From the IMG/VR virus record IMGVR_UViG_3300033134_000003, positions 1 through 62,707 of that record: DNA of 62,707 nt; one strand, given 5' to 3'. The position numbers and the translations under genes are program-made. The notes under the pieces are model-generated. The model did not search any database. It saw only the letters and a program-made list of their open reading frames with translations, and was not told the DNA's origin. Numbering within the stretch: the stretch's first letter is position 1; each line of letters begins with the position of its first letter. This document shows, in pieces, positions 1 through 62,707 of this stretch. This DNA is from a virus.

Positions 1-47
1 ACGTTGACGGCACATCATCATGGCACGGATATTCAGACGGTGCGGCC

Positions 48-686
48 GTGAAGGTGATGCTCGATTGTTCACCGGCCAAGATCATCGAGTACCGCGAGCG
101 GTATGCCTTCGACTTCTGGCAGCTCCGTACGCCGCTCACAAAATACGCCCGCGCTGGGACTATCCCCTACGGTCTCGAAAATGGGTGCTTCAAGGAATTC
201 CACGAGACGGTCTGGGAGCGGTTGCTAGACGAGGCACTGAACGATCCGCCCATCTTCGCTTGCCTCCCGGACATCGTTGGAGATGCGGCACGCACTACGG
301 AGCTCTTCGAGCAGTTCCGCCACCGCACGCATGGCGTGCCGCGTGCCTATGTTCTTCAGGACGGGATCGAGCGCGTGCAGATTCCGTGGGAACACATCGT
401 GGCCGTGTTCGTTGGGGGCACCGACCGATTCAAGTACAGCCCGGAAGCCCACCGAGCGGCCAGGGCGGCGAAGATGATGGGCAAGTGGGTCCACGTCGGC
501 CGAGTGAATACCGCCGCGCGGGTGCGCAACTGGCTCGGGCTCGCTGACTCGATCGACGGCAGCGGCATGAGCCGCTACGACCATATGCTCGAGGATGTGG
601 TCGCGCAGATCACTGGCCAGCACCCCCAAGCCCAGATGTTCGATCTGGCCGTTGGCTCACAACTACCACAGAAAACAGAGCCGTGA
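48..686 (+). CDS. DpdA-like (TGT-fold) phage protein
   Basis: 212 aa. The motif series PDIVGD (74-79), YVLQDG (101-106), FVGGTDRFK (121-129), HVGRVN (149-154) and a following DSIDGSG matches phage proteins annotated as 'deoxypurine in DNA protein A' (DpdA). These are distant relatives of tRNA-guanine transglycosylase that exchange guanine in DNA for a 7-deazaguanine. Family knowledge, not sequence, gives the reaction. Start GTG 48 is chosen because homologs begin with a similar KxMLD stretch, but the frame is open to the left window edge and no good ribosome site is seen, so an upstream start is possible. Overlaps the next gene by 4 bases (GTGA). None of the preQ0-synthesis genes (folE, queD, queE, queC) is in the window. 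Confidence 0.6.
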   Translation: MKVMLDCSPAKIIEYRERYAFDFWQLRTPLTKYARAGTIPYGLENGCFKEFHETVWERLLDEALNDPPIFACLPDIVGDAARTTELFEQFRHRTHGVPRAYVLQDGIERVQIPWEHIVAVFVGGTDRFKYSPEAHRAARAAKMMGKWVHVGRVNTAARVRNWLGLADSIDGSGMSRYDHMLEDVVAQITGQHPQAQMFDLAVGSQLPQKTEP

Positions 687-856
687 GGCGCATTACCTTT
701 TCGATCAGCGGCGAGACCGATGAGGACGGCAGGCGCCTCGAGGATGCCATCGACGGAGCCGCCGAGGCGCTAAAAGCCGAGCACCCGAAAGCGGCATTTT
801 CCGTTCGCTACGAGCGCGACGGGGCACGTGAAGCAGAGAGCCAACGTGGCGACTGA
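683..856 (+). CDS. Small unknown protein, 57 aa
   Basis: Starts at a GTG overlapping the stop of the DpdA-like gene (GTGA) and ends just after the GTG of the next gene, so the three genes look translationally coupled. The product is charged, with a predicted strand-helix-strand pattern (ITFSISG, then an acidic helix, then AAFSVRYERDG). I do not recognise a family. Confidence 0.55.
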   Translation: MRRITFSISGETDEDGRRLEDAIDGAAEALKAEHPKAAFSVRYERDGAREAESQRGD

Positions 857-1109
857 GACTTTCTGCCTCAATTGCGGCGCGCGGCTGCGCTGCGATGCCT
901 GTCATGCTGGCCTGGACGAGCCTCACACTCTCGGCGAGCTGACTTGTCCAGCGTGCGGCTGGAAGATCGACGTGGCCCCTATGGTCATGAAAGATCATAG
1001 GCGAGCGGCCCTGGTCGATCGCCGAATTCAACGCGATCGCAGAGGCGATCCTTCCGGAGCGACGGTCAGGGAGCTAGATAGGCTGGGTCGATCGGGATGG
1101 CCGGATTGA
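846..1109 (+). CDS. Small zinc-ribbon-like protein
   Basis: 87 aa from GTG 846, which lies inside the end of the preceding gene. A GTG at 828 in the same frame is an alternative. Three CxxC pairs (CLNC, CDAC, CPAC) fall in the first 40 residues, as in small zinc-binding phage proteins. The C-terminal half is basic and low in hydrophobic residues. It runs 44 bases into the 3' end of the convergent lipase gene. Function unknown. Confidence 0.5.
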   Translation: MATETFCLNCGARLRCDACHAGLDEPHTLGELTCPACGWKIDVAPMVMKDHRRAALVDRRIQRDRRGDPSGATVRELDRLGRSGWPD

Positions 1110-1836
1110 GCTGCGGCGCGTATCCGGAGGTCACGTGATGAAAGGCCACGAGCGAGCGCTTTACGCGAGGGTCATCCGGCAGGACGATCGTCCCCGGCAG
1201 CAACTCATAGCCGAGGCCCGCGGGCACATCCGGCACCACATCCGGGGTGAAGCGATACGAGGCGCAGTCATCGATCAGGCGCGCAGCGTATTCGCCGTAG
1301 AGGGCATCCCCGGGCCGAGGTGAGGCGAAGAGGCGAGCCTTCACCTTCGTCCCGAGCGCGCCGCAATCGGCCGCGAGATAGGTACTCCAGGCCGCCCCGA
1401 GGCTGTGGCCGGTGATGGTGATGCAGGAGCAGGTCTCCGCGATCGCCTTCGCAGCAGGCCCCAGGGATTCGCCATCGACCGTCTCAAGCTCCAGGGTGTC
1501 ATAGATCGAGCTGAACCCGTCCTCGACGAGGCCGCCCGTCGGCAGGTGCGGACGCTTGACCGGCAGAAACTGTCCGTCGAGCCACCACTCGATCGCATCG
1601 ACCGTGCCGCGGCCGACGCAGATGAGCTCGCTATCCGTTGAGAGAAGCCAGCCGTAGAAGACGCGCTCCGCTCCGAGCCTGATCGGCCCCACATGAAAGA
1701 TCGCATCGATGGCCGTGAGATAGCCCTCGAGCGTATATCCGGGCGGTGCCGGCGGCCTGGTCTTGACCGCTCCAGCCTGCTCCGACCTCAAGCATAGGAT
1801 CGACAGTTCGGCGTCTGCCTCGCGATCGGTGATCAT
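1066..1836 (-). CDS. Class 3 lipase family alpha/beta hydrolase
   Basis: 256 aa. The nucleophile elbow GHSLGAAWS (Ser145) with hydrophobic residues before it, a later SPRPGD segment, TPDVVPDVP (Asp199 or Asp203) and the HH pair at 233-234 match the lipase_3 Ser-Asp-His plan. The family hydrolyses ester bonds of acylglycerols or similar lipids. No signal peptide is evident. It is the last gene of the leftward lysis block, separated from it by a probable terminator, so expression may depend on readthrough. Its place beside endolysin and holin suggests a role in envelope breakdown at lysis, by analogy with the mycobacteriophage LysB esterases; that is inference. Start ATG 1836 has GGGGGCAAGAA upstream. 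Confidence 0.8.
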   Translation of the reverse strand: MITDREADAELSILCLRSEQAGAVKTRPPAPPGYTLEGYLTAIDAIFHVGPIRLGAERVFYGWLLSTDSELICVGRGTVDAIEWWLDGQFLPVKRPHLPTGGLVEDGFSSIYDTLELETVDGESLGPAAKAIAETCSCITITGHSLGAAWSTYLAADCGALGTKVKARLFASPRPGDALYGEYAARLIDDCASYRFTPDVVPDVPAGLGYELLPGTIVLPDDPRVKRSLVAFHHVTSGYAPQLNPAIPIDPAYLAP

Positions 1837-1848
1837 TTCTTGCCCCCG

Positions 1849-1880
1849 AAAAAAGACGCGGGCCCCGAATGGAGCCCGCG
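1849..1880 (-). terminator. Rho-independent terminator (leftward)
   Basis: Read leftward: a 7-bp stem CGCGGGC/GCCCGCG with a 10-base loop, followed by a run of T residues after GTC. It lies between the 83-aa gene and the lipase gene. Confidence 0.75.
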
Positions 1881-1887
1881 CTGCGCG

Positions 1888-2139
1888 TCAGGCGAAGCTG
1901 AGAGGATCGTTCGGAGCGAGCTGCGTTTGAGGATCCTCGGCCGAGCCCGGCAGGTATTGCGCGATGATATCGCGCGCCTGCTGATGCTCGGCCGGGTTGC
2001 TCGCCGCGATCACCGGGAGGTGCGGCTGCACCTTCCCGAGGATGCCCTGCAGCTCCTGGCCGAGATCGACCCCGCCCTTGATGAGCGTCACGAGCTGTAC
2101 GGCGATCTGGATGATCGTCAGAACGGCGGCAGGGTTCAT
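1888..2139 (-). CDS. Small protein with hydrophobic N-terminus
   Basis: 83 aa. Residues about 4-24 are hydrophobic enough for one membrane segment or signal anchor, followed by a Gly/Gln-rich and then acidic tail. It overlaps the upstream gene by 4 bases (ATGA), so it belongs to the lysis operon. No family recognised; an accessory holin-type or virion-associated role is possible but unsupported. Confidence 0.6.
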   Translation of the reverse strand: MNPAAVLTIIQIAVQLVTLIKGGVDLGQELQGILGKVQPHLPVIAASNPAEHQQARDIIAQYLPGSAEDPQTQLAPNDPLSFA

Positions 2140-2492
2140 GCCTTGGCCGCCGGGCTTGCGCCGGCAGCTGCGGCCGGAGGAGGCGCGAGTGCCGCTGTGA
2201 TCTTCGTCTGCCCGAAGCTGATGAGCGCTCCGATCGCCTCTGCGCCAAGATTCGGCAGGGAGCCGAGAATCCCAGCCTGGAATGTGACCCAGGCCGCCGC
2301 CGACTGCGCGCCGGCGATGGTGATCTGCGCAAGCGATGGAGTCGGCGTCGCCGCGAGATTCTGAGCAATCGTCTGGAGAGATTGCAGCAGAGTGAGAAGC
2401 GGGACCCCGGCCGTCTGGAGAAGATCTGTCTTGAGGGCCGCCTCGAGCTGCGCGAGGTCGGAGATAGTTGTCGTCGTGGTGCTTGCCGTCAT
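2136..2492 (-). CDS. Small Ala/Thr-rich phage protein
   Basis: 118 aa, beginning with a Thr run and rich in Ala, Leu and Thr. The C-terminus is a Pro/Ala tail. The middle forms amphipathic helices rather than a clear membrane span. ATGA overlaps tie it to both neighbours in the lysis operon. Unknown function. Confidence 0.6.
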   Translation of the reverse strand: MTASTTTTTISDLAQLEAALKTDLLQTAGVPLLTLLQSLQTIAQNLAATPTPSLAQITIAGAQSAAAWVTFQAGILGSLPNLGAEAIGALISFGQTKITAALAPPPAAAAGASPAAKA

Positions 2493-2842
2493 TTCTGAGC
2501 TCCTGCCGGCGCCGAGCCGGTCTGCGTAGGGTTTACGTCTGCAATGGCCGACGGTGCCGGGTCGGCTGGCCGGGTGGAAACCTCGGGAGAATCGTCAGAG
2601 CCGTCGGCCTGCTGCGGGCGATGGCGCGCGAGCCAGAAGCCAACGCCGATGGCACCCATGTTGATGAGCGCATTGGAGACCGTGTTGAGGAGGGAGGTGA
2701 GGGTCTGGTCGAGCGCGACCTGCTTTATGGTCTGGTAGGCGATTATCCCCAGTAGCAAGAGCGCAAGGAGCGCCACTGCGCCTAGCAACAGGAATGAGAG
2801 GATGGCCTGCACTCGTGCGGCAAACTGCTGTCGATCGTTCAT
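2489..2842 (-). CDS. Probable holin
   Basis: 117 aa. A strong membrane segment at about 13-35 (Leu/Ala-rich), a second weaker one at about 56-72, and a Pro/Ser-rich hydrophilic tail from about 75 onward. This topology and the position directly after the endolysin gene (ATGA overlap) fit a holin, which opens the inner membrane to release endolysin. Holins are called by topology and context only, so another lysis membrane protein is possible; the neighbour at 3276-3656 is the competing candidate. Confidence 0.55.
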   Translation of the reverse strand: MNDRQQFAARVQAILSFLLLGAVALLALLLLGIIAYQTIKQVALDQTLTSLLNTVSNALINMGAIGVGFWLARHRPQQADGSDDSPEVSTRPADPAPSAIADVNPTQTGSAPAGAQK

Positions 2843-3279
2843 GTGGGTTGCTGCCCCGTGAGTAGGATTTGTTTGAGCTTCTCGTAACGCGGCTCGACTT
2901 TAGGATCCTCGACATGACATTCAGCTGCCGCCGACTGGATGTCCCCGCGGGCAAGGGCTGCGATGAAGTGCGGCCAGCCGCCCAGAAACCCCGTCAGCCC
3001 CTCGTTGTAGGCCATGTCGAGCGGAACTGATCCGCGCACGTCATCGAGTTGCGCATACCAGGGGAACCTCGAAAGCTCTGCGTCGAGCGCGCTGACAAGG
3101 TAGCGTTCCATCACCGCGAAGAGGCCGGAGCTTCCGCACTGCATGAGATTGAAACCGCGCCCCCAGGTGATCTGCCCCTTGGGCGCTCGGACCGGCAGCC
3201 CCGTCGCATCATCGTAGGGCTTGAGGCGTTCCCCCTCCTCGCTCGTCAAACGGGCAAGAAGTGCATCGACCTTGCTCAT
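2839..3279 (-). CDS. Endolysin, GH24 lysozyme family
   Basis: 146 aa, near the size of T4-type lysozymes. The N-terminus holds the catalytic arrangement: Glu14/Glu15 in TSEEGERLKPY, an acidic pair DD at 23-24, then ITWGRG with Thr about 38. The later helix with DMAYNEG is also typical of the family. It cleaves the MurNAc-GlcNAc bond of peptidoglycan. No signal peptide or signal-anchor is visible, so release by a holin is expected, and a probable holin gene follows with a 4-base overlap. Confidence 0.85.
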   Translation of the reverse strand: MSKVDALLARLTSEEGERLKPYDDATGLPVRAPKGQITWGRGFNLMQCGSSGLFAVMERYLVSALDAELSRFPWYAQLDDVRGSVPLDMAYNEGLTGFLGGWPHFIAALARGDIQSAAAECHVEDPKVEPRYEKLKQILLTGQQPT

Positions 3280-3656
3280 CGTGCGCGTCTCTGTTCGGGC
3301 AGTCTCAGTAAGATCGCCTGGAGCGCAGCGCGATTCTCGGCGTGCATGGCGTCCTGCTGCACATCGCGCGCGCGGCGCTCGGAACGCCAGTCATCGAGGC
3401 TAGAACGCAGATCATGGATCTCCTGCTTCGAGGCTTTCTCGTCGAGCAATTTCTTGACCTCTGCCCACCTTGGGCCGCAGATCTTCTCGTGCCTCTCGTA
3501 GGTGAGGCCGTGCATGATCCGCCGCTCCAGGCGCAAGAACCAGGCGAGGACCCCACCGCACAATATGACCAGTAGGGTCGCGATGCCTGTCACAAGCCAC
3601 CGGATATAGCTCCACAGCGCGCGCACTTCTTCAGGCCCTCCGAGCGGTGCGGACAT
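3276..3656 (-). CDS. Membrane-anchored coiled-coil protein (spanin- or holin-like)
   Basis: 126 aa. One transmembrane helix at about 18-41, followed by a long charged helical region with heptad character. This is the topology of an inner-membrane spanin (Rz) but also of several phage holins. First gene of the leftward lysis cassette; the ATG has GGGAG upstream (revcomp of about 3660-3668). No outer-membrane partner is nested inside it. The lipoprotein gene at 3813 on the other strand is a conceivable partner but is much longer than typical Rz1. Confidence 0.5.
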   Translation of the reverse strand: MSAPLGGPEEVRALWSYIRWLVTGIATLLVILCGGVLAWFLRLERRIMHGLTYERHEKICGPRWAEVKKLLDEKASKQEIHDLRSSLDDWRSERRARDVQQDAMHAENRAALQAILLRLPEQRRAR

Positions 3657-3812
3657 CGGTTACTCCCATAGTTCGTGCTCTTCGTTAGATCCGTTCCAAA
3701 CGACACAAAATGAAGCGGCGTTATGTCCGCCTACGGTCCGATGCCTTTCAAATAACCCGGCTATTGCGACGCCACAGCTGCTGGTTGTACTGTGTTGCAC
3801 GGAGGTCCGTCA
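3657..3812. promoter_or_regulatory. Divergent intergenic region
   Basis: About 156 bases between the leftward lysis genes and the rightward lipoprotein gene. It is locally A+T-richer than its surroundings, as expected for divergent promoters, but I cannot point to a convincing -35/-10 pair. Confidence 0.3.
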
Positions 3813-4226
3813 ATGCTGCGCCTTGCTCTTCTTGCGACTATGCTGATCCTCCCGGGCTGCGCTGACCTTGCGCTTGATCGCGGATCAGTCGCCCCGGAGC
3901 TCGCCTGGGATGCCGTTGCGGCGGTAGACATGGGGCAAACTGTCACCATCGCGCGCGAGCCCTCGCTCTACAGCGAAACGAACGAGGTTCTGGGGCCGCA
4001 CCCGACGCCCGAGCACGTCGAGGCGTACTTCGCCGCCTTCGCTGCCCTCCACTACGCAGGCTCCGTCTGGCTCGACCGCGAGGTGGATGCGACCGACTCC
4101 AAAGCCTGGCGCGCCGTTCGCTGGGGCTGGCGGCTGCTCACGATCGAGGACGAGACCCGCGCGGTGGTCCACAATTTCGCGATCGGGATCACTCCGTACG
4201 CGCCGGTGCAGCGCTCGCCGAAGTGA
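3813..4226 (+). CDS. Phage lipoprotein, unknown function
   Basis: 137 aa. A short signal peptide ends in the lipobox LPGC, so the mature protein should start with a lipidated Cys near residue 17. ATG 3813 is preferred over GTG 3792 because CACGGAGG sits just upstream and the signal peptide then starts correctly. The mature part contains PELAWDAVAAVD, NEVLGPHPTPEHVEAYFA and VVHNFAIGI, a pattern I have seen in uncharacterised prophage proteins with helical hydrophobic stretches. It is the only rightward gene between two leftward blocks and overlaps the 3' end of its right neighbour by 38 bases, which resembles a separately expressed moron. Envelope location is likely; role unknown. Confidence 0.7.
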   Translation: MLRLALLATMLILPGCADLALDRGSVAPELAWDAVAAVDMGQTVTIAREPSLYSETNEVLGPHPTPEHVEAYFAAFAALHYAGSVWLDREVDATDSKAWRAVRWGWRLLTIEDETRAVVHNFAIGITPYAPVQRSPK

Positions 4227-4641
4227 TGATGGCGCGCTGCTCGGCGATCTTCGCTTTCAAGGCCTCGTAACGCTCCTTCGCGCCGGCCTCACCGTCGAGC
4301 AACTCGCGCACCACGCGCGGTTGCACATCGCGCTCGAGGCGCAGGATCTCCGCGATCGCCCGCGACCGGCTGTCCCTGGCGGCCGCGACGGAGGGCTTGA
4401 GCACCCAGCGCTTCGTGCCCGCATCCCATTCGTGATCCGCGCTCGGGGCTGGCGGCTGGTAGCTCACGACCTTCCCGGTTGCGACGTCGACGCGCTGGGA
4501 GAGCCGGTCGTAGGTGCCTTCGAGGGCGACATGCTCGGGCGGAGTTTGCCGCTCGAGGATCCCCGGCCTATCAACATCAGTCTTGAACCAGTCGGGGTGA
4601 AACTCCCCGCTCTGCCGGTGATAGAAGTGAAAGCGCCTCAC
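4189..4641 (-). CDS. Probable tail fibre/tail-tip accessory protein
   Basis: 150 aa from GTG 4641, which overlaps the stop of the large tail protein (GTGA); a GTG at 4659 is an alternative. The N-terminus RRFHFYHRQSGEF and the middle HEWDAGTKRWVLK are like short phage tail-fibre assembly or distal-tail proteins. The C-terminal half is a charged helix (RAIAEILRLERD...). It is the last gene of the tail operon. The assignment is positional; no catalytic motif is visible. Confidence 0.55.
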   Translation of the reverse strand: MRRFHFYHRQSGEFHPDWFKTDVDRPGILERQTPPEHVALEGTYDRLSQRVDVATGKVVSYQPPAPSADHEWDAGTKRWVLKPSVAAARDSRSRAIAEILRLERDVQPRVVRELLDGEAGAKERYEALKAKIAEQRAIITSASAAPARTE

Positions 4642-7600
4642 CGCTTGATGACCTCGCACTTGATGACGCCGCTCGCGGCGACGCCGGCGACGCCGGTGGG
4701 GGGCTGGCGCTGGCCAACGAGGTAATACGTCGTCGTGGTGTTGGCCGCGAGGGAGAACGTGTCTTCAGCCGCGATCGTTGCGTAGCTGTTACCGGCTGAG
4801 TCCACGTCGACGAGCTGGGAGATCGTGTGACCACCGCCCGAAAGCGACCCAGAAACATCGCTGTTCGCGTAATCGAAATACGCCTGCGAGCCCGCAGAGC
4901 CGCCGTAGCTTGCAGAGCCAGTCATCGTGACGACGACCGTGACCGGATAGGGGTACGGGCCTATCGTGAGCCCGCTGCTGAGGTTCCCTGCAGAAGCCCC
5001 CGCGCTCGATGAGAACGCCTGCACGTAGGTCTCGGTCGCCGCGTTCGTCCCGAGCTCCGCTGTGTCGTTGACCTTGAGGTTGGTCGTAGGTCCGAAGCTG
5101 AGCGAATTGACGCCGGAGCCGACGCTCTGGAGTGCGCAAAGACCGAAGAGCGTGAGCCCGGAGACCGACACCGTCCGCTGTGAGACCCCATTCAGCAGGT
5201 AGGTGATCGTCGAGCCGTCGTAGGTGACGGCCGCAACGTCCGTGAGCGCGACGGACCCGTACGAGCCCACGACCGTGCCGGCCTCGCAGATCTCCCAGGT
5301 CCCGAGCTGATTGATCCACGAATAGTTCGCGAGTTGCCAAATAGCATTGTTCCCGACCGCAGTCGCTGCGGCCGCGCTGACATTTGCAGAGGTCGCAAGT
5401 CCGATCTGCCAAGCGTCCGAGGCGTGGTTCGTCTTGCCCGAGATATGGCAGGTCGGATAGCCGATCGAGGCGAAGGCACCCGCGTCCCAGGTCGCAGTGC
5501 TCGCCGTCCTCGTCGCCGTCGTGTCATTGACCGCGCAGCCGTTGATCGTGATCCATTGCGTGGGCGTCACGGCGGTTAGGGGGCCGGTCTCGACGTTACT
5601 GAAGCTCGCGGCCGGGTCGAGCGCAAGGCCCACATAGAGCGCGCTCTGGTCGCGGGCGCTCGTGCGCAGGAGCGCCCCGTTCAGGTAATAGCGAACGTAA
5701 AATCCATCGTACGTGAGAAGCGCCGCGTCCCCGTGCACGGGAGGATTGAGCGTCGCTACGAGGCTTCCGCTCTCGAAGATCTCCCAATGCCCAGAGGAGC
5801 CGGAAAGCAGATTCGCAAAGAGCGCGAAATCCATGTTGGTCGCGGGGTCTAGCGTTGCAGGCAGCGTAGGGACACTCGAGACAAGGCCGACCGCGGCCGT
5901 CCCGCTTGAATACTGAGCGGAGAGCGAGAGCGATCGATAGGGCTGGGACGAAACGCAATCGCTGCTCCAGGCGCTCCCGCCGGTCGCGTAGAGCTCGCCT
6001 TGCGCCGTGAGAGAGGCATTTCCTCGCGGGATGAGCTGCGCGGCGCCATTGATCGCCCCCTGCGGTATCGTGTACGCATAGGCCGTGACCGCCGAAAGCT
6101 CCTGCGGCTGCTGGCCGACCGCATTGACCGAGACGAACTTGAAGTAGACCGTTTGCCCGGCCATGCCAGGATCAAAGGTCTGCTGGAAGATCGCCCCATC
6201 GAGCCGCACGAACTGCGCGCCAGAGGAGTGCGCCTTGGGGGGGTTCGAGCCGTATAGGCCGCGGCGAAGATAGGTGAGGTTGTAGGCTCCCGCCCCGGTC
6301 AGCGTCGCGTCCCCGTATGCCATCACCTCGGCATTCGTGCCGGAGTCCACGAGGATGAGAGTCTGCATTGCGTTCGCATCTGCATCCGTGACCGCTGCGA
6401 GCTGCAGGTTCGTATCCTCGAGCAGGATAGAGAGCGTCGAGGTCGTATCCGGATCCGCGACCGCGGGCAACGCCGCAGTGATCGTGCCATAGCGGGCTGG
6501 ACCCACCTGGCCGATCGTGCCGACCTGAAAGTACGTGCTCCCGCCATCGACCGAGCACCACACGCTGCACCACCCCCAGCTTGCGCTCACCGAACTCGGA
6601 CAGGCGGCGATGCCCACCGTGATGCCCTCTCCGAGGCCATTGCCGATCGAGGCCGGGACCGGGGGCATGACGAAGATCGCAGGCGTTGCGACCGAGGGGG
6701 GCACCGCATCGTAGTTTGCGTAATAGCCCTGCGACGCCGTCCAGTTGTACTGTGGGGTCGAGCGCACTACGCCCGGAACCTTCATCAGCTTCAAGTTGAC
6801 GAAGTCGTTGTCATCGTCCTCGACCTCGATGACGCGGCAGACCTGGCCCGAGAGGCCGAAAGCAGGCTCCGTCACCGAGACGTAGTCCATCGGCTCGAGG
6901 AGGCAGTAGTCCGCACGCACGCGCGCGGTGTAGGTGTTTCGCTCGTAGAGCTGAAACTGCAAGATGAGCTGCGCGACGGTCTTCGCAACGCTTGCCTGCG
7001 TGACCGACTGGAAATCAAGCGTTGACATCGCCTTCGGCCCACGGATCGAGATGTCCCAGTTGTTATCCGCCGTCGCAGGGGCCGGGTTGTAGTAGTTGCT
7101 GCGATCGTAATAGGTGAGATTGACGATGTTGTACGTGTCGGTCGGGGCCTTGCGATCGAGCTGCAGCGGCTCCTCGCCATCCTTCGGACAGAAGTCCGAG
7201 TCGGTGAACGCATAGATCGGGGTGAGATCGGGCGTGTAGCTGAACGCGGTGCCTGCGACCGTGCCCGACACGGGCTGATCGGCGTAGGGCACGATGCGCA
7301 GCATCCCGCACGACATCACGAGGTCGGAGTTCGTGCACTGCAGGAGCTCGCGCATGAAATCAGTGGCCGAGCGCTGGTTGTCCTCGTAGGGCGAGAGCAG
7401 CACGCCGATTGACATGCAGTACGCCTGGTACGTGTTGGTCGTGCCCTGCAGGTTCGGGTCTATCGTCCCCTGGAAGGCCGCTCCGTGGACGGGGTCGGTG
7501 AGGTAGTCGATGACCACGGCCGAGGGGTCCGCATCGTAGACCCCGTCGGCGTCCGAGAATCCCGGCACGCATCCTTCGACCTCGAAGTTGAGGTTCGGCA

Positions 7601-8231
7601 TGTTGGCGGAGGAGCCGAAGATGTACTCCTGCGAGGCCACGTACGCGATGCCGTCGTAGGGGATCTCCTGGCCCGCAGGCGTCCCCGAGGGATACCCGGA
7701 CCAGGTCGGCTGCCCTCCTCGCATCGCAGTCCCCGAGGCGACCGTCTGCGAGGGAGACACCGTCCAGGAAGTCCCGCTCCCTGCGGTGATCGTGGTGTTC
7801 GCGGCAACGCCTGGGCCCGTGATGTACTGCCCGACGTACATCGAGCCGCCGAGGATCTTTGAGACCGAAAGCGTCGTGCCGGAGATGCCGGCAACGAAAG
7901 AGGCGCTCCCGAGCGCAAGTGCGAGATTCTCGTACGTGAGCGTGACGAGGGACTTGTCCTGCCAGACCTGGCCGACGCCTTGGATGGGCCCGAGGCAGAG
8001 GGCTGCGATCCACGAGGCGGAGTAGGTGTAGGAGCTGACCGGGGAGCCGCCTTTGCCGCCGTCGTGATTCGGGGATGAGTTGAAGTTGCCGTACCAGATG
8101 AGGTTCATCGGCACGCGGTTGCGGCCCGCGACGTAGGGGATGGTCTGCCCCATCATCGAGGTCGAAACCTGAATGCCGGCGTATCGCTCGGGCTCTGGAT
8201 TCGAGCCGCCCCCGCCGAACATTGCGCCCAT
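4638..8231 (-). CDS. Tail tip / host-specificity protein (J-like, GTA gp15-like)
   Basis: 1197 aa, the largest distal-tail protein. The N-terminal region (GQTIPYVAGRNRVP, SYTYSASWIAALCLGPIQGV) and the central part (about 230-500) match phage tail tip attachment proteins of the gpJ/GTA type, which form the baseplate hub and contact the receptor. A short inserted beta module (about 105-160, containing YITGPGVAANTTI) recurs in other proteins of this window. After about residue 735 come two related lectin-like units (about 740-885 and 885-1050), each with a TYDG..V.Y.LNG motif, then a Gly/Ser-rich C-terminus. It follows the NlpC/P60 gene directly (TAG then ATG). Confidence 0.8.
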   Translation of the reverse strand: MGAMFGGGGSNPEPERYAGIQVSTSMMGQTIPYVAGRNRVPMNLIWYGNFNSSPNHDGGKGGSPVSSYTYSASWIAALCLGPIQGVGQVWQDKSLVTLTYENLALALGSASFVAGISGTTLSVSKILGGSMYVGQYITGPGVAANTTITAGSGTSWTVSPSQTVASGTAMRGGQPTWSGYPSGTPAGQEIPYDGIAYVASQEYIFGSSANMPNLNFEVEGCVPGFSDADGVYDADPSAVVIDYLTDPVHGAAFQGTIDPNLQGTTNTYQAYCMSIGVLLSPYEDNQRSATDFMRELLQCTNSDLVMSCGMLRIVPYADQPVSGTVAGTAFSYTPDLTPIYAFTDSDFCPKDGEEPLQLDRKAPTDTYNIVNLTYYDRSNYYNPAPATADNNWDISIRGPKAMSTLDFQSVTQASVAKTVAQLILQFQLYERNTYTARVRADYCLLEPMDYVSVTEPAFGLSGQVCRVIEVEDDDNDFVNLKLMKVPGVVRSTPQYNWTASQGYYANYDAVPPSVATPAIFVMPPVPASIGNGLGEGITVGIAACPSSVSASWGWCSVWCSVDGGSTYFQVGTIGQVGPARYGTITAALPAVADPDTTSTLSILLEDTNLQLAAVTDADANAMQTLILVDSGTNAEVMAYGDATLTGAGAYNLTYLRRGLYGSNPPKAHSSGAQFVRLDGAIFQQTFDPGMAGQTVYFKFVSVNAVGQQPQELSAVTAYAYTIPQGAINGAAQLIPRGNASLTAQGELYATGGSAWSSDCVSSQPYRSLSLSAQYSSGTAAVGLVSSVPTLPATLDPATNMDFALFANLLSGSSGHWEIFESGSLVATLNPPVHGDAALLTYDGFYVRYYLNGALLRTSARDQSALYVGLALDPAASFSNVETGPLTAVTPTQWITINGCAVNDTTATRTASTATWDAGAFASIGYPTCHISGKTNHASDAWQIGLATSANVSAAAATAVGNNAIWQLANYSWINQLGTWEICEAGTVVGSYGSVALTDVAAVTYDGSTITYLLNGVSQRTVSVSGLTLFGLCALQSVGSGVNSLSFGPTTNLKVNDTAELGTNAATETYVQAFSSSAGASAGNLSSGLTIGPYPYPVTVVVTMTGSASYGGSAGSQAYFDYANSDVSGSLSGGGHTISQLVDVDSAGNSYATIAAEDTFSLAANTTTTYYLVGQRQPPTGVAGVAASGVIKCEVIKR

Positions 8232-8669
8232 CTAGAGCACCGACCAAAAGCTATGCTCGCGTGGCTCGAATTGCCTGCGGTCCGAGCGCGTCACGCAGTG
8301 CGCATACTTGTACGCGTGCACGATCGCGTGAGCATCGAGAATGATGGCCCCGTGCGCCGCATGGCGCCCGAAGTTGTACATGATGACATCCCCGGTAGTT
8401 GCGGCCTGCTTGGTGATCTGGCGCGCGTAACGCTCGAGCGTGCGCAGGAACCGCGGCTCGTCGCGATGCAAGAACCACTGCGGGGAGTAGTGCTCGGGCT
8501 CGAAGGCCTCGATCAGCGTCGCCTCTGAGAAGACCCCGATCAGGTAATTCGCGCAGTCCACTCCTGCGCCCTTCACGCGCTGATTATCGTGGAAAGGAGT
8601 TCCGAGCCAGGAGAGCGCCGCAGCCTTGATCCTTTGCCGGACGGATGCGTCCTCATAGCGCGCGAGCAT
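8232..8669 (-). CDS. NlpC/P60 family tail peptidase (GTA gp14-like)
   Basis: 145 aa from ATG 8669, chosen for the AAAGGAG ribosome site just upstream; an in-frame ATG at 8744 overlaps the previous gene. The segment SWLGTPFHDNQRVKG-AGVDCANY contains the nucleophile Cys, and GDVIMYNFGRHAAHGAII supplies the His. This is the NlpC/P60 plan used to cleave peptidoglycan cross-bridges. Its position between the DUF2163 protein and the tail tip protein is the same as gp14 of the Rhodobacter gene transfer agent, where it helps the tail cross the cell wall at entry. Confidence 0.8.
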   Translation of the reverse strand: MLARYEDASVRQRIKAAALSWLGTPFHDNQRVKGAGVDCANYLIGVFSEATLIEAFEPEHYSPQWFLHRDEPRFLRTLERYARQITKQAATTGDVIMYNFGRHAAHGAIILDAHAIVHAYKYAHCVTRSDRRQFEPREHSFWSVL

Positions 8670-8706
8670 GGGCGCCTCTCCTTTCAGTTCGTCCGCCGAA
8701 AAAACA

Positions 8707-9045
8707 TCATCGAGCCTCGCCCGGCGGGACACCGCCATTGCCAACGAACCCGTGCCACCCGCAACCGCCCTTCAGCCACACCGAGGAGCTCCCCGCGTAG
8801 AGCGAAAGATCGTTGAGTCCGGTGCCTCGATGATTCCAGCGTCCGGGCCCCGGAGAGATGTGCGCCGGTACGTGCGGCTTCCAGCAAATGACGATGTGGG
8901 TCCCGACCGCGCCACCGTTTTCCGCGAAGCACTTCGGACAAAGGAACATGAGCCCGTCACAATCCTCGAAGCTCGCATCCGTGCGGAAGCTCCCGCGATC
9001 ATCCGTGAGCTTGATGAATCTCGCCTCAAGCTCGGAGAGCCTCAT
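8707..9045 (-). CDS. Cys-containing phage protein, likely metal-binding
   Basis: 112 aa. CPKC, followed by THIVICW, and GGCGWHGFV near the C-terminus suggest a zinc site. A GRWNHRGTGLNDLSLY segment lies between. I have seen similar small proteins in tail regions of proteobacterial phages but cannot name a family. ATGA overlap with the DUF2163 gene upstream. Confidence 0.65.
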   Translation of the reverse strand: MRLSELEARFIKLTDDRGSFRTDASFEDCDGLMFLCPKCFAENGGAVGTHIVICWKPHVPAHISPGPGRWNHRGTGLNDLSLYAGSSSVWLKGGCGWHGFVGNGGVPPGEAR

Positions 9046-10091
9046 GTCTTGTACGGCGGATAGGTCGCCGTCCCGCTCGGCAGGCTCCCGATGATGAGCC
9101 CCGCTTGAGAACCGGTCGGCTGCTGCGGAGGCGCCTGCGTATCTCCATCGACGATGGTCGAGGGGTCCGGGATGTAGGGCTGGCCGCCGAATCGGCGCAG
9201 GTTGTTGAACTTCGTCGTGCAGGTCGCCTGCTGAAGATCGCAGCCCGGATAGATCGAGAACGTGTCCCCGACCGCAGGAGGCACCGGGAATGGGAAGTTC
9301 ATGATGATCGCGCCGGATGCGTTGAGGTAGCTCGAGACGTTCTGCGCGAAGGCGCTGTTCGCCCCACTCGTGAAGGTGAGGACGCCGAGGTCGAAGTACC
9401 CGTCCGCCGCGGTGAGGTTGGTCGAGAAGGAATACCCGCCGGCGGACCCGGAGGCGACCGCCGTCACCTCACCTGTCACCGTGAACGCGGATTTGAGAAG
9501 CCCGCAGCCGGCATCGTAGACCTGGTGATAGCAGCCGACCCCGTAGAGCTGCCGCGGCATGTTCTGCGAGCCAAGAAGCGCAAGGTAGTCATCGATCGTG
9601 AGCTCCGCCTTCAGCCGCCCGGCCTGCACGCCCTGCACCTGGCCCACGAGCCACCCAACAGCACCCGGTGAGGTGTCCGGGAAATTGGCACCCCCCGTTA
9701 CGGCCCGGTTCATGAAGAGCTTCGACATGCGAAAGAACGCATTATCGAAGAACCCGAGGTCGCAGGCCTGAAGGAACGGGTAGCCGTTGATGAGGATCGG
9801 CGCGCTGGGCGAGTCGGCCTGCGGGGCAACGGTGAGCTTCAAATTGCCGGCCTCGGTGCCGGCTTTCTGCGTGATGGTCCCGCGCTTGATCGTGAGCCCG
9901 GTCCCGAAGGTGTACGGTCCGACCGGCGATGAGCCCTGCGGAGGCAGATAGATCTCGCAGGACAGGGCCACATCGAAGCTCGTGAAGCGATAGGTCTGCC
10001 CCGTTGCGAGCGTGAACTCGAAAAGCTCGGCGACCTGATAGAGCCCGCTCTGCAGGACGCTGAGCGTTGCCGAGGAGGCGTACGTTTTCAC
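9042..10091 (-). CDS. DUF2163 / phage BR0599-type tail hub protein (GTA gp13-like)
   Basis: 349 aa. The C-terminal third (IYPGCDLQQATCTTKFNNLRR) is the typical Cys-containing signature of the BR0599 domain, preceded by a DUF2163-type beta-rich region with LTIDDYLALLG. In gene transfer agents this protein forms part of the baseplate hub linking the distal tail ring to the tip protein. It overlaps both neighbours by 4 bases, giving the order tape measure - DUF2460 - DUF2163 - Cys protein - NlpC/P60 - tip. Confidence 0.8.
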   Translation of the reverse strand: MKTYASSATLSVLQSGLYQVAELFEFTLATGQTYRFTSFDVALSCEIYLPPQGSSPVGPYTFGTGLTIKRGTITQKAGTEAGNLKLTVAPQADSPSAPILINGYPFLQACDLGFFDNAFFRMSKLFMNRAVTGGANFPDTSPGAVGWLVGQVQGVQAGRLKAELTIDDYLALLGSQNMPRQLYGVGCYHQVYDAGCGLLKSAFTVTGEVTAVASGSAGGYSFSTNLTAADGYFDLGVLTFTSGANSAFAQNVSSYLNASGAIIMNFPFPVPPAVGDTFSIYPGCDLQQATCTTKFNNLRRFGGQPYIPDPSTIVDGDTQAPPQQPTGSQAGLIIGSLPSGTATYPPYKT

Positions 10092-10744
10092 AACGTCACC
10101 GAGGTGAACGACAGCTTCTCAGCGCTCCAAAGTCCGTACATCATCTTCTTCCAATCGTACTTGTCCTCGTCGAACCGGCAGCGGTAGTACCAGCTGCCCG
10201 ACCAGGTGAGCGTCACCCCGGAGGCCGGCGCATAGCCCGACCCGAACGTCACGATGCCGGTCGAACCGATCGAGTACTCGCTCGATGGGATCGCCGTGCC
10301 ATTCGCATAGAGGATGGGCGTTCCATTCAAATTCTGGATGAGCTCGGGCTGGCCTGGGCCGCCTGAGTTCTGGTAGGTCGCCGTGAGCTGAAAGGCGAGC
10401 TGCGACCCCGTACCGTACCCGAAGGTTCCGAACTTCGTCGCCTGTGCACCGGGATCGATCGTGTTGAAATCAGGATCGGTGTGCAGGAACGTGTCCCAAC
10501 GTCCGTGCACCGCATTGAAGAGCCCCACGATCGCGGTGATATCGGGAGCGCCCGTGGTGAACTCTGACTCTCCGTCGCGCAGGAACTCGAATGAATACTC
10601 AAACTGCACGAGCGGGAACGCTCGGAATGCGACGGTCGAAACCTTGCCCGAGAGCGCCTGCTGATAGCCCGTGTTCCAGAGGTAGCGCCGGACATAGTCG
10701 AACTGAATCCCCGGAAGCGTGTACGGGAAGACGTAACTGCTCAC
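10088..10744 (-). CDS. DUF2460 distal tail protein (GTA gp12-like)
   Basis: 218 aa from GTG 10744, overlapping the tape measure stop. Hallmarks are an early segment of aromatic and Arg residues, LVQFEYSFEFLRD, IVGLFNAVHGRWDTFLHTDPDFN and a C-terminal WYYRCRFDEDKYDWKKM. These match DUF2460 proteins, which form the distal tail ring at the tail tube end. Assignment rests on these motifs plus conserved gene order. Confidence 0.8.
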   Translation of the reverse strand: MSSYVFPYTLPGIQFDYVRRYLWNTGYQQALSGKVSTVAFRAFPLVQFEYSFEFLRDGESEFTTGAPDITAIVGLFNAVHGRWDTFLHTDPDFNTIDPGAQATKFGTFGYGTGSQLAFQLTATYQNSGGPGQPELIQNLNGTPILYANGTAIPSSEYSIGSTGIVTFGSGYAPASGVTLTWSGSWYYRCRFDEDKYDWKKMMYGLWSAEKLSFTSVTL

Positions 10745-13575
10745 CCTCGCCCCCCGCGCCCGAAGTGGCTACCGATCGCCCTCACGATGGAGCCTCGACC
10801 ATCCGGGCTCTGGAGCCAAGATTTCAGGCCCGTGAGGTCATGGGCCTGGAGCGAGATGTTCCAATTGTGCGTGTCGCCTCCCCCGCCGATCCCGGATGCG
10901 AGGCCAGCACCCGAGAGAGAGCCAGACTGACGAATGCCCTCGGCGAACGTCGCAGGCACGACCATCTCGCCTTGGTGGATCTGGGCCACCATGTCCTGCG
11001 GCACGCTCCAGGCGCCCACATCAAGGGATGCGAGCGACTGGTAGGCGGCAACCGCCGCAAACGCCGCTGCGGCCGCGGCGGGGGCCAATATCCAACCGAC
11101 GTAGGGGATCTGAGCGACGCTCGCGTACGTCCCGGAGAAGGCCTTGGCGGCATCTGCGAGCACCGTCTGGGCGCCGGCCGCCGTCGATGCCGCCTTCGAG
11201 GCCGCGGCGCCCGAGGCGGTGGCTGCGGTGCGGGCGGCGTTGCCCGTGACCACGGCTGCCGTCTGGGCTTGCTGAGAGGCCGCGGTGGCGGCGGTCGCCT
11301 GATTGCTCATGAGGAGGTGATAGAGGAACCCGCCCTGCTCGAGCGCCTTCTGCTGCGTCTGGGCGGTGTCTGCGAGCAGGATCCGGGTCGTCATGGCCTT
11401 GATGTCGTCGGCGATCTCCTTGGTCACGAGTTGCGATGAGATCTGCAGCAGCGACTGGGAGAGGGACCGGCGCCGGCTGATGAGATCCGAGACCAGCGTG
11501 CTCTCGGCCCCCTCGATCTCATTGACGGCGGACTTCCAGCCGGCCGCATCCTGCTGAGCGGCCTTGCGGGAGGCCTCGGCCGCCTCCCGGTCGAGCTGGG
11601 CGAGGTCGAGCACCTCCTTCGCCTTCAGCTCCCGGATCTGGTTGAACACGCGGTCGTACTCGACCGGGAGCTGCTTTAGCGTGTCGAGCTCGTTCTGGAG
11701 ACGCTGCAGGTCGAGCGCGTACTCCTGCTGCGTGAGGTTGCGCAGGAGCGCGTACTTTGCGGCCGCTACCCCCTGTTCGTTGGCGATGGAGGCCTGGAGC
11801 GTCTGTTTCTCCGCCTCGACCTTCGTGCGTGCGATCGAGATGTCCGTGTCAACGTCCTGGCGAGCGATCGCTGAGCTTTCCGATGCGCGCTCGCGGTTCA
11901 GCTCCGCGATCGACTGGTTGAGCGAGCGCTGCACCTCGATGCGCTGAGCAGCGGTGAGGGAGTCGCCGGCGAGAAGGGTGCGCCAGACCTCGGCTTCGGC
12001 TGCGAGGCGCTGAGTCGCCCCCTGGCTCGTGGCCGCCGAGATCTGTGAGACCTGCTCGCGGGCCTGGGAGATAGCCTGCGACCCTGCGGCCTGGCGCACC
12101 TGGACCTCGAGCCGCGCGATCTCGGACTCGACCTCGAGGCGATCCTTTGCGCTCGATGAGACCTGCGCGAGAGTCGCCTGCGCCACGGCCTGCTGCTTGG
12201 CGAGAAGCCCCGCCTGAGTGCCGTCCCAGGTCGATGCGAGCTCGGACATCTGCTCGCGCATGCGCTCGATGACCGGCCCGAACTGCAGGCTCGAGAGTTC
12301 CGTGCGCGCCTTGTCGAGCCCTGCGTTCAGCTTGTCGATCGAGAGCTGGTCGCCCTGCTGCTTTGCGACCGCAAGCGCTGCGGTCATCTCCGCGATCTTG
12401 GATCTCGCCTCCTCGGCTTGCTGGGAAACGGGATTTTCTTTCTGTGCGACCTCGACGCCTGTCTTGAGCGTCTGGTTCGGATCGGGCGGTGTTGCCATGA
12501 GCGCGCTCGAGCGCTCACGAATCGCCTGTGCCTCCTGGTTGATGCGCGCGGTGCGCTCGGCGGTCAGGTCCGAGCTCACCTGCGCAACCGACGTGCCGGC
12601 GCTCACGTCCGCAAAATAGATTAGCGCCGAGCGCGCACTCTCGAGCCACCCTTGCGCATGCTGGGCGAGGAGCGGGCGCGCGGACTGCAGCGCCGCATCG
12701 AGTAAAGTGATCTTCTCGGCGGCGATCTCGTTCGCGTTGCCGCTTTGATCCGCCGCGCGCGCGGCGTTGATCATCTCTTGGGACAGGTTGAGCGTCTGGG
12801 CGAGGGTCTGAGCGGACTCGCGAGGCTCGAAGAATTTCGCAAGCGACTCGGCCGCCTTATCTGCTGCCTCGCCCGTCACCTGCATGTACTGGGAGACCGC
12901 CGGGGCGAGCGCGCTCATCATCTGGGAGGTCATGCCGGGCACGCGCCCGAGGGTCTCTGCGATCTTCGTGGCGCTCGAGGCAGAGATGACCCCGGCGCGC
13001 TCGATCTCATCCGTGAACTCTTTGACCGATGTTGATGAGATGTCGAGGTTCCCGAAGAACCTCGCCGAGGCTGCGGCCTTGTCGATAGCCTCGGCGGTCT
13101 CGATCGAGCGATAGGTGAGGTAGGCGAGGCCCCCGACCAGAGCCGTGACGCCGGCGAGTGCGCCCAGCGCGGCCGGGGAGAGCCCGAGCACCCGCTGAGC
13201 GATGATCGCAAGCGTGCCCGGGGTCATGCGTGTGCGTCCCGATGAAAGCTCGTCAAACAGCGCGCGAAACTCGCGGGTCGCGGTTGAGATGGAGCCGTGC
13301 ATCTCCTCGCTCGAGCGCGAAAATCCAGAGGCGCTGAAGCCTGCGGCCGCAAGGGCGGCCGAGTAGCCTTGCGCCTGGGTCTTCGCCTGCAGGAGGTCTG
13401 CGGCAAGCTGCTGCATCCTCGCCTGCCCCGCCGAGTCGATCGTCCCGCTCGCCGAGGCCCGCGCGAGCTTGTTGAGCTCGCTCGAGAGGCTCTGCGTTTC
13501 GGCACGAGCCACAGCGAACTTGGTCTGCATATCGACCACATCGGCTGTGACCTTGACGGAGAGATTCGACGGCAC
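10741..13575 (-). CDS. Tail tape measure protein
   Basis: 944 aa from GTG 13575. Long coiled-coil-rich, Ala/Gln/Glu-rich protein with two hydrophobic segments (about 145-180, and about 815-845 with an Ala-rich stretch). A central region repeats RTKVEAEKQTLQASI-like heptads. This is the composition and position of tape measure proteins, which set tail length and travel through the tail at DNA injection. At the commonly used 0.15 nm per residue the tail would be about 140 nm (inference). It follows the two-frame chaperone genes, the standard order. Confidence 0.85.
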   Translation of the reverse strand: MPSNLSVKVTADVVDMQTKFAVARAETQSLSSELNKLARASASGTIDSAGQARMQQLAADLLQAKTQAQGYSAALAAAGFSASGFSRSSEEMHGSISTATREFRALFDELSSGRTRMTPGTLAIIAQRVLGLSPAALGALAGVTALVGGLAYLTYRSIETAEAIDKAAASARFFGNLDISSTSVKEFTDEIERAGVISASSATKIAETLGRVPGMTSQMMSALAPAVSQYMQVTGEAADKAAESLAKFFEPRESAQTLAQTLNLSQEMINAARAADQSGNANEIAAEKITLLDAALQSARPLLAQHAQGWLESARSALIYFADVSAGTSVAQVSSDLTAERTARINQEAQAIRERSSALMATPPDPNQTLKTGVEVAQKENPVSQQAEEARSKIAEMTAALAVAKQQGDQLSIDKLNAGLDKARTELSSLQFGPVIERMREQMSELASTWDGTQAGLLAKQQAVAQATLAQVSSSAKDRLEVESEIARLEVQVRQAAGSQAISQAREQVSQISAATSQGATQRLAAEAEVWRTLLAGDSLTAAQRIEVQRSLNQSIAELNRERASESSAIARQDVDTDISIARTKVEAEKQTLQASIANEQGVAAAKYALLRNLTQQEYALDLQRLQNELDTLKQLPVEYDRVFNQIRELKAKEVLDLAQLDREAAEASRKAAQQDAAGWKSAVNEIEGAESTLVSDLISRRRSLSQSLLQISSQLVTKEIADDIKAMTTRILLADTAQTQQKALEQGGFLYHLLMSNQATAATAASQQAQTAAVVTGNAARTAATASGAAASKAASTAAGAQTVLADAAKAFSGTYASVAQIPYVGWILAPAAAAAAFAAVAAYQSLASLDVGAWSVPQDMVAQIHQGEMVVPATFAEGIRQSGSLSGAGLASGIGGGGDTHNWNISLQAHDLTGLKSWLQSPDGRGSIVRAIGSHFGRGGRG

Positions 13576-13591
13576 TTGCTCTTGCCTCTCT

Positions 13592-13996
13592 TTACGGAAC
13601 GATTACCCGCGGGCCTTGCTGTGTGCGAAAGAGCTCATCGAGCCCGGGCAACGGCCCTATGCCAGGAACCGGGTCCCCTGGCTTTACGCCCTTGCCGCCC
13701 CAGATCTTGAAGAGCTGGGCCGGATTCACCCACCGTCCAGACTTCCACCTTGCCTCGAGGGATGCCTGGTGCTCCTCTGGCGTGAGAATGCGGCCGGCAT
13801 CCGGGCGCCAGGTCGTGAGGGCCCGGGTGAGGATCGTGAGCACCTCTGGCTCTGGGGGACACTGTTTCCAATACTCGATGATGGCGCGAGCGTCGCAGAA
13901 CCTGATCGAGCGGACCTCGCTCGGAAGTTTCTTCAGTCCGACTGCGAGGCGGGCGATCAGGGCTGGCCAGTCGGCGCGCCCGCGTTGCTTTCCCCC
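13592..13996 (-). CDS. Tail assembly chaperone, frameshift extension (gpT-like)
   Basis: This reading frame is open from a TGA at about 14045-14047 leftward to its stop at 13592, and lies in the -1 frame relative to the gene at 13957-14313. The sequence upstream of its first possible start (GTG 13843) reads as ordered protein (ADWPALIARLAVGLKK, RAIIEYWKQCPPEPEV) and has no ATG, GTG or TTG. It is therefore probably made by frameshifting, most likely at GGGGGAAAG (+ strand 13988-13996). The downstream part contains LTPEEHQASLEARWKSGRWV. Together with 13957-14313 it should form the G-T type fusion that loads the tape measure protein. Independent translation from GTG 13843 (83 aa) is the alternative. 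Confidence 0.6.
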   Translation of the reverse strand, partial: GGKQRGRADWPALIARLAVGLKKLPSEVRSIRFCDARAIIEYWKQCPPEPEVLTILTRALTTWRPDAGRILTPEEHQASLEARWKSGRWVNPAQLFKIWGGKGVKPGDPVPGIGPLPGLDELFRTQQGPRVIVP

Positions 13997-14313
13997 GCGG
14001 CACCGTCCTTGCCACTGTCGGCTGCGGCCTTGTCGGTGGCCTTCTCATCGACGAATCCGCCGAATTTCAGGATCTCCCTGACGGTTGAGTCGAGCTTGCG
14101 GATGGACCCGAAACGCATCGTGCCCACGGATTTCGCAAGCTCGGGGTGATCCTGGGAAAGAGCCGCTGCGATGATGTCCCGGTCGGCGCCCTTGCGCAGG
14201 CCGCTCGCCGCGAGCGGCTTGAAGAGCGCCTCCTGGATCTCCTCCATCTGTCCGACCGTGAGCGGGCCAATGGTGATCGTCTTGCCGTCGACCTCGAGGG
14301 TGAGAGATTGCAC
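13957..14313 (-). CDS. Tail assembly chaperone (gpG-like)
   Basis: 118 aa. N-terminus SLTLEVDGKTITIGPLTVGQ, then a helix MEEIQEALFKPLAASG, is typical of small tail chaperones encoded between the major tail protein and tape measure genes. The C-terminus after about 90 is low complexity (Lys/Ala/Asp/Gly). That stretch is where the -1 frame is also open, so a fraction of ribosomes probably continue into the 13592 frame. Confidence 0.7.
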   Translation of the reverse strand: MQSLTLEVDGKTITIGPLTVGQMEEIQEALFKPLAASGLRKGADRDIIAAALSQDHPELAKSVGTMRFGSIRKLDSTVREILKFGGFVDEKATDKAAADSGKDGAAGESNAGAPTGQP

Positions 14314-14344
14314 GTTCGATGCCTCTTTTGTTAGGGAGGGGTAA

Positions 14345-14374
14345 GGCGAGCCGGATTCGGCGTTCCGGCTCGCC
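14345..14374 (-). terminator. GC-rich hairpin between major tail protein and chaperone genes
   Basis: Perfect 10-bp stem (GGCGAGCCGG paired with its complement) with a 10-base loop. No T-run follows, so it may attenuate or protect mRNA rather than terminate. It would separate abundant major tail mRNA from the low-expressed chaperone and tape measure genes. Confidence 0.5.
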
Positions 14375-14511
14375 CCGCGAGCCCGTTTGAGCGGGTCCGC
14401 GCCCCAAAAGACCTGAGATGAGGCTTCAGAGGAGTGCGAGAGGCCGGCTGCCGAGTGCCGGTGTTTTCCAATTCGAAAAATTGTTCAGCGCTGAGCGCTA
14501 ACCTCCTTGGG

Positions 14512-15294
14512 CTATGCCTGCGTCGCAAGTGCGATGAAGCCGAGCTGCTGGGACGCATTCGCGAAAAATCCGAAGTCATACTCCGGCATCGAGAAATCGG
14601 TGAGCTTGAAGCCCTCCGTCCAGCCGCCGCCCACCGCTGCGAAAAGCCGCATGTAGTAGATCGACCCATACAGCACGTTCATGTAGTCGAGCTGGAAGGT
14701 CGGGGTCTGGCCGATCAGCGGATTATTGATCGTGATGGTCTGGCCGGCTGCGTTGGTGAAGCTGTAAGAGAAGCTGATGTTCACCGAGAGCCCGGCGGTG
14801 TGGTCGGCCGAGGAAAAGGTGTACGCGCCAGCGGATTGCGTGTATTGGCCGGCGGCCGGGGTTCCAGACGGGATGAAGGTGAGCGGCTCGCCGCTCGTGT
14901 ACACGACGCCCAGATCGCTGTTGAACACGCCAGAGCTCGGAATCGTCGGGGTGATCTGGTACGGCGTTGCGGGGATCAGGGTGAGCCCGGTCTGCGTGAG
15001 ACCGTACTGCGTGCCGGTAACGACCGAGGTGCCCGTCCCGAAGAGCAGGGCATTCAAGGCCTGCCCCGAGAGGGTCGCCGCCTTGATCTTCCCGGTGCAC
15101 TTGGCCGTGCCGCGCGCGACCACGAGCGGAAGCTGGTTCTGCCCGTAGAGCTCCTTCAGGTCGAACTTGATGTCAGTCGAGAACTCGTTGACATAGCCCA
15201 CGTTGGTAGGCGTTGCGTTCGCGATGTCGGTGCGGGTGAGGTAGAGAATGCCGGGGCCAAAGAGAGCCTGCGGCACAGTGTTGGTGCTTCCCAT
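14512..15294 (-). CDS. Major tail protein (tail tube)
   Basis: 260 aa from ATG 15294, which has TTTGGAGTAACT directly upstream; a longer form from ATG 15381 (289 aa, GGAGGTCCCAAAGAA upstream) adds a repeat-containing N-terminus. The product is beta-rich with no Cys cluster. VGYVNEFSTDIKFDLKELYG, ARGTAKCTGKIKAATLSG and the closing segment MPEYDFGFFANASQQLG fit siphovirus major tail proteins. Position just before the G/T chaperones and tape measure genes supports this. It polymerises into hexameric rings of the tail tube. Confidence 0.8.
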   Translation of the reverse strand: MGSTNTVPQALFGPGILYLTRTDIANATPTNVGYVNEFSTDIKFDLKELYGQNQLPLVVARGTAKCTGKIKAATLSGQALNALLFGTGTSVVTGTQYGLTQTGLTLIPATPYQITPTIPSSGVFNSDLGVVYTSGEPLTFIPSGTPAAGQYTQSAGAYTFSSADHTAGLSVNISFSYSFTNAAGQTITINNPLIGQTPTFQLDYMNVLYGSIYYMRLFAAVGGGWTEGFKLTDFSMPEYDFGFFANASQQLGFIALATQA

Positions 15295-15308
15295 AGTTAC
15301 TCCAAAAG

Positions 15309-15371
15309 GTCCAGAGTCAGCGGTGTAGAGGCCAGAGTCAGCTGTGATGCCACCGGAGTCAGCTGTGCCGC
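15309..15371 (-). repeat. Three 21-bp tandem repeats at the major tail protein start
   Basis: Three imperfect copies of a 21-base unit whose core is CAGCTGACTC (leftward reading). The period is a multiple of three, and in the frame of the downstream gene each copy encodes a TADSG-containing heptapeptide. They lie between the two candidate starts of the major tail protein gene. Confidence 0.8.
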
Positions 15372-15460
15372 CTACTGGCATTTCTTTGGGACCTCCGGTG
15401 ATCGAAGAAAACGAGAGCCACCGCCTGCGCGGCAGCTCACCAACATCGAAAGGCTTGCGC

Positions 15461-16069
15461 TTACGGCGAGCTGGACGAGCTCGACGCGCTCACCGTGTGC
15501 CACACGATCTGCGATGACACGCCCGTCGGCGCTGCAGGAGCCGCGGGGCCGCTCGGGGCGCTCGAGCTCGATGAGGACGAGGAGTTGCTGCTTGAGCTTC
15601 CGGGGACGAGCTGAGAGGTCAGCGCGGACGGAACAGAAGTTCCGATTGAGTTCGACGCGGTGACGTACCACCAATATTGAGTCCCCGGCACGAGCGGACC
15701 TGCGGTGTAGGTGCAGCACTGCACGCCCGGCGGGGATTCAGCAGCGAATGCAATGACCGCCTGCCCAGCGACCGTGCTCCAGAAGATCTGATAGGTGGGG
15801 GCGGAGGTGAGCGGGTTGCCGTTGGCATCGGTCGTGGGCGCGTTCCACGAGATGATCGCGTAGGGCGTGCCGCTGCTGCTTGAGGACGAGGAGCTGCTGG
15901 AGCTCGCTGAGCTCGACGCGCTGCTCGATACACTGCCGCTCGAGGACGATGACACGCTGCCGGAGGATGCCTGTGCAAAGGCGGGATCGCCTCCGCCCAT
16001 CATGCTGACGGCGAGTATTGCTACGGCCACCATCGCTGCGGCCAGGAACCAAGGTGCAAAGCGTTTCAT
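15461..16069 (-). CDS. Secreted poly-Ser linked fibronectin type III-like protein
   Basis: 202 aa. Signal peptide (KR, then about 20 hydrophobic residues, PAFAQA cleavage region), a long Ser-rich linker at about 35-65, a single Fn3-like domain (about 66-158: AIISWNAPTTDANGNPL ... YWWYVTASNSIGTS), a second poly-Ser stretch, and a short tail ending in Ser. Poly-Ser linkers usually join domains of extracellular carbohydrate-active proteins in some Gammaproteobacteria. RBS AAAGGAGTCGATC precedes ATG 16069. Separated from the other secreted genes only by the TnpB element. A secreted adhesin or decoration role is inference. Confidence 0.65.
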   Translation of the reverse strand: MKRFAPWFLAAAMVAVAILAVSMMGGGDPAFAQASSGSVSSSSSGSVSSSASSSASSSSSSSSSSSGTPYAIISWNAPTTDANGNPLTSAPTYQIFWSTVAGQAVIAFAAESPPGVQCCTYTAGPLVPGTQYWWYVTASNSIGTSVPSALTSQLVPGSSSSNSSSSSSSSAPSGPAAPAAPTGVSSQIVWHTVSASSSSSSP

Positions 16070-16084
16070 GATCGACTCCTTTCT

Positions 16085-17197
16085 TTGGAGCTCCCCCGGC
16101 AGGAATGGGAGCGCAGTTCCAGTGCTACAATTTGCTTGTGATCCTGACTTACCGCTATCGCATCAAGACCACCTCCGGTGCAAGGCTTGCGCTCGATGCG
16201 ATGGCACGGGCTGCGAACCTCGTATGGAACTTCTGTGGCGAGACGCAAGAGGCGGCGCGGAGATGGAATAGACGGTGGCCGACCGGCTTCGATCTGATCG
16301 GGCTGACAAATGGGAGCTCGCGCGCGCTCGGCCTGCATTCCGATACGGTGCAGGCAGTATGCAAGCAGTTCGCCGTGTCCCGCGACGAAGCGGAACGCCG
16401 GCCACGCTGGCGTGGCAAGAAGTCCCTCGGATGGGTGCCCTTCCAGGCTGCTCGGGCCATTCGGCTCGACGGCGATGCCATTGTCTTCCTCAAGCGCCGT
16501 TATCGTCTCTGGCTGCACCGGCCGATAGACGGTGAGATCAAATCCGGTAGCTTCTGCGCGGATGCGCGCGGCCGCTGGTACGTGAATCTGCAGGTCGAGG
16601 TCGAGACTGATACGGCCTGCGGATCCGGCGAGGTCGGCATAGACCTGGGACTCAAAACGCTCGCCGCGATCTCGACAGGAGATAGGATCGAAAATCCGCG
16701 TCATCTGGACCGATACGCGCAAAAGCTCGCGACGGCACATCGTGCCGGCAATGCCAAGCGCGCCCGCGCGATACACGCCAAGATCGTCAACTGTCGCAGA
16801 CATTTCCTGCATGAGCGCTCGTCGCAGCTCGTGCGCGATAACCGGCGCATCGTCGTCGGCAACGTCAATGCAAGCGGCCTCGCCAGGACCAGCATGGCGA
16901 AATCCGTTCTCGATGCCAGCTGGTCGCAGTTTCGATTCCAGCTCCGCTACAAAGCCATCAGGCACGGGGCCGAGTACATTGAAGCTGATGAGCGATTCAC
17001 AACCCAAGTGTGTTCTGGCTGTGGTGCAGTCAGCGGCCCCAAAGGTATCGAACATCTTGGAGTAAGAGATTGGGTCTGTTGCGAGTGCGGTGCTTGTCAT
17101 GATCGTGATATCAACTCCGCCATCAACATCCTCGTCTCGGGCCGGAAAGTCGGCCTCCGGTTGACGGGAAACGACCGGCTTTAGCCGGTGGATAGCT
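16085..17197 (+). mobile_element. TnpB-only IS200/IS605-like element
   Basis: Approximate limits. The element carries only a TnpB gene, with no Y1 transposase, and sits in the gap between two leftward genes with opposite orientation. Imperfect palindromes flank the gene: GCTCCC...GGGAGC at 16090-16112 and ACCGGC-TTTA-GCCGGT at 17174-17189. These resemble the subterminal hairpins of IS200/IS605 ends. The exact ends cannot be set without an empty-site homolog. The right end overlaps the tnpB 3' region, where omega RNA is normally encoded, so the putative guide would read into 17190 onward. Confidence 0.6.
16138..17184 (+). CDS. tnpB: TnpB family RNA-guided nuclease
   Basis: 348 aa from GTG 16138, chosen because related TnpBs begin with ILTYRYRIK; ATG 16105 is the longer option. 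Seen: RuvC-I GIDLGLKTL (Asp codon 16642-16644), a CxxC...CxxC zinc finger (CSGC...CCEC) and RuvC-III HDRDINSAINI. RuvC-II reads IVVGNVNASGL: Gly (16858-16860) stands where the catalytic Glu normally is. A Glu is instead present in ADERFTTQ just before the zinc finger. TnpBs with such a relocated RuvC-II Glu are a described clade, so activity is plausible; a nuclease-dead protein is the alternative. TACAAT about 10 bases upstream could be a -10 element. Confidence 0.85.
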   Translation: MILTYRYRIKTTSGARLALDAMARAANLVWNFCGETQEAARRWNRRWPTGFDLIGLTNGSSRALGLHSDTVQAVCKQFAVSRDEAERRPRWRGKKSLGWVPFQAARAIRLDGDAIVFLKRRYRLWLHRPIDGEIKSGSFCADARGRWYVNLQVEVETDTACGSGEVGIDLGLKTLAAISTGDRIENPRHLDRYAQKLATAHRAGNAKRARAIHAKIVNCRRHFLHERSSQLVRDNRRIVVGNVNASGLARTSMAKSVLDASWSQFRFQLRYKAIRHGAEYIEADERFTTQVCSGCGAVSGPKGIEHLGVRDWVCCECGACHDRDINSAINILVSGRKVGLRLTGNDRL

Positions 17198-19429
17198 TTA
17201 CGCTGCCTCCTGCAAGTTGTAGTGGTCATCGTTCGCCGCGCGAATCGGCTGATTGCGGCGGTCGAGCCAGGCATCCGAGAGCGAGGTGATGGGCACTACT
17301 TGCCATTCCTCCACGAGGATCGTCTGGCTGTCCGAAGGTCCTACGATCGCTGCGTATAAGATCCCGCCCACTGGGTCATATGTCATCCAGCTAATGCCGG
17401 GTGCCACAAAGCACCCACTGATAGATGCCGGGAAATTTGCATAGCCTGGGAAGTCCGCAAACGCATAAGGGCTGGCTGCGTACAGCGGGCTCGATCCCTG
17501 TTCTTGCGCCAGGAGGGTCTGCAAATCGTAGAGATTCACCTGCACGTTGTTGTAGTAGGTCGTGTCTGGCGTTACTGGTATTTCGTTAGAGGCACTGGCC
17601 CCGTTGCCGCACTGGCCACTGATCGGCCTTGCGCGTGAGGGGCCGTACTGGTGGCGGCTTATGACCGCAAGACTGCGGCTGCCAGGCACGATGAGGGCAG
17701 TACCAAACGGACCGTCGTATTCGCTTAGGAAGTTATCTCCAAGCGGCGCGATCGTGACCGCCGTGGAGCAACTCGGAGAGCACAGGAGAGGAGTGTTCGT
17801 GCAGGTCCCACTGCTGCAACCGGTGAGCGTTGCAAAGACCGTGAACGGGGAGGATGGGATTGCGGTGCTAAGCTCAGAGATCTGAGCTACCCGAGTTTCA
17901 CCGTCGCTAAAGGTGATCAGATAGGGAGTGTCAACATGCGCGGAAAAAGAATCCAGCAGGTAGGTGTCGCCTGAAGTTGGTGACGTTGCGAAGTTACACG
18001 TGATCGTCATCGTGGCCGTACTGCCCGAAGTCACGGCTGTGCTCGCCTCTACGCCGCACCCATACGCAGTGTGTGTTTCGTCGGCAAAATTCGCATAGAT
18101 CCAGTAATTCGCCCCCCAACTCTCAGGCCATCCACCGGTGGGCGCATTGAGCACAATCGAAGTGCCACTGACGCTGGCCACCGTGGAACTGGTGTTGTAG
18201 AAGCCGGTGACATTGTTTTGCGGAAACGGAGCGGAGAGAGTTACCGAGGTAGCCCCGCTTGCAGGCGCGGAGGCGAGCGTGTATGCCCCTATCGTTGGCG
18301 CGCTTGTGGGGAACGGTCCGGCAAAGGATCGGTAGGATAATTGCTCGGGGAACCCAGGCTCGCGATAGAGCCCCTGGTACGAATAGGCGAGGAACTGACT
18401 GAGTGGGACTGACGCGCCAGAAAAGCTCGCATTGGCTTGACTGAACGTCGCGAAGTTGAACCCCGGAGGTACATAGCAGCTGTCGATCGAAAGCCCAGCT
18501 CCTACCGCAACGAATGCCGTTCCGCCCAGAGTGGCCTGCCACAGACTTGGGATGGGCGCGATGGTGCCAGCGAATTGGCGATTGGATTGCGTGCTCACGC
18601 CCTGCACTGTATTGACCGTGCCCCAACTTGACGGGTTCGAGGTCAGCGGGAGCGTTACCGGCAGCAACCACCCCAATTGCTGATTACAGTTCGCGTCATA
18701 GTACGTGCCGCCCGTCAGATAGAGCGTGCTGCCGGAAACCATCGCTCCCGTAATCCTGAAACCGCTGGCGGCGCCCCAAGGGGCTGCCGGATACCATTGG
18801 TGCACAGATACCGTAGTGCTATACCCGCTGCCGGTGAGCGCAGCACCCCACGAGAAGGTGTCTCCAGTCAGCCCAGTGACTAGCTCATCCGGAGAGTTCG
18901 AACCGCTGAACTTCACGTACCAACCCGCATTCGCGGCAAATCCCGCGGGTAAGCTAGTCAGTGTCGCGCTCGTGTCCCCCGTCATCGGGGTAGAAGCCAC
19001 GCTGTAATTGCTCGGCGCCACTATCTGCGTCGAAAAGACCGGCACTTGCGTGACGGTCGCAGTTCCATTGGTGCCTGAATAATTTGGGGTCCCGGAGAGC
19101 GTGGGCAACGTGATCGTCCCCATCCCCCCGATGATGTAATTATTCGTGTCGTAAGGATCGTAAGCGTCGCTCGCGAGATACATGGTCGAACCGGATACGG
19201 TGAGAGCTCCCGCGTAGTAGTTGAACCCGGTGGAGCTTCCCTTTGGGATCGTAAACGATCCCAAGAAATTGAAAATTGAGCTCAGATCGCTGGTCTGCAC
19301 GAGCGGCAGCGACAGCGGACTGCCCGAGGCCGCCCCGCGCCCGTGGTGCGCATCAGCCTGCGGGCCGCCTGCAATGAGCAGGAGGCAGGCGAGCGCGAGG
19401 GCGGAGGCGATTCGGACGATGTATTTCAT
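17198..19429 (-). CDS. Large secreted protein of unknown function
   Basis: 743 aa from ATG 19429, overlapping the upstream stop (ATGA). A clear Sec signal peptide (positive MKYIVR, hydrophobic core, ADA cleavage) is followed by HHGRGAASG, a motif shared with the next gene upstream. The mature part is Ser/Thr/Gly-rich and beta-rich with recurring patterns such as GALTVSGSTMYLASDAYDP and MVSGSTLYLTGGTYY, which suggest repeated blades or strands, perhaps a beta-propeller-like fold. About ten Cys residues, unusual for a virion protein, would fit disulfides after export. No catalytic motif recognised. Fourth and last gene of the coupled secreted operon; the TnpB element lies immediately downstream. 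Confidence 0.7.
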   Translation of the reverse strand: MKYIVRIASALALACLLLIAGGPQADAHHGRGAASGSPLSLPLVQTSDLSSIFNFLGSFTIPKGSSTGFNYYAGALTVSGSTMYLASDAYDPYDTNNYIIGGMGTITLPTLSGTPNYSGTNGTATVTQVPVFSTQIVAPSNYSVASTPMTGDTSATLTSLPAGFAANAGWYVKFSGSNSPDELVTGLTGDTFSWGAALTGSGYSTTVSVHQWYPAAPWGAASGFRITGAMVSGSTLYLTGGTYYDANCNQQLGWLLPVTLPLTSNPSSWGTVNTVQGVSTQSNRQFAGTIAPIPSLWQATLGGTAFVAVGAGLSIDSCYVPPGFNFATFSQANASFSGASVPLSQFLAYSYQGLYREPGFPEQLSYRSFAGPFPTSAPTIGAYTLASAPASGATSVTLSAPFPQNNVTGFYNTSSTVASVSGTSIVLNAPTGGWPESWGANYWIYANFADETHTAYGCGVEASTAVTSGSTATMTITCNFATSPTSGDTYLLDSFSAHVDTPYLITFSDGETRVAQISELSTAIPSSPFTVFATLTGCSSGTCTNTPLLCSPSCSTAVTIAPLGDNFLSEYDGPFGTALIVPGSRSLAVISRHQYGPSRARPISGQCGNGASASNEIPVTPDTTYYNNVQVNLYDLQTLLAQEQGSSPLYAASPYAFADFPGYANFPASISGCFVAPGISWMTYDPVGGILYAAIVGPSDSQTILVEEWQVVPITSLSDAWLDRRNQPIRAANDDHYNLQEAA

Positions 19430-21663
19430 GGCAGCGTGCACGTGGGCATCTTGCCCTGCTGGAAGCAGTACATGGCGGGTAGCGTGTAGGTGTTCCCTGT
19501 GGTGGGGTCCACCCACGGCCAGGTCTGGCCCTGGAAGAATGCAGGGGCGGAGGCGAGGTAGAAGGAGCTGGGGAGCGTGACGCCGCTGCATCCGAGGTCC
19601 GTTGTCCCTCCCGTCCCGTAGCAGTGCTCGGCGCTCGTGTTCCAGTCCCAGTTCGCCGTGCGGGTCTGGGTATTGACCGTGCAGTTGTCGAACGTCCAGT
19701 TGCCGCCGGTCTGCGATCCCTCGCTGGCGCAGTCCGAGAACGTGAAGCTGCCGCTGGTGTTGACGCTTGCCTGGTAGGCGCCGAGCTGCCAGACGGGGAC
19801 CTTATTGCCGGTCGCGAGTCCGTTGTACTGCGTCTCCGTCGTGACCTGCAATACCCACGCCGTCTGCGCCCCCTCGTCGCACCCTGAGGGCTCGGTGAGC
19901 AACTGCTGCCCGCTCATCCCCAGCACATTCCCGACGATGTTATGGTTGAAGCTGTAGGCCTGGATGTCGACCGCCGCGCGGGCGCCTCCCACGTAGTCGC
20001 CGTAGTCGTGCGTGCAGTCGCTCGTGTAGGTGTAGGTGTTGAGGGGCGCATGCGCCGCGCGGTGCGCGGTCAGCCAGTTACGGAAGGCAGTGATGAAAAT
20101 GCTATTGCCCCAGTACGTGTCCCCCTTGTAGTTCTGGCTGTAGTTTCCCTCCAACAGCTCGAGGTGCGATGTGGTGAGATGCGCGGCGTTGATCCCAGCC
20201 TCGGGGCTGTCCGGGTACGTCTCGCCGAAAGCGTCGTCGGTATAGTTGTAGGCGAACACGTTGCCGCCTCCCGCCGCGCGCATCACCACCACTTTGTTGC
20301 CGTACCAAGAGATGTTGTTCTCGATCAGGTCCTCCGCCGACCCGCCGTCGATCGCGATCTGGTAGCCGGCGCCTCCCGGGCTCGGGTTGTCCGTCTCGTG
20401 GATGAACGAGTCGCGCAGCACGTTGCGGAAGGTGCCGGCGAGCTCGATGCTGGGGTTGTTGGTCCAGGTGGACTCCACATTCTTCACCCAGCAGTACGCG
20501 CACTGCCCGATGGAGATGTTGCCCGCGCCGCCCCACGTGAAGAGGTTCTCGATGCCCACGCCCTTGATCCACGGGTTGGGGTAGGTGGTGAGCTTGGCCG
20601 AGTAGGCGGTGTGGTACGGGTAGGTGATCGGTGTGTCGAAGGTGACGGTATCACCACTCACCGAGGCCACTTCCATCACATCGGCAAGGCTCGAATCCAC
20701 AACGCGCATGCCGTAGCCGATCTCGTTGTACGAGCCCCCAAATGACGGTCCCCAGACGACGTTAGGATCGCTCGTTGTAAGTTCGTCGAGCCACACAATG
20801 CTGCCGGGCGACAACCCGCTGGGCGCACTCGTAAGCGTGATGCTGTAGGCTCCCTGCACGGCATCCGAGGCGAGCGTATAGGACGTGTTCCACTCGTTGT
20901 CGCCCGAGGTGTAAACGTGGATTGGCACGTCGGCCTCGTCCGTCGCGCGGTCCGACTTGATGATCTGCGTGGCCGTGCTGTCGGTGCAGAAGCTGCCGTC
21001 GCCGTACGTGGTGAGCGTGCCGCTGGCGCAGCTGCGCGCCGTGCCGCCGCCGCCCACCTTGTTGAGGCCGGTGCTGAGCTGCTGCCCGGGGCCGGAGCCG
21101 CGCAGCGTGCAGCCTGAGTTCGTGATCGTGATACCGCCGCCCGAGACGTGATAGACGCCGGTATTGAGCAGCACCACTTCGCCATTCGGACAATTTGAGA
21201 GCGCGGTCGTGATTGCGGACGTATCGTCCCCACCGCTCGGAGACAGCGTCGTGTAGATTGTCGTGCGATTGGGGATGCCCGCAGCCGTCATCGTCTCGCT
21301 CGAGATCGCGACTGATGGAGCAGGGGAAACAGTGTACGTCCCGGTGCCACCACTGCCACTGCCAAAGGCGGTTATTGTGGTACCGCTCGGCACCCCAGTA
21401 CCGCTTAGTACCTCGCTGGGGCCCAACGCGTTGGATGGCGAATAGGTGACCGTCATCGTGCCGCTGGTTGCGATTGAAGCCGTGAGCGGCATGGCGTTCA
21501 TGCCGGCGACTTTCCAGTTGGCCCAGCCGTCTGAAGCTGCTGCGATGAGCCCCGAGGTAGGATCGGCATTCGCACTGGCCGCCGCGCCTCGGCCGTGATG
21601 CGCAATGACAGCGGCGGGCAGCAACACACCGCACAGCAGGAGGACGAGTGCTCTCAAACGCAT
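19426..21663 (-). CDS. Secreted right-handed beta-helix (pectate lyase-like) protein
   Basis: 745 aa from ATG 21663 (TGATG overlap with the upstream stop). Signal peptide MRLRALVLLLCGVLLPAAVIA, then HHGRGAAAS. A GTGVPSGTTITAFGSGSGG module follows, then GGDDTSAITTALSNCPNGEVVLLN-TGVYHVSG, which is the usual entry into a pectate-lyase-superfamily beta helix. Long stretches with NNISWYGN, NVFAYNYTDD and NHNIVGNV repeats follow. Such folds cut or bind polysaccharide in tailspikes and secreted polysaccharide lyases. A Sec signal is unexpected for a tailspike, so it may be exported from the infected cell. Catalytic residues not identified. Confidence 0.75.
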   Translation of the reverse strand: MRLRALVLLLCGVLLPAAVIAHHGRGAAASANADPTSGLIAAASDGWANWKVAGMNAMPLTASIATSGTMTVTYSPSNALGPSEVLSGTGVPSGTTITAFGSGSGGTGTYTVSPAPSVAISSETMTAAGIPNRTTIYTTLSPSGGDDTSAITTALSNCPNGEVVLLNTGVYHVSGGGITITNSGCTLRGSGPGQQLSTGLNKVGGGGTARSCASGTLTTYGDGSFCTDSTATQIIKSDRATDEADVPIHVYTSGDNEWNTSYTLASDAVQGAYSITLTSAPSGLSPGSIVWLDELTTSDPNVVWGPSFGGSYNEIGYGMRVVDSSLADVMEVASVSGDTVTFDTPITYPYHTAYSAKLTTYPNPWIKGVGIENLFTWGGAGNISIGQCAYCWVKNVESTWTNNPSIELAGTFRNVLRDSFIHETDNPSPGGAGYQIAIDGGSAEDLIENNISWYGNKVVVMRAAGGGNVFAYNYTDDAFGETYPDSPEAGINAAHLTTSHLELLEGNYSQNYKGDTYWGNSIFITAFRNWLTAHRAAHAPLNTYTYTSDCTHDYGDYVGGARAAVDIQAYSFNHNIVGNVLGMSGQQLLTEPSGCDEGAQTAWVLQVTTETQYNGLATGNKVPVWQLGAYQASVNTSGSFTFSDCASEGSQTGGNWTFDNCTVNTQTRTANWDWNTSAEHCYGTGGTTDLGCSGVTLPSSFYLASAPAFFQGQTWPWVDPTTGNTYTLPAMYCFQQGKMPTCTLP

Positions 21664-23492
21664 CAGTGAAACGCCGCCGCAAGGCCACCGCAGGTTGTGC
21701 CGGTACCGGCGATTGTCCACGTCCAGCTCTGCGCGGTGGTACTCGAATAATTGTAGAACGCATGAGCATCGCCAAAGGCCAGGTGCTCACCGTCGCTTTG
21801 CCCTGTGAACTGGGGTACCGCGTAGACGAGTCCGGAGGGTGCTGTGGCGCCATTGGCCGGACCGTTCCCAACGCCTACCATTGCAAGAGTCAATCCGGGC
21901 GCGGAAGACGGCGTTATGCTCGGGTCCGCTGCGATTGACCCTGTAGAGCAACTCAGAGCGGCATCCGCCTCGTTGAGATACGATGACGATGATGCATTGA
22001 TTACGTCGTAGAACTTGCCGGCCGTATTGGCGAGCGCCGTGCCGCTGTGCAGCGGAAATGTGATCGTGCAATTCGAGCACGGGCTGCAATTTTGCGCGTA
22101 ATAGACGTAGGTGCCGGTGTTGGCGCCGGTCACCTGGGTGAAGTTACACCCGTCTGAGCTGGTCACCGTGCCGTTCGCGGTATCCCAGGACCCGTTACCG
22201 TTCACGGCTTCAAACATGAAGACGCGCAGATTGCCGAGCGAGGAAAATGGAATCGAAAACGACGATGGCAGGTTCGGGCTACCGAAATTGTCAGTCGTCA
22301 ACTGCTGCGTCTGGACCACATGGATGCTGGTCGGATAGGCGATCCCAGCGGCCCCGATCTGAAGGGCCACTGTTAACGAATTGAATGGATCGCCGTTGCC
22401 GCTAGAACAAGTCTCCCCGGCCATCGTGACCGATGCTGAGACAGCGGCGGCCGTCAGCTGAGTTTCCGTCTGCATGACGCTCTGGAAGCCATAGCCATCG
22501 CCGTTGATCCAGTCGGAGGTGTTGCCGCCGAAGCGCTCGAAGCCGCTTGCGGGCGTGTAGCCGCTTGCGTTGCACGCAGGGGAATTTGTCCCCGTCGCAA
22601 GCGCCGTGTAGTTGTAGATTAGGTTCCCGTTCGAGTTGCTAGTCGGAGTGAAGCTCGTCGGAGTCACCGTGCCCGCGGTACTCGCGAGTCCCGCCTGGCA
22701 ATTGTGTCCCTGCGCGGTGGCTGAGGCGATGTTGTTGTACTCGGTAAGAACGTAATTGAATTCCGTGAATGACGCACTGAAGGCGATCTTGAACCAGGTA
22801 ACGCCAGCTGTCGGCGCAATCACGTAAAGGTAGCTCAGCCCATTCGTTGAGCCGTTGTCAGCGGAGCATACTGCGGCCGGGATCGTATCGCTTGCGCTGT
22901 CGGTAATGCTGGAGACCGTATCCCCGCTCACGCCAGTGAATGCCAGCACAACTATGTCGCCCGAGCCGGTCGGCTGCACATTGAGCTGGTAGTTATTGCC
23001 AGCCGGCTGGCCGCTGCCGGCAGAACTGGTGGCCGTATCCCAATGCTGCACAATCTCCGGGGCGTCATTGAGTACGCACGTGATGGTGATTGCCTGGGTG
23101 TAGGGAGAACCATAGGCGTACTGGTCAGTGGCGACCACGTTGATGTTGTTTATGACCGTTGTGCTGGAGCAGGTCGGTGTTGAGCCGTTTGTGGTAATGA
23201 CGCCAGTGGATGAGTTGATCGTAAACTCGCCGGCGTTACTTCCAGACAGTGCATAAGTGCCCGAGAACGCCGCGGTACTGGTGCCCGTCACTAGACCAGC
23301 CGCGGTCCCAACAACGGTCCCTGAGGATGATCCCGTGACGTAGTCATACGAAGTCGGCGCCACGCTCACGAGGTTCAGCACGTTCTGCGCGGTGTACGGT
23401 CTCCCCAGCGGAATCGGCATCAACTGCGCGAGATGCGCCCAGGCGATTCCAGCGGCAGCAAGAGCAATGAGCAGGGGAGCAAGGCGTTTCAT
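21663..23492 (-). CDS. Secreted protein with cadherin/Ig-like N-terminal domain
   Basis: 609 aa, start ATG 23492 (TGATG overlap). Signal peptide MKRLAPLLIALAAAGIAWA. The first domain contains GTYALSGSNAGEFTINSSTGVITTNG, the classic pattern of cadherin-like repeats in surface adhesins. Two similar larger units follow (about 150-370 and 375-605), each holding LVMVAFTGVSGDT- or LRVFMFEAVNGNG-like strands and ending in LTVALQIG or LTLAMVGVG. Cys-rich segments (NCSPCSNCTI) fit oxidising export. Probably an extracellular binding protein; function unproven. Confidence 0.65.
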   Translation of the reverse strand: MKRLAPLLIALAAAGIAWAHLAQLMPIPLGRPYTAQNVLNLVSVAPTSYDYVTGSSSGTVVGTAAGLVTGTSTAAFSGTYALSGSNAGEFTINSSTGVITTNGSTPTCSSTTVINNINVVATDQYAYGSPYTQAITITCVLNDAPEIVQHWDTATSSAGSGQPAGNNYQLNVQPTGSGDIVVLAFTGVSGDTVSSITDSASDTIPAAVCSADNGSTNGLSYLYVIAPTAGVTWFKIAFSASFTEFNYVLTEYNNIASATAQGHNCQAGLASTAGTVTPTSFTPTSNSNGNLIYNYTALATGTNSPACNASGYTPASGFERFGGNTSDWINGDGYGFQSVMQTETQLTAAAVSASVTMAGETCSSGNGDPFNSLTVALQIGAAGIAYPTSIHVVQTQQLTTDNFGSPNLPSSFSIPFSSLGNLRVFMFEAVNGNGSWDTANGTVTSSDGCNFTQVTGANTGTYVYYAQNCSPCSNCTITFPLHSGTALANTAGKFYDVINASSSSYLNEADAALSCSTGSIAADPSITPSSAPGLTLAMVGVGNGPANGATAPSGLVYAVPQFTGQSDGEHLAFGDAHAFYNYSSTTAQSWTWTIAGTGTTCGGLAAAFH

Positions 23493-26400
23493 CAGCGAGC
23501 CTCCTGCGCTGAGATCACTACGTTCGCAAGGGCGACGCTGGAGGCGGTGGTGACCGCTTCCGCAGCGAGATCTACATAGTAGGCAGTCCCCACAGTGAGG
23601 CCCGAAACATTGCAGGTGATCGAGAACGGTCTATTTGGGCCATCACCCGAGGTCACGGCAGCGCCGTTTCTATACTCCTGCGTGCCTCCACAGGTCGTCC
23701 CGAGCGTCGTGCTCCCGTTGGCGTTGCCGTTGCCGGTGCCATACATGATGTAGTACTCAACCCCGGCTGTTGCGGCAGTACAGGTCCCGGTACCGCAAGC
23801 GGTGCTACCACTCACCGTAATCGTCATGTTGCCCGTGGTAGTCGGCGTGAACCGCGTTACGCCACTTGAAAGACCCTGAGCGGAAAATGCGCTGGTGCTG
23901 GAAGGAGCAGAGGGATTCTGCGCGCTAGTGCTCGCAAGGAACGCTCCGTTCACCGGCCCATAGCACACCATCGTCGGCGTGGTCGTGATGACTTCACAAT
24001 TCACCAGTGTGACGGCATTCGCACCAGTGTTGAGCGATGGCGCACTACCTGCGGCCCAGGAATAGCCAGCGCCCCAGGAGACGGTGTATGGGCCGCCCGA
24101 GGAGGGCTGCGAGATCGCAAGCGTGAAGGATTCGCCTGCGATCGAGCCCGTGGGATTGGCGATAGTATCGCCGCTCCCCAGGGTCAGCGTGAACTGATTG
24201 GAGCTCGAGGCGCCCGAGAGGTTCGGCGTGAAGTTGCTTGAGACTGCGGTGAGCGCGATCGGCGTAGTCGTAAAGCCGAGCGGTACAGAACTCGCGTTCG
24301 CAACGTCCGTGCCGGAATTGGTATAGAGCAGCGTGTTAGCGGTGCCCCCCGACACTGCATTGCCGATCGTGACGCCGCCGCCCCCGCCGCTGCTCGAGTT
24401 CACCGTCTGCGAGCAATCAATCGTGGTGCCGTTTGACACCATGCTCCAGGTATCTCCCGAGGGGATGCCCGTGCCGCTCGCGCACCCGCCCCCGGAGTTC
24501 ACGGTCGGCGTCGTGGACACCGCCATCGTCGAGGCCGAGTAGTTGACGACGCGCAGCGCCATGTTCGCCGCGAAGATGGAGGAGCTGATCGCTGGAATGG
24601 TCAGCGTGCCGCCGCCCGACACGTTGGCCACGATCTGGCCGCCCATGTCCGTTGATGCGACCGTGGGGGAGGAGGTGACGGTGCGCTCGGGGACGAGCGC
24701 TGAGCCAGCTACGAGGCTTGCCGCGGTCCCTGAGCAGTTCGTGCAGGTGAGCGAACTTGGCGTGCCGCCAGCGCCCCCGTACACCACGGGCGCGCCTGCA
24801 CTGCCTATGTTGTCGCCCAGCGCGGCGGCAACGCCGGTCCCAGGCACCGTGGTGGCGAGCACGCTGAAGGAGGTCCCGTTGGTCGCGGTGACCTTCAGTA
24901 CGCCTGCGCTCGTGAGGGAGCCGTCACCTGAGAGGGTCTGCGGCGCGTAGGCGGTACCCCCGGAATTGCCCACTGGTATTTGCGCGGATGAGGGGACCGT
25001 GCTCGAGCCGGTGCCGCCCTGGCCGGCAGATAGCGCCGTGGTGAGTCCTGTGAGCGAGGTAATGCTGCTGTTCGCGCCCGCTGTGACGACATTCGTCCCG
25101 CCGACCTCAAGGCCGGTGCAATTCCAGTTCGTCGTTCCGGTTGCGACCGTGCAGACCGACGTGCCGTTCTTGTTGAAGAAGCTGAGGTCGTTGGTCGATC
25201 CTTCGCCGATGAAGGCAAGGCCCCCGGTCGTGGAGAGCAGGTAGATATCGCCCTCGCCTGCTGCCCCGAGCGTCGGCGTGCTGGTCTCACCTGCAACCCC
25301 TAGAGTTCCTGCTGCTTGGAGTGGCAAAGAGGTAGCCGTGTGCGCAACGCTTCCCGAGAAGACCGAGGCGCCGCTAAAGGTATTGTTCGTGTTGAGAAGA
25401 CCGAGTGTGGCGCCGGAGGTGCCGATGATCGAATACGTGAGAAGGCCGCCCGTGCCGTTGACAGCGTCGCCGAGTGCGGTGACGACGCCCGTCCCGGGGG
25501 TGATGCTCGTGCCCCAGGCGCTTCCGGTGGACTGCGGGATGCCCGCGCCGGGATAGACCATCCCGCCGCTTGCGGTGCTGACGGTCTGGTTGCAATCGAT
25601 CGTGGTGCCGTTTGAGATGAGCTCCCAGGTCGCACCCGCCGGGATCCCGGTCCCCGTGACGCAACCGCCGCCTGAGTTGACCGTCGGGGTGCTCGAGACC
25701 GTCTCCGTCGAGGTCGAATAATTGATGACGGTGAGGGTGGTGTTGGCCGGGAAGACCGACGAGCTGATCGCAGGGATCGTGAGCGTGCCGCCCCCTGAGA
25801 CGTTCGACACGATGACCCCGCCCATGTCGGTCGAAGCAACGGTCGGGGAGGAAGTCGCCGTACGCTGCGGCGCTGTCGTGTTGAGCGTGTTGCTCGCGAG
25901 CGCAAGGGTCTGGCCGATCGCCGCACACCCCATCGTCGTGCCGGTCGAGTTGTCGATGAGGCACGGGGCGGTCGCTCCGGAGACCGTCGTGGTACCGGGC
26001 GTGATCGAGGATGCGCTCGCGGACGGAGTCGCGCAATTGTTGCTGCCGGATGAGAGCCCCTGTGAAAACTGCCCCCCGGTGCACAATGCTGGATAGCTTG
26101 CAAGATTCGTCGCGGTCGCGGCGTTGCCACCGATGTTGAGGCTGCTCGCCGTACCGCTGAGACCGGTTCCGATCCCGCTGATGACGCCCTGGTAGGTGAC
26201 AGAGAAGACCGAAGCGCCACCGTTCACGTGCATGTCAAAGAAGTTGCCGAGGAAACTCGAAGGAGCATTGCAGCCGAACTCGGTCCCGTTGGTGCTCCAG
26301 GTGGATGGAGCAGTGCCGTCATTGCAGTAGAGCAAAGGCACGGTGGTGGTCCCGGTGCCGCCTGCAAATGGCGCCCCCGTCCACGATTGCGCGGGGGTGC

Positions 26401-27793
26401 TGGCAGCACCTGAGGAGGTCACTCCAAGTGTGGTGAAAGCACCCGCGGCCGGTGTAGTCGTACCGATGGGCGGCGGGGTCAAAAGGTAATTTGAAAAGGC
26501 GGTGCCCGAAAGAGCCCCGCTAGCGCTCAGATTGCTAAATGCTCCGGTGGAGGGAGCAGTGCTCCCGATGGGGCCGGGCGAAGCAAATGTGGCGCCATTC
26601 AACGAGGATGCATTGAGGTTCGCAACGTTCGTGGTCGAGGACACCACGAAAGGTGGCGTGCCGGTGTTGACCGTCGAGGTGAACTGTCCCGTAGCGGACA
26701 GCGTCGTGAATGCGCCGGCCGCAGGGGTCGTGGCGCCGATCGCAGGCGGTGTCGCATAGTTCTGCGTCGCGAAGGTGCCAAGCCCGCTGATCTGCGTGCT
26801 GGGGAATGTCGGGAACGCGGCCGCCGGATAGGAGGACATCGCGTGGTACCCGGCCGCCCCGCTCGAGGAGCCGGTGTTCCCCCACACCCCGTATCCGACG
26901 CCGGTGTTGGCGAGCGTGACCGTCACCCCGCCCGTCGAGCCAGAATTGCTGATGAGCGAACCATCGCCGGTGAAGGAGCTCACCCCGCCCCCGCCTGCCG
27001 TCGCGTTCAGCGTTCCGCTCGTGATGCTGAGATTCGTGCCGAGCGTGAGGCATGACCCGGTCGTGCCCGTCGATGCGTAGTAGATCAGCTGGTCCACCGT
27101 GCAGCTGGGAAGAGACCCGCCACCGCCGCTTGCGTTGATGGTCTGGTTCGGCCAGGTGCCCGAGATCGTGACGTTCGTGCCGGCAACCAGACTCGCGCCG
27201 GTCACCGCGCTCCCGAGGTTGGCCGCCGAGGGGGTCGCGAGGAAGGTCGCAACGCCGGTGCCAAAGCCCGTGATAGACCCCAGAGGGAGCCCCGTCGCAC
27301 TCGCGAGCGATCCGGAGTAGCTGCCAGAGAGGGTGAGCTGGATGTTGCCGCTCGAGGGGTTGATGAAGCCGATCGTGAGGCCGTCGGTCGCTGCGGAATT
27401 CTCGAAGTTGATCGTCGTGCTGCTGTCGAGGAGCGTACCGTTGACCTGAAAGATTGCCCCGCCGGGGCAGGTCACGGTCGTCGGTGGATCTGCAAGGCTG
27501 ATCGCCCAGTTGAGGCAGTACGTACCAAGGGCTCCGGGCAGGATGCTCGCCGGCGCGCCCCCGTTGGTCCCATACATGAGACCGTTGATGTTGAAGAGCT
27601 CCCCGAGATCATTGTTGATGAATCCGAAGGCCTGCCAGAGCGGGTAGCCCGTCCCGGTATTCGCAGGGCCGCTCGAGAAATTGCAGTTCGCCGAGGTGCT
27701 GCACTTGATCGGATGCTGCTGAGCGTGCGCGGGGGAGAGGTGCAGCAGGGCCGCGAGGCCCGCGAGGAGCAGGCCCTTACGAAGAGTTCGCAT
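23492..27793 (-). CDS. Giant secreted fibre-like protein with tail-fibre repeats
   Basis: 1433 aa from ATG 27793, with GTAGAAGGAGCATCA upstream. Signal peptide (RTLRKGLLLAGLAALLHLSPAHAQ). Then Gly/Ser/Thr-rich beta repeats, including PAIGATTPAAGAFTTLSATG and two variants, a motif common in phage tail fibres. About 300 bases encoding VASTDMGG...VSGGGTLTIPAISSS occur twice (about 24370-24700 and 25570-25870), an internal duplication. The C-terminus holds a small beta domain with TGNMTITVSGST. First gene of the four-gene secreted operon. A fibre with a Sec signal is odd; either infected cells export it or the hydrophobic N-terminus has another role. Confidence 0.7.
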   Translation of the reverse strand: MRTLRKGLLLAGLAALLHLSPAHAQQHPIKCSTSANCNFSSGPANTGTGYPLWQAFGFINNDLGELFNINGLMYGTNGGAPASILPGALGTYCLNWAISLADPPTTVTCPGGAIFQVNGTLLDSSTTINFENSAATDGLTIGFINPSSGNIQLTLSGSYSGSLASATGLPLGSITGFGTGVATFLATPSAANLGSAVTGASLVAGTNVTISGTWPNQTINASGGGGSLPSCTVDQLIYYASTGTTGSCLTLGTNLSITSGTLNATAGGGGVSSFTGDGSLISNSGSTGGVTVTLANTGVGYGVWGNTGSSSGAAGYHAMSSYPAAAFPTFPSTQISGLGTFATQNYATPPAIGATTPAAGAFTTLSATGQFTSTVNTGTPPFVVSSTTNVANLNASSLNGATFASPGPIGSTAPSTGAFSNLSASGALSGTAFSNYLLTPPPIGTTTPAAGAFTTLGVTSSGAASTPAQSWTGAPFAGGTGTTTVPLLYCNDGTAPSTWSTNGTEFGCNAPSSFLGNFFDMHVNGGASVFSVTYQGVISGIGTGLSGTASSLNIGGNAATATNLASYPALCTGGQFSQGLSSGSNNCATPSASASSITPGTTTVSGATAPCLIDNSTGTTMGCAAIGQTLALASNTLNTTAPQRTATSSPTVASTDMGGVIVSNVSGGGTLTIPAISSSVFPANTTLTVINYSTSTETVSSTPTVNSGGGCVTGTGIPAGATWELISNGTTIDCNQTVSTASGGMVYPGAGIPQSTGSAWGTSITPGTGVVTALGDAVNGTGGLLTYSIIGTSGATLGLLNTNNTFSGASVFSGSVAHTATSLPLQAAGTLGVAGETSTPTLGAAGEGDIYLLSTTGGLAFIGEGSTNDLSFFNKNGTSVCTVATGTTNWNCTGLEVGGTNVVTAGANSSITSLTGLTTALSAGQGGTGSSTVPSSAQIPVGNSGGTAYAPQTLSGDGSLTSAGVLKVTATNGTSFSVLATTVPGTGVAAALGDNIGSAGAPVVYGGAGGTPSSLTCTNCSGTAASLVAGSALVPERTVTSSPTVASTDMGGQIVANVSGGGTLTIPAISSSIFAANMALRVVNYSASTMAVSTTPTVNSGGGCASGTGIPSGDTWSMVSNGTTIDCSQTVNSSSGGGGGVTIGNAVSGGTANTLLYTNSGTDVANASSVPLGFTTTPIALTAVSSNFTPNLSGASSSNQFTLTLGSGDTIANPTGSIAGESFTLAISQPSSGGPYTVSWGAGYSWAAGSAPSLNTGANAVTLVNCEVITTTPTMVCYGPVNGAFLASTSAQNPSAPSSTSAFSAQGLSSGVTRFTPTTTGNMTITVSGSTACGTGTCTAATAGVEYYIMYGTGNGNANGSTTLGTTCGGTQEYRNGAAVTSGDGPNRPFSITCNVSGLTVGTAYYVDLAAEAVTTASSVALANVVISAQEAR

Positions 27794-27804
27794 TGATGCT
27801 CCTT

Positions 27805-28413
27805 CTACGGAACGGTGATCTCTACCGGCACGACCGCGATCGCCTGCGAGTCGATGTCGCCGGTCAGCTTGTCCAGGCGCCCGGCGATGCGGCACCAGAA
27901 GACGAGCCCCCCGAGGGTGAAGCGCTGCTGCATAGGGTCATCCGGGGCGAAGGCCGCCTGCAGCGCATCGAGAATGTTGTTGAGCAGGCTTTCTGGCACC
28001 GCGTCCGGGTCGGAGCCAGCGTTCGCGTAGACCCACACTTCGGCGCGGATCGTCTGCGCTTGCTGGATGATGTTCTGGTACTCGAGATCCTCGTCCATGC
28101 CCCGGAGGAAGAGGGCCGGCTGCGCGGCAACATCACTCCAGAATTTGATCCTGCGGCCGGTGGTCTGGAATCCGGTCGTGAGGGCGACCGCGGTCCCGGA
28201 CGCAAGAGCAGGCTCGGTCAATGTGACCGTTCCGCCCACCGTATCGATCGCCTCGATGTAGCACTCCCGCTGCATGCCAGGCCCGAAGACCGGGAGGCCC
28301 AGGAAGAGCCCGGCGAGGCTTGAGACGTTCGTGAGGACTTCGGAGTTGGCCTCGGTGGTTGCCGTGAAGGACACCTGCAGGGCTCCGACCAGCGTCGAAA
28401 ATAGCGCCTGCAT
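27805..28413 (-). CDS. Tail completion/terminator-like protein with inserted beta module
   Basis: 202 aa from ATG 28413; an ATG at 28470 is less likely as it overlaps the neighbour and reads as low complexity. The C-terminal half (AEVWVYANAGSDPDAVPESLLNNILDAL ... IPVEITVP-like ending) resembles the phage tail terminator / tail completion family encoded after the HK97 gp10-like gene. An insert at about 35-95 (LAGLFLGLPVFGPGMQ, TVGGTVTLTEPALASGTAVALTTG) matches a small module found in other proteins here. It is the last head-tail joining gene before the secreted operon. Confidence 0.6.
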   Translation of the reverse strand: MQALFSTLVGALQVSFTATTEANSEVLTNVSSLAGLFLGLPVFGPGMQRECYIEAIDTVGGTVTLTEPALASGTAVALTTGFQTTGRRIKFWSDVAAQPALFLRGMDEDLEYQNIIQQAQTIRAEVWVYANAGSDPDAVPESLLNNILDALQAAFAPDDPMQQRFTLGGLVFWCRIAGRLDKLTGDIDSQAIAVVPVEITVP

Positions 28414-28470
28414 GACGCTCTCTCGCGATGGTCTACCCACTTGTCCCCACTCCTGCCCACTTCGGCCCAT

Positions 28471-28971
28471 TCATGCGACATCGCCCCCCTGCGCGGCCGC
28501 CTGGGCGATCGCCTCCTCGAGTTGCGCCCGGATCTCCGGTTCCATTTGAGCGAATGGCCCGCGCAGGTACTCAAACGCCGCGATATGCACGGGCTTGGTG
28601 AGCCTTGCGAGAACGCGCCGGCGTTGACCGCCGAGGCGCGCAAGGGCGCCGGCGCGCTCGAAGATCTTGCGCGCCTTGTTGGAACCGTATTCGAGCGTCG
28701 CAGCTTTCGCGTATTCGCCGGCGATCCCTGGGGCGAACACGGCCACGTACCCCGCAACGCGCTCGGGGTTGTCCGTGAAGGTGCGCCCGCGGATCTCGCT
28801 CCTCAAGCGTCCAGTCCGGACCGGAGCTGCGACCTCGACGCGCCCCTCGAGCTCCTCGGTGATCTGATCGATGCGTGCAGCGAGTTGCCGGCGCGCAAAG
28901 GCCGGGAAGCGATCGAACCTCGCCTCGAGCTCGCGGTCCCCGTCGAGCCGCACGGACATGATCGGCATCAT
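28471..28971 (-). CDS. HK97 gp10-like head-tail/tail completion protein
   Basis: 166 aa. The segment RVEVAAPVRTGRLRSEIRGR followed later by AKAATLEYGSNKARK is the standard signature of the HK97 gp10 family, which joins tail to head. Start is ATG 28971 in an ATGATG cluster overlapping the upstream stop; ATG 28959 is also possible. Neighbours on both sides are connector-region genes, supporting the call. Confidence 0.75.
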   Translation of the reverse strand: MMPIMSVRLDGDRELEARFDRFPAFARRQLAARIDQITEELEGRVEVAAPVRTGRLRSEIRGRTFTDNPERVAGYVAVFAPGIAGEYAKAATLEYGSNKARKIFERAGALARLGGQRRRVLARLTKPVHIAAFEYLRGPFAQMEPEIRAQLEEAIAQAAAQGGDVA

Positions 28972-29900
28972 GCGGAGGCGACCACCGGCACGCGATAGCG
29001 ATCGAGCACATCGAGAATCTCATTCGGGTACGGTCCGCGTTGACCCGGCGCCGCGCCCACCCAGAACCGCTCGAGCCCGACCTGGCCGGACTGGCTTCTC
29101 TCGACGATCTTCGGATCGCGCCCCTTCGACTTGAAACGCCCGACGAGGATCTGCTCGCACACCCTCTGGAGGTCAAGGGGCATGTTCGGCGTGTCATCGT
29201 TCGGGAGCTGGTAGCCGGCCTGGTAGATGACCGTGACTTGCACCGCGGCCCAGGTCCTGGGATTACCGGCCTCATTCAGGCGATAGAGCATTCCCGGGCC
29301 CTCATCCCCCGGAAGAAGTGATCCCGCCTGCACCTCAAAGCCCGAGCCTGCCGCAAGGCCGATGTCGTTCCCGTCGATGGTCTCAACGACGCTGATTCCG
29401 GCCGATAGCGCAATCGCACTATTGCTCTCGGTCGCGGCCTCGGAGATCGTGATCGAGCCTGAACCCAGGCCCGTGATGGTGGCGCCACTCGGGATGCCAG
29501 GTCCGGAGAAGAGCTGATCGACCGCGAGGCCCTGAAGACTTGCGATGCCGTCGACGAGCTGCTCGCCCTCGTAGGTGTTGCCGATGATCTCCACGACGGG
29601 CCCCTGAAACGGCCACCTCGTGAGCTTCAGCGGGTTGAGCGCTGAGCGCACGCCCTCGCCCCATACCCCGCGCTGCGGGCGATACACGTCCTGCCAAGTG
29701 GCAAGGCCGAACACGCGATTGCAGTAGCGCGCGATCCCCGCCGACTCCTCGTTCAGCATACGAGTGAGGGTCGCATCGTTACTCGTGTCGCTTGAGTTGA
29801 GGCCGAGCTCGTCCTTGATGTTGGCGAGCGTCGTGAGCGTATAGGACGCAGGAGGCTCGAGCAGCTGCGTGATGACGTAGCTTGCCGTCTGGCTCTGCAC
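28968..29900 (-). CDS. Head-tail connector (gp6-like) with inserted beta module
   Basis: 310 aa, longer than usual connectors. The N-terminal helical part (TLANIKDELGLNSSDTSNDATLTRMLNEES) matches gp6-like DNA packaging/connector proteins that form a ring under the portal. About residues 115-185 contain a beta insert with LFSGPGIPSGATITGLGSGS and SISEAATESN-like strands, the same module found in the tail tip, beta-helix and tail completion proteins. After the insert the connector sequence resumes (PLDLQRVCEQILVGRFK). Confidence 0.7.
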   Translation of the reverse strand: MQSQTASYVITQLLEPPASYTLTTLANIKDELGLNSSDTSNDATLTRMLNEESAGIARYCNRVFGLATWQDVYRPQRGVWGEGVRSALNPLKLTRWPFQGPVVEIIGNTYEGEQLVDGIASLQGLAVDQLFSGPGIPSGATITGLGSGSITISEAATESNSAIALSAGISVVETIDGNDIGLAAGSGFEVQAGSLLPGDEGPGMLYRLNEAGNPRTWAAVQVTVIYQAGYQLPNDDTPNMPLDLQRVCEQILVGRFKSKGRDPKIVERSQSGQVGLERFWVGAAPGQRGPYPNEILDVLDRYRVPVVASA

Positions 29901-29901
29901 G

Positions 29902-30264
29902 TCAGAAGACGAGGCGTGTGACGAGCGTGAGGGTTACGAGGTTGGTCTGGTTGACGGGAGAGGCCTGCGTGCCAGAGCGGATCTGAAAGAGGCTGATCCC
30001 GCGGAGCTTCGTCGGGTCGATCGCAACGTAGTATTGCAGCGAGCCGCCCGTGAGGCTCGGGATCTCAACCTCCGTTCCCGCGGTGCCGTCCCAGACCTCG
30101 CTCCAGGTCTGGCCCCCATCGATCGAGGCCTGAAGTGTGATCGCCGCGGTGGTCCAGTTGGAGGGAACCTGGAGCCCGACCAGCTCCTTGTTGCCGATCG
30201 CGACCGGCCCGGAGAGCGCCTGGCCGGCCGCGATGGTTGCTGTTTGAAGATCTATTTCCGCCAT
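29902..30264 (-). CDS. Small structural protein, unknown
   Basis: 120 aa. All-beta pattern with AITLQASIDGGQTWSEVWDG and a terminal LVTLTLVTRLVF. It resembles head fibre, decoration or capping proteins often coded between capsid and connector genes, but no family can be named. The gene sits 1 base after the connector start region and is co-oriented with the late operon. Confidence 0.6.
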   Translation of the reverse strand: MAEIDLQTATIAAGQALSGPVAIGNKELVGLQVPSNWTTAAITLQASIDGGQTWSEVWDGTAGTEVEIPSLTGGSLQYYVAIDPTKLRGISLFQIRSGTQASPVNQTNLVTLTLVTRLVF

Positions 30265-30281
30265 GTGGGCGTGCCTTCTTC

Positions 30282-31043
30282 TTAGAGCCGGTTCATCCCG
30301 AGATCGACCTTGTCGAGCTGCAGCGTCCCGACACCCACGCCCGAGGCCTTGTACACGGTGCAGTAGGGCTCGAGCACGGCATTCGCGCCGGTCGCAGCGA
30401 AGCTCATCTGGTGGGGGGTCGAGACCTCGACTCCGTCGATGAAGAATCGCACGTTGGTCGGGTCCGTCGCATCGATGCGGAAGAGATGGAAGGTGCCTGC
30501 GACCGCAACGATGCCCGTCGATGCCGAGATCGTGTTGACCCCGTCCTTGGTCTGCATGTTGATGTTGCCGTTGCCGGACATCTGGAAGCGGGCGTAATAG
30601 GCATTGTTGTCCGGCCCGTCGATCCAGGCGGACATGAGCCCGAAGACAGCCTCACAGACGCCGGTCGGCACCACGGATGCATTGATGCGCGCCTCCCAGA
30701 TGGCGCACTTCGTCATGTCCCAGTTGAGCTCGTCGTTTGCGTAGAGCGTGGCCTCCTGCTTCTCGCTCGTCGCATCGAGCGCGCAGGCGACCGCACCGCC
30801 GGAGAAATTCGCGACCACCGCGACGGTCGGGCTCCCGGAGGTCTTCTGGATCTTCGAGCACCAGGGATAGCCCACCGCAGGGGACCCGCCCGCGGGGATC
30901 GCCGAGTGCCCCGGACCGATGAAGTCGTCCCCGAAGGTCACGGTGCTGAAGAGTTGCACGGTCTCGGAGGTGGCCGCGTCGTATTCGCTTTGCGGGTTGC
31001 CCAGCGCATCCGAATGGGATCGCAGCTGAATGGTCTGGCTCAT
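30282..31043 (-). CDS. Concanavalin-like (lectin-fold) virion protein
   Basis: 253 aa. The order VTFGDDFIGPG, CAIWEARINASVV, NAYYARFQMSGNGNINMQTKDG, TFHLFRIDATDPTNVRFFIDG is the pattern of a jelly-roll lectin/glucanase-type sandwich. Such proteins decorate capsids or bind glycans. Location beside the capsid gene favours a capsid-surface decoration role (inference). No catalytic EXDXXE motif is present. Confidence 0.6.
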   Translation of the reverse strand: MSQTIQLRSHSDALGNPQSEYDAATSETVQLFSTVTFGDDFIGPGHSAIPAGGSPAVGYPWCSKIQKTSGSPTVAVVANFSGGAVACALDATSEKQEATLYANDELNWDMTKCAIWEARINASVVPTGVCEAVFGLMSAWIDGPDNNAYYARFQMSGNGNINMQTKDGVNTISASTGIVAVAGTFHLFRIDATDPTNVRFFIDGVEVSTPHQMSFAATGANAVLEPYCTVYKASGVGVGTLQLDKVDLGMNRL

Positions 31044-31085
31044 CGAGTGCTCCTACAGAAAGATTGGAACTTGAGTCGCTGGTCG

Positions 31086-31115
31086 AAGGGGCCGCGGGTT
31101 GCCCCGCGACCCCTT
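31086..31115 (-). terminator. Strong GC hairpin with GCAA loop
   Basis: 13-base arms with one mismatch closing a GCAA tetraloop (leftward reading), located between the 166-aa gene and the lectin-fold gene. No T-run follows; it may stabilise or attenuate the abundant capsid transcript. Confidence 0.55.
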
Positions 31116-31137
31116 GCGCCCTTCCCTCGTCGTTGGC

Positions 31138-31638
31138 CTAGACCTCGGAGGCCGGCGGAACCTGCTGCTGGAAGCGGCCCAGGTATTCCATGTACGCCTC
31201 GGTGATGTTCGCGGCGTTGGATGCCGAGGTTTCCACCGCGATGTGATTGAATCCGTTCGCAAGGTCGAGGCAGTCTGCGGGGTCGAACTCGAACACCACG
31301 ATCTGATCCTTGAGCGCAGTGCCGCACTGGAATGCGCCGTTGGTCGCCGGACCTTGAGAGACCAGCGTGTCGGAGGCAGTCGTGTCGGCGTTATAGAACA
31401 CGGGCGGCTGTGCATTCGTGCCGATGGCCTTCGAGCCCGCCCCGGCGCTCGAGGTGGCCTGCAGGATCGTGAACGTCACCTGCGCCGCGTTACCCTGGTT
31501 GACGCGGCAGACCACGGCGACCTTGCCGCTGCAGTTGCGCAGAGACTTGTAGGTGCCGGTACGGCCGGCGGCATCCGCAGCCGGGGGCAGCATTCCGATG
31601 GGCGGGCACTGGTAGGAGAATTGAAATTGCCTTGACAC
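31138..31638 (-). CDS. Probable capsid decoration/head protein
   Basis: 166 aa. Two predicted beta layers with Cys at several positions; KVAVVCRVNQGNAAQVTFTILQATS and DQIVVFEFDPADCLDL are the most ordered stretches. It directly follows the major capsid gene, the normal place for a decoration or cement protein. The 143-base gap before it holds a hairpin (CGCGGCG/CGCCGCG arms). Family not recognised. Confidence 0.6.
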   Translation of the reverse strand: MSRQFQFSYQCPPIGMLPPAADAAGRTGTYKSLRNCSGKVAVVCRVNQGNAAQVTFTILQATSSAGAGSKAIGTNAQPPVFYNADTTASDTLVSQGPATNGAFQCGTALKDQIVVFEFDPADCLDLANGFNHIAVETSASNAANITEAYMEYLGRFQQQVPPASEV

Positions 31639-31781
31639 TGAGGTCTACCTCGACCCGCCCCCCATTGCGGGCAACCGGGATGTAGATAGGGCACGGGTGG
31701 GGATCCCGCACCAGAAGAGGCGCCCCTTCGCGGCGCACGCAGAGCGCGCCGCCGCGAGAAAGGCCGCCTTTGCAGCCGCAG

Positions 31782-33140
31782 TTAGCGCTGCGCCAGAACG
31801 ATGAACGGGCTCTTGGTGTTCGAGCCTTTGAACGGGGTGAGCGCGGTCTGCCAGAGGGGGTTCCCGTCCACCCGGTAGGTGAAGCGGAACGTCATCTCAT
31901 CGGTGAGGAACCGCACATGCATGGAGGTTGCCGCCTGCATTCCGCGCTTGTCTGCGAGGACGTACTGGCTGAAGTCCGCGAGGATGATGTCCCCCGGAGT
32001 GCCGAGGGTCGATGCGTACTCGATCGGGATCACCGGGCGCCCGAAAAGCTGCGAGTACGGGCTCTGATTGAGGCCGCCGGCGGGCAGGAACATCGGCAAG
32101 CCACCGCTCCCGACCGTCTGGGAGAGCTGGTAGAGCTGCGGCTCGACATCCTGGTTGATGAACCAGACCGAGTTCTTGCGCGAGCGGATCCAGCACCGCG
32201 ACCACATATTGACGATGTTGTTGAGCGAGAGCGTTGCACTCGCCTGCCCGCTATCCTTCGCGACCGTGACGAGAGCGGGGGCATTGAGGATGCCCAGGGG
32301 TTTGCCGACGCCGTCCCCTTCGACGATGCCGTCCTCCGTCATGAACATGATTTCCTCGGAGAACGCCTGGCTTGCGATCGTCTCGAGGGCCGTCTGGTCT
32401 GCGAGGAGCTCGTCGGAGACGTACATGACCGACATGAGCTTCTTCAGGTCGAGCTCGATCAAGCGGAACTTCGGCTTGGTCGCGTTCGCACCGTCTCCTT
32501 CAGAGACCCAGTACGACTGCACACCGCCCCAGCGGCTGCCGGTCGCGCGGCTCGATTCATCGACCGCCGGCAGTTTGATTCCGTTTGCGTTGGCGGAGAT
32601 CGGGAGCTTGAAGACGCGGCCCAGAATCTCGCCCATGTCGTAGGCGCGCGTCCACACCGCCGATGCGAAGTCCGACTGCACCAGGAAGCCGCCCGCAGAG
32701 GGATCCGTTTCACCAGCACCGGCCGGGGCTCGCACGAGGCGCCCGTCGGTCGTCCCGCCTGCGTAGTGCTGGACGATGGCCCGCAGCTGCTCGCCGAAGC
32801 TGCGGAAATGCTTGCTCGACTCGGGCTTGAAGCCGGTCACACCGCGCGCGTGCGCGACGTAATCGGACATGGCCCATGAGGCCCGCGCCGTGCGCAGCTC
32901 GGGCGTTGCGGCGACGAGCGCCCCAGCCGAGAACGGCGAGGGGTCGGTAGCCTCCTCGGTGGACGGCCGAGCCTGGCCGCGGGAGATATCCTGCGCTCGC
33001 TGAGCGCGGGTGATCATCGCGTCGAGTTCGGTGATCTCCCGCTCCGTCGAGCCGAATTGCTTCGGATCATCGATGAGCAGCTCGAGACGGGCCGCAAGGT
33101 CAGCGCGACGCTGTTTCAGGGCAGCAAGTTTCTCAGACAT
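31782..33140 (-). CDS. Major capsid protein, HK97 family
   Basis: 452 aa. The N-terminal 110 residues are coiled coil (scaffold-like delta domain, probably removed by the prohead protease). The rest has family landmarks: GGFLVQSDFASAVWTRAYDMGEIL, LIELDLKKLMSVMYVSDELLADQ, FMTEDGIVEGDGVGKPLGILN and PVIPIEYASTLGTPGDIILADFSQYVLADK. RBS with GGAG lies about 10 bases upstream of ATG 33140. It is preceded by the protease-scaffold fusion and portal, the normal order. Confidence 0.9.
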   Translation of the reverse strand: MSEKLAALKQRRADLAARLELLIDDPKQFGSTEREITELDAMITRAQRAQDISRGQARPSTEEATDPSPFSAGALVAATPELRTARASWAMSDYVAHARGVTGFKPESSKHFRSFGEQLRAIVQHYAGGTTDGRLVRAPAGAGETDPSAGGFLVQSDFASAVWTRAYDMGEILGRVFKLPISANANGIKLPAVDESSRATGSRWGGVQSYWVSEGDGANATKPKFRLIELDLKKLMSVMYVSDELLADQTALETIASQAFSEEIMFMTEDGIVEGDGVGKPLGILNAPALVTVAKDSGQASATLSLNNIVNMWSRCWIRSRKNSVWFINQDVEPQLYQLSQTVGSGGLPMFLPAGGLNQSPYSQLFGRPVIPIEYASTLGTPGDIILADFSQYVLADKRGMQAATSMHVRFLTDEMTFRFTYRVDGNPLWQTALTPFKGSNTKSPFIVLAQR

Positions 33141-33228
33141 TTTTCAGGGACTCCGTATGACAAAGCCGCTGCCTAGGCGGCCGAAGGGAAGGCGCTCGCG
33201 TCGCCGCGCGCGAGGTTTAGGGAATCAA

Positions 33229-35364
33229 TCAATCACCGCTCGGGACGATGCGGAGCTTCCGCGCGCGCTCGAGGCGCGCCGCCCGAGACTCCGGGTCGGT
33301 ATTCCTGGATTCATCCTCGGCCGGTGCTGCTCCGTCCATCACCGAGCGCATGCACCGCTGGCCGCTCTTGATCGAGCGCCCGACCATGCTGTGCGAGTCG
33401 CACGCATCCGAGTGCCGGTCGGAGAGCTCCTCGATTCGCTCGGACATGCCGTCCATCGCGCGAGTTACGCGGTGGTGATCGTAGCCAAGCTCTGCGAGCG
33501 TTGAGACGGCGCGCTTGTGGAGGCTGCGCAACTCCTCGGCGTGCTCGCTTACGGCCTGTTGATGCTCGCCTTGCGCGCGATGGTGCTTGAGCGCGCGGTC
33601 GAGGTGCCCGTGCGCGGTCGCGAGCTTCTCCTGATTCGCATTCGAGAGGGTCCGGCCCGCGCGTACGCACGCGATGCCGCGCCGGAATGCCCTGGTGCGG
33701 GGGGATGTGGCCCGCGCGACCCAGGCGCGCTCCCCGTCCGGGAGTTCATCGCTCCCGCCCTCGATCTGCTCGAGAAGCTCTGCGGTCTCCTCCTTCGCCA
33801 TAGCGAGGAACGCATCGGCCGCGGCCTGGAGGGCCTCACCGAGGAGCTGCGGCAAGTCAGAATCCTCGTCCTGCTCGAGCGCCTCCTCGATCGTTGAGTG
33901 ATCGTGCATGAAGCCAAGCTGCATGAGGAGGTAGCCGAGCTGGCCGCATTCGTAGAGGCCGCGGCGAAACCTCGGGGCCCCGATGCGGCGGCTCACCGGG
34001 GAGGCTCTGCGACCGGCGCCGCCCTTGCCCTTGGTGGTGGCAGTCTTCCCCTTGCCGGCTTTCCCCTTTCCCTTGGTGTCCTCCTCCTCTTCGTCGTCGT
34101 CCTCCTCGTCGTCCTCGTCATCCTCATCTTCGTCATCCTCCTCGCCCTTCGTCCCGGCGCGCTCCTTGTCCTCGTCCTCCTCGTCGTCTTCGTCCTCATC
34201 CTCCTCGTCATCTTTGGACTTGCCGGCGGATGCGGCGCGGCGCTGCTCCTCATCGCCGTCGCCCTTGCCGCCCTCCTTGTCCGCATCCTCCTGGGCCTCC
34301 TCGTCCTCCTCGCCGACGAGCGCGCGCTCCTCCTTCGATTCGTCGTCCTCGCCGATGCCGGCCTTTTCCTTGTAATGATCGAGCACGGTCTGCGCGGACT
34401 TCTTCACATCATCGGGGATGTCGGTCTGCGAGATGCGCGAGAGCGCCGCGCGGATGGCGCCCTTCGGAACCTTCAGCTCCCCGTCGACGACGTGGGCGAT
34501 CGGCAGTTTGTAGGAGCCGCGCTTGTCGGGCTCGGATGCGTCGTAAACGAGAAAGCCATTGCGCGCCTTGGCCGGGGAGAACTCATCCCCGCCCGCCCAT
34601 TCAAAGATGGACTTCTGAGCGGCCGCGCCGTCCCACGAATCGGAATCCTCGATCGGTAGGTTCTTCGAGGCTCCGACCTTCCAGTCCGACCCGGTAGCTC
34701 TGCTCACTGGACTCGCCATTTTTGCGGCTCTCCGTAGGTTTTCGATTTCCGCGCGCGGCACGAAGACCATGCCGCCGCTGTCAAGAATTCGCTCGGCCCA
34801 TTCATAGAGCGGGCTCGTGTCGATCCCCTGCGAGCGCGCGGTCGCAAGCGCCTCGGGGAGCGCGGGGATTGGGACCTGGCTCACCTCGAGGAGGTCCACT
34901 TTGCTGAAGTCGATCCCGCCCGGCCGAGCCCTGTCCTTCGAGAGCGACCACTCGAGCGGCTGCCACGAGGTCGAGACCGCATTCAGGTACCCGGCCCGCG
35001 TCAGCCGATAGATCATGTCGGCGAACGGGTTGAGGTCGCGCTCCGCGTACTCGACCGTGCCCTTGAGAACCCCGGCCACGTCCCCGATCTGCACCATCCG
35101 CCCGATCGGAGGCTGCTTGTCATCGTGGGCCCAGAGAAAGACGGGATTCTTGAGATAGTTGCGCAGCTGCCAGGCCTCGGGCTCGACGACGTGGAAGTCC
35201 CGGCCTACCGCACCCGTTGATAGAACGTAACGGATCAGGCGCCCGGACTCACCGGGCTCTGCGGGCTCTGCCAGGCCCATCGCCGATGCAACTGCGGCCT
35301 GCGGGTCGCGCTGGTCTGCATCTGCGAGCCTTGCGAACTGCTCTGGCGTGTAGAGGCGTCTCAC
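33229..35364 (-). CDS. Prohead protease fused to an acidic scaffold region
   Basis: 711 aa from GTG 35364 (GTGA overlap with the portal stop). The N-terminal 210 residues are an S78-type prohead protease with catalytic His80 (LWAHDDKQPPIGRM) and Ser131 (YLNAVSTSW). Residues about 225-335 form a second domain (NLPIEDSDSWDGAAAQKSIFEWAG, GSYKLPIAHVVDGELK) seen in other phage protease fusions. An extreme Asp/Glu-rich tract follows (about 338-430), then a helical C-terminus with a His-rich coiled coil. No separate scaffold gene exists, so the C-terminal part probably scaffolds the capsid. Confidence 0.8.
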   Translation of the reverse strand: MRRLYTPEQFARLADADQRDPQAAVASAMGLAEPAEPGESGRLIRYVLSTGAVGRDFHVVEPEAWQLRNYLKNPVFLWAHDDKQPPIGRMVQIGDVAGVLKGTVEYAERDLNPFADMIYRLTRAGYLNAVSTSWQPLEWSLSKDRARPGGIDFSKVDLLEVSQVPIPALPEALATARSQGIDTSPLYEWAERILDSGGMVFVPRAEIENLRRAAKMASPVSRATGSDWKVGASKNLPIEDSDSWDGAAAQKSIFEWAGGDEFSPAKARNGFLVYDASEPDKRGSYKLPIAHVVDGELKVPKGAIRAALSRISQTDIPDDVKKSAQTVLDHYKEKAGIGEDDESKEERALVGEEDEEAQEDADKEGGKGDGDEEQRRAASAGKSKDDEEDEDEDDEEDEDKERAGTKGEEDDEDEDDEDDEEDDDEEEEDTKGKGKAGKGKTATTKGKGGAGRRASPVSRRIGAPRFRRGLYECGQLGYLLMQLGFMHDHSTIEEALEQDEDSDLPQLLGEALQAAADAFLAMAKEETAELLEQIEGGSDELPDGERAWVARATSPRTRAFRRGIACVRAGRTLSNANQEKLATAHGHLDRALKHHRAQGEHQQAVSEHAEELRSLHKRAVSTLAELGYDHHRVTRAMDGMSERIEELSDRHSDACDSHSMVGRSIKSGQRCMRSVMDGAAPAEDESRNTDPESRAARLERARKLRIVPSGD

Positions 35365-36818
35365 GTTCTCGCGTTCCCATTCAGTCTGCGTTTGCGCATG
35401 GGCGCCGCGCGCCCGTTGACGACCTTGCCGACTTTCTTGATCCCTTTCTTTGGCGGCCGGCCGCCGCCCTCGGCGCCCTCTCCGGTCTGATCAGATCCGA
35501 GCCCCGGCTGCTGCTCCTGTCCTGGGTTCGTGTCATCCGGGACGGTCGGGTCGTTCGGATCTGCCTGGCCTGCGAAGACATCCGAATCCATCGGGGCCGT
35601 GTTGACCGGACGATAGACCGTGTCGCCGCCCTCGAGGTCGTCCTGCCCCTCCTCGGCGCGCACCTCGTTGGGCGTTGCCCACCCCGTTCCCCCGAGCGCC
35701 ACGCGGTGCGCGGCATAACGGGTCTGAATATCCGCACGCAATATCCGATCGACATTGAACTCGATGAACATCTCATCGGTGTCGAGGTCGAAGGTGAACG
35801 GGATGCGCTCCTCCCACATGGTGATCCAGGTCGAGAGCGTGTAGTTCAAATACTCCTGCGCCTGCTGCGTGATGCCGGCGCCGGCGCTGCGACCCTGCTG
35901 CACGCCCAGCATGTGCGGGGGCACCCGATAGATGCGGCCGATCTCATCGAGCTGGAACTGCCGCGAGGCCATGAACTGCACATCCTGCGCAGTCATCGAC
36001 AGCGGCTCCCATTTCAGGCCCTGCTCGAGGATCGCCGTCTTGCCGGCGTTGTAGAGTCCGCTGTTCAACGCCTTCCAATCATCGGCGATGCGCTTGGCCG
36101 CATCTGCGGTCAGCTTGCCTTCGGTCTGCAGGACCCCGCTCGGCTTTGCGCTGTTCGCGGCCCACCGCGATGCGAGTTGCTCCTGCGCAATCGCGAGGCC
36201 GATCGCCTCGCGGGCCATGCTGATCGGTGAGAGGCCGAGAAGCCCGTTCATCGACAACGCCTTCAGGTGGAAGATGTCGTCCGAATGAATTAGAAGCGGC
36301 TCGCGAGCGAGCATTGCCATCTCGTGGAGCCCCGAGCGCGTGACCATGTAGAAGAGCTCGCCGTCGGGTGCTTCCCAGAGCGCGACGCGATCGGGATTGA
36401 TCGGCACGAGCTGCGTCGGATACCCGCGCGGGTCGCGCAGGATCACTGCGTACCCATTGCCACGCAAGAGAACGCTCGCCTGCAGCATCGAGCAGAACTC
36501 GAACCAGGTGAGCCAGCTCGCGGGCTTGCGCAGCAGCGGATAGAGGAAGTGTCCCTTCGCCTTCGTGCGCTTGCCGCCCTGGCGCTCGCCCTCAAAGATC
36601 ATCGCCCCGAGCTTTGCGAGATCGTAGGAGATGATCTGCACGCAGGCGAAGACGGCTGCGACCTGCATCGCAGAAGCCTGCCCCACGAGCACGCCCGCGG
36701 CGGTCGGAACCGACCAGCCCCAGTCGGCCCAATTCAAAGCATCGAGCGTCGTGTCGTTGGTGCGCGAGAACCGCGGCCCGAGCCCACGCGCGAGCGCGCC
36801 AAATAGACCCCGCGCCAT
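35361..36818 (-). CDS. Portal protein, HK97 family
   Basis: 485 aa. Typical pattern of HK97 portals: AAVFACVQIISYDLAKL near 55-70, SMLQASVLLRGNGYAVILRDPRGYP, DIFHLKALSMNGLLGLSPISMAREAIGLA, and RIYRVPPHMLGVQQGRSAGAGITQQAQEYLN. The C-terminal 90 residues are Pro/Gly-rich and basic. It forms the dodecameric DNA channel at one capsid vertex. ATG 36818 overlaps the stop of a small membrane protein gene (TGATG). Confidence 0.9.
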   Translation of the reverse strand: MARGLFGALARGLGPRFSRTNDTTLDALNWADWGWSVPTAAGVLVGQASAMQVAAVFACVQIISYDLAKLGAMIFEGERQGGKRTKAKGHFLYPLLRKPASWLTWFEFCSMLQASVLLRGNGYAVILRDPRGYPTQLVPINPDRVALWEAPDGELFYMVTRSGLHEMAMLAREPLLIHSDDIFHLKALSMNGLLGLSPISMAREAIGLAIAQEQLASRWAANSAKPSGVLQTEGKLTADAAKRIADDWKALNSGLYNAGKTAILEQGLKWEPLSMTAQDVQFMASRQFQLDEIGRIYRVPPHMLGVQQGRSAGAGITQQAQEYLNYTLSTWITMWEERIPFTFDLDTDEMFIEFNVDRILRADIQTRYAAHRVALGGTGWATPNEVRAEEGQDDLEGGDTVYRPVNTAPMDSDVFAGQADPNDPTVPDDTNPGQEQQPGLGSDQTGEGAEGGGRPPKKGIKKVGKVVNGRAAPMRKRRLNGNART

Positions 36819-36979
36819 CAGGCCGCCCGGGCGCTCAGAAACGCGCCAGCGAGCAGCAGGGCCCCTCCGATGAGGAACCCGGCTGGTGGGTATATTCTCC
36901 AGGCGCCGTAAGAGATCAGAGCGGCGCCGGCGAGGCCGGCTAGGTCGCGTGCGAGCTCGGGCAGCGGAAATTTTCTCAG
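36818..36979 (-). CDS. Small two-helix membrane protein, probable CTG start
   Basis: 53 aa between terminase and portal genes. The frame has two hydrophobic helices (DLAGLAGAALISYGAW and GFLIGGALLLAGAFLS). AAGGAG lies 8 bases before a CTG at 36979, and no ATG, GTG or TTG start exists in the frame. The stop overlaps the portal ATG (TGATG), matching the coupling pattern of this region. Small membrane proteins at this position are common in HK97-like phages, function unknown. Confidence 0.55.
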   Translation of the reverse strand: MRKFPLPELARDLAGLAGAALISYGAWRIYPPAGFLIGGALLLAGAFLSARAA

Positions 36980-36992
36980 GCTCGCCGCTCCT

Positions 36993-39959
36993 TCAAGTGC
37001 CGATGATGAGTAACCCGCGCTCCTCGTAAACGGAGCCGGGGCCGGACGAGGGCGCGCCTGTCGCGGCGCCCACCGCCATCGTGAGTGCGACCAGGGCGTC
37101 GATCCTGTTCACCGCGCGGCGCTTGGAGAACCAGCGGTTGTCGAACGGGTCGTGCTCTACGACGGCCGACATCATGGCGGAGATGACAACCGGGGAGCGG
37201 CGGATCCTGATGCGCTCCTCGAGGATCAGGGTCTCGAGCGCGACGACCGAGCCTGGCATCCAAAGTCCCTGCGGAGGCTCCTGGCTGTTCGCCTTCGCCG
37301 CATCGATCCACTCCTGGGGCGGCTTCGCGCGACGGACGCCCCCTTGTGGATGCTCGACCTGCGGGATCGTGATGCCGAGCTTGTCGAGCTCGTCCTCGAG
37401 CTTGCGATAGGCGTAGCGGTCGTACGCGAGAAGTCTTATCAGATACTCGATTGAGACTTCCGCAAGACGCGCGGCGACGAAGTCGAGCCGGATCGTCTTG
37501 CCCTCGATCGCATTCAGCCAACCGCCTTTGACCCACACCTCGTAAGGTGCCTGGTCCTTCAAGGCCCGCTCGGCGAGCGTGTCGCGAGGCGTCCAGACCT
37601 CGACCCACGCATCGAAGGTCGGAAGCTCGATCGGCTTGCCGTCTCGCTCGCGCGTGACGGTACCAGTTTGAACGCAGAAACCCGTGGCGGTGAGATCCTG
37701 AACGCCCGAGAGGTCCGCGGAGGCGCACAGCTCCTTGCCCACGTGGATCGCCGGATCGAAATCAAACAGCACACGCTCCAGAGCCTTGCGGCTCATCCAG
37801 GCGGTGTCGGCGTCAGTCCACACGCAGCCGTGCAACCGCAGAACGCCGTTCGCCTTGCCGGGGATGAGCTTCGCCTGTTTCACGGCTGATGCGATGGTCT
37901 CCTCGCGCACGATGACCCCGAGGAGCGGATTCGCCTTGATCCAGCACTTCGGGTCCTCGAGAAAGTCCTCGTCCTTGTCGAGGCCACAGACGTAACTGAA
38001 CGTCTCATCATCGATGGGCTCACCGACGTAGGTGAACTCATCATCCGGGGCCATCGTGCCGGCGGCGACGCGCACCGCGTGCTGATGCTCCTGCCAGCAC
38101 ACCGTGTTGCGATCGCTCCCGGAATTGGTCGCCATGACAAGGAGTGGCTGCCGGCGGAATTTGAATCCGCGCTCGAGCATGTCGATGATGGCCCCGCCGT
38201 CCTTGTGCTCGTGGATCTCGTCGCACAGCGCGCAGGAGGGCCGCGGGCCCGACTGACCATCATCCGAAGAGATCGGCTTGAAGGTCGACCCCGAGCGCGG
38301 ATCGGTCATCTGCCACACCGGATTTGCGCCCGACTTCAGGAGCCGAGACTGCAGCGCCGGGGACTGGTCGCGCATCGCCACCGCATCCCTGAAGAGGACC
38401 ATCGCCTGATCCTTTTTCGAGGCGGCTGCATACACCTCCGCGCGTGGCTCACCATCCGAGAGCATGCAGTAAAGGCCGATGCCGGCCTGCAGCGGGGAGT
38501 TGTGCGTCGCCACCATGCTGGTGCCGGCCAGAAACAGGTGCGACGGGCCATCCACCTGAATGCAGCGCACCGGGACCGAAGGAATCGGATCGCAGGCCAC
38601 GATCATTCGTCCGCGCGACAACGCGCGTCTTCCGGCCGGGGAAGGCTTCAGGCGCGCGAGTTTTCGTGGCAGCCGAAAAACTGGCACGTCGCCGGCGTGA
38701 AATTGAATCCGAAACGCCTCGCCACAGTCTTTGCCGTTTACCTTGGCGCGTACCGTGCTGTAGCTCGGCTTCAGTCCGAGCGTACGAACCAGCTCGATGA
38801 TGTCATCACGCAGCCGCGCGCTGATCGTGGTGATCTCGCACTGCGCTTGGCCTTTAGACACGAAGCCGTCGGTATCAGCGAGCCCCTGCAGGAGCGCAAG
38901 TCGCTGCGCGTGACTGCCACGCAAATAGCGAGCCGGAACGTGCTTGTTATGAAGCACACCCAGGGCGCGAAGTCGCGCAGTGAGGCCAGTGATCCTGAAA
39001 CGCCCGGTCGAGGGGCGCTGCGGCTTTCGTTCCACGACGCCGAACCCGTCGGCTGCCACCTGGTCGATGACCGCGCGATCCGCGAAAGCGGCGGTGATGC
39101 GGCCGCCGGCGCTGTCGCCATCACCCAACCAGGCGCCGAGCGTATAGGGCGGGATCGGTAGACTCGCCGCGGGCAGTTGCAGCGACCTGGCGACCTCGAT
39201 GCGATGATTCCATTTCGCCTGCGGATGCGCGCCCGATCCCTTGGGCACGACCAACGTGCGCGCGATCTCTGCCGTGGTGCGCAGGCCCTCGGCCCCCTTC
39301 GCGCTACGCTTCCACTGCGATCGCGGGACGCCGCGTATCTTGTCGCCGCGCCGGCCGCCGGTTCTCAGCCGCGCCGTGACCCACTGGTGCCCAGCCTCAG
39401 CGATTATTTCCCCGCCGTCGGAGAATCTCATGCGATAGCACTCGCGATTGAGCATCACGTCGCTCGCCGCAACCACGACTCGCGGTGCTCCTTGCTCGTC
39501 GAACACTCGGTCGCCAACGCGCAGCTCGCCCATCGTTGACCAGCCGCTGGGGGTGGGAATCGGGGTACCTACGAAAATCGGTTTCCCGTTCCCTTTCCCC
39601 TCCTCGAGGTACGCGCGCCGAAAGCGGCGCGACTTGTCCGTCGTGCGCTTCCACCCGAAGATCGACCCCACGATGAAAGCCTGCGAAGGCTCGAGCTTGA
39701 AGGGCTCGCCCTCGAACTGCCCGCTGTTCAGGCGCAGAACCGTCTCGAAGAACCTGATCGCGCGATCGGAGGCTTTCAGATCCCAGATGAGCCCGCGGCC
39801 TGCTCCGAGCCTCCTGTCGTCTAGGTGGCGGCGGCACGCGTTGCGAACGTGCGGACCGGCGATGATCCTGCCGGCGAGCACGGCGCGCGCATACGCGCCG
39901 ACGCGGTCCTCGGTCCTACGCGCCGAGGAACTCTTGCGCTGGGTCCTGCGAGCCGGCAT
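36993..39959 (-). CDS. Terminase large subunit with in-frame intein
   Basis: 988-aa precursor from ATG 39959 (an ATG at 40007 is longer). Without the 361-aa intein the mature protein is 627 aa. The Walker A loop (GKGNGK | S) is split by the intein; Walker B is CALCDEIHE. The nuclease half keeps its acidic residues (ADLSGVQDLTA, LLAYDRYAYRK, VNRIDALVALTMA). It packages DNA through the portal using ATP and cuts concatemers. The precursor cannot bind ATP until spliced, because the intein interrupts the phosphate-binding loop. Overlaps the small terminase gene by 44 bases. Confidence 0.9.
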   Translation of the reverse strand: MPARRTQRKSSSARRTEDRVGAYARAVLAGRIIAGPHVRNACRRHLDDRRLGAGRGLIWDLKASDRAIRFFETVLRLNSGQFEGEPFKLEPSQAFIVGSIFGWKRTTDKSRRFRRAYLEEGKGNGKPIFVGTPIPTPSGWSTMGELRVGDRVFDEQGAPRVVVAASDVMLNRECYRMRFSDGGEIIAEAGHQWVTARLRTGGRRGDKIRGVPRSQWKRSAKGAEGLRTTAEIARTLVVPKGSGAHPQAKWNHRIEVARSLQLPAASLPIPPYTLGAWLGDGDSAGGRITAAFADRAVIDQVAADGFGVVERKPQRPSTGRFRITGLTARLRALGVLHNKHVPARYLRGSHAQRLALLQGLADTDGFVSKGQAQCEITTISARLRDDIIELVRTLGLKPSYSTVRAKVNGKDCGEAFRIQFHAGDVPVFRLPRKLARLKPSPAGRRALSRGRMIVACDPIPSVPVRCIQVDGPSHLFLAGTSMVATHNSPLQAGIGLYCMLSDGEPRAEVYAAASKKDQAMVLFRDAVAMRDQSPALQSRLLKSGANPVWQMTDPRSGSTFKPISSDDGQSGPRPSCALCDEIHEHKDGGAIIDMLERGFKFRRQPLLVMATNSGSDRNTVCWQEHQHAVRVAAGTMAPDDEFTYVGEPIDDETFSYVCGLDKDEDFLEDPKCWIKANPLLGVIVREETIASAVKQAKLIPGKANGVLRLHGCVWTDADTAWMSRKALERVLFDFDPAIHVGKELCASADLSGVQDLTATGFCVQTGTVTRERDGKPIELPTFDAWVEVWTPRDTLAERALKDQAPYEVWVKGGWLNAIEGKTIRLDFVAARLAEVSIEYLIRLLAYDRYAYRKLEDELDKLGITIPQVEHPQGGVRRAKPPQEWIDAAKANSQEPPQGLWMPGSVVALETLILEERIRIRRSPVVISAMMSAVVEHDPFDNRWFSKRRAVNRIDALVALTMAVGAATGAPSSGPGSVYEERGLLIIGT
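38499..39581 (-). other. Class 3 intein with LAGLIDADG endonuclease domain
   Basis: 361 codons between Lys of the terminase P-loop and the following Ser. The first residue is Pro, not Cys/Ser/Ala. Block A is PIFVGTPIPTPSGW, block B AGHQWVTA with Trp67 (intein numbering), block F VRCIQVDGPSHLFLAG with Cys340, and block G VATHN with Thr359 and Asn361; the +1 residue is Ser. Trp-Cys-Thr is the signature of class 3 inteins, which start splicing from the block F Cys. Between the splicing blocks are two LAGLIDADG helices (LGAWLGDGD, LQGLADTDGF), the homing endonuclease. Confidence 0.85.
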
Positions 39960-40392
39960 CGCTCGGGTCGACGCTGACCCTGGTGCGCGAGCTCGGCGTG
40001 AAGCCAAGCTCCGAGGCGGCCTTCAACATGATCGCCGCCTGCTTGTTGATGATCGGCAGGTACGGGGACTGCACGAGATGCCCCTCCGGGGTCTTCGTTA
40101 GAAGCTGCAGCCCCCCAACGGCGTCGATGCGCGACTGCGCCTCGATCGCGCGTTGATAGATCTCACTCGCGACGCACCAGATCGCGAGCACCTCGCGGTC
40201 GAGGAGCTTCAACAGTCCAGGCGGTGCGCTCTCGATCGCGTAGCGCCACACCTCGCGCTGCTGGTCGGTGAACCAGCCGGGCGGTGTCTGAAGATTCCCG
40301 CGAGGCTTGGGTTCGTTGAGAGGCGGCGGGCGTCGCCCGCGATTGCCCTCTATCAGCCGCAGATGAGTCGGTTTCGGTTTTCGCCCGCGCAT
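39916..40392 (-). CDS. Terminase small subunit, P27 family
   Basis: 158 aa. N-terminus RGRKPKPTHLRLIEGNRGRR and the later PGWFTDQQREVWRYAI and SPYLPIINKQAAIMLKAASELG are the signature of P27-type small terminases, which recognise the packaging site and regulate the large subunit. ATG 40392 has GGGTGAGGGACC upstream. It is the first gene of the leftward late block, so a late promoter should lie just to its right. Confidence 0.85.
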   Translation of the reverse strand: MRGRKPKPTHLRLIEGNRGRRPPPLNEPKPRGNLQTPPGWFTDQQREVWRYAIESAPPGLLKLLDREVLAIWCVASEIYQRAIEAQSRIDAVGGLQLLTKTPEGHLVQSPYLPIINKQAAIMLKAASELGFTPSSRTRVSVDPSDAGSQDPAQEFLGA

Positions 40393-40572
40393 GGTCCCTC
40401 ACCCTTTTCGCCGAAAGGGCATTTTCAGGAAAGATCGATAACCCCCTCGTTTCCCTACCATTGCTGCGCCGCACACGCATCTAGGTGCTTGTTTTTGTTT
40501 ACTTTTTCGTCCAAACGGCTCAGAATACGCCTCAGTAGATCAATGACTTGCCACCCACACGGAGACACGACC
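40393..40572. promoter_or_regulatory. Divergent late/early intergenic region
   Basis: 180 bases between the start of the leftward late operon and the rightward early genes. It contains a hairpin CCCTTT/AAAGGG at about 40402-40419 and an A+T-rich stretch at about 40488-40510, the most A+T-rich point nearby. Promoters in both directions are expected, but I cannot assign convincing -35/-10 pairs. A packaging site near the terminase genes is also possible. Confidence 0.4.
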
Positions 40573-40776
40573 ATGACCACGAAGACCAAAGCTTTCCATG
40601 CCGCCCGTTCGCTCGCTGCCTACCGCGCGCACCTGACCCGCCAGACCGAGGCCCAGAAGAAGGCCCGCAACGCGAAGGCAAAGGCAGAGGCCCGCGCGAG
40701 CGCTGCCGCGATTCGCGGCCGCCTGGAGAAGTTCGCCCGCGCGAACACTCGCCTCCTGGCGCAGGCCGCAAGCTGA
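40573..40776 (+). CDS. Small basic helical protein
   Basis: 67 aa, rich in Ala, Arg and Lys and predicted to be a single long helix (RAHLTRQTEAQKKARNAKAK). No family recognised; a nucleic-acid-binding role is possible from charge only. The ATG is preceded by CACGGAG and GACC, the leader shared by the next genes. A strong GC hairpin follows the stop. Confidence 0.65.
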   Translation: MTTKTKAFHAARSLAAYRAHLTRQTEAQKKARNAKAKAEARASAAAIRGRLEKFARANTRLLAQAAS

Positions 40777-40785
40777 AGACCCTTC

Positions 40786-40805
40786 GGGGGGCCGCAAGGC
40801 CCCCC
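40786..40805 (+). terminator. GGGGGGCC-GCAA-GGCCCCCC hairpin
   Basis: Perfect 8-bp stem with a GNRA-type GCAA loop, 9 bases after a stop codon. No T-run, so it may act as an mRNA stabiliser or a weak terminator. Confidence 0.6.
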
Positions 40806-40844
40806 GGTTCCCTTCCGGACCCATCACGTCGGAGACCAACGACC

Positions 40845-41087
40845 ATGACCCGAGCACAGAAGGCCGCCGCGACCCGCGCCGCCTACCGCATCCAGGCCGA
40901 ACGCCGCACGGCCGAGCAGGCCCGGATACGGGCGATCGTCGCCACGGGCAAGTGCCCGCTCTGCGCCTCGCCGCTGCGCCGCAACACTTCCCTGACGGGC
41001 TGGTGGCAGTGCAGCCAGTACGGGGCACCCGGCTTTCGCGCGATCGCGAGCAAGGCGCCTTGCGAGTGGCAAGGCTTCACGGAGTGA
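40845..41087 (+). CDS. Small zinc-binding protein
   Basis: 80 aa. A basic helical N-terminus (AAATRAAYRIQAERRTAEQ) is followed by a zinc-ribbon-like C-terminus: CPLC, then two more Cys (WWQCSQYGAPGF, KAPCEW). The ATG follows the repeated leader (CACGTCGGAG...GACC). The N-terminal helix loosely resembles that of the preceding 67-aa protein, which may indicate a shared module. Function unknown. Confidence 0.65.
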   Translation: MTRAQKAAATRAAYRIQAERRTAEQARIRAIVATGKCPLCASPLRRNTSLTGWWQCSQYGAPGFRAIASKAPCEWQGFTE

Positions 41088-41154
41088 CCAGCTTGCGGCG
41101 CTCCACGTGGAACGCCGCGGGAAGCTCACTCACCCAACACGGAGACTTCAGACC

Positions 41155-41556
41155 ATGTCCGCCTTTGTCGTCCCAACCGCCCACATCGCCGCGATCGTCC
41201 GCGCCGCTCAGGAGCGCGGGCTCGTGAAACCCACGAAAGCCGCAGCCACCGCCGACATGCTCATGCGCGAGAACATCGCAAGCGTCCGGTACCGACACGA
41301 AGATCCTAGCGACCTCATCGCACCAGAGGCCCTCGAATCCTTCACCCGCGACCAGATCGAGACCGCCCGGAAGCTCAACGCGGATGAGACGCGCCACGCG
41401 ATAGCGTGCCTGGAATACCAGTCCTGCGAGCATCCCGGCTGGCACGACTCGGACGCGCGCAAGTTCCTCGACACGCTCAACACGACTTGCGTCTCGGCCG
41501 GCGGCAAGCGCACGGGCTCGTCGCACTCGGTCGGGTGCTGGCCCATCGGCGAATGA
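41155..41556 (+). CDS. Conserved hypothetical protein
   Basis: 133 aa, preceded by CACGGAG and GACC. The pattern AFVVPTAHIAAIVRAA, ENIASVRYRHED and ACLEYQSCEHPGWHDS is one I recognise from uncharacterised proteins in many proteobacterial genomes and phages. The C-terminal CEHPGW motif is its most conserved part. Function not known. Confidence 0.7.
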   Translation: MSAFVVPTAHIAAIVRAAQERGLVKPTKAAATADMLMRENIASVRYRHEDPSDLIAPEALESFTRDQIETARKLNADETRHAIACLEYQSCEHPGWHDSDARKFLDTLNTTCVSAGGKRTGSSHSVGCWPIGE

Positions 41557-41564
41557 CGTTGAGA

Positions 41565-41593
41565 GGGCGCCTTTGGACCTTGCGAGGGCGCCC
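41565..41593 (+). terminator. GC-rich hairpin after the 133-aa gene
   Basis: Stem GGGCGCC/GGCGCCC around a 15-base loop, just downstream of a stop codon and before the next CACGGAG leader. No T-run. Confidence 0.45.
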
Positions 41594-41625
41594 CGCTGAA
41601 CGCCACCACACGGAGACGCAAGACC

Positions 41626-42294
41626 ATGACCGCAATTCAGACCCTACAGCAGCTCGCGCAGGCCGGGCGCATCCCGTACCGCGAGTTACGCTTTGCCCTT
41701 TCGCTCATCCGCGCGGACGGCGCGCAGGGCATGACCCTCTCGCAGGCGCAATGGGCTGAGCGGCTCGTCGCGCGCCTCACCGCTCCCGCCGCACCGGCAG
41801 CCGCGGTGCCCGGGATGCCGGGCGTCGTCGCGCTCCTGGCGCGCGCGCGGGCAAGCGGGCTCAAGTTCCCTAAGCTCTGGCTGCGCTTCGCAGACGGCTC
41901 GCCCCTTCGCATCACCGTCGCAGGCGAGAAGTCCCGGACCCCGGGCTACCTCATGCTGACCGACGGGGAATCCTTCGGCTCGAATCGCTACTACGGGCGC
42001 ATCAGTCCGCAAGGCGCGCTCGACATTGGCCGGGACGGGCATCAGAGGACCGCGGAACTCGTCGCGCTCCTATCGCGCCTCGGGGATGACCCGGCAGGCG
42101 TCGCGGCCGAGTTCGGGCACCTGACCGGTCATTGCTGCTTCTGCTCGCTTGCGCTGAAGGACGAGCGCTCCGTCGCGGTCGGCTATGGCCCGATCTGCGC
42201 GGAGAAGTTCGGCGTCCCCTGGGGCGAGCGGCCGGCAACGGACAGCCCGAAGAGCGCGCGCAAGGCCCGCACGCGCGCGACCGCTGCCGCCTGA
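41626..42294 (+). CDS. DUF6011-type zinc protein
   Basis: 222 aa. The C-terminal motif CCFCSLALKDERSVAVGYGP-ICAEKFG matches the DUF6011 pattern (Cys pair, a D.RS.A.GxGP.C turn, then a helix), a small zinc-bound domain common in phages. The N-terminal region is helical (VVALLARARASGLKFPKLWLRF). Leader CACGGAG...GACC precedes the ATG. Function unknown. Confidence 0.7.
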   Translation: MTAIQTLQQLAQAGRIPYRELRFALSLIRADGAQGMTLSQAQWAERLVARLTAPAAPAAAVPGMPGVVALLARARASGLKFPKLWLRFADGSPLRITVAGEKSRTPGYLMLTDGESFGSNRYYGRISPQGALDIGRDGHQRTAELVALLSRLGDDPAGVAAEFGHLTGHCCFCSLALKDERSVAVGYGPICAEKFGVPWGERPATDSPKSARKARTRATAAA

Positions 42295-42308
42295 GAAGAG
42301 CCCAGCCT

Positions 42309-42357
42309 GTAGCGGCTCGCCCCTCGGGCCGCTACGGGATGCCGGCTTTTCGGCATC
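42309..42357 (+). terminator. Tandem hairpins between the DUF6011 and clamp-like genes
   Basis: Two stems in series: GTAGCGGC/GCCGCTAC with a 12-base loop, then GATGCCG/CGGCATC with a GCTTTT loop. The next leader CACGGAG begins 5 bases after the second stem. Confidence 0.55.
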
Positions 42358-42378
42358 GCATCACGGAGTTTCCAGACC

Positions 42379-43635
42379 ATGAACAGCAAATCAGGCCGCA
42401 AGGCCAAACCGGCCCCCAAGCAGAGCACCGCGGCGCCCGCGCCAGCGGCCCCCGCTGGGGCACCGTCCGCAAAGGCCGCCGCAGTCACCGCCAATAGGCC
42501 CGCTAATGCGGCCGCGCCTGTTGACCCTGCTCGCCGCATGCCGAGCATCACGCCTCAGGTCGGCCCGGCGCAGCCGGCCGAGTCGGCGGCACCCAAGCTC
42601 GCAAACGGCAACGGCATACACCTCGAGCACCCGACCGCGGGCACCGGCGCGCATGCCAAACCGGCCGCCACGGTGGCCGAGGCGATCGAGGCCCCGGCAG
42701 GCTGGCTCGAGATCGGATTGACCGCGATCGAGGCGGCGCTCGTGATCGCCCCGAAGAAGGAGATCCGGCACTACCTCAACGGCGCTCTCTTGCATCGTGT
42801 CGGCGCCGACGTGCGCCTCATTGCCACGGACGGCCACAGGCTGCTAGCCCAAACGCTCCCGATCGACCCGAAGGTGACGGAGAGCAAGGCTTTCAAGTGG
42901 CTGGATGAGGGCGTCATCATCCCGCGCGTGTTGCTCGACCGCGCGGCTCGCGCGCTCCCGGCAGACGTGCAGCAGCAAGGCGGCGGTCGCGCCTTCCTGC
43001 AGTTCGATCCGGTCGCAAAGCGCCTGACCTTCCGCGACTCATTCTCCGAGGTCACGCTGCGGGGCGTCCCGGTCGATGGGAAGTTCCCAGACTACCAGCG
43101 GGTGCTCTCGGCGGCCGGCGCATCGCTCACAACCGGCGAGCGCACGCCAGGGGAGGCCACGAGCTTTGATCCCAAGTATGTCGGGGATGCCATGAAGCTC
43201 GCCAAGCTCTACGAATCAAAGAGCATCGCGACCTATCCGGGCGACGGGAAAGACGCCGGCATAATCACCTTCGCGGGCCGCGCGAACGTGCTCTATGTCG
43301 TGATGCCGATGCGCGCAGGCGGACCCACGCTTGAGGCGGGCGCAGCACGTCTCATCGGTGCCCCCGGACTTTCGCGCACCATCGCCGCCTTGAGGGCCCA
43401 CGCGACCCGCCACACGCAGGCGGCGAAGGCGAGCAAAGACGAGAAGGTCAAAGCACGCGAGAAGGCTGCCGCGGATGAGCTGCTCCAGCGCATCGCGGAC
43501 CTGCAGGCCGCAACGGGCAAGGCGTTGCCGGCTCCCGAGCCGAAGAGGCCCGAGACGCCAGACATGCCGAAGATGGCGCCCATCCTCGGCACGGGTTTCA
43601 AGGCCCCAGCGATCACCCCGCCGCCCAGGAATTAG
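42379..43635 (+). CDS. Sliding-clamp-like (DNA polymerase III beta) protein
   Basis: 418 aa. The segment KEIRHYLNGALLHRVGADV with RLIATDGHRLL, and later VDGKFPDYQRVL, is the signature of bacterial DnaN. Residues 1-110 are an Ala/Pro-rich low-complexity extension. The clamp homology spans only the middle (about 115-320), fewer repeats than the three domains of DnaN (366 aa), and the C-terminal 90 residues are charged helix. It may act as a phage processivity clamp or modify the host clamp (inference). No phage DNA polymerase is in the window. Confidence 0.75.
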   Translation: MNSKSGRKAKPAPKQSTAAPAPAAPAGAPSAKAAAVTANRPANAAAPVDPARRMPSITPQVGPAQPAESAAPKLANGNGIHLEHPTAGTGAHAKPAATVAEAIEAPAGWLEIGLTAIEAALVIAPKKEIRHYLNGALLHRVGADVRLIATDGHRLLAQTLPIDPKVTESKAFKWLDEGVIIPRVLLDRAARALPADVQQQGGGRAFLQFDPVAKRLTFRDSFSEVTLRGVPVDGKFPDYQRVLSAAGASLTTGERTPGEATSFDPKYVGDAMKLAKLYESKSIATYPGDGKDAGIITFAGRANVLYVVMPMRAGGPTLEAGAARLIGAPGLSRTIAALRAHATRHTQAAKASKDEKVKAREKAAADELLQRIADLQAATGKALPAPEPKRPETPDMPKMAPILGTGFKAPAITPPPRN

Positions 43636-43645
43636 CGGCAGACTC

Positions 43646-43678
43646 GGGACGCGTCGCCCTCGGGCGCGTCCCTCTTTT
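43646..43678 (+). terminator. Rho-independent terminator (rightward)
   Basis: 8-bp stem GGGACGCG/CGCGTCCC followed by TCTTTT, directly after the clamp-like gene. Confidence 0.8.
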
Positions 43679-43705
43679 CACTCAAAACCGAGAACGGAGA
43701 ATCAC

Positions 43706-43822
43706 ATGCTAGCGCTTGTACTGATGTTCGCACTGCACGGTTCGATCACACCGCACGGGCCGCCCCCGCCCATTCACCATGCCCCTATCGAGCCTCACGG
43801 GCCACCGCCGCCGCGCAAGTAG
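43706..43822 (+). CDS. 38-aa peptide with HGPPPP repeats
   Basis: Starts at ATG 43706 with AACGGAG 8 bases upstream. A hydrophobic N-terminus (MLALVLMFALHGS) is followed by two copies of PHGPPPP separated by a His-rich spacer. It could be a small secreted or membrane-tethered peptide. No family recognised. Confidence 0.45.
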   Translation: MLALVLMFALHGSITPHGPPPPIHHAPIEPHGPPPPRK

Positions 43823-44106
43823 GGGCACCGCTCCAAGCGCATCGGCCTTACGCGGTGCGCTTCGGGATGCGCCTCTCATCGGCATCACATCATCACGGAG
43901 GCCGAGGGAGTAACCTCGTTCACGCAACTAGGCCTCATCTGATGCGAAAGCGGCCCGGAAGGGTTTACACCCGACCGGGCCGCGCTCGCCCATCACGGAA
44001 GCCCGCGAAGCCGACCAAAGCCTCGCGACGCTCGCAGTATAGGAGCTATCAGGCATGACCACAAATAGCGCAAGAGGCTGGCAAGACTACAACAGGAGCC
44101 GTCGCC
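43823..44106 (+). other. Structured intergenic region with several hairpins
   Basis: 284 bases. GCACCGC (43825-43831) can pair with GCGGTGC (43852-43858), and AAGCGCA (43835-43841) with TGCGCTT (43856-43862); the two pairings share bases and exclude each other. GATGC/GCATC (43866-43886) and a CACGGAG copy (43894-43900) follow. A long hairpin GCGGCCCGG/CCGGGCCGC with an inner GGGT/ACCC occupies 43950-43983. A 38-aa basic frame (43942-44058) and a 19-aa frame (44055-44114) exist but are not supported as genes. This may be a control leader for the gene at 44107. Confidence 0.5.
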
Positions 44107-44952
44107 ATGGGTGAAACTACCGAAATTTCTTGGTGCTCGAGCACGTTCAACCCCTGGCTGGGGTGCACCAACATCTCGCCCGGCTGTGACCACTGCTACG
44201 CCGAATCTTGGTCAAAGCGTTCAGGCCTCGTGCGCTGGGGCAACAACCCGCGACGGCGCACCTCGGCCGCGAACTGGCGCAAGCCTCTCGAATGGAACGA
44301 GGATGCCCCGCGCTTCCAGCGCGAGCACGGCCACCGACAGCGCGTGTTCTGCGCATCCCTCGCCGATTGGCTCGACAACCAGGTCGACCGGCAATGGCGC
44401 GCGGACCTGCTCAGCCTCATCGAGGCTACCCCGCTTCTCGACTGGCTGCTTCTCACGAAGCGCCCGCAGAATGCCTTGAAGCTCGTCCCGCGCGAATGGT
44501 TCGGGCGTCACAACGTCTGGATCGGGATCACGGCCGAGGACGAGGCGCACTACCGTCAGCGCTGGCCCATCGCCGCAAAGATCCCCGCCGTCGTGCGCTT
44601 CATCAGCTACGAACCCGCAATAGGCCCCCTCGGCCCACGACTGCAACTCGGAGACGACCCGACCGTGCCCGACTGGCTCATCATCGGCGGAGAGTCAGGC
44701 GGCAATGCGCGCCGTATGGATGTCACCTGGGCGCAGCAGGCGCGCGATCTGTGCCTCGAGTACGGCGTCGCCTGCTTCTTCAAACAGTTCGGCATCCCGC
44801 AGAATAATCCGATCTATCGCGAGCGACCCACGCAGGCCTGCGCCTTCAGCGGCACCCGGCGCGTCGCGCACTTTGACCCGCACGGCAAGGGCGGCTCTCT
44901 CCTTGACGGCCGCCCCTGGAAAGAATACCCAACACCGCGGAGCACGACATGA
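44107..44952 (+). CDS. Phage gp37/gp68 family protein (DUF5131)
   Basis: 281 aa. N-terminal TEISWCSSTFNPWLGCTNIS-PGCDHCYAE supplies a Cys cluster of the kind that holds an iron-sulfur centre in radical-SAM-like proteins. Then W..LTKRPQN and DWLIIGGESGGNARRMD motifs, all typical of the DUF5131/gp37 family found in many phages and some bacteria. The enzymatic role is not established in the family. ACAGGAGCCGTCGCC precedes ATG 44107. Confidence 0.85.
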   Translation: MGETTEISWCSSTFNPWLGCTNISPGCDHCYAESWSKRSGLVRWGNNPRRRTSAANWRKPLEWNEDAPRFQREHGHRQRVFCASLADWLDNQVDRQWRADLLSLIEATPLLDWLLLTKRPQNALKLVPREWFGRHNVWIGITAEDEAHYRQRWPIAAKIPAVVRFISYEPAIGPLGPRLQLGDDPTVPDWLIIGGESGGNARRMDVTWAQQARDLCLEYGVACFFKQFGIPQNNPIYRERPTQACAFSGTRRVAHFDPHGKGGSLLDGRPWKEYPTPRSTT

Positions 44953-45122
44953 ACGACCGACGAAAACACACCCCCGGCCGGCGCCCGCTTTCCAGGCGCG
45001 ACGCCAAAGAGGACCGCTCGCATCTGCTTTTCGCTCTCGTCCATTGGTGCCGATATCCCCCTATGTCAATTTCGCGACGTTGCGCGCGAAGGCACTACAC
45101 GGTCCGGCGACGTGGGGGGTGA
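44949..45122 (+). CDS. Small basic protein, 57 aa
   Basis: Overlaps the previous stop by 4 bases (ATGA). Arg-rich with a short hydrophobic middle (SHLLFALVHWC). The coupling supports it; composition does not clearly mark it as a real protein. It is the last rightward gene before the convergent HNH gene. Confidence 0.35.
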   Translation: MNDRRKHTPGRRPLSRRDAKEDRSHLLFALVHWCRYPPMSISRRCARRHYTVRRRGG

Positions 45123-45162
45123 GCCAAACTAAAACCCCCTTGCCACGCACGAGTACAGCGCG

Positions 45163-45495
45163 CTATCTGTGCGAGCCAGAGTGGCGAGGATCGATGGGCC
45201 AGCCCTCAGCATCGCACCCGCGCACCTTGAACTCACCGCCCTGCGCCCTCGAGCGTGCATCACCGCGCCGACGCTCCTTCACCTGCGAGTCATGGCCCAC
45301 GCACAGCGCGCGCAGGTTGCTCAGCACATCAAACTCCGTGGGGCCAGGCGCATCAGGCGGCCGAGCGATGATGTGATCGGCGCGCGTCGCACGCTTCGTG
45401 CATCCCGGCGCGCGGCAGGTATAGCCGTCGCGATACAAACAATCCTCGCGTAGGCGTTGCCAATGCTGGGACTTGTAGTAGGCGCCGTTCGGCAT
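45163..45495 (-). CDS. HNH endonuclease
   Basis: 110 aa from ATG 45495. A ββα-metal HNH motif is visible: C27 and C32 (YTCRAPGCTKR), DH at 40-41 (RADHIIAR), Asn60 (VLSNLRALC), then C65 and H68. Small HNH proteins often help terminase at cos packaging (HK97 gp74 type), but here the gene lies about 5 kb from the terminase genes among early-type genes. Free-standing homing or repair roles are alternatives. No clear ribosome site. Confidence 0.8.
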   Translation of the reverse strand: MPNGAYYKSQHWQRLREDCLYRDGYTCRAPGCTKRATRADHIIARPPDAPGPTEFDVLSNLRALCVGHDSQVKERRRGDARSRAQGGEFKVRGCDAEGWPIDPRHSGSHR

Positions 45496-45505
45496 GTGCG
45501 ATCTA

Positions 45506-45688
45506 TCAAGGCGCCGGTCCGCCTTCAGCTGCGGCAATCGCAGCGGCGAGCTGCGAGCGCGTGTCATCGTCCACGACCTGGAGCGTATCGAGCAGATCGA
45601 AGTCCGTTGCTCCATTTGATTCGGCGCTTGCTGCTGCGGCAGTGAGTGCGGATGCGAGCGAGCGTGCGCCGGCGACGGTGATTCTCAC
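45506..45688 (-). CDS. Small unknown protein, 60 aa
   Basis: Starts at GTG 45688 overlapping the upstream stop (GTGA). Ala-rich with two helices: RSLASALTAAAASAES, and then DTRSQLAAAIAAAEGG after DFDLLDTLQVVDD. Coupling within the chain of small genes supports it. No family recognised. Confidence 0.5.
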   Translation of the reverse strand: MRITVAGARSLASALTAAAASAESNGATDFDLLDTLQVVDDDTRSQLAAAIAAAEGGPAP

Positions 45689-46062
45689 GGGACCGCCTTT
45701 CTTGCTTGCTCGAGAAGCTGGAGCGCTTTCGCGCGCGATGATCCTAAGCAGTTGCCTTCGGAGCTGGTAGCACCGCACGCGATGCGCGCCTGCTGATAGA
45801 GCGCGCGCGCGCGGTCGGCCCTTGTTTGAACGCTCTGCGCTTGCGCTGCGCTGATCGATTTGCTCTCGAGTTGCCTCAAGGCAAGCGCGCGTGCGGCCGT
45901 GATCTCGCTGATGACCTCGGCCGCTTGCAGCTCGAAGCTCCCGATGAGCGCGGTGGAGTCCGTGCTGCAATCCATTGGATTGCTCGCACAGTCCGCGAGT
46001 GCCGATGCGGCAGCCGAGACGAGCAGGAGCGCGATGATGATCGCTGCCGACAGTCGCGTCAT
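45685..46062 (-). CDS. Small secreted helical protein
   Basis: 125 aa. Signal peptide (MTRLSAAIIIALLLVSAAASALA) and a mature helical domain with four Cys residues (two in CASNPMDC, two near CGATSSEGNC). Pattern suggests two disulfide-joined helices in the periplasm. Linked by 4-base overlaps to the genes on both sides. Function unknown; a spanin-related role is possible but there is no lipobox. Confidence 0.6.
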   Translation of the reverse strand: MTRLSAAIIIALLLVSAAASALADCASNPMDCSTDSTALIGSFELQAAEVISEITAARALALRQLESKSISAAQAQSVQTRADRARALYQQARIACGATSSEGNCLGSSRAKALQLLEQARKAVP

Positions 46063-46292
46063 GAACTTGAGCGCTCCTTTCTACGGGCAAGGCCGAGGTC
46101 GCGGAGCTTGCGCCGCGCGATGGATTCTTTCACCCAGGTGCGAAGGCAGAGCATCACATGCTCCAGGATCACCGCGCTCGAGACGCACGCCCACGGCAAG
46201 CCGAGAGACTCCGCTGGGAGCCTCGAGCGGTGAAAGTGACGCCAGGCATCGGCGACCGGATCGAAGCGCTCGATCTTCGGCGGCAGCGGCAT
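46059..46292 (-). CDS. Small unknown protein
   Basis: 77 aa, with an early Pro/Phe/Asp segment and a central helix (VSSAVILEHVMLCLRTWVKE) hydrophobic enough to be membrane-associated, ending Arg-rich. First gene after the leftward terminator at 46308, so a promoter between them is expected though none is evident. Confidence 0.5.
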   Translation of the reverse strand: MPLPPKIERFDPVADAWRHFHRSRLPAESLGLPWACVSSAVILEHVMLCLRTWVKESIARRKLRDLGLARRKERSSS

Positions 46293-46307
46293 GGTGCGAC
46301 CCCCAGA

Positions 46308-46338
46308 AATAAAAAAGCCGCTGACATTTCAGCGGCTT
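46308..46338 (-). terminator. Rho-independent terminator (leftward)
   Basis: Leftward reading: AAGCCGCTG, loop of 6, CAGCGGCTT, then TTTTATTT. Perfect 9-bp stem with T-run, ending the transcript that comes from the right (genes 46429-53046). Confidence 0.85.
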
Positions 46339-46428
46339 ACGTTATTGCTCTATTTCTTCGGGCGACAGCTTGGGCGGTGTAAGACCCGACCCTTTTGGAG
46401 AAGTCGCAGCTAGATTGTGCCGCGAATC

Positions 46429-46698
46429 CTAGACCTGATCTATGCTGTGGCGCAAGAGGAATCGCGCATGTGGTGGCCGCACCCGGCGGAGGAGCACCTC
46501 GCGCCGGGGCGGACGACTGTGCGGGCTCGGCCTCGGATCGTCCCGAGAGATCTTTGTCCCCTGACGGCGCCGGCGGACGGCCGATCTACATTCTGACTTC
46601 CCTGTGGGCCGACCCGCGTGTTGTGCACGCACCCGGTCGCCTTGCTCCTCGGCGGGCCCCATTTCATCGGCAGTCTGGGGCGAAAATGCTTCGATCAC
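46429..46698 (-). CDS. Basic hypothetical protein, possible gene
   Basis: 89 aa from GTG 46698, which overlaps the GNAT gene stop (GTGA). The first 25 residues (EAFSPQTADEMGPAEEQG) look protein-like; the rest is Arg/Pro-rich and could be non-coding. About 90 bases lie between its stop and the terminator. Kept at low confidence because every other gene in this chain uses the same overlap. Confidence 0.35.
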   Translation of the reverse strand: MIEAFSPQTADEMGPAEEQGDRVRAQHAGRPTGKSECRSAVRRRRQGTKISRDDPRPSPHSRPPRREVLLRRVRPPHARFLLRHSIDQV

Positions 46699-47243
46699 GC
46701 GCGGCTCAGGTCCCGATCTTCAACGGCTTCGCCCTTGGGTTGGCAAGGCGCAGAATCTACCGCGCGTGCTCTTCGGTGACAAGGCCCAGGCGGCGGCTCG
46801 ACCTTGAAGCGATACTGAAGGGCGAACGCCGTGCGGCCGAACGCCGTGCGGCCGAGCCGCGCCATCACGCCCTGCATCGCCGAATTCGAGACAGCGGTGC
46901 TGCCCAATATCTCCGGGACCTTGCGCTCGCGCGCGATCTCGACGAGCTTGTCCCAGAGCGCGCGATAGATCCCCTGGCGCCGGCGCGCGCGCAGAACGTA
47001 GCCGAACTTGACGAAGATGGAGCGGTCCCACTTCTGGTGCGTGAATGTCAGAACGCCGGCCGGCACGCCCTCGACCCGCGCAAGCAGCGCCTCATCGTCG
47101 TAGTTCAGGATCGTGACGACCGGATCTGCGAGGCCCTGGACGATGAGCTCAGCCAATCCGGAGGTTGCGATCTGCACGACCGGCGTGCGGTTCAGCATCT
47201 CGAAATGCTCGACAACTGCGCGCGCGATCTCACCCGTTGCCAT
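46695..47243 (-). CDS. GNAT family acetyltransferase
   Basis: 182 aa from ATG 47243, overlapping the previous gene. GYVLRARRRQGIYRALWDKLVEIARE carries the acetyl-CoA loop pattern (R/Q-x-x-G-x-[GY]) followed by a helix, then STAVSNSAMQGVMARLGRTAFG, the typical GNAT C-terminal half. A short tandem duplication repeats GRTAF. The substrate (protein, amine or antibiotic) cannot be inferred. Phage GNATs sometimes modify host proteins. Confidence 0.7.
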   Translation of the reverse strand: MATGEIARAVVEHFEMLNRTPVVQIATSGLAELIVQGLADPVVTILNYDDEALLARVEGVPAGVLTFTHQKWDRSIFVKFGYVLRARRRQGIYRALWDKLVEIARERKVPEILGSTAVSNSAMQGVMARLGRTAFGRTAFALQYRFKVEPPPGPCHRRARAVDSAPCQPKGEAVEDRDLSRA

Positions 47244-47625
47244 GACCTGATTCCTTTTTCTCGCGATGGAAAGCGATGTCGATGCTGAAGCCCTGGTAGG
47301 TGTCCCCGTCATTCGGCACGGCAAAGAAACTGACGAGGCGCCCGCTGCGCGCGCGCTCTAGAACCCGCTCGAGTTGCGCGATGCACGCGGCCTTGGCCTC
47401 AGGCGACCAGTCCTCGATCTCAATGTCGATGTTCGGCAGCGGCGGTGGAGCATGCGCCTGCTCATCCTCCTCGTCGCAGTCGCGCGCCTTCAGCGCCCAC
47501 AGCCAGTGGTCTCCGTCCTGCTCGGCAGGCTCGCGGATCACGAGGCAAGAATCCTCGCTGACGTGGCAACGCGCCTCACCGGGCAGTTGCGCCAGAATCT
47601 CGCGCAGGCGTTGAACGCTGATCAT
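47230..47625 (-). CDS. Acidic hypothetical protein
   Basis: 131 aa from ATG 47625. SVQRLREILAQLPGEARCHV, CLVIREP and DGDTYQGFSIDIAF suggest an alpha/beta fold, with an acidic middle (DCDEEDEQ, NIDIEIEDWSPEA). Overlaps both neighbours (14 and 4 bases). No family recognised. Confidence 0.6.
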   Translation of the reverse strand: MISVQRLREILAQLPGEARCHVSEDSCLVIREPAEQDGDHWLWALKARDCDEEDEQAHAPPPLPNIDIEIEDWSPEAKAACIAQLERVLERARSGRLVSFFAVPNDGDTYQGFSIDIAFHREKKESGHGNG

Positions 47626-48299
47626 GCGCGCTCCTCCTCGTGCCGGTCCCGGTTGCAGCGCCTGCGAATGACTTCCCTCGCGCTCGCAAGCCAAGCACCG
47701 TACCGCGATTTCAAAAGCCAGAAGCGCGGCTCGAGCACGCGCGCCCATGTCAGATCATCGACCTCGAGGTAGACCGGATACATCGCAGGCGCCGCAGCGA
47801 AGATCGCAGGATATGCCTCCTCGTCGAGGACCAGCGTGCACAACTCCGAGCGGTAGAACTTGGGCGCAGGCCGCGGGGTCGGGAGCGGGCAGATGACATC
47901 CGGAGCGCGCGTGCACTTGCTTTCGATCGGTGCGCGTCCCATGACCTGCGGGCGCCAGCCCTCGCGCTGGGCGAGCTTGCCGGCCTGATACATGAGGGCC
48001 TCCCACAGGCGCCAGTACGCCGAGCGGTCGCCGGCGTAGGAGTAGCAGGCCGCGAGCCAGTGCAGCTCATCCATGTGCTGCGCGGCATGCCCGAGGTCTG
48101 CGTGCGACCAGGTGGGCCGGCGGTAACTGCGCGATCCGCGGCCGAGCGCGCTTTCCACCACTTCGAGCCCGAGCCTGCGCTCCTCCTTGGTGCGCCGCCG
48201 GCGAGCGGCGTCTCCGTCAGTCTTCGTCGATGTCCCACCAACGCTTGATAGATCGATCCCACGCGCCGCGGCGAGTGCGAACAACTGCTCTGCAAGCAC
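47622..48299 (-). CDS. Hypothetical phage protein
   Basis: 225 aa from GTG 48299, which has GGAGG 9 bases upstream, just after the DnaJ-domain gene stop. The middle (DLGHAAQHMDELHWLAACYSYAGDRSAYW) is helical, the C-terminal part (FWLLKSRYGAWLASAREVIRRR) basic. A DNA-binding role is possible from charge and helix content; no catalytic motif seen. Confidence 0.55.
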   Translation of the reverse strand: MLAEQLFALAAARGIDLSSVGGTSTKTDGDAARRRRTKEERRLGLEVVESALGRGSRSYRRPTWSHADLGHAAQHMDELHWLAACYSYAGDRSAYWRLWEALMYQAGKLAQREGWRPQVMGRAPIESKCTRAPDVICPLPTPRPAPKFYRSELCTLVLDEEAYPAIFAAAPAMYPVYLEVDDLTWARVLEPRFWLLKSRYGAWLASAREVIRRRCNRDRHEEERA

Positions 48300-48301
48300 C
48301 G

Positions 48302-48955
48302 CTACGATCCTCCAGGAGAGTGCGGGCGATATGGTCGAAGAAGCGACTCGAAGAGAACGGGGCCACTGGCTTCGGTCGCCATCTCGGGCTCCCACTCGAA
48401 GTCCTCGAGCATCTTGACGCAGAGGTCCGCGACCTCGATTGCGCGCTTGGCGCTCGCATTCCTCCTGCGCGCAAGCTCGATTCGCTTCTCGAGGGTTGCG
48501 GCGAGAAAGTTGTGGCCGCTTTTCGCCTTCCATTTGAGACGGGCCATCTGCTTCGTGGCCTTGCGAATCGCCTCGTCGTTGCTCGCGATTGCCTCTTGCG
48601 ATTCGGACTGCATCTGGGACAGCTTGCGGCACATCGCGAAGAGCACATCGACGTGCTCGGGGAGCTGCTCGCACGCGGCATCGAAGAGGCCGGCGAGCGT
48701 GTTGCGCGCGAGAACCTCGAGCGGCGGTGGACGGCTCGCATCGCCCGTCTGATCGAACCTCTCGCGCGCGACCTCGTCCGAGAGTAGCGCCCACGCGCCG
48801 TTGATCGCGATCATTTCCTGCGACGAGCCACCGGGCCGGTCGGGGTGCGCCGCGGCGGCCTTCCTGCGGTAGGCCTCGCGGATCGTGGCGGCGTCGGCGT
48901 CCTTGGCAACGCCCAACGTCTCGTAGGGATCTCGTTCTTGAGGCTTGCTCTTCAT
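48302..48955 (-). CDS. DnaJ-domain protein
   Basis: 217 aa. Residues 9-70 are a J domain: DPYETLGVAKDADAATIREAYRR, the HPD tripeptide at AAAHPDRPGG, then the closing helix (ALLSDEVARERFD). The remainder is a coiled-coil region (about 110-185). J domains stimulate Hsp70 (DnaK) ATPase, so the phage may recruit host DnaK for replication or assembly. No Gly/Phe-rich or zinc region as in full DnaJ. Confidence 0.85.
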   Translation of the reverse strand: MKSKPQERDPYETLGVAKDADAATIREAYRRKAAAAHPDRPGGSSQEMIAINGAWALLSDEVARERFDQTGDASRPPPLEVLARNTLAGLFDAACEQLPEHVDVLFAMCRKLSQMQSESQEAIASNDEAIRKATKQMARLKWKAKSGHNFLAATLEKRIELARRRNASAKRAIEVADLCVKMLEDFEWEPEMATEASGPVLFESLLRPYRPHSPGGS

Positions 48956-49095
48956 GCGGCCACGAGCGGCATCACGGCTTCACCAACGCAAGAGCCGGCG
49001 GAACGATCGTCGATCCCGGCGGGGCGGCGCGGACACTCACGGCGCCTCGTGAGCGTATCGTGCATATGATCGTAAGAGCAGACGGGCGCACTCAC
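48952..49095 (-). CDS. Small unknown protein, 47 aa
   Basis: GTG 49095 overlaps the upstream stop and the TGA overlaps the DnaJ-domain ATG (ATGA). Three Cys residues. Accepted only because it exactly bridges two coupled genes; sequence itself shows no recognised motif. Confidence 0.45.
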   Translation of the reverse strand: MSAPVCSYDHMHDTLTRRRECPRRPAGIDDRSAGSCVGEAVMPLVAA

Positions 49096-49328
49096 CGCGT
49101 ATCCTCCTTCAGCTTGATCCTGATCTCCCGAGCGAACACCCACGAGGTGAACCGCGTCCCGTTGCCCCACCAGGAGATCAGGTATTGATTCGCATCGGCA
49201 CTGCGCATGAGGGCGGTCACGTCGGCCTCGATCGATGACCCGCGAATGACGACGCGATCGCCGATTCCGAAGTCGAACTCGACGATTGTCTTCGGCGGAA
49301 CCGGACGAAGAATTGGCGAGTCGTTCAT
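49092..49328 (-). CDS. Small beta-barrel-like protein
   Basis: 78 aa. FGIGDRVVIRGSSIEADVTAL and YLISWWGNGTRFTSWVFAREI fit a short SH3/KOW-like barrel. ATGA overlap with the gene to the right. Unknown function; the next gene (49325-49588) has a similar plan, so the two may be related. Confidence 0.55.
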   Translation of the reverse strand: MNDSPILRPVPPKTIVEFDFGIGDRVVIRGSSIEADVTALMRSADANQYLISWWGNGTRFTSWVFAREIRIKLKEDTR

Positions 49329-49588
49329 GACTCGACGCGCTCATCCTTCGTGCCCTCTTTGCCGATCAGGATCCGCAGCGCACGCGCGCTATCGACCTCG
49401 CCATACTGGCAGAACTTCACATGCGCGGGCTTGCCTGCAAGCTCATCGTCGAAGTCGATGAGGAACACCTCGCCCAAGTGCGGGCGCACCTGGCCGACGA
49501 AGGCATACGTGCGGCCGCTATCAACCGACACATGCACCTGCGTGCCGACCTTGAGCCATTCCTTCGGGACCTGTAGCGAGTGCTTCAC
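49325..49588 (-). CDS. Small beta-barrel-like protein
   Basis: 87 aa from GTG 49588 (GTGA overlap, GGAGG upstream); ATG 49606 is an alternative. VGTQVHVSVDSGRTYAFVGQV and VFLIDFDDELAGKPAHVKF suggest a small barrel. No family recognised. Confidence 0.5.
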   Translation of the reverse strand: MKHSLQVPKEWLKVGTQVHVSVDSGRTYAFVGQVRPHLGEVFLIDFDDELAGKPAHVKFCQYGEVDSARALRILIGKEGTKDERVES

Positions 49589-49848
49589 GTCATCCTCCGA
49601 TACCATGTCTGCTGATCCCCCTGCCAAACTCGCTGGTGCGCTGCGACCGGGTCACCATTCACGAGGTATACAGTGATCTGAATGCCGGGGCGGTCGATCG
49701 TGCGACGCTCGAGGTGCTTGCGGTGGTCGACGCGGATGACGCGCAGGAGCTCGTCGAACTCGGAGCAACGGATCGGCGCGAAGGCGAGGCCCTCCTCAAG
49801 GTGTATCACATTGCCGTGCGCCGCGCCGCGCTGAAGCAGGCGGCTCAC
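49585..49848 (-). CDS. Small hypothetical protein
   Basis: 87 aa from GTG 49848 (GTGA overlap). SEFDELLRVIRVDHRKHLERRTIDRP then QITVYLVNGDPVAA, likely alpha/beta with an IQITVYLVNG strand at the end. Coupled on both sides. Unknown. Confidence 0.5.
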   Translation of the reverse strand: MSRLLQRGAAHGNVIHLEEGLAFAPIRCSEFDELLRVIRVDHRKHLERRTIDRPGIQITVYLVNGDPVAAHQRVWQGDQQTWYRRMT

Positions 49849-49958
49849 GACACGGCCTCGACGATTCGCCTCGCTCTGCGTGAGGCGCGAGGCGCGCGCA
49901 GACCGTGCAGCCAGAGCCACATGAGAATGCCGCGCTTTGTCCTGGGACGTGCTGTCAT
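49845..49958 (-). CDS. Short basic protein, 37 aa
   Basis: ATG 49958 overlaps the upstream stop and its TGA overlaps the next GTG. Arg-rich with a WLWLHGLRAP centre. Supported by the unbroken overlap chain only. Confidence 0.4.
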   Translation of the reverse strand: MTARPRTKRGILMWLWLHGLRAPRASRRARRIVEAVS

Positions 49959-50185
49959 GCGACCTGCTCCTCGAGCTTCGGCCTTCCCGGTATCGCGATC
50001 CACACCTCGGGGTCTATCACCTCGGGGTAGAGGGCGGCATAGGCGTACGCAGCGCGTGCGCACGGGAAATCCTTCGCCTGGGATGCGTACGCGCTCGCCC
50101 CGCCCGGTTCGCTCCAGAACTGGTACACCGGAGCGCCGTCGCGGCGCTCGCCGATCTTGCGCGCGAGATGCCAGACGCGCATCAC
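49955..50185 (-). CDS. Small hypothetical protein
   Basis: 76 aa (GTG 50185, with ATG 50182 as alternative one codon in). VYQFWSEPGGASAYASQAKDF with EVWIAIPGRPK is ordered, with several aromatic residues. Overlaps neighbours by 4 bases. No family recognised. Confidence 0.5.
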   Translation of the reverse strand: MMRVWHLARKIGERRDGAPVYQFWSEPGGASAYASQAKDFPCARAAYAYAALYPEVIDPEVWIAIPGRPKLEEQVA

Positions 50186-50697
50186 TGGAATCCGGCCGGT
50201 TCAGGCGGTGCGATCACAGCACCGAAGTTCCCGGCGACGCCTGCAACGGTGCGCGCATCCTCGCACGTCGCCTCCCAATCCTTCGCAGGAGCAGGCCCCA
50301 GCAAGCCGATCTCCACGCGCAAGAGGCCGCCGTCCGCATCACAAGCGTGATACCAGTCTGAGACCTCCGGCGAGCTGAGCGATAGAGCGCGTCCGCCCAG
50401 GCCCTGAAGCTGGCTCACTTTCGCGCCGGCTGGATCAGCAGGAACGCTCGAAAGGCGAGCGGCTGCCCAGATCACCGCGAGCCAGAAAGAGATCACGGCT
50501 ATCGCGATGAGGACCGGAAGGAGCCAGGGGGGGCCGACCGGCGCGCGAAGCGGCACGCGCGGGGCGAGGCGAGCTCGATGCCCGCAGCCGTTCATTTTTT
50601 GCTCGCGGAGTGTCGCGATCGCCTGCTCGCTGACCTTGGTTGGAATCACGGATTCCCCGCCGTGAAGCTCGCCGTTGTGGAGATCGCCTTCGCTCAT
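50182..50697 (-). CDS. Single-pass membrane protein
   Basis: 171 aa. One transmembrane helix at about 58-80 (PWLLPVLIAIAVISFWLAVIW), a Cys-containing basic N-terminus, and a C-terminal domain with DWYHACDADGG and CEDARTVAGVAG. Orientation unknown. Coupled to both neighbours. Confidence 0.5.
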   Translation of the reverse strand: MSEGDLHNGELHGGESVIPTKVSEQAIATLREQKMNGCGHRARLAPRVPLRAPVGPPWLLPVLIAIAVISFWLAVIWAAARLSSVPADPAGAKVSQLQGLGGRALSLSSPEVSDWYHACDADGGLLRVEIGLLGPAPAKDWEATCEDARTVAGVAGNFGAVIAPPEPAGFQ

Positions 50698-50942
50698 CTG
50701 CGTGCCCTCAGAGTCGCTGCTCGAGCGCGGCGCCAGCTGCGCGGCGGCCGCTTGCGCCGATGTTTGATCCGTTTGGAGTGCGGGCGCTTCGGCCTGTAAC
50801 GCCTCGATGGGGGTGTGCCGAGTTGGAGCGGTGAGAGCGGCTGCTCGAGCGCGTTGCCTATCGCATGCCGCATCGAGGCCAAGCCAGCGGCAACCGAGAG
50901 CACTGCAAGGTGCTGGAGGAGCTTCGGACGCTGGTGACTCAT
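50694..50942 (-). CDS. Basic hypothetical protein
   Basis: 82 aa from ATG 50942 (ATGA overlap with the nuclease stop). A short hydrophobic stretch (LLQHLAVLSVAAGLAS) followed by an extremely Arg/Lys-rich tail, which suggests nucleic-acid contact. No family recognised. Confidence 0.45.
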   Translation of the reverse strand: MSHQRPKLLQHLAVLSVAAGLASMRHAIGNALEQPLSPLQLGTPPSRRYRPKRPHSKRIKHRRKRPPRSWRRARAATLRARR

Positions 50943-51352
50943 GCGATGTTTCTCCAGCCTCGGGAGGCTAACACCCGAAGCGTCATGTCGATCGCGCGCC
51001 GCGGACGCACGTCGTTCTGCTCGAAGCGAAGCACGAGCCAACCCAAGAGCGCCGCGGCGTTGTACTTGCGCATATCCTCCTTGATGCCCTTGACCGTGCC
51101 GTGCCGACCGCCGGCGACGATCTCCCTGCCGACCTTGCGCGGTGCGAGGCCTTCGATCTCGACGGCAACGAGATACTGTCGAAAAGCGAAGTCAAAACGC
51201 CACTGCCGCCCGTATGACTTCGCGAATCGATACTCGCGCTCGAAGCGCAGCCCGAACGGCACGAGCTGCGCGGCGAGCATATCCTCGGGCCCGGGCGGCT
51301 TCTCATGCTCGCCCGGGCCGTCCAGCGCGCTTCGCTCAGCGGTGACGTGCAC
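50939..51352 (-). CDS. PD-(D/E)XK superfamily nuclease
   Basis: 137 aa from GTG 51352, preferred over ATG 51379 because GCGGAGGTCGATCCG precedes it. FEREYRFAKSYGRQWRFDFAF, then AVEIEG and a Lys in the MRKYNAAALLGWLVLRFE segment give the D...ExE...K arrangement of a small phage endonuclease. Related proteins act as recombination or repair nucleases, resembling the phage VRR/DUF559-like group. It is followed by the basic 82-aa protein and preceded by the 251-aa protein with which it overlaps. Confidence 0.75.
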   Translation of the reverse strand: MHVTAERSALDGPGEHEKPPGPEDMLAAQLVPFGLRFEREYRFAKSYGRQWRFDFAFRQYLVAVEIEGLAPRKVGREIVAGGRHGTVKGIKEDMRKYNAAALLGWLVLRFEQNDVRPRRAIDMTLRVLASRGWRNIA

Positions 51353-52091
51353 CGGATCGACCTCCGCGGGTGCGACCATCGATTGCACCGCTTCCGCGTT
51401 TTGACTTGTGCTCCTCGACCTTGCGCCGCGCGCCGGCCTCGAAGGCCTTCGCATCGTCCGCCTTGTCTTCGCCGCTTGCGCCTGCGGCCGGGTGAGAGGA
51501 GCCATTCGCCGGCGCCGCTCCTGCGCCCTCGGCGGCCGGCTCGAGTGGGAGCGCCTGCTGCTTTTCCTTGCGCTCGATCGCCTTCAGATCCCCGAGGGTG
51601 AGCGTCACGTGGCGGAACTGGTGCTTCTGCAGCGCGAGGTTCTCCTGGCCGAGGCCTGGGGCGACCTGCAGGTGGAACGACACGAGCACGACCCCGCCGA
51701 GCTTTGCTGAAAGGCGGATGTTCGTGACGCGCGCTGCCGGCTGCGGCTCGCTGTCCTCGTCATCCTCATCCGCCTCTGTCGCCTTAAACACGAGCGGCTT
51801 GTTGCCCGACACGACGATCTCGGCTCCGTCCGTTTCAAACTCCTCGTCGATCAGCATCTCGCCCTTGGGGAGCTTCGTCCACCAGTCCATCGGTACCCAG
51901 ATCCCATCCTTGCGCTTGTTGAACCAGCTCGCGAAGGTGTACGCGCCCATATACGCGTCGAGCTGTTTCTCGGCGAGCGAGAGGCCTTCCATCGGCAGCG
52001 TGAAGCGCGTATTCGCGGCGTTCTGCTGCAGGATGTTGAGAGAGATCTTGCGCAGGAACACTTGCGCGTTCTCGACTTTCAAAGCAGGCAT
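51336..52091 (-). CDS. Hypothetical protein with acidic spacer, possible ssDNA-interacting
   Basis: 251 aa. Ordered N-terminal part (FLRKISLNILQQNAANTRFT, YTFASWFNKRKDGIWVPMDW), an acidic run (EADEDDEDSE) near 106-115, a beta-rich middle (LGGVVLVSFHLQVAPGLGQEN) and a low-complexity tail. Its position directly before the nuclease and after the replication-type protein suggests a DNA-replication or recombination role. No motif proves this. Confidence 0.5.
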   Translation of the reverse strand: MPALKVENAQVFLRKISLNILQQNAANTRFTLPMEGLSLAEKQLDAYMGAYTFASWFNKRKDGIWVPMDWWTKLPKGEMLIDEEFETDGAEIVVSGNKPLVFKATEADEDDEDSEPQPAARVTNIRLSAKLGGVVLVSFHLQVAPGLGQENLALQKHQFRHVTLTLGDLKAIERKEKQQALPLEPAAEGAGAAPANGSSHPAAGASGEDKADDAKAFEAGARRKVEEHKSKRGSGAIDGRTRGGRSGARHR

Positions 52092-52327
52092 GTTTGATTC
52101 TCCGTGATCGGGCGTTTGAGAGGATCGGCCCCGGCCGCTGGGACTCCCGAGTCGCTGCCCGCGCGAGGGGATGCGCTTGCAGAACCCATCTCAGCAACCG
52201 GGGCCGAATCTGGAAACGAAACCAGGCAAGCCTCAAAGCCTGGGACTGTGAGCTCGCAGCGCACCGGCCTTCCAAAGACGCGCAGGAACTCGCCCACGAA
52301 TTCGACGAGGCCAGCATCGAGGCTCAC
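52079..52327 (-). CDS. Small hypothetical protein
   Basis: 82 aa. VEFVGEFLRVFGRPVRCELTV then Ser/Ala/Pro-rich. It overlaps the next gene by 13 bases and the upstream replication-type gene by 4. Probably a small accessory protein; not recognised. Confidence 0.5.
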   Translation of the reverse strand: MSLDAGLVEFVGEFLRVFGRPVRCELTVPGFEACLVSFPDSAPVAEMGSASASPRAGSDSGVPAAGADPLKRPITENQTCLL

Positions 52328-53046
52328 GAGTAGATCCCCTTTTCGCGCTCGGCGAGGCGCAACTGCGTTTCGTAGACCCCGGCCGACTCATCAGGGAGCG
52401 GTGGCCTGAAGCCGATCTTGGCGGCCCTGGTCGCAAGGCCGCCCCAGGCCCGCTGCTCCCGACTGGCCTTTGCCACCGCCCGCGGGTTCGTGCCCGCAGC
52501 GCGGGTTCCATTCCCGCTTCCGTTCCTGCTCGAAGAGGATCCCCCACTGTGTGGGGGTAAGGGGGTCTTAAGAGGGTCTTGTCTGGTCTGGTCTGGTAAC
52601 GCATCTGCGTTACGTGATTGTGGATCGTGTAACGCTGCTGCGTTAGCATGAACGGCGCGATGCTTGCTGACGCGCTTTGCCGTCAGTGCTTTCCGCTTCG
52701 CGATGGAGCCGTTATGTTCTTGAAAACCAGGGAGTTTTACGCGGTCCGAGTCGAAAATCTCGAACCAGTCGCGCGGGAGGATCTTCGAGAAACCCTCGAT
52801 GCCGGTGAGCTTGTCTACCTCTTCGGGGGAGAGGTCGATGCTGTCGTCATCGCGGGCGAAGGTGTCGGCATGAAACCAGAGCCTTGCGAGGCCTCCCAAC
52901 ACCAGCGTTACAGCTGCGCGCTCCTTGTAACGCATGTGCGTTACTTGGTCGGTGGCGAGGATGCGCTCAGCCATCCGTGACACGCGGATGTCAGCCTCGA
53001 GACTCTTCTCGAATTTGATCCATCCCCACCCATCGGCGCTCCCCAC
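52324..53046 (-). CDS. Phage replication-type protein (helix-turn-helix N-terminus)
   Basis: 240 aa. N-terminus GWGWIKFEKSLEADIRVSRMAE and then GFSKILPRDWFEIFDSDRVKLPGF are typical of phage O-/DnaT-like replication initiators or primosomal proteins. A middle Lys/Arg helix and Pro/Ser/Gly linker are followed by a C-terminal REQRAWGGLATRAAKIGF segment. A likely recruiter of the host helicase. First gene of the leftward early chain, ATG 53046, with AAAGGAG and GGGGAG upstream. Confidence 0.6.
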   Translation of the reverse strand: MGSADGWGWIKFEKSLEADIRVSRMAERILATDQVTHMRYKERAAVTLVLGGLARLWFHADTFARDDDSIDLSPEEVDKLTGIEGFSKILPRDWFEIFDSDRVKLPGFQEHNGSIAKRKALTAKRVSKHRAVHANAAALHDPQSRNADALPDQTRQDPLKTPLPPHSGGSSSSRNGSGNGTRAAGTNPRAVAKASREQRAWGGLATRAAKIGFRPPLPDESAGVYETQLRLAEREKGIYS

Positions 53047-53112
53047 TCCCCCGACTCCTTTCTCCGCCGCACGCCCTTCGACTGAGGCGCTGTCAGCGCG
53101 GCGAAAAAAAAT

Positions 53113-53328
53113 CTACGCGGTCTGCCCCTGCGGTGCGCTGCCGTTCATGCGACGGTAGACGAGACGACGCTCGATCCCCAGGCCCAGGAGCACGCGAGGC
53201 CCGGGGGCCCTGCGGCCCTTTAGGATATCGTTGATGTGCTGCACGCTGACGCCAAACTCGCGCGCGACGCGGTGCTGGCTCGATTGCTTGCAGCGCCTTG
53301 CGAGCGCCTTGACCGGATCGATCATCAT
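53113..53328 (-). CDS. XRE-family repressor (module 1)
   Basis: 71 aa. SQHRVAREFGVSVQHINDIL with KGRRAPGPRVLLGLG is a lambda Cro/CI-type helix-turn-helix, about the size of Cro. It is divergent to the operon starting at 53437. Start ATG 53328 lies only about 9 bases from a probable -10 (TAGGAT), implying a leaderless or nearly leaderless mRNA. A T8 run follows the stop on the leftward strand. A paralogous arrangement recurs at 58097. Confidence 0.8.
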   Translation of the reverse strand: MMIDPVKALARRCKQSSQHRVAREFGVSVQHINDILKGRRAPGPRVLLGLGIERRLVYRRMNGSAPQGQTA

Positions 53329-53337
53329 GGGGCGGCT

Positions 53338-53403
53338 ATCCTACGCCTCGCTTTCCTCGGATGGCAAACGAGTTGACACCGTCTGTCACGATGGCGTATA
53401 GAT
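53338..53403. promoter_or_regulatory. Divergent promoters and operator of module 1
   Basis: Rightward promoter: TTGACA (53373-53378), 18-base spacer, TATAGA (53397-53402). The 15-base palindrome TGACA-N5-TGTCA (53374-53388) overlaps the -35 and is a likely repressor operator. Leftward promoter: TTGCCA, 18 bases, TAGGAT ending about 9 bases before the repressor ATG. Confidence 0.75.
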
Positions 53404-53436
53404 GCGCCTCGCCCACGGATGGGGGTCTTCCGGAAA

Positions 53437-53712
53437 ATGACGGACGCACGACCGCCCAAGACCATGACCGACACGTTGAACCACATCGAGTTGCTGCGCA
53501 CGGCACAGTCTCGAGCCCTTGCTCATGCAGAGGCCCAGACGCAACGGCTCGCAAGTGCCACCGAGCGCGCCGCGATGCTCGAGGGCCTGCTTTCAAACAT
53601 CCATGAATTGTGCGATCGGGTGTACAAAGACGAACGCGCCGCAGATGCCCTTCGCCTCATGAACACCGTCGGAGACATCCAGCTCATCGCCGCGAAAGGC
53701 AAGGCGCCGTGA
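53437..53712 (+). CDS. Coiled-coil early protein, paralog of 58463
   Basis: 91 aa from ATG 53437; ATG 53419 and an inner ATG are alternatives. An amphipathic coiled coil (LLRTAQSRALAHAEAQTQRLA) is followed by NIHELCDRVYKDERAADALR and MNTVGDIQLIAAKGKAP. The C-terminal block matches the first gene of the second module (NIHHACDGVYDG, GTVGDVMMLAAKGM), so the two proteins are paralogs. It is first gene of the module 1 rightward operon. Confidence 0.65.
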   Translation: MTDARPPKTMTDTLNHIELLRTAQSRALAHAEAQTQRLASATERAAMLEGLLSNIHELCDRVYKDERAADALRLMNTVGDIQLIAAKGKAP

Positions 53713-53897
53713 TGGGCATCTTCTCGCGCATCGGAGCATGGCACACGCGGCGCCAAATAGAAGCGCATCGAAACTGGCTCCGCACGAGCCGCGTGACATT
53801 CGTTCCGCACGACTATAGCGCGGCGCGCGAGCGGGCGCTCGAGCAGCTCGGCGAGCGCTATCTCTGCAAGAATCCGATCAACAGGAGACGCAAATGA
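53712..53897 (+). CDS. Small basic protein, paralog of 59246
   Basis: 61 aa from ATG 53712 (GTG 53709 possible). GIFSRIGAWHTRRQIEAHRNWL with RTSRV aligns with the 54-aa protein at 59246 (FLSRLLAWRVRRRHEKHLRWL, then RKNHV). Arg-rich helical protein; perhaps DNA- or RNA-binding. Overlaps its neighbours by 1-4 bases. Confidence 0.6.
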   Translation: MGIFSRIGAWHTRRQIEAHRNWLRTSRVTFVPHDYSAARERALEQLGERYLCKNPINRRRK

Positions 53898-54358
53898 CCC
53901 GCTTTTCGGGGAAGCAGCGTCAGATGGCCTATGCGGCGGTCAGGCGCTGCCGAACGTACCCGGCCGCCAGTGGCCTCACGGAGAACGAGGAGGCGATCCT
54001 GGTGCTCGCCGATGAGATCGAGCGAGTGCGTGCGGGAGATGTGACGGTCGAGCCGATCGCGACGGACCGCATCCTCGCCGAGATCGCGGGCAAGCGCGCG
54101 CGCCAGGTCGCCGTTCACGGCTACGAGCCCGCGCACGACGACGAGCACGCGGCCGGGGAGCTCGCGCGCGCAGCGATTGCCTACATCCAGGGCGCCTACG
54201 CGACCGAACTCGGGCTGACCGACGACGAGCTTCTCGTTTTCTGGCCCTTCGATGATGCGCTGCCGAACCTCGAGCAGCCACGGCGCGAACTGCTCCTCAA
54301 TTCCGCGGCGCTGATCGTCGCCGAGATTGAGCGCCTGGACAGGCGGGAGGGCAAGTGA
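53894..54358 (+). CDS. Conserved phage protein (HDDEH motif)
   Basis: 154 aa. The C-terminal part has EPAHDDEHAAGELARAAIAYI, an FWPFDD segment, and RRELLLNSAALIVAEIERLDR. I recognise this as a very common uncharacterised phage family; the helices and acidic motif suggest an all-alpha nucleotide-pyrophosphatase (MazG-like) fold, though that is inference. Overlaps neighbours by 4 bases. Confidence 0.7.
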   Translation: MTRFSGKQRQMAYAAVRRCRTYPAASGLTENEEAILVLADEIERVRAGDVTVEPIATDRILAEIAGKRARQVAVHGYEPAHDDEHAAGELARAAIAYIQGAYATELGLTDDELLVFWPFDDALPNLEQPRRELLLNSAALIVAEIERLDRREGK

Positions 54359-54543
54359 AGGTCTCATTCTACGTGGACGTTCCGCCCTACATCGGCCCGG
54401 GCTACTCTCTTTTCGCAATCAGCTCGCCCGCGACGGGTACCTTGCCAGAAGGCTACAAGCGCGTGCGCATTGAAGCCGACCTTCCGTGCAAGCTGTTCGA
54501 CGAGGAGGTCGAGGCGCAGACGCAGGAGATCCCCGCACCATGA
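54355..54543 (+). CDS. Small beta protein
   Basis: 62 aa from GTG 54355 (GTGA overlap). KVSFYVDVPPYIGPGYSLFA and RVRIEADLPCKLF suggest a short beta structure; unknown. Confidence 0.5.
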   Translation: MKVSFYVDVPPYIGPGYSLFAISSPATGTLPEGYKRVRIEADLPCKLFDEEVEAQTQEIPAP

Positions 54544-55016
54544 ATTTTGAATGCCCGCTTTGCTCGTGGGGCTACAGCGACTCGCGCCCTGAGATTGCGG
54601 CGGGGGCTCTCGCCGGCGTCTTTGGCGAGGGCGTGATGGCCTCGATCGATGCGCACCGACGCAAGAAGAACGCCGGGCGCGCGCTGCGAGATCACTTCCG
54701 CGGGCATCGGCTCGAGGAATGGGTCAAGACCATCACGGAGTTGAGAGGAGTTCTGCGCGCCGTGCTTGTCTTCCACGAGGTGGCGCCGTCCGAGGAGCGA
54801 ACGCTCGAATGGGCCAAGCTCACGGGCCGGGATATCCCGACCGCGCGGGCACTGTGTGATACGGTGCGGGAGGTTCTCCTTCGGCGCATCTGCACGTGCA
54901 AGCCGATCGAAACGAACCTGCCCTCGATGCAGGGCATGTACATGATCGCCGAGGAATGCCCCGTGCACGGAGAGGGCGCCCGGACGAAGTACGGCGCCTC
55001 GGGTGGGCCGGGATGA
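54540..55016 (+). CDS. Hypothetical protein with N-terminal zinc-knuckle-like Cys pair
   Basis: 158 aa. FECPLCSW at the start, a helical middle, and a C-terminal CTCKP...ECPVHG. Two pairs of Cys plus His could bind zinc. ATG 54540 overlaps the upstream stop and its own stop overlaps 55013. No family recognised. Confidence 0.55.
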   Translation: MNFECPLCSWGYSDSRPEIAAGALAGVFGEGVMASIDAHRRKKNAGRALRDHFRGHRLEEWVKTITELRGVLRAVLVFHEVAPSEERTLEWAKLTGRDIPTARALCDTVREVLLRRICTCKPIETNLPSMQGMYMIAEECPVHGEGARTKYGASGGPG

Positions 55017-55231
55017 CTGCCACGACCTTCGCGCTCGGGGTCCTCGTGGGCATGTGCATCGCGGGAGCGCTGCTCAAGGGGCTGCTTCTCGCGGCGAACC
55101 TCGCGATGGAAGCCTGCGGGCGCGAGATGGACCGCTGCAAGGCGCAGCTCATCGAGGCGACCCGGATGCTGCGAGCCTTCCAGAATGCGCAGCTGAAAGA
55201 GCCGCGGCCGAGGCGCTTTCAGCGAAATTAG
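55013..55231 (+). CDS. Small membrane/coiled-coil protein
   Basis: 72 aa. One hydrophobic helix (FALGVLVGMCIAGALLKGLLLAA) followed by a charged helix with two Cys. Last gene of the coupled module 1 chain. Topology suggests an inner-membrane protein; role unknown. Confidence 0.55.
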   Translation: MTATTFALGVLVGMCIAGALLKGLLLAANLAMEACGREMDRCKAQLIEATRMLRAFQNAQLKEPRPRRFQRN

Positions 55232-55346
55232 GCGGCCCTGCCGCGGCGCTCCAGCAAGCCGATTCATTTCGCTGACGCTCGATTGTTGATAATTCTTGAG
55301 AGCTGTAGAGAATCCCTAATGGCCACGAATTCAAGGAGGGCCGTCA
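55232..55346 (+). promoter_or_regulatory. Intergenic region, possible promoter
   Basis: 115 bases with an A+T-rich centre. A weak match TTGTTG - 17 bases - TAGAGA exists, and a strong ribosome site AAGGAGGGCCGTCA precedes the next ATG. Likely a second promoter of the rightward operon, not proven. Confidence 0.35.
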
Positions 55347-55601
55347 ATGTTGTCGAAGCCTAGAGCCGCAAGGCGCGACCGGCAGAAGCGCTTGCCGCCG
55401 GTCGACCACCAGCAGCGCTACGAAATCCCCGAGGCGAGCACATACCTGCGTCAGTCCGACGCGAAGACGTACCTCGACATCAAGCAGGGCAAGCTTCGGG
55501 TGATCCGCGACGAGGGAAGAACTTACGTTCCCGGGAGCGAGATCATCCGGCGCTCGACGCTGTCCCCTGCGCCACCGCGCCCACCCGAGGACACCCAGTG
55601 A
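55347..55601 (+). CDS. Excisionase/MerR-like DNA-binding protein
   Basis: 84 aa. RYEIPEASTYLRQSDAKTYL followed by QGKLRVIRDEGRTYVPGSEI is the winged helix-turn-helix pattern of the HTH_17/excisionase family: a tyrosine-containing helix pair then a wing that ends in a conserved small motif. Such proteins act as recombination directionality factors or regulators. No integrase is present in the window, so a regulatory role is equally likely. Strong ribosome site upstream. Confidence 0.7.
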   Translation: MLSKPRAARRDRQKRLPPVDHQQRYEIPEASTYLRQSDAKTYLDIKQGKLRVIRDEGRTYVPGSEIIRRSTLSPAPPRPPEDTQ

Positions 55602-55918
55602 CGCTCCTAACCGAAGAGCAGGCGAGGCAGCGCTGGTGCCCATTCGCACGAGTGCTGCTGCCGGCCAAGAAGATCGGCAGCAAACGCGATGTCGAGTACT
55701 TCGAGCAGCAGGAGCGCGACTGCCGATGCATCGCGAGCGATTGCATGGCCTGGCGCTGGGGCGGCTATCGGCGGGCGCGGACCTGTTGTCACCCCCGGGA
55801 ACGGCCACGCGCGGGCCCCCGAGTGATCAGATCAAAGAATTTGATGGAGTCGTTAACTGGATGCGGCCCGTTCACGACGGTGGCAGGTGACATCAAAAGC
55901 TGCGAGGTATTTCAATAG
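55598..55918 (+). CDS. Cys-rich phage protein
   Basis: 106 aa from GTG 55598 (GTGA overlap). TEEQARQRWCPFARV and later DCRCIASDCMAWRWGGYRRA are signatures of a small Cys-rich family widespread in phages; the Cys spacing would suit a zinc or iron-sulfur site. C-terminal GCGPFTT is also usual. Function unknown. Confidence 0.6.
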   Translation: MTLLTEEQARQRWCPFARVLLPAKKIGSKRDVEYFEQQERDCRCIASDCMAWRWGGYRRARTCCHPRERPRAGPRVIRSKNLMESLTGCGPFTTVAGDIKSCEVFQ

Positions 55919-55999
55919 ATGGACGCCCTGGACATGCTCGCCCAAGCGATGCGCGTCGAGCGCGAGGCCGCAGGCTCTGCGGGAGGAGTCCCATCGTGA
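55919..55999 (+). CDS. 26-aa peptide between two coupled genes
   Basis: Starts 1 base after the preceding stop and ends with TGA overlapping the next gene. DALDMLAQAMRVERE is a short helix. May be translation-coupling sequence rather than a functional protein. Confidence 0.3.
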   Translation: MDALDMLAQAMRVEREAAGSAGGVPS

Positions 56000-56220
56000 C
56001 ACCGCGTCGCATCCGTTGGCCCGACATGCCGCATCGCTGGTACATCGCGACGGGAGCGATCGCGCACATCACCCGCACGAACATCGCAGGCTGCACGACC
56101 TTGTGCGGGGTCAAGCTGCGCGCCGGGACCCAGTTGACCGCGAACGCGCCGGCCGGGCGCCCCATCTGCCCGGCCTGCGCGGCAGAGCCCGAGACCCACG
56201 CCGTGGGAGTGCGAGCGTGA
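55996..56220 (+). CDS. Small protein with Cys pairs
   Basis: 74 aa from GTG 55996. CTTLCGVKL and CPACAAEPE give two Cys pairs compatible with a zinc ribbon, preceded by an aromatic/basic N-terminus. Coupled to the Lar-like gene by GTGA. Unknown function. Confidence 0.5.
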   Translation: MTPRRIRWPDMPHRWYIATGAIAHITRTNIAGCTTLCGVKLRAGTQLTANAPAGRPICPACAAEPETHAVGVRA

Positions 56221-56450
56221 GCGCAAGGGAAGGCCCGATCGGAGAAGCAGCGCCGGACTTCTGCCCATTTTGTGGCTCGACCGACGCAGCGCTCGGGCAG
56301 CAGTTCAGCGCGGCCGGCCCTTCGCACTTCGTTTTCTGCCGCCGGTGCGGGGCCGAGGGGCCGCATCTTGGGGTGGTCCTGCAGTCGGAAGCGACGGCAA
56401 TCGAGCAGTGGAACTTGCGCGCGCTGCCGCCGCAGGCGGGGCGGCATTGA
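56217..56450 (+). CDS. Lar-like (restriction alleviation) zinc protein
   Basis: 77 aa. CPFCGST near 15-21 and FCRRCGAEG near 45-53, then ATAIEQWNLRA, match the Lar family zinc-ribbon. Lar proteins modulate host type I restriction in Rac-like prophages; whether this one does is unknown. GTG 56217 overlaps the upstream stop. Confidence 0.65.
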   Translation: MSAREGPIGEAAPDFCPFCGSTDAALGQQFSAAGPSHFVFCRRCGAEGPHLGVVLQSEATAIEQWNLRALPPQAGRH

Positions 56451-57955
56451 GCAAGTGGATTCCACTTGGCTTCGAGGTCGGATCCGGCAAGCCGGTCTCG
56501 ATTCCGATCGCTCACACGGTGATAACCGGCCAATCGCAGCAGGCAGGAAAAACCACGACCCTCGAAGCGCTGATCTCCCGCGCGAACGTGCCGGGGATCG
56601 CCTTCGTGACCAAGCGAGGGGAGCACTCCTTTGCGGACGGGAGACGCATTGCGCCCTACTTTCGCGAGCGAGCCGACTGGCAGTTCGTAGCCTCCGTGCT
56701 CGAGGCCACCATGCGTGAGCGCCTGAAATTCGAGCGCGCATGGATCATGCGTGCGAGCAAGGGCGCGCGCACCCTCGCCGACGTGCATCGCAACGTGCGC
56801 CGGCTGATGGAAACGGCGAAGGGCCTCTCGGCGGATGTCTACCTCACGCTCGATGCGTACCTCGAGATTGTCGTGCCGCGCGTTGCGGCCGTGCGCTTTG
56901 CGAGCACGCTCGAGGTGCTTCCTGGCCTCAACGTGCTCGACCTCTCGGACCGCGATCGCTTTCCGCCCGAGCTTCAATCTCTCGTCATGCGCTCGGTGAT
57001 CGAATGGATTTACGAGCACGCCGACGGAACCATCACCATCATCCCGGAGGCCTGGGAATTCCTGCCTCAGGGCCGAGGCTCTCCGGTCAAGCTCGCAGCC
57101 GTCGAGCTCATCCGAAAGGGTGCGGGCCTTGCGAACTTCGTATGGCTCGACAGCCAGGACATCGGGGGGATCGACAAAGAGCTGCTGCGCTCCTGCCCGG
57201 TCTGGCTCCTCGGCGTTCAGCGCGAAGCGAACGAGATCAAGCGCGTGCTCGAGAACATCCCCGCGGGCATCGCAAAGCCGAAGCCTTCCGACGTGGCGAC
57301 GCTCCGCAAGGGGCAATTCTTCGCCTGCTTCGGAGAGAGCGTCATCAAGACCTACGTGCAGCCCGGGTGGATGATTCAAGGCGAGGCAGTCGGCATCGCC
57401 CGCGGGACGCTCGAGATGGAGCGGGCGAGTTCGCGGCCGCCGTCACCACTCCCACGCTGGACCATAACCAACGACGCATTGCGACAGGAAGACACCATGA
57501 GCAAGACCGACGAGAAGCTAGACCAGCTGATCGAACTCCTCACGCGCCAGGCCGGGAACCGAACAAGCCCCGCGGCCGCGCCGCCTGCGACCTTCGCAGT
57601 AGGCGCCGAGGAGGAGGAGCTTTTCCAGCGCTTCAGGGCGCGGCTCCTCAAAGAGCCGGCGGTCCTGCGCGTCCTCGCAAGCGTGCCAGTCATCGAGATC
57701 TCCGAAACGCGCGAGGTGATCGAGATCGACGGCGCAACGGTGCGCGGTCAGATCGCAAAGCTGATCGCGCGCGGGTTCTTCGATGAGCCTAAGAACGGCA
57801 ACACGGTGTTCGTCGAGCTGAAGCGCATCGGGGCCAAGGTCGCAAAGCCAAGCGCCTACAAAGAGTGCGACAAGCTCACCTCGATGGGATTCCTCACGGC
57901 CGAGGCGACCGGATACCTCGCCGTCGAGGGCATGAAGCGGAACATCACGAAGTGA
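56447..57955 (+). CDS. HerA/FtsK-type phage ATPase
   Basis: 502 aa from TTG 56447 (TTGA overlap with the Lar-like stop). Walker A GQSQQAGKTT at 28-37; a hydrophobic strand with Glu (ITIIPEAWEFLP) in the Walker B place, where Pro replaces the usual Asp; and WLLGVQREANEIKR as a likely sensor region. Residues about 340-502 form a C-terminal region resembling winged-helix DNA-binding domains. Family knowledge links HerA/FtsK-like ATPases to DNA translocation; this may move or remodel DNA during replication or packaging (inference). Confidence 0.7.
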   Translation: MSKWIPLGFEVGSGKPVSIPIAHTVITGQSQQAGKTTTLEALISRANVPGIAFVTKRGEHSFADGRRIAPYFRERADWQFVASVLEATMRERLKFERAWIMRASKGARTLADVHRNVRRLMETAKGLSADVYLTLDAYLEIVVPRVAAVRFASTLEVLPGLNVLDLSDRDRFPPELQSLVMRSVIEWIYEHADGTITIIPEAWEFLPQGRGSPVKLAAVELIRKGAGLANFVWLDSQDIGGIDKELLRSCPVWLLGVQREANEIKRVLENIPAGIAKPKPSDVATLRKGQFFACFGESVIKTYVQPGWMIQGEAVGIARGTLEMERASSRPPSPLPRWTITNDALRQEDTMSKTDEKLDQLIELLTRQAGNRTSPAAAPPATFAVGAEEEELFQRFRARLLKEPAVLRVLASVPVIEISETREVIEIDGATVRGQIAKLIARGFFDEPKNGNTVFVELKRIGAKVAKPSAYKECDKLTSMGFLTAEATGYLAVEGMKRNITK

Positions 57956-58272
57956 GCGCCCGGGAGCCTAGAACGTTCACGTTCAACTTTAGCCCGCTGT
58001 TCGTGGACAAGGTGCAAGCCGGCGCGAAGCTCCAATTATCTCCCCAGCCCGGCGGTCTGTCGGCGCCCGGCGTGCGTGCGAATCAGACTTTGCGGTTCAT
58101 CTCGCGGCGGCGGATGCATCATAGAAGTCAGCGAGGATCCGCGACGGGCGCATCCCGAGCTCCGCGCTCAGGCGCGGGAGCGAATCTCGAGACGGTGCCT
58201 TTTTGCCGTTCACCCAGTCCGAGACGGTGGGCTGCGACACTCCCACGCGGTCTGCGAGCTCGCGGTGAGTGA
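57952..58272 (+). CDS. ASCH-like protein, probably 3'-truncated
   Basis: 106 aa as read. The first 48 residues (RTFTFNFSPLFVDKVQAGAK) resemble phage ASCH-type proteins. The rest is Arg/Pro/Ser-rich and runs 176 bases antisense into the module 2 repressor gene, where it no longer resembles protein. It looks like the 5' part of a gene cut by insertion of the regulatory module. Whether the product is made is unclear. Confidence 0.35.
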   Translation: MSAREPRTFTFNFSPLFVDKVQAGAKLQLSPQPGGLSAPGVRANQTLRFISRRRMHHRSQRGSATGASRAPRSGAGANLETVPFCRSPSPRRWAATLPRGLRARGE

Positions 58273-58309
58273 TCTTCTGACGTTCGATGTATCTCGCGAC
58301 ACAGTTCAT
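58097..58309 (-). CDS. XRE-family repressor (module 2)
   Basis: 70 aa. KITHRELADRVGVSQPTVSDWV with NGKKAPSRDSLPRLSAELG is a canonical lambda-repressor-like helix-turn-helix. Its -10 (TATTCT) ends about 8 bases before ATG 58309, so the mRNA should be leaderless or nearly so, as with lambda cI from PRM. Likely autoregulated through the operator lying in its own promoter spacer. Divergent to the operon at 58463, matching module 1. Confidence 0.85.
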   Translation of the reverse strand: MNCVARYIERQKITHRELADRVGVSQPTVSDWVNGKKAPSRDSLPRLSAELGMRPSRILADFYDASAAAR

Positions 58310-58317
58310 GGGACGCT

Positions 58318-58435
58318 AGAATAGCCATCGGCTATGCGATGTCAATAGGCGGACGGTGAGTCGTTCCGAGCTCGGGCGGTTCGCCGCAGCGCGATAGCAG
58401 CGGGCTATTGACACACCATAGCCGGTGGCTATACT
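58318..58435. promoter_or_regulatory. Divergent promoters with three palindromic operators
   Basis: Leftward promoter TTGACA (58345-58340), 16 bases, TATTCT (58323-58318). Rightward promoter TTGACA (58408-58413), 16 bases, TATACT (58430-58435). Operators: O1 ATAGCC-ATC-GGCTAT (58321-58335), within the leftward spacer and -10; O2 ATAGCA-GCG-GGCTAT (58394-58408), at the rightward -35; O3 ATAGCC-GGT-GGCTAT (58418-58432), in the rightward spacer and -10. O1 and O3 are perfect 6-bp inverted repeats with 3-base centres; O2 has one mismatch. Confidence 0.9.
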
Positions 58436-58462
58436 TGCCCTCCAGCACGTCGGGAGGGTCCA

Positions 58463-58759
58463 ATGTCAGATCTCAACGAAACCGCGACACAAGTCGCACG
58501 CGCCGAGAGTTTGCCTCAGGTGCGCACGCTCACGGATGCGCGCAATCTCGCGGAGATCCAGCGCATGTCGCACACCGCGCAGATCGCCGAGCTGCAGGAG
58601 GCCAATACGCGGCTGCGCCAGGAGCTCACGACCGCGCGTGCCCTGCTTCCGAACATTCACCACGCTTGCGATGGGGTGTATGACGGTGCCTCGGAGAATC
58701 CGCTCATGGGAACCGTAGGCGATGTGATGATGCTCGCCGCGAAGGGGATGCTGCGATGA
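58463..58759 (+). CDS. Coiled-coil early protein, paralog of 53437
   Basis: 98 aa, preceded by GGAGGG. A coiled coil (LAEIQRMSHTAQIAELQEAN) then NIHHACDGVYDGASENPLMG and TVGDVMMLAAKGMLR, matching the first protein of module 1. First gene under the rightward O2/O3-controlled promoter. Role unknown; its conserved position next to a repressor suggests a regulatory or early takeover function. Confidence 0.65.
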   Translation: MSDLNETATQVARAESLPQVRTLTDARNLAEIQRMSHTAQIAELQEANTRLRQELTTARALLPNIHHACDGVYDGASENPLMGTVGDVMMLAAKGMLR

Positions 58760-58854
58760 GAACCCATCAAGTGGTCCTCACCGGTAAGACTCCGCTGCTC
58801 ATGCACCACGACAACATCGATTGGGCCGACGGCATGGACGAATGGAAGAGATGA
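58756..58854 (+). pseudogene. 5' remnant of a phage early protein gene
   Basis: 32 aa. THQVVLTGKTPLLMHHDNIDWADGM is the N-terminus of a larger phage protein family often encoded beside recombination genes; here a stop follows at once. The full-length homologs (as I recall them) continue for about 200 residues. Overlaps the upstream stop (ATGA). Might still be translated. Confidence 0.45.
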
Positions 58855-58856
58855 GC

Positions 58857-59249
58857 ATGAATAAGAAGAAACAAGGGGGGCTGGGAATGGCATTAGAAAA
58901 GCGCATCGCCGCCGCAATTGCCAAACTGATTAGCTTACACGCCGGGTTCGAGGTGCGGCGCGCGCTGCTGCACACGTGCTTTGATAAAAACGGGAGCCTG
59001 GTATTCCGTCGAGAGGATGCGGAACTCATTTACGATTTGCTCGATAAGGCATGCGAGGCTCATATGAATGCCAAGCACGCCGAACTTTCTCATACGCTCC
59101 GCGGTGCCACCATGACGGACGAGCGCCAAGTCGCCGTGAATGCTGAGATAGCTATTGCGACGCTGTTCTGCGCGGTCGAGCAGGCGGGTTCGAGGGTGAT
59201 CCGCCTCGATGCGGCATTAGCTGAGATAAGACACAAGGAGGCGAAATGA
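58857..59249 (+). CDS. Hypothetical protein of differing base composition
   Basis: 130 aa. LAKLISLHAGFEVRRALLHTCF-like helix pattern, then ELIYDLLDKACEAHMNAKHAE and a C-terminal helix. Codon use is noticeably A/T-richer (AAA, TTA, ATT, GAT) than neighbours, suggesting later acquisition. Ends overlapping the next ATG. Confidence 0.55.
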   Translation: MNKKKQGGLGMALEKRIAAAIAKLISLHAGFEVRRALLHTCFDKNGSLVFRREDAELIYDLLDKACEAHMNAKHAELSHTLRGATMTDERQVAVNAEIAIATLFCAVEQAGSRVIRLDAALAEIRHKEAK

Positions 59250-59410
59250 CCTTCCTTTCCAGGCTCCTCGCCTGGCGCGTGCGGCGCCGTCATGAGAAGC
59301 ACCTGCGCTGGCTGCGCAAAAACCACGTGCTCGGCCCCATCGCCCGTGACGAGCGCAACTCGATCGAGCGCTTCAACAGGATTCTCGCCCGAAGGGAGAC
59401 CCCGTGGTGA
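59246..59410 (+). CDS. Small basic protein, paralog of 53712
   Basis: 54 aa, ATGA overlap with the previous stop. TFLSRLLAWRVRRRHEKHLRWL and RKNHV align with the 61-aa protein of module 1. Arg-rich helix. Coupled to the exonuclease gene by GTGA. Function unknown. Confidence 0.65.
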   Translation: MTFLSRLLAWRVRRRHEKHLRWLRKNHVLGPIARDERNSIERFNRILARRETPW

Positions 59411-60309
59411 AGAGGAAGCGGCCGAGCGGCGAGGGCGCGGTGCGCCTCGCGCACATCCGCGAATGGTCCCCGGAGGAGTACCACGGTGACCCTTGCGCAA
59501 GCGGGCCGAGCCTCTCCTCCAGCATCGCGCACACGCTTGTCACGCGATCCCCGCGACATGCGTGGCTCGAGCATCCGAAGCTCGGCGCACGTGAGCGAAA
59601 GCCCACCCGCGCGATGGACGAGGGCTCGATCTTACATCGCCTCATCCTCGGCAAGGGCGCGCAGTTTGAGATCGTCAACGCTCCGGATTTCCGCCAAGGG
59701 TGGGCGCGCGAGATGCGCGATGAGATCCGAGCGAACGGCAAGGTGCCGCTTCTTACCCACGACTTCGAGCGACTCCGGCACATCGCCGAGCGGGTCCGCA
59801 AGCGCTGCGAGGAGGAGGGGTTTGCTCTTGCTGGGGAGAGCGAGGTGTGCGTCGAATTCCAGGAGAAGGGCGAGCACGGACCGGTGAGCTGCCGTTGCAT
59901 GTTCGATCACATGCGCCGTGATGTGCACGCGATCTTCGACCTGAAGAAGGTCGCAACGGCCAGGCCGATCGACCTGGAGCGGCGCATCGTCGAGAACGGC
60001 CTTGACATCCAGGAAGCAGCCTACCGCAGCGCCTACGAGAAACTTTTCCCCGAGGCAGAGGGGCGCACCGATTTCGCCTTCATTTTCGCCGAGACCGAGA
60101 GCGAGCCGTACGAGGTCGTGACGGCGCGGCTCGACGGAGCCTTCCGGGAGATCGGCCGACAGCGGTGGATGCGTGCGGTGCTCGCCTGGGAGCGGCTGCT
60201 CGCCTGCGGGCAGTGGCCCTGGCCCGGGTACGTCGACGGCGCGGTCGTGCTGAACCCGCCCCAGTGGGTCATCGCGCAGGAACTCGGGAACGATTACGCA
60301 ACGAGATAG
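59407..60309 (+). CDS. RecE-like PD-(D/E)XK exonuclease
   Basis: 300 aa from GTG 59407. SPRHAWLEHPKLG, MDEGSILHRLILGKG, then CRCMFDHMRRDVHAIFDLKK with D and K at the catalytic positions, and NGLDIQEAAYRSAYEKLF, match the YqaJ/DUF3799 (RecE-like) 5'-3' exonuclease family. It would resect double-strand ends for the recombinase encoded next. Together with the Sak4-like gene it forms a homologous recombination pair. Confidence 0.8.
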   Translation: MKRKRPSGEGAVRLAHIREWSPEEYHGDPCASGPSLSSSIAHTLVTRSPRHAWLEHPKLGARERKPTRAMDEGSILHRLILGKGAQFEIVNAPDFRQGWAREMRDEIRANGKVPLLTHDFERLRHIAERVRKRCEEEGFALAGESEVCVEFQEKGEHGPVSCRCMFDHMRRDVHAIFDLKKVATARPIDLERRIVENGLDIQEAAYRSAYEKLFPEAEGRTDFAFIFAETESEPYEVVTARLDGAFREIGRQRWMRAVLAWERLLACGQWPWPGYVDGAVVLNPPQWVIAQELGNDYATR

Positions 60310-60317
60310 GGGATTCT

Positions 60318-61472
60318 ATGAACGCTGAAGCACGCGCTTTCGATGTCAAGCCGGCGGTCCGTGAGGCCGTCGGGCTCCTGATCGGGATTGTCGGCCCATC
60401 ATCGAGCGGCAAGACGTACACCGCCTTGCGCCTGGCGAGCGGTATGCGCCGCATCGTGGGCGGGGAGATCGACTTCGTCGATACCGAGAATCGTCGCGCG
60501 CTCTACTACGCCGACAAGTTCCGGTTCAATCACCTGAACTTCACGAAGCCGTTCTCGCCGCTCGATTACCTCGAAGCAATCAGGCACTGCGTGAAGCGCG
60601 GCGCGAAGACGATCGTCGTCGATTCTGCGTCGCACGAGCACGAAGGCCCGGGCGGTGTCCTCGAGTGGCACGCCGAGGAGACCAAGCGCGTCGCCGCGCA
60701 GTGGAAGACGAGCGAGGAGAAGGCGCAGATGGCGGCGTGGGGACCGCCCAAAGCCGCGCGTCGGCGCCTCATCAACGAGGTGCTGCAGATGAACGTGAAC
60801 CTCATTTTCACGTTTCGCGCGAAAGAGAAGATCAAGATCGTGACGGGCAAGAATCCGATCCCGCTCGGCTGGCAACCGATCTGCGGCGAGGAGTTCATGT
60901 ACGAATTCGCGCTGCAGATCCTGCTGCCCCCCGGCTCCGAAGGCCGCCCGCGCTGGAACTCCGACATGGAGAGCGAGCGGGCGATCATGAAGCTCCCGTC
61001 GCAGTTCCGCGATATCTTTCTAGGCGAAAATGACGGCAAGCAACTCGATGAGCGCACCGGGGAGCGGCTGGCGGAGTGGGCCGCGGGCGGAGTGAAGCTC
61101 GCGCCGCAGGCCGTCGAGCTCATCGCGGAATTCGCCAAGTGCGAGGACGAGAAGGCCTACAAAGCGCTCGAAGCAAAGCGCGCCGCGGCGTGGAAAGCAA
61201 TGCCGCCGGAGAGCAAGCAGCGCGTGAAGGCGGCATCGGAGGCCGCGCTCGAGCGGCTTGCGAAGCCGAGCAACGGCACCGATGCGGGCGGCGGTCTGCG
61301 GCCAGCATTCACAAGCGAAAGCGCCGTCAAGCTCATCCGGGAATGCAAGACCGAAGAGGACCTGCGTGCCGCTCGCGCAGAGATCTGGGGCGAGTTCAAC
61401 GGAGACGTGCCAATCGATGTAGAGGCGAGCTGGAATGACCGCGCGGAGGCCCTCAAACAAGGCGAGCTTTGA
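60318..61472 (+). CDS. Sak4-like RecA-fold ATPase (phage recombinase)
   Basis: 384 aa from ATG 60318. Walker A GPSSSGKT (26-33), followed by YTALRLASGMRR, and Walker B TIVVDS (about 98-103) with a following SASHEHEG. The core (about 20-240) matches Sak4-type phage recombinases related to RecA/RadA; the C-terminal 150 residues are charged and variable. It should bind single-stranded DNA made by the adjacent exonuclease. RBS GGGGATTCT is 7 bases upstream. Confidence 0.8.
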   Translation: MNAEARAFDVKPAVREAVGLLIGIVGPSSSGKTYTALRLASGMRRIVGGEIDFVDTENRRALYYADKFRFNHLNFTKPFSPLDYLEAIRHCVKRGAKTIVVDSASHEHEGPGGVLEWHAEETKRVAAQWKTSEEKAQMAAWGPPKAARRRLINEVLQMNVNLIFTFRAKEKIKIVTGKNPIPLGWQPICGEEFMYEFALQILLPPGSEGRPRWNSDMESERAIMKLPSQFRDIFLGENDGKQLDERTGERLAEWAAGGVKLAPQAVELIAEFAKCEDEKAYKALEAKRAAAWKAMPPESKQRVKAASEAALERLAKPSNGTDAGGGLRPAFTSESAVKLIRECKTEEDLRAARAEIWGEFNGDVPIDVEASWNDRAEALKQGEL

Positions 61473-61586
61473 ACATCGCCGCGTCTCCCGCAATGACTGC
61501 GCCTGCGACTGACCCCCTTTCCGCAGCTGCTCTCAGCTCGCGAGGCGCGGCGATTCTTTCCGCATGAACTTTGAGGTCACCAGCCG
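61473..61586 (+). other. Short gap with no supported gene
   Basis: 114 bases between the recombinase stop and the RHH gene. A frame starting TTG near 61468 (32 aa, Ala-rich) and an 8-aa frame at 61563 exist, without motif support. GAGGTCACCAGCCG upstream of 61587 is the next ribosome site. Confidence 0.5.
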
Positions 61587-61781
61587 ATGAAGAGCACCCG
61601 CGTGCGCCTGTCTTGCACGACGAGCCCGCAGGTCGGTGAGGCGGTCGAGGCGCTCTTGTGGTCAGGGCTCTACGGCCGTACGCGCGCGGAGGTCGTCGAG
61701 CGGCTCCTGTGCGATGCGGTCGCCGAGAAGATCCGCGCGGGAGTTGTCAGGGCCGATGACCTGCAGGAGCCGCGGACGTGA
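61587..61781 (+). CDS. Ribbon-helix-helix-like small protein
   Basis: 64 aa. RVRLSCTTSPQVGEAVEALL followed by GLYGRTRAEVVERLLCDAVA is the strand-helix-helix plan of MetJ/Arc-type DNA-binding proteins, which bind operators as dimers. ATG 61587 has GAGGTC upstream. Overlaps the next frame by GTGA. Probable transcriptional regulator of this operon or of the host (inference). Confidence 0.65.
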   Translation: MKSTRVRLSCTTSPQVGEAVEALLWSGLYGRTRAEVVERLLCDAVAEKIRAGVVRADDLQEPRT

Positions 61782-61852
61782 GCGAGCCGCTCAAAACCAT
61801 GCACGGCTGCTTTGCGGGGAAGGAGGTGGAACGATGGCTCGCGAGATATTGA
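61778..61852 (+). CDS. 24-aa peptide
   Basis: GTG 61778 overlaps the RHH stop. The sequence ends inside the next gene. May serve to carry ribosomes to the strong AAGGAGGTGG site of the next gene. Confidence 0.3.
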   Translation: MSEPLKTMHGCFAGKEVERWLARY

Positions 61853-62013
61853 GGATTGAAGCGTTGAAGCGCATCGCCCAGATTCGCCAGCGCGATCGAG
61901 AGATGTACCGCGAGGGCGGCAGCAACCTCCAAGTGCGCGAGGATATCCACTTTCTGCTGACACACTTGGACGAGGTTCTCGCGCAAATGAATCGAGAGGC
62001 CGCCAATGGCTGA
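61834..62013 (+). CDS. Small helical protein
   Basis: 59 aa, with one of the best ribosome sites of the window (AAGGAGGTGGAACG). AREILRIEALKRIAQIRQRD then VREDIHFLLTHLDEVLAQMN. Two helices; probably a small regulatory or accessory protein. No family recognised. Confidence 0.6.
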   Translation: MAREILRIEALKRIAQIRQRDREMYREGGSNLQVREDIHFLLTHLDEVLAQMNREAANG

Positions 62014-62707
62014 GCATCCCGAGAAGAAGGAAAGCCAAATGCACGATTTTGTTAAAACGCGCGCCGCGCAACTGCGGCTCGAACAGGTCATGGCGTGGTC
62101 GCTCAGAAGCGGCGCGCATAACCAGAACGACAAAGGGGAAGCGTGCGTCATGGAGGCTGTCGCGTATGTCGCAGGCCGTCCGTGGTCTGATTCGCCCCCC
62201 TGCGTCTCGCCTTCAATTGGCGCGTTTATGCGTTCGTGGAACGATGCACTACCGAGCGATGCAGAGCGCGATCGGCTGCTAAAACCGCTGATTCCGACGC
62301 TCATCAACACCAAGACTTCTGACGCGGATGAGCAGCGCCGCGCCTTCATGGCGATGGACTGGCTCGTGCGCGTGTTCACGCCCAAGTGGCTCGATCTCGT
62401 TCCGGCTCTCAAACCACACTCTGTGGCACTGCGTGACTCCGAAGAGATTTGCGATATAGCAGGGCTCGTAGCGGCGACAGCGAAGCTGCGTGCCGCGCGC
62501 GAGGCTTCGGCCGCCGCCTGGGACGCCGCCAGGGACCCCGCCTGGGACGCCGCCAGGGACCCCGCCTGGGACGCCGCCAGGGACGCCGCCAGCGACGCCG
62601 CCAGGGACGCCGCCTGGGCCGCCGCCTGGGACGCCGCCAGGGACGCCGCCTGGGACGCCGCCTGGGACCCCGCCTGGGACGCCGCCAGGGACGCCGCCTG
62701 GGACGCC
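62006..62707 (+). CDS. DAAW-repeat protein (partial, runs off the window)
   Basis: At least 234 codons, no stop before the right edge. ATG 62006 overlaps the preceding gene. Residues 1-165 contain [41 protein letters not shown] and [18 protein letters not shown], a pattern of uncharacterised proteins in phages and Actinobacteria. The tail is repeated [16 protein letters not shown] tetrapeptide pairs of the kind found in Imm-5-like and related repeat proteins. Function unknown. Confidence 0.7.
62519..62707 (+). repeat. 12/24-bp in-frame tandem repeat
   Basis: At least 15 units of a 12-base motif (TGGGACGCCGCC or AGGGACGCCGCC, with G-to-C variants giving Pro), continuing past the window. The period is a multiple of three, so it changes protein length without frameshift. 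Confidence 0.9.

Follow-up and report, generated by a model that had tools for sequence, protein, structure and literature searches.

More than one repressor locus per phage genome is established for P22, P1, P7 and N15 (PMC6550527; PMC11016777). P22 carries immC and immI (C2/Cro and Mnt/Ant), its second locus encoding both a repressor and an antirepressor directed at the first locus, and P1, P7 and N15 have tripartite systems. The gain of a second regulatory specificity is thought unlikely in a single mutational step (PMC6550527). In the lambda-type cI/cro region and in immB of phage PY54, divergent early promoters are overlapped by palindromic operators, and the cI and cro mRNAs of PY54 are leaderless (PMC4488713). 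The phage described here resembles the former group in appearing to have more than one repressor locus, and the latter in its promoter-like sites for divergent early transcription, overlapped in one of the two modules by putative palindromic operators. Multi-locus repressor control is thus already known; what is distinct here is that the first genes are paralogous orphans while the repressors next to them are unlike. Unlike in P22, both loci head early operons that start with paralogous proteins, and no antirepressor family was recognised. An unrecognised antirepressor may nevertheless be encoded, because the cc and R proteins described below have no convincing match in Pfam or PHROG (the cc proteins also none in NCBIfam).

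The phage is an uncultured bacterial virus, represented by IMG/VR record IMGVR_UViG_3300033134_000003, which as a whole (62,707 b) is the window analysed here. The left part of the record holds structural genes (for a terminase, a portal, a major head protein, a head-tail adaptor, a tape measure and a tail protein), and the right part is the early region. Here two modules, 5 kb apart, each combine a small leftward repressor gene (rep) with a rightward helical-type protein (cc) and a small basic protein (R). Two operons start from module 1, one for replication (leftward; rep1, repO) and one with accessory genes (rightward); a rightward exonuclease/RecA-like operon starts from module 2. Each module is probably an autoregulated repressor/early-promoter unit with early operons of its own to control, in which we infer repression, operator ownership and separate timing. 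The features are summarized in Table 1.

Table 1. Features of the two modules and of the operons they lead (positions in the window).
Feature	Position	Strand	Description
repO-like replication initiator gene	52324..53046	-	phrog_2509, E 4e-19; downstream of rep1
rep1	53113..53328	-	71-aa XRE/HTH_3 protein; Pfam HTH_3 27.9 bits, above cut-off
Possible rep1 promoter	53338..53367	-	TTGCCA-18-TAGGAT; consensus scan 9/12; direct reading
Possible cc1 promoter	53373..53402	+	TTGACA-18-TATAGA; direct reading; outside scan list
Earlier proposed module 1 operator, TGACACCGTCTGTCA	53374..53388		Sole exact copy in the window; not distinguishable from chance
cc1	53437..53712	+	91-aa helical-type protein; possible earlier start 53419
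R1	53712..53897	+	61-aa basic protein; start overlaps cc1 stop (TGATG)
Accessory operon after module 1	53894..57955	+	Several small ORFs plus the three genes listed next
HTH_17-like protein	55347-55601	+	Below Pfam cut-off
Lar-like restriction alleviation protein	56217-56450	+	In the accessory operon
Large ATPase-like protein	56447-57955	+	Weak match
rep2	58097..58309	-	70-aa XRE/HTH_3 protein; Pfam HTH_3 46.2 bits
rep2 promoter-like site	58318..58345	-	TTGACA-16-TATTCT; consensus scan; -10 ends 8 nt ahead of ATG
Putative operator O1, ATAGCCATCGGCTAT	58321..58335		Exact copy; inside rep2 promoter
Putative operator O2, ATAGCAGCGGGCTAT	58394..58408		One mismatch; directly upstream of cc2 -35 box, abutting
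cc2 promoter-like site	58408..58435	+	TTGACA-16-TATACT; consensus scan
Putative operator O3, ATAGCCGGTGGCTAT	58418..58432		Exact copy; between cc2 promoter -35 and -10, running into -10
cc2	58463..58759	+	98-aa cc1 paralog
32-codon ORF and roughly 130-codon ORF	58756..59249	+	Between cc2 and R2; no module 1 counterpart
R2	59246..59410	+	54-aa basic protein; overlaps exonuclease gene start
Exonuclease VIII-like gene	59404-60309	+	phrog_412, E 3e-50
RecA/AAA-like gene	60318-61472	+	phrog_1366, E 6e-56

The palindrome ATAGCC-N3-GGCTAT had been named as the operator of module 2 in a sequence-only reading of this DNA. It is present there, and the observation now extends to three copies within 112 bp, placed on a divergent pair of promoter-like sites; no other copy occurs in the record at up to two mismatches. 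Like O3 in the cc2 promoter, O1 lies between the -35 and -10 boxes of the rep2 promoter and extends into the -10. The two promoter-like sites form a mirror-image pair, a 34-nt inverted repeat that is 82% complementary. Eight palindromes were counted in the module 2 intergenic region against a shuffle mean of 1.6, and none of 300 shuffles reached eight. In the related loci described below, four one-mismatch sites of the operator were found in 1.57 Mb, by estimate about the chance number. Rep2 is predicted to bind all three operators. O1 would then block Rep2's own promoter, and O3, aided by O2, would block the promoter of cc2-R2-exo-recA.

Repeated palindromic operators overlapping both promoters are thus present in module 2, whereas module 1 is at chance. 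TGACA-N5-TGTCA, previously taken for the module 1 operator, is a single palindrome with 5-bp arms in an intergenic region of 108 nt; shuffles of that region average 0.90, and 53% of them reach the observed count. Its left arm falls in the -35 box TTGACA, and the proposal is not upheld. The promoter matches of module 1 are weaker than those of module 2, and the cc1 site is missing from the scan list because the scan rule demands a T at position 6 of the -10 box. Rep1 would, by analogy, repress its own rep1-repO operon and the divergent cc1-R1-accessory operon via a putative site. That the operators of the modules differ holds in one respect: module 1 contains no site resembling the module 2 operator at up to two mismatches. 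This absence, and not any established operator of module 1, is the basis for a difference in specificity. With no operators common to both switches, the two early operons could be timed or derepressed separately. The possible -10 box of rep1 ends about 9 nt before the ATG, which would leave its mRNA with almost no leader; use of the marked promoters would make both repressor mRNAs near-leaderless, comparable to the leaderless cI and cro mRNAs of PY54.

The missing shared operator also bears on an alternative, in which the two regions act as PL and PR of one lysis-lysogeny circuit split as in lambda, with Rep2 as the maintenance repressor and Rep1, in the manner of Cro, repressing the replication operon early. 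Such an arrangement would account for the mirrored lambda layout, in which one region leads into replication genes and the other into recombination genes, for the position of rep1 as the first gene of a leftward run that reaches repO, and for relatives that hold an HTH pair between the same two operons. In lambda, however, the operators of the two regions serve both repressors, and here the module 2 operator is not repeated in module 1 at up to two mismatches; moreover, transcription of rep2 runs away from the cc2/exo operon, not with it. A single split circuit is considered unlikely.

The two leftward XRE genes described for the modules are both confirmed: rep1 and rep2 give the only two HTH_3 matches of the whole record, one per module and both over the curated cut-off, and each is small, of HTH_3/XRE type and transcribed divergently from an early operon. 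No neighbouring gene shares the strand of rep2, which converges on the end of the ATPase-like gene. Neither cc1 nor cc2 has an HTH match in Pfam. A lambda-type switch of two HTH proteins within one module is therefore rejected, and the modules differ from the lambda-type cI/cro region and PY54 immB in having one HTH gene each and none on the rightward side. The closest relative of rep1 is an XRE protein of related locus L041 (4820-5035; E 2.7e-11, 44 bits, rep2 reaching only 12 bits), and rep2 matches an XRE protein of locus L007 (5423-5617) at 35 bits and is 42% identical to it over 50 aa. rep1 is absent among the 12 matches listed for rep2. A tree of XRE domains gave p-AU 0.71 for a clade of rep1 and rep2, the domains being too short and too diverged to settle their grouping. 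The likeness between the two sequences does not rise above that of background XRE proteins, and close kinship is not demonstrable from it. In the explanation preferred here, the repressors belong to XRE lineages that are distinct or have diverged past recognition.

Rep1 need not be a repressor, since its L041 relative lies inside a same-strand gene run and not at a divergent promoter. This small HTH protein could instead serve as an activator, in replication or in some other way, in which case only module 2 would be a true repressor switch and module 1 would consist of ordinary divergent early promoters, the first gene of which happens to be a cc paralog. This is consistent with the chance-level module 1 operator and with the match of rep1 to just positions 11-42 of the 55 in the HTH_3 profile. 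It fits less well with the arrangement of rep1 and cc1, which diverge from -35/-10-like sites on both strands as in module 2; both rep genes adjoin such divergent sites, and the -10 of each ends 8-9 nt ahead of the ATG. A role for Rep1 outside repression is judged improbable, and two repressor units remain the preferred explanation.

The rightward coiled-coil proteins, reported earlier to have matching ends, are paralogs. cc1 and cc2 are 39% identical, with a BLOSUM62 score of 116, where shuffled sequences average 30 (z=15.4), and a tblastn E of 4e-9. When the alignment was split, the C-terminal part of 40-odd residues gave z=18.8 and the N-terminal coil z=2.2. As the signal sits in the C-terminal part and the coil is weak, the similarity is not coiled-coil bias. 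The shared C-terminal motif is LL.NIH..CD.VY...LM.TVGD...AAKG. A model of cc2 built from two sequences is almost all helix (mean pLDDT 80, pTM 0.41). No relatives of cc1 or cc2 were found in viral contigs (scanned with single sequences and with the two-row alignment) or among INPHARED phages, nor of cc2, the only query used there, among PLSDB plasmids. About 1,150 whole genomes gave only weak matches (per-genome E of about 1e-3 to 1e-2); these were rejected as relatives, being mostly to the coil part, in longer frames and in about the chance number for that many genomes. As judged from these alignments and searches, cc1/cc2 is an orphan paralogous first-gene family heading both rightward operons. 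It might found a new phage regulatory family (e.g., antirepressors or anti-host proteins) that acts on or in step with the opposite repressor, the phage having kept the effector while exchanging repressor and operator, and so running two early programmes independently of each other; we regard this as very unlikely.

The small Arg-rich proteins, also described as matching, do so over their first 28 residues (13/28 identities, z=8), where R1 and R2 are mutual best matches among 740 ORFs of the window; past residue 28 there is no similarity. Beyond cc and R, comparison of the two segments revealed no further proteins that convincingly pair up. The modules are not built alike as had been stated: the gene order differs, with two extra ORFs separating cc2 from R2 in a stretch that has the lowest G+C of the region. 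The 32-codon ORF was considered as a remnant of some longer phage protein. The idea was dropped, as the ORF has no phage match and, of its three weak genome matches, two fall within a single nuclease-type protein that looks unrelated and that, by its sequence, may be an oligoribonuclease.

About 95 related loci were gathered by scans with the exonuclease and RecA-like proteins; the architectures of a few were read singly and the rest were profile-searched. In the genome-contig scan, the RecA-like protein alone retrieved nothing, and an alignment retrieved 14 distant loci. The suggested search for single-module relatives was productive, several loci carrying one switch between replication and exo/recA operons. 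L007, L011 and L028 have one divergent HTH/HTH pair between leftward replication genes and rightward exo/recA, and L003 has one leftward XRE gene upstream of exo/recA, where TACTGT-N4-ACAGTA operators are repeated and the rightward genes are non-HTH. Their exo proteins are 40-57% and their RecA-like proteins 40-66% identical to those of this phage. They share with it the divergent switch upstream of rightward exo/recA-like genes and, in L007, L011 and L028, replication genes on the other side; they differ in having one switch, other operators and no cc or R relatives. Relatives of cc or R were found in none of the fetched loci and in none of twelve whole records searched; a thirteenth, a bacterial genome, gave one match to part of the coil (E 0.06). 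By their gene arrangement, the single-switch relatives fit the gain of a second module.

The sequence-only reading held that the modules had been duplicated and had then changed specificity. This requires paralogous repressors and a real module 1 operator and is therefore only partly supported: the first genes are paralogous and the control sequences differ, but paralogy of the repressors is not demonstrable and the proposed module 1 operator is at chance. Tandem duplication of a whole module would have yielded three pairs of paralogs in a shared order; instead, R1 and R2 are alike over 28 residues only, the repressors are at XRE background, and module 2 has two extra ORFs. A merger of two phages' switches and a duplication with repressor exchange are indistinguishable, because the single-switch relatives carry no cc or R. 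Of the further suggestion, a second immunity or timing switch or two merged switches, the presence of two units stands. Immunity is unproven and a prophage state unsupported, since no integrase, resolvase-type recombinase, ParA or ParB (PF00589, PF00239, PF13614, PF02195) was found in the record, which may be incomplete. If both switches work, they would be a natural neighbouring pair of modules in which the effector gene was kept and repressor and operator were changed, and they would offer a direct way to study how phages acquire a second regulatory specificity. Otherwise, the region would represent ordinary early-gene control with orphan proteins.

Within the repO-like gene, three exact TAACGC-N4-GCGTTA repeats occur (52597-52612, 52630-52645 and 52928-52943), with no other copy at up to one mismatch; a one-mismatch copy is present in the homologous gene of related locus L029 (951). 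The repeats look like origin iterons nested in the initiator gene. At its right end the record stops within a run of WDAARDAA-type amino-acid repeats (62490-62707), so this end may be an assembly break. To the left of the modules, a 418-aa protein (42379-43635) matches the central domain of the DNA polymerase III beta subunit (sliding clamp) barely above the Pfam cut-off, and a leftward gene (48302-48955) encodes a 217-aa protein with a DnaJ-like domain at its N-terminus.
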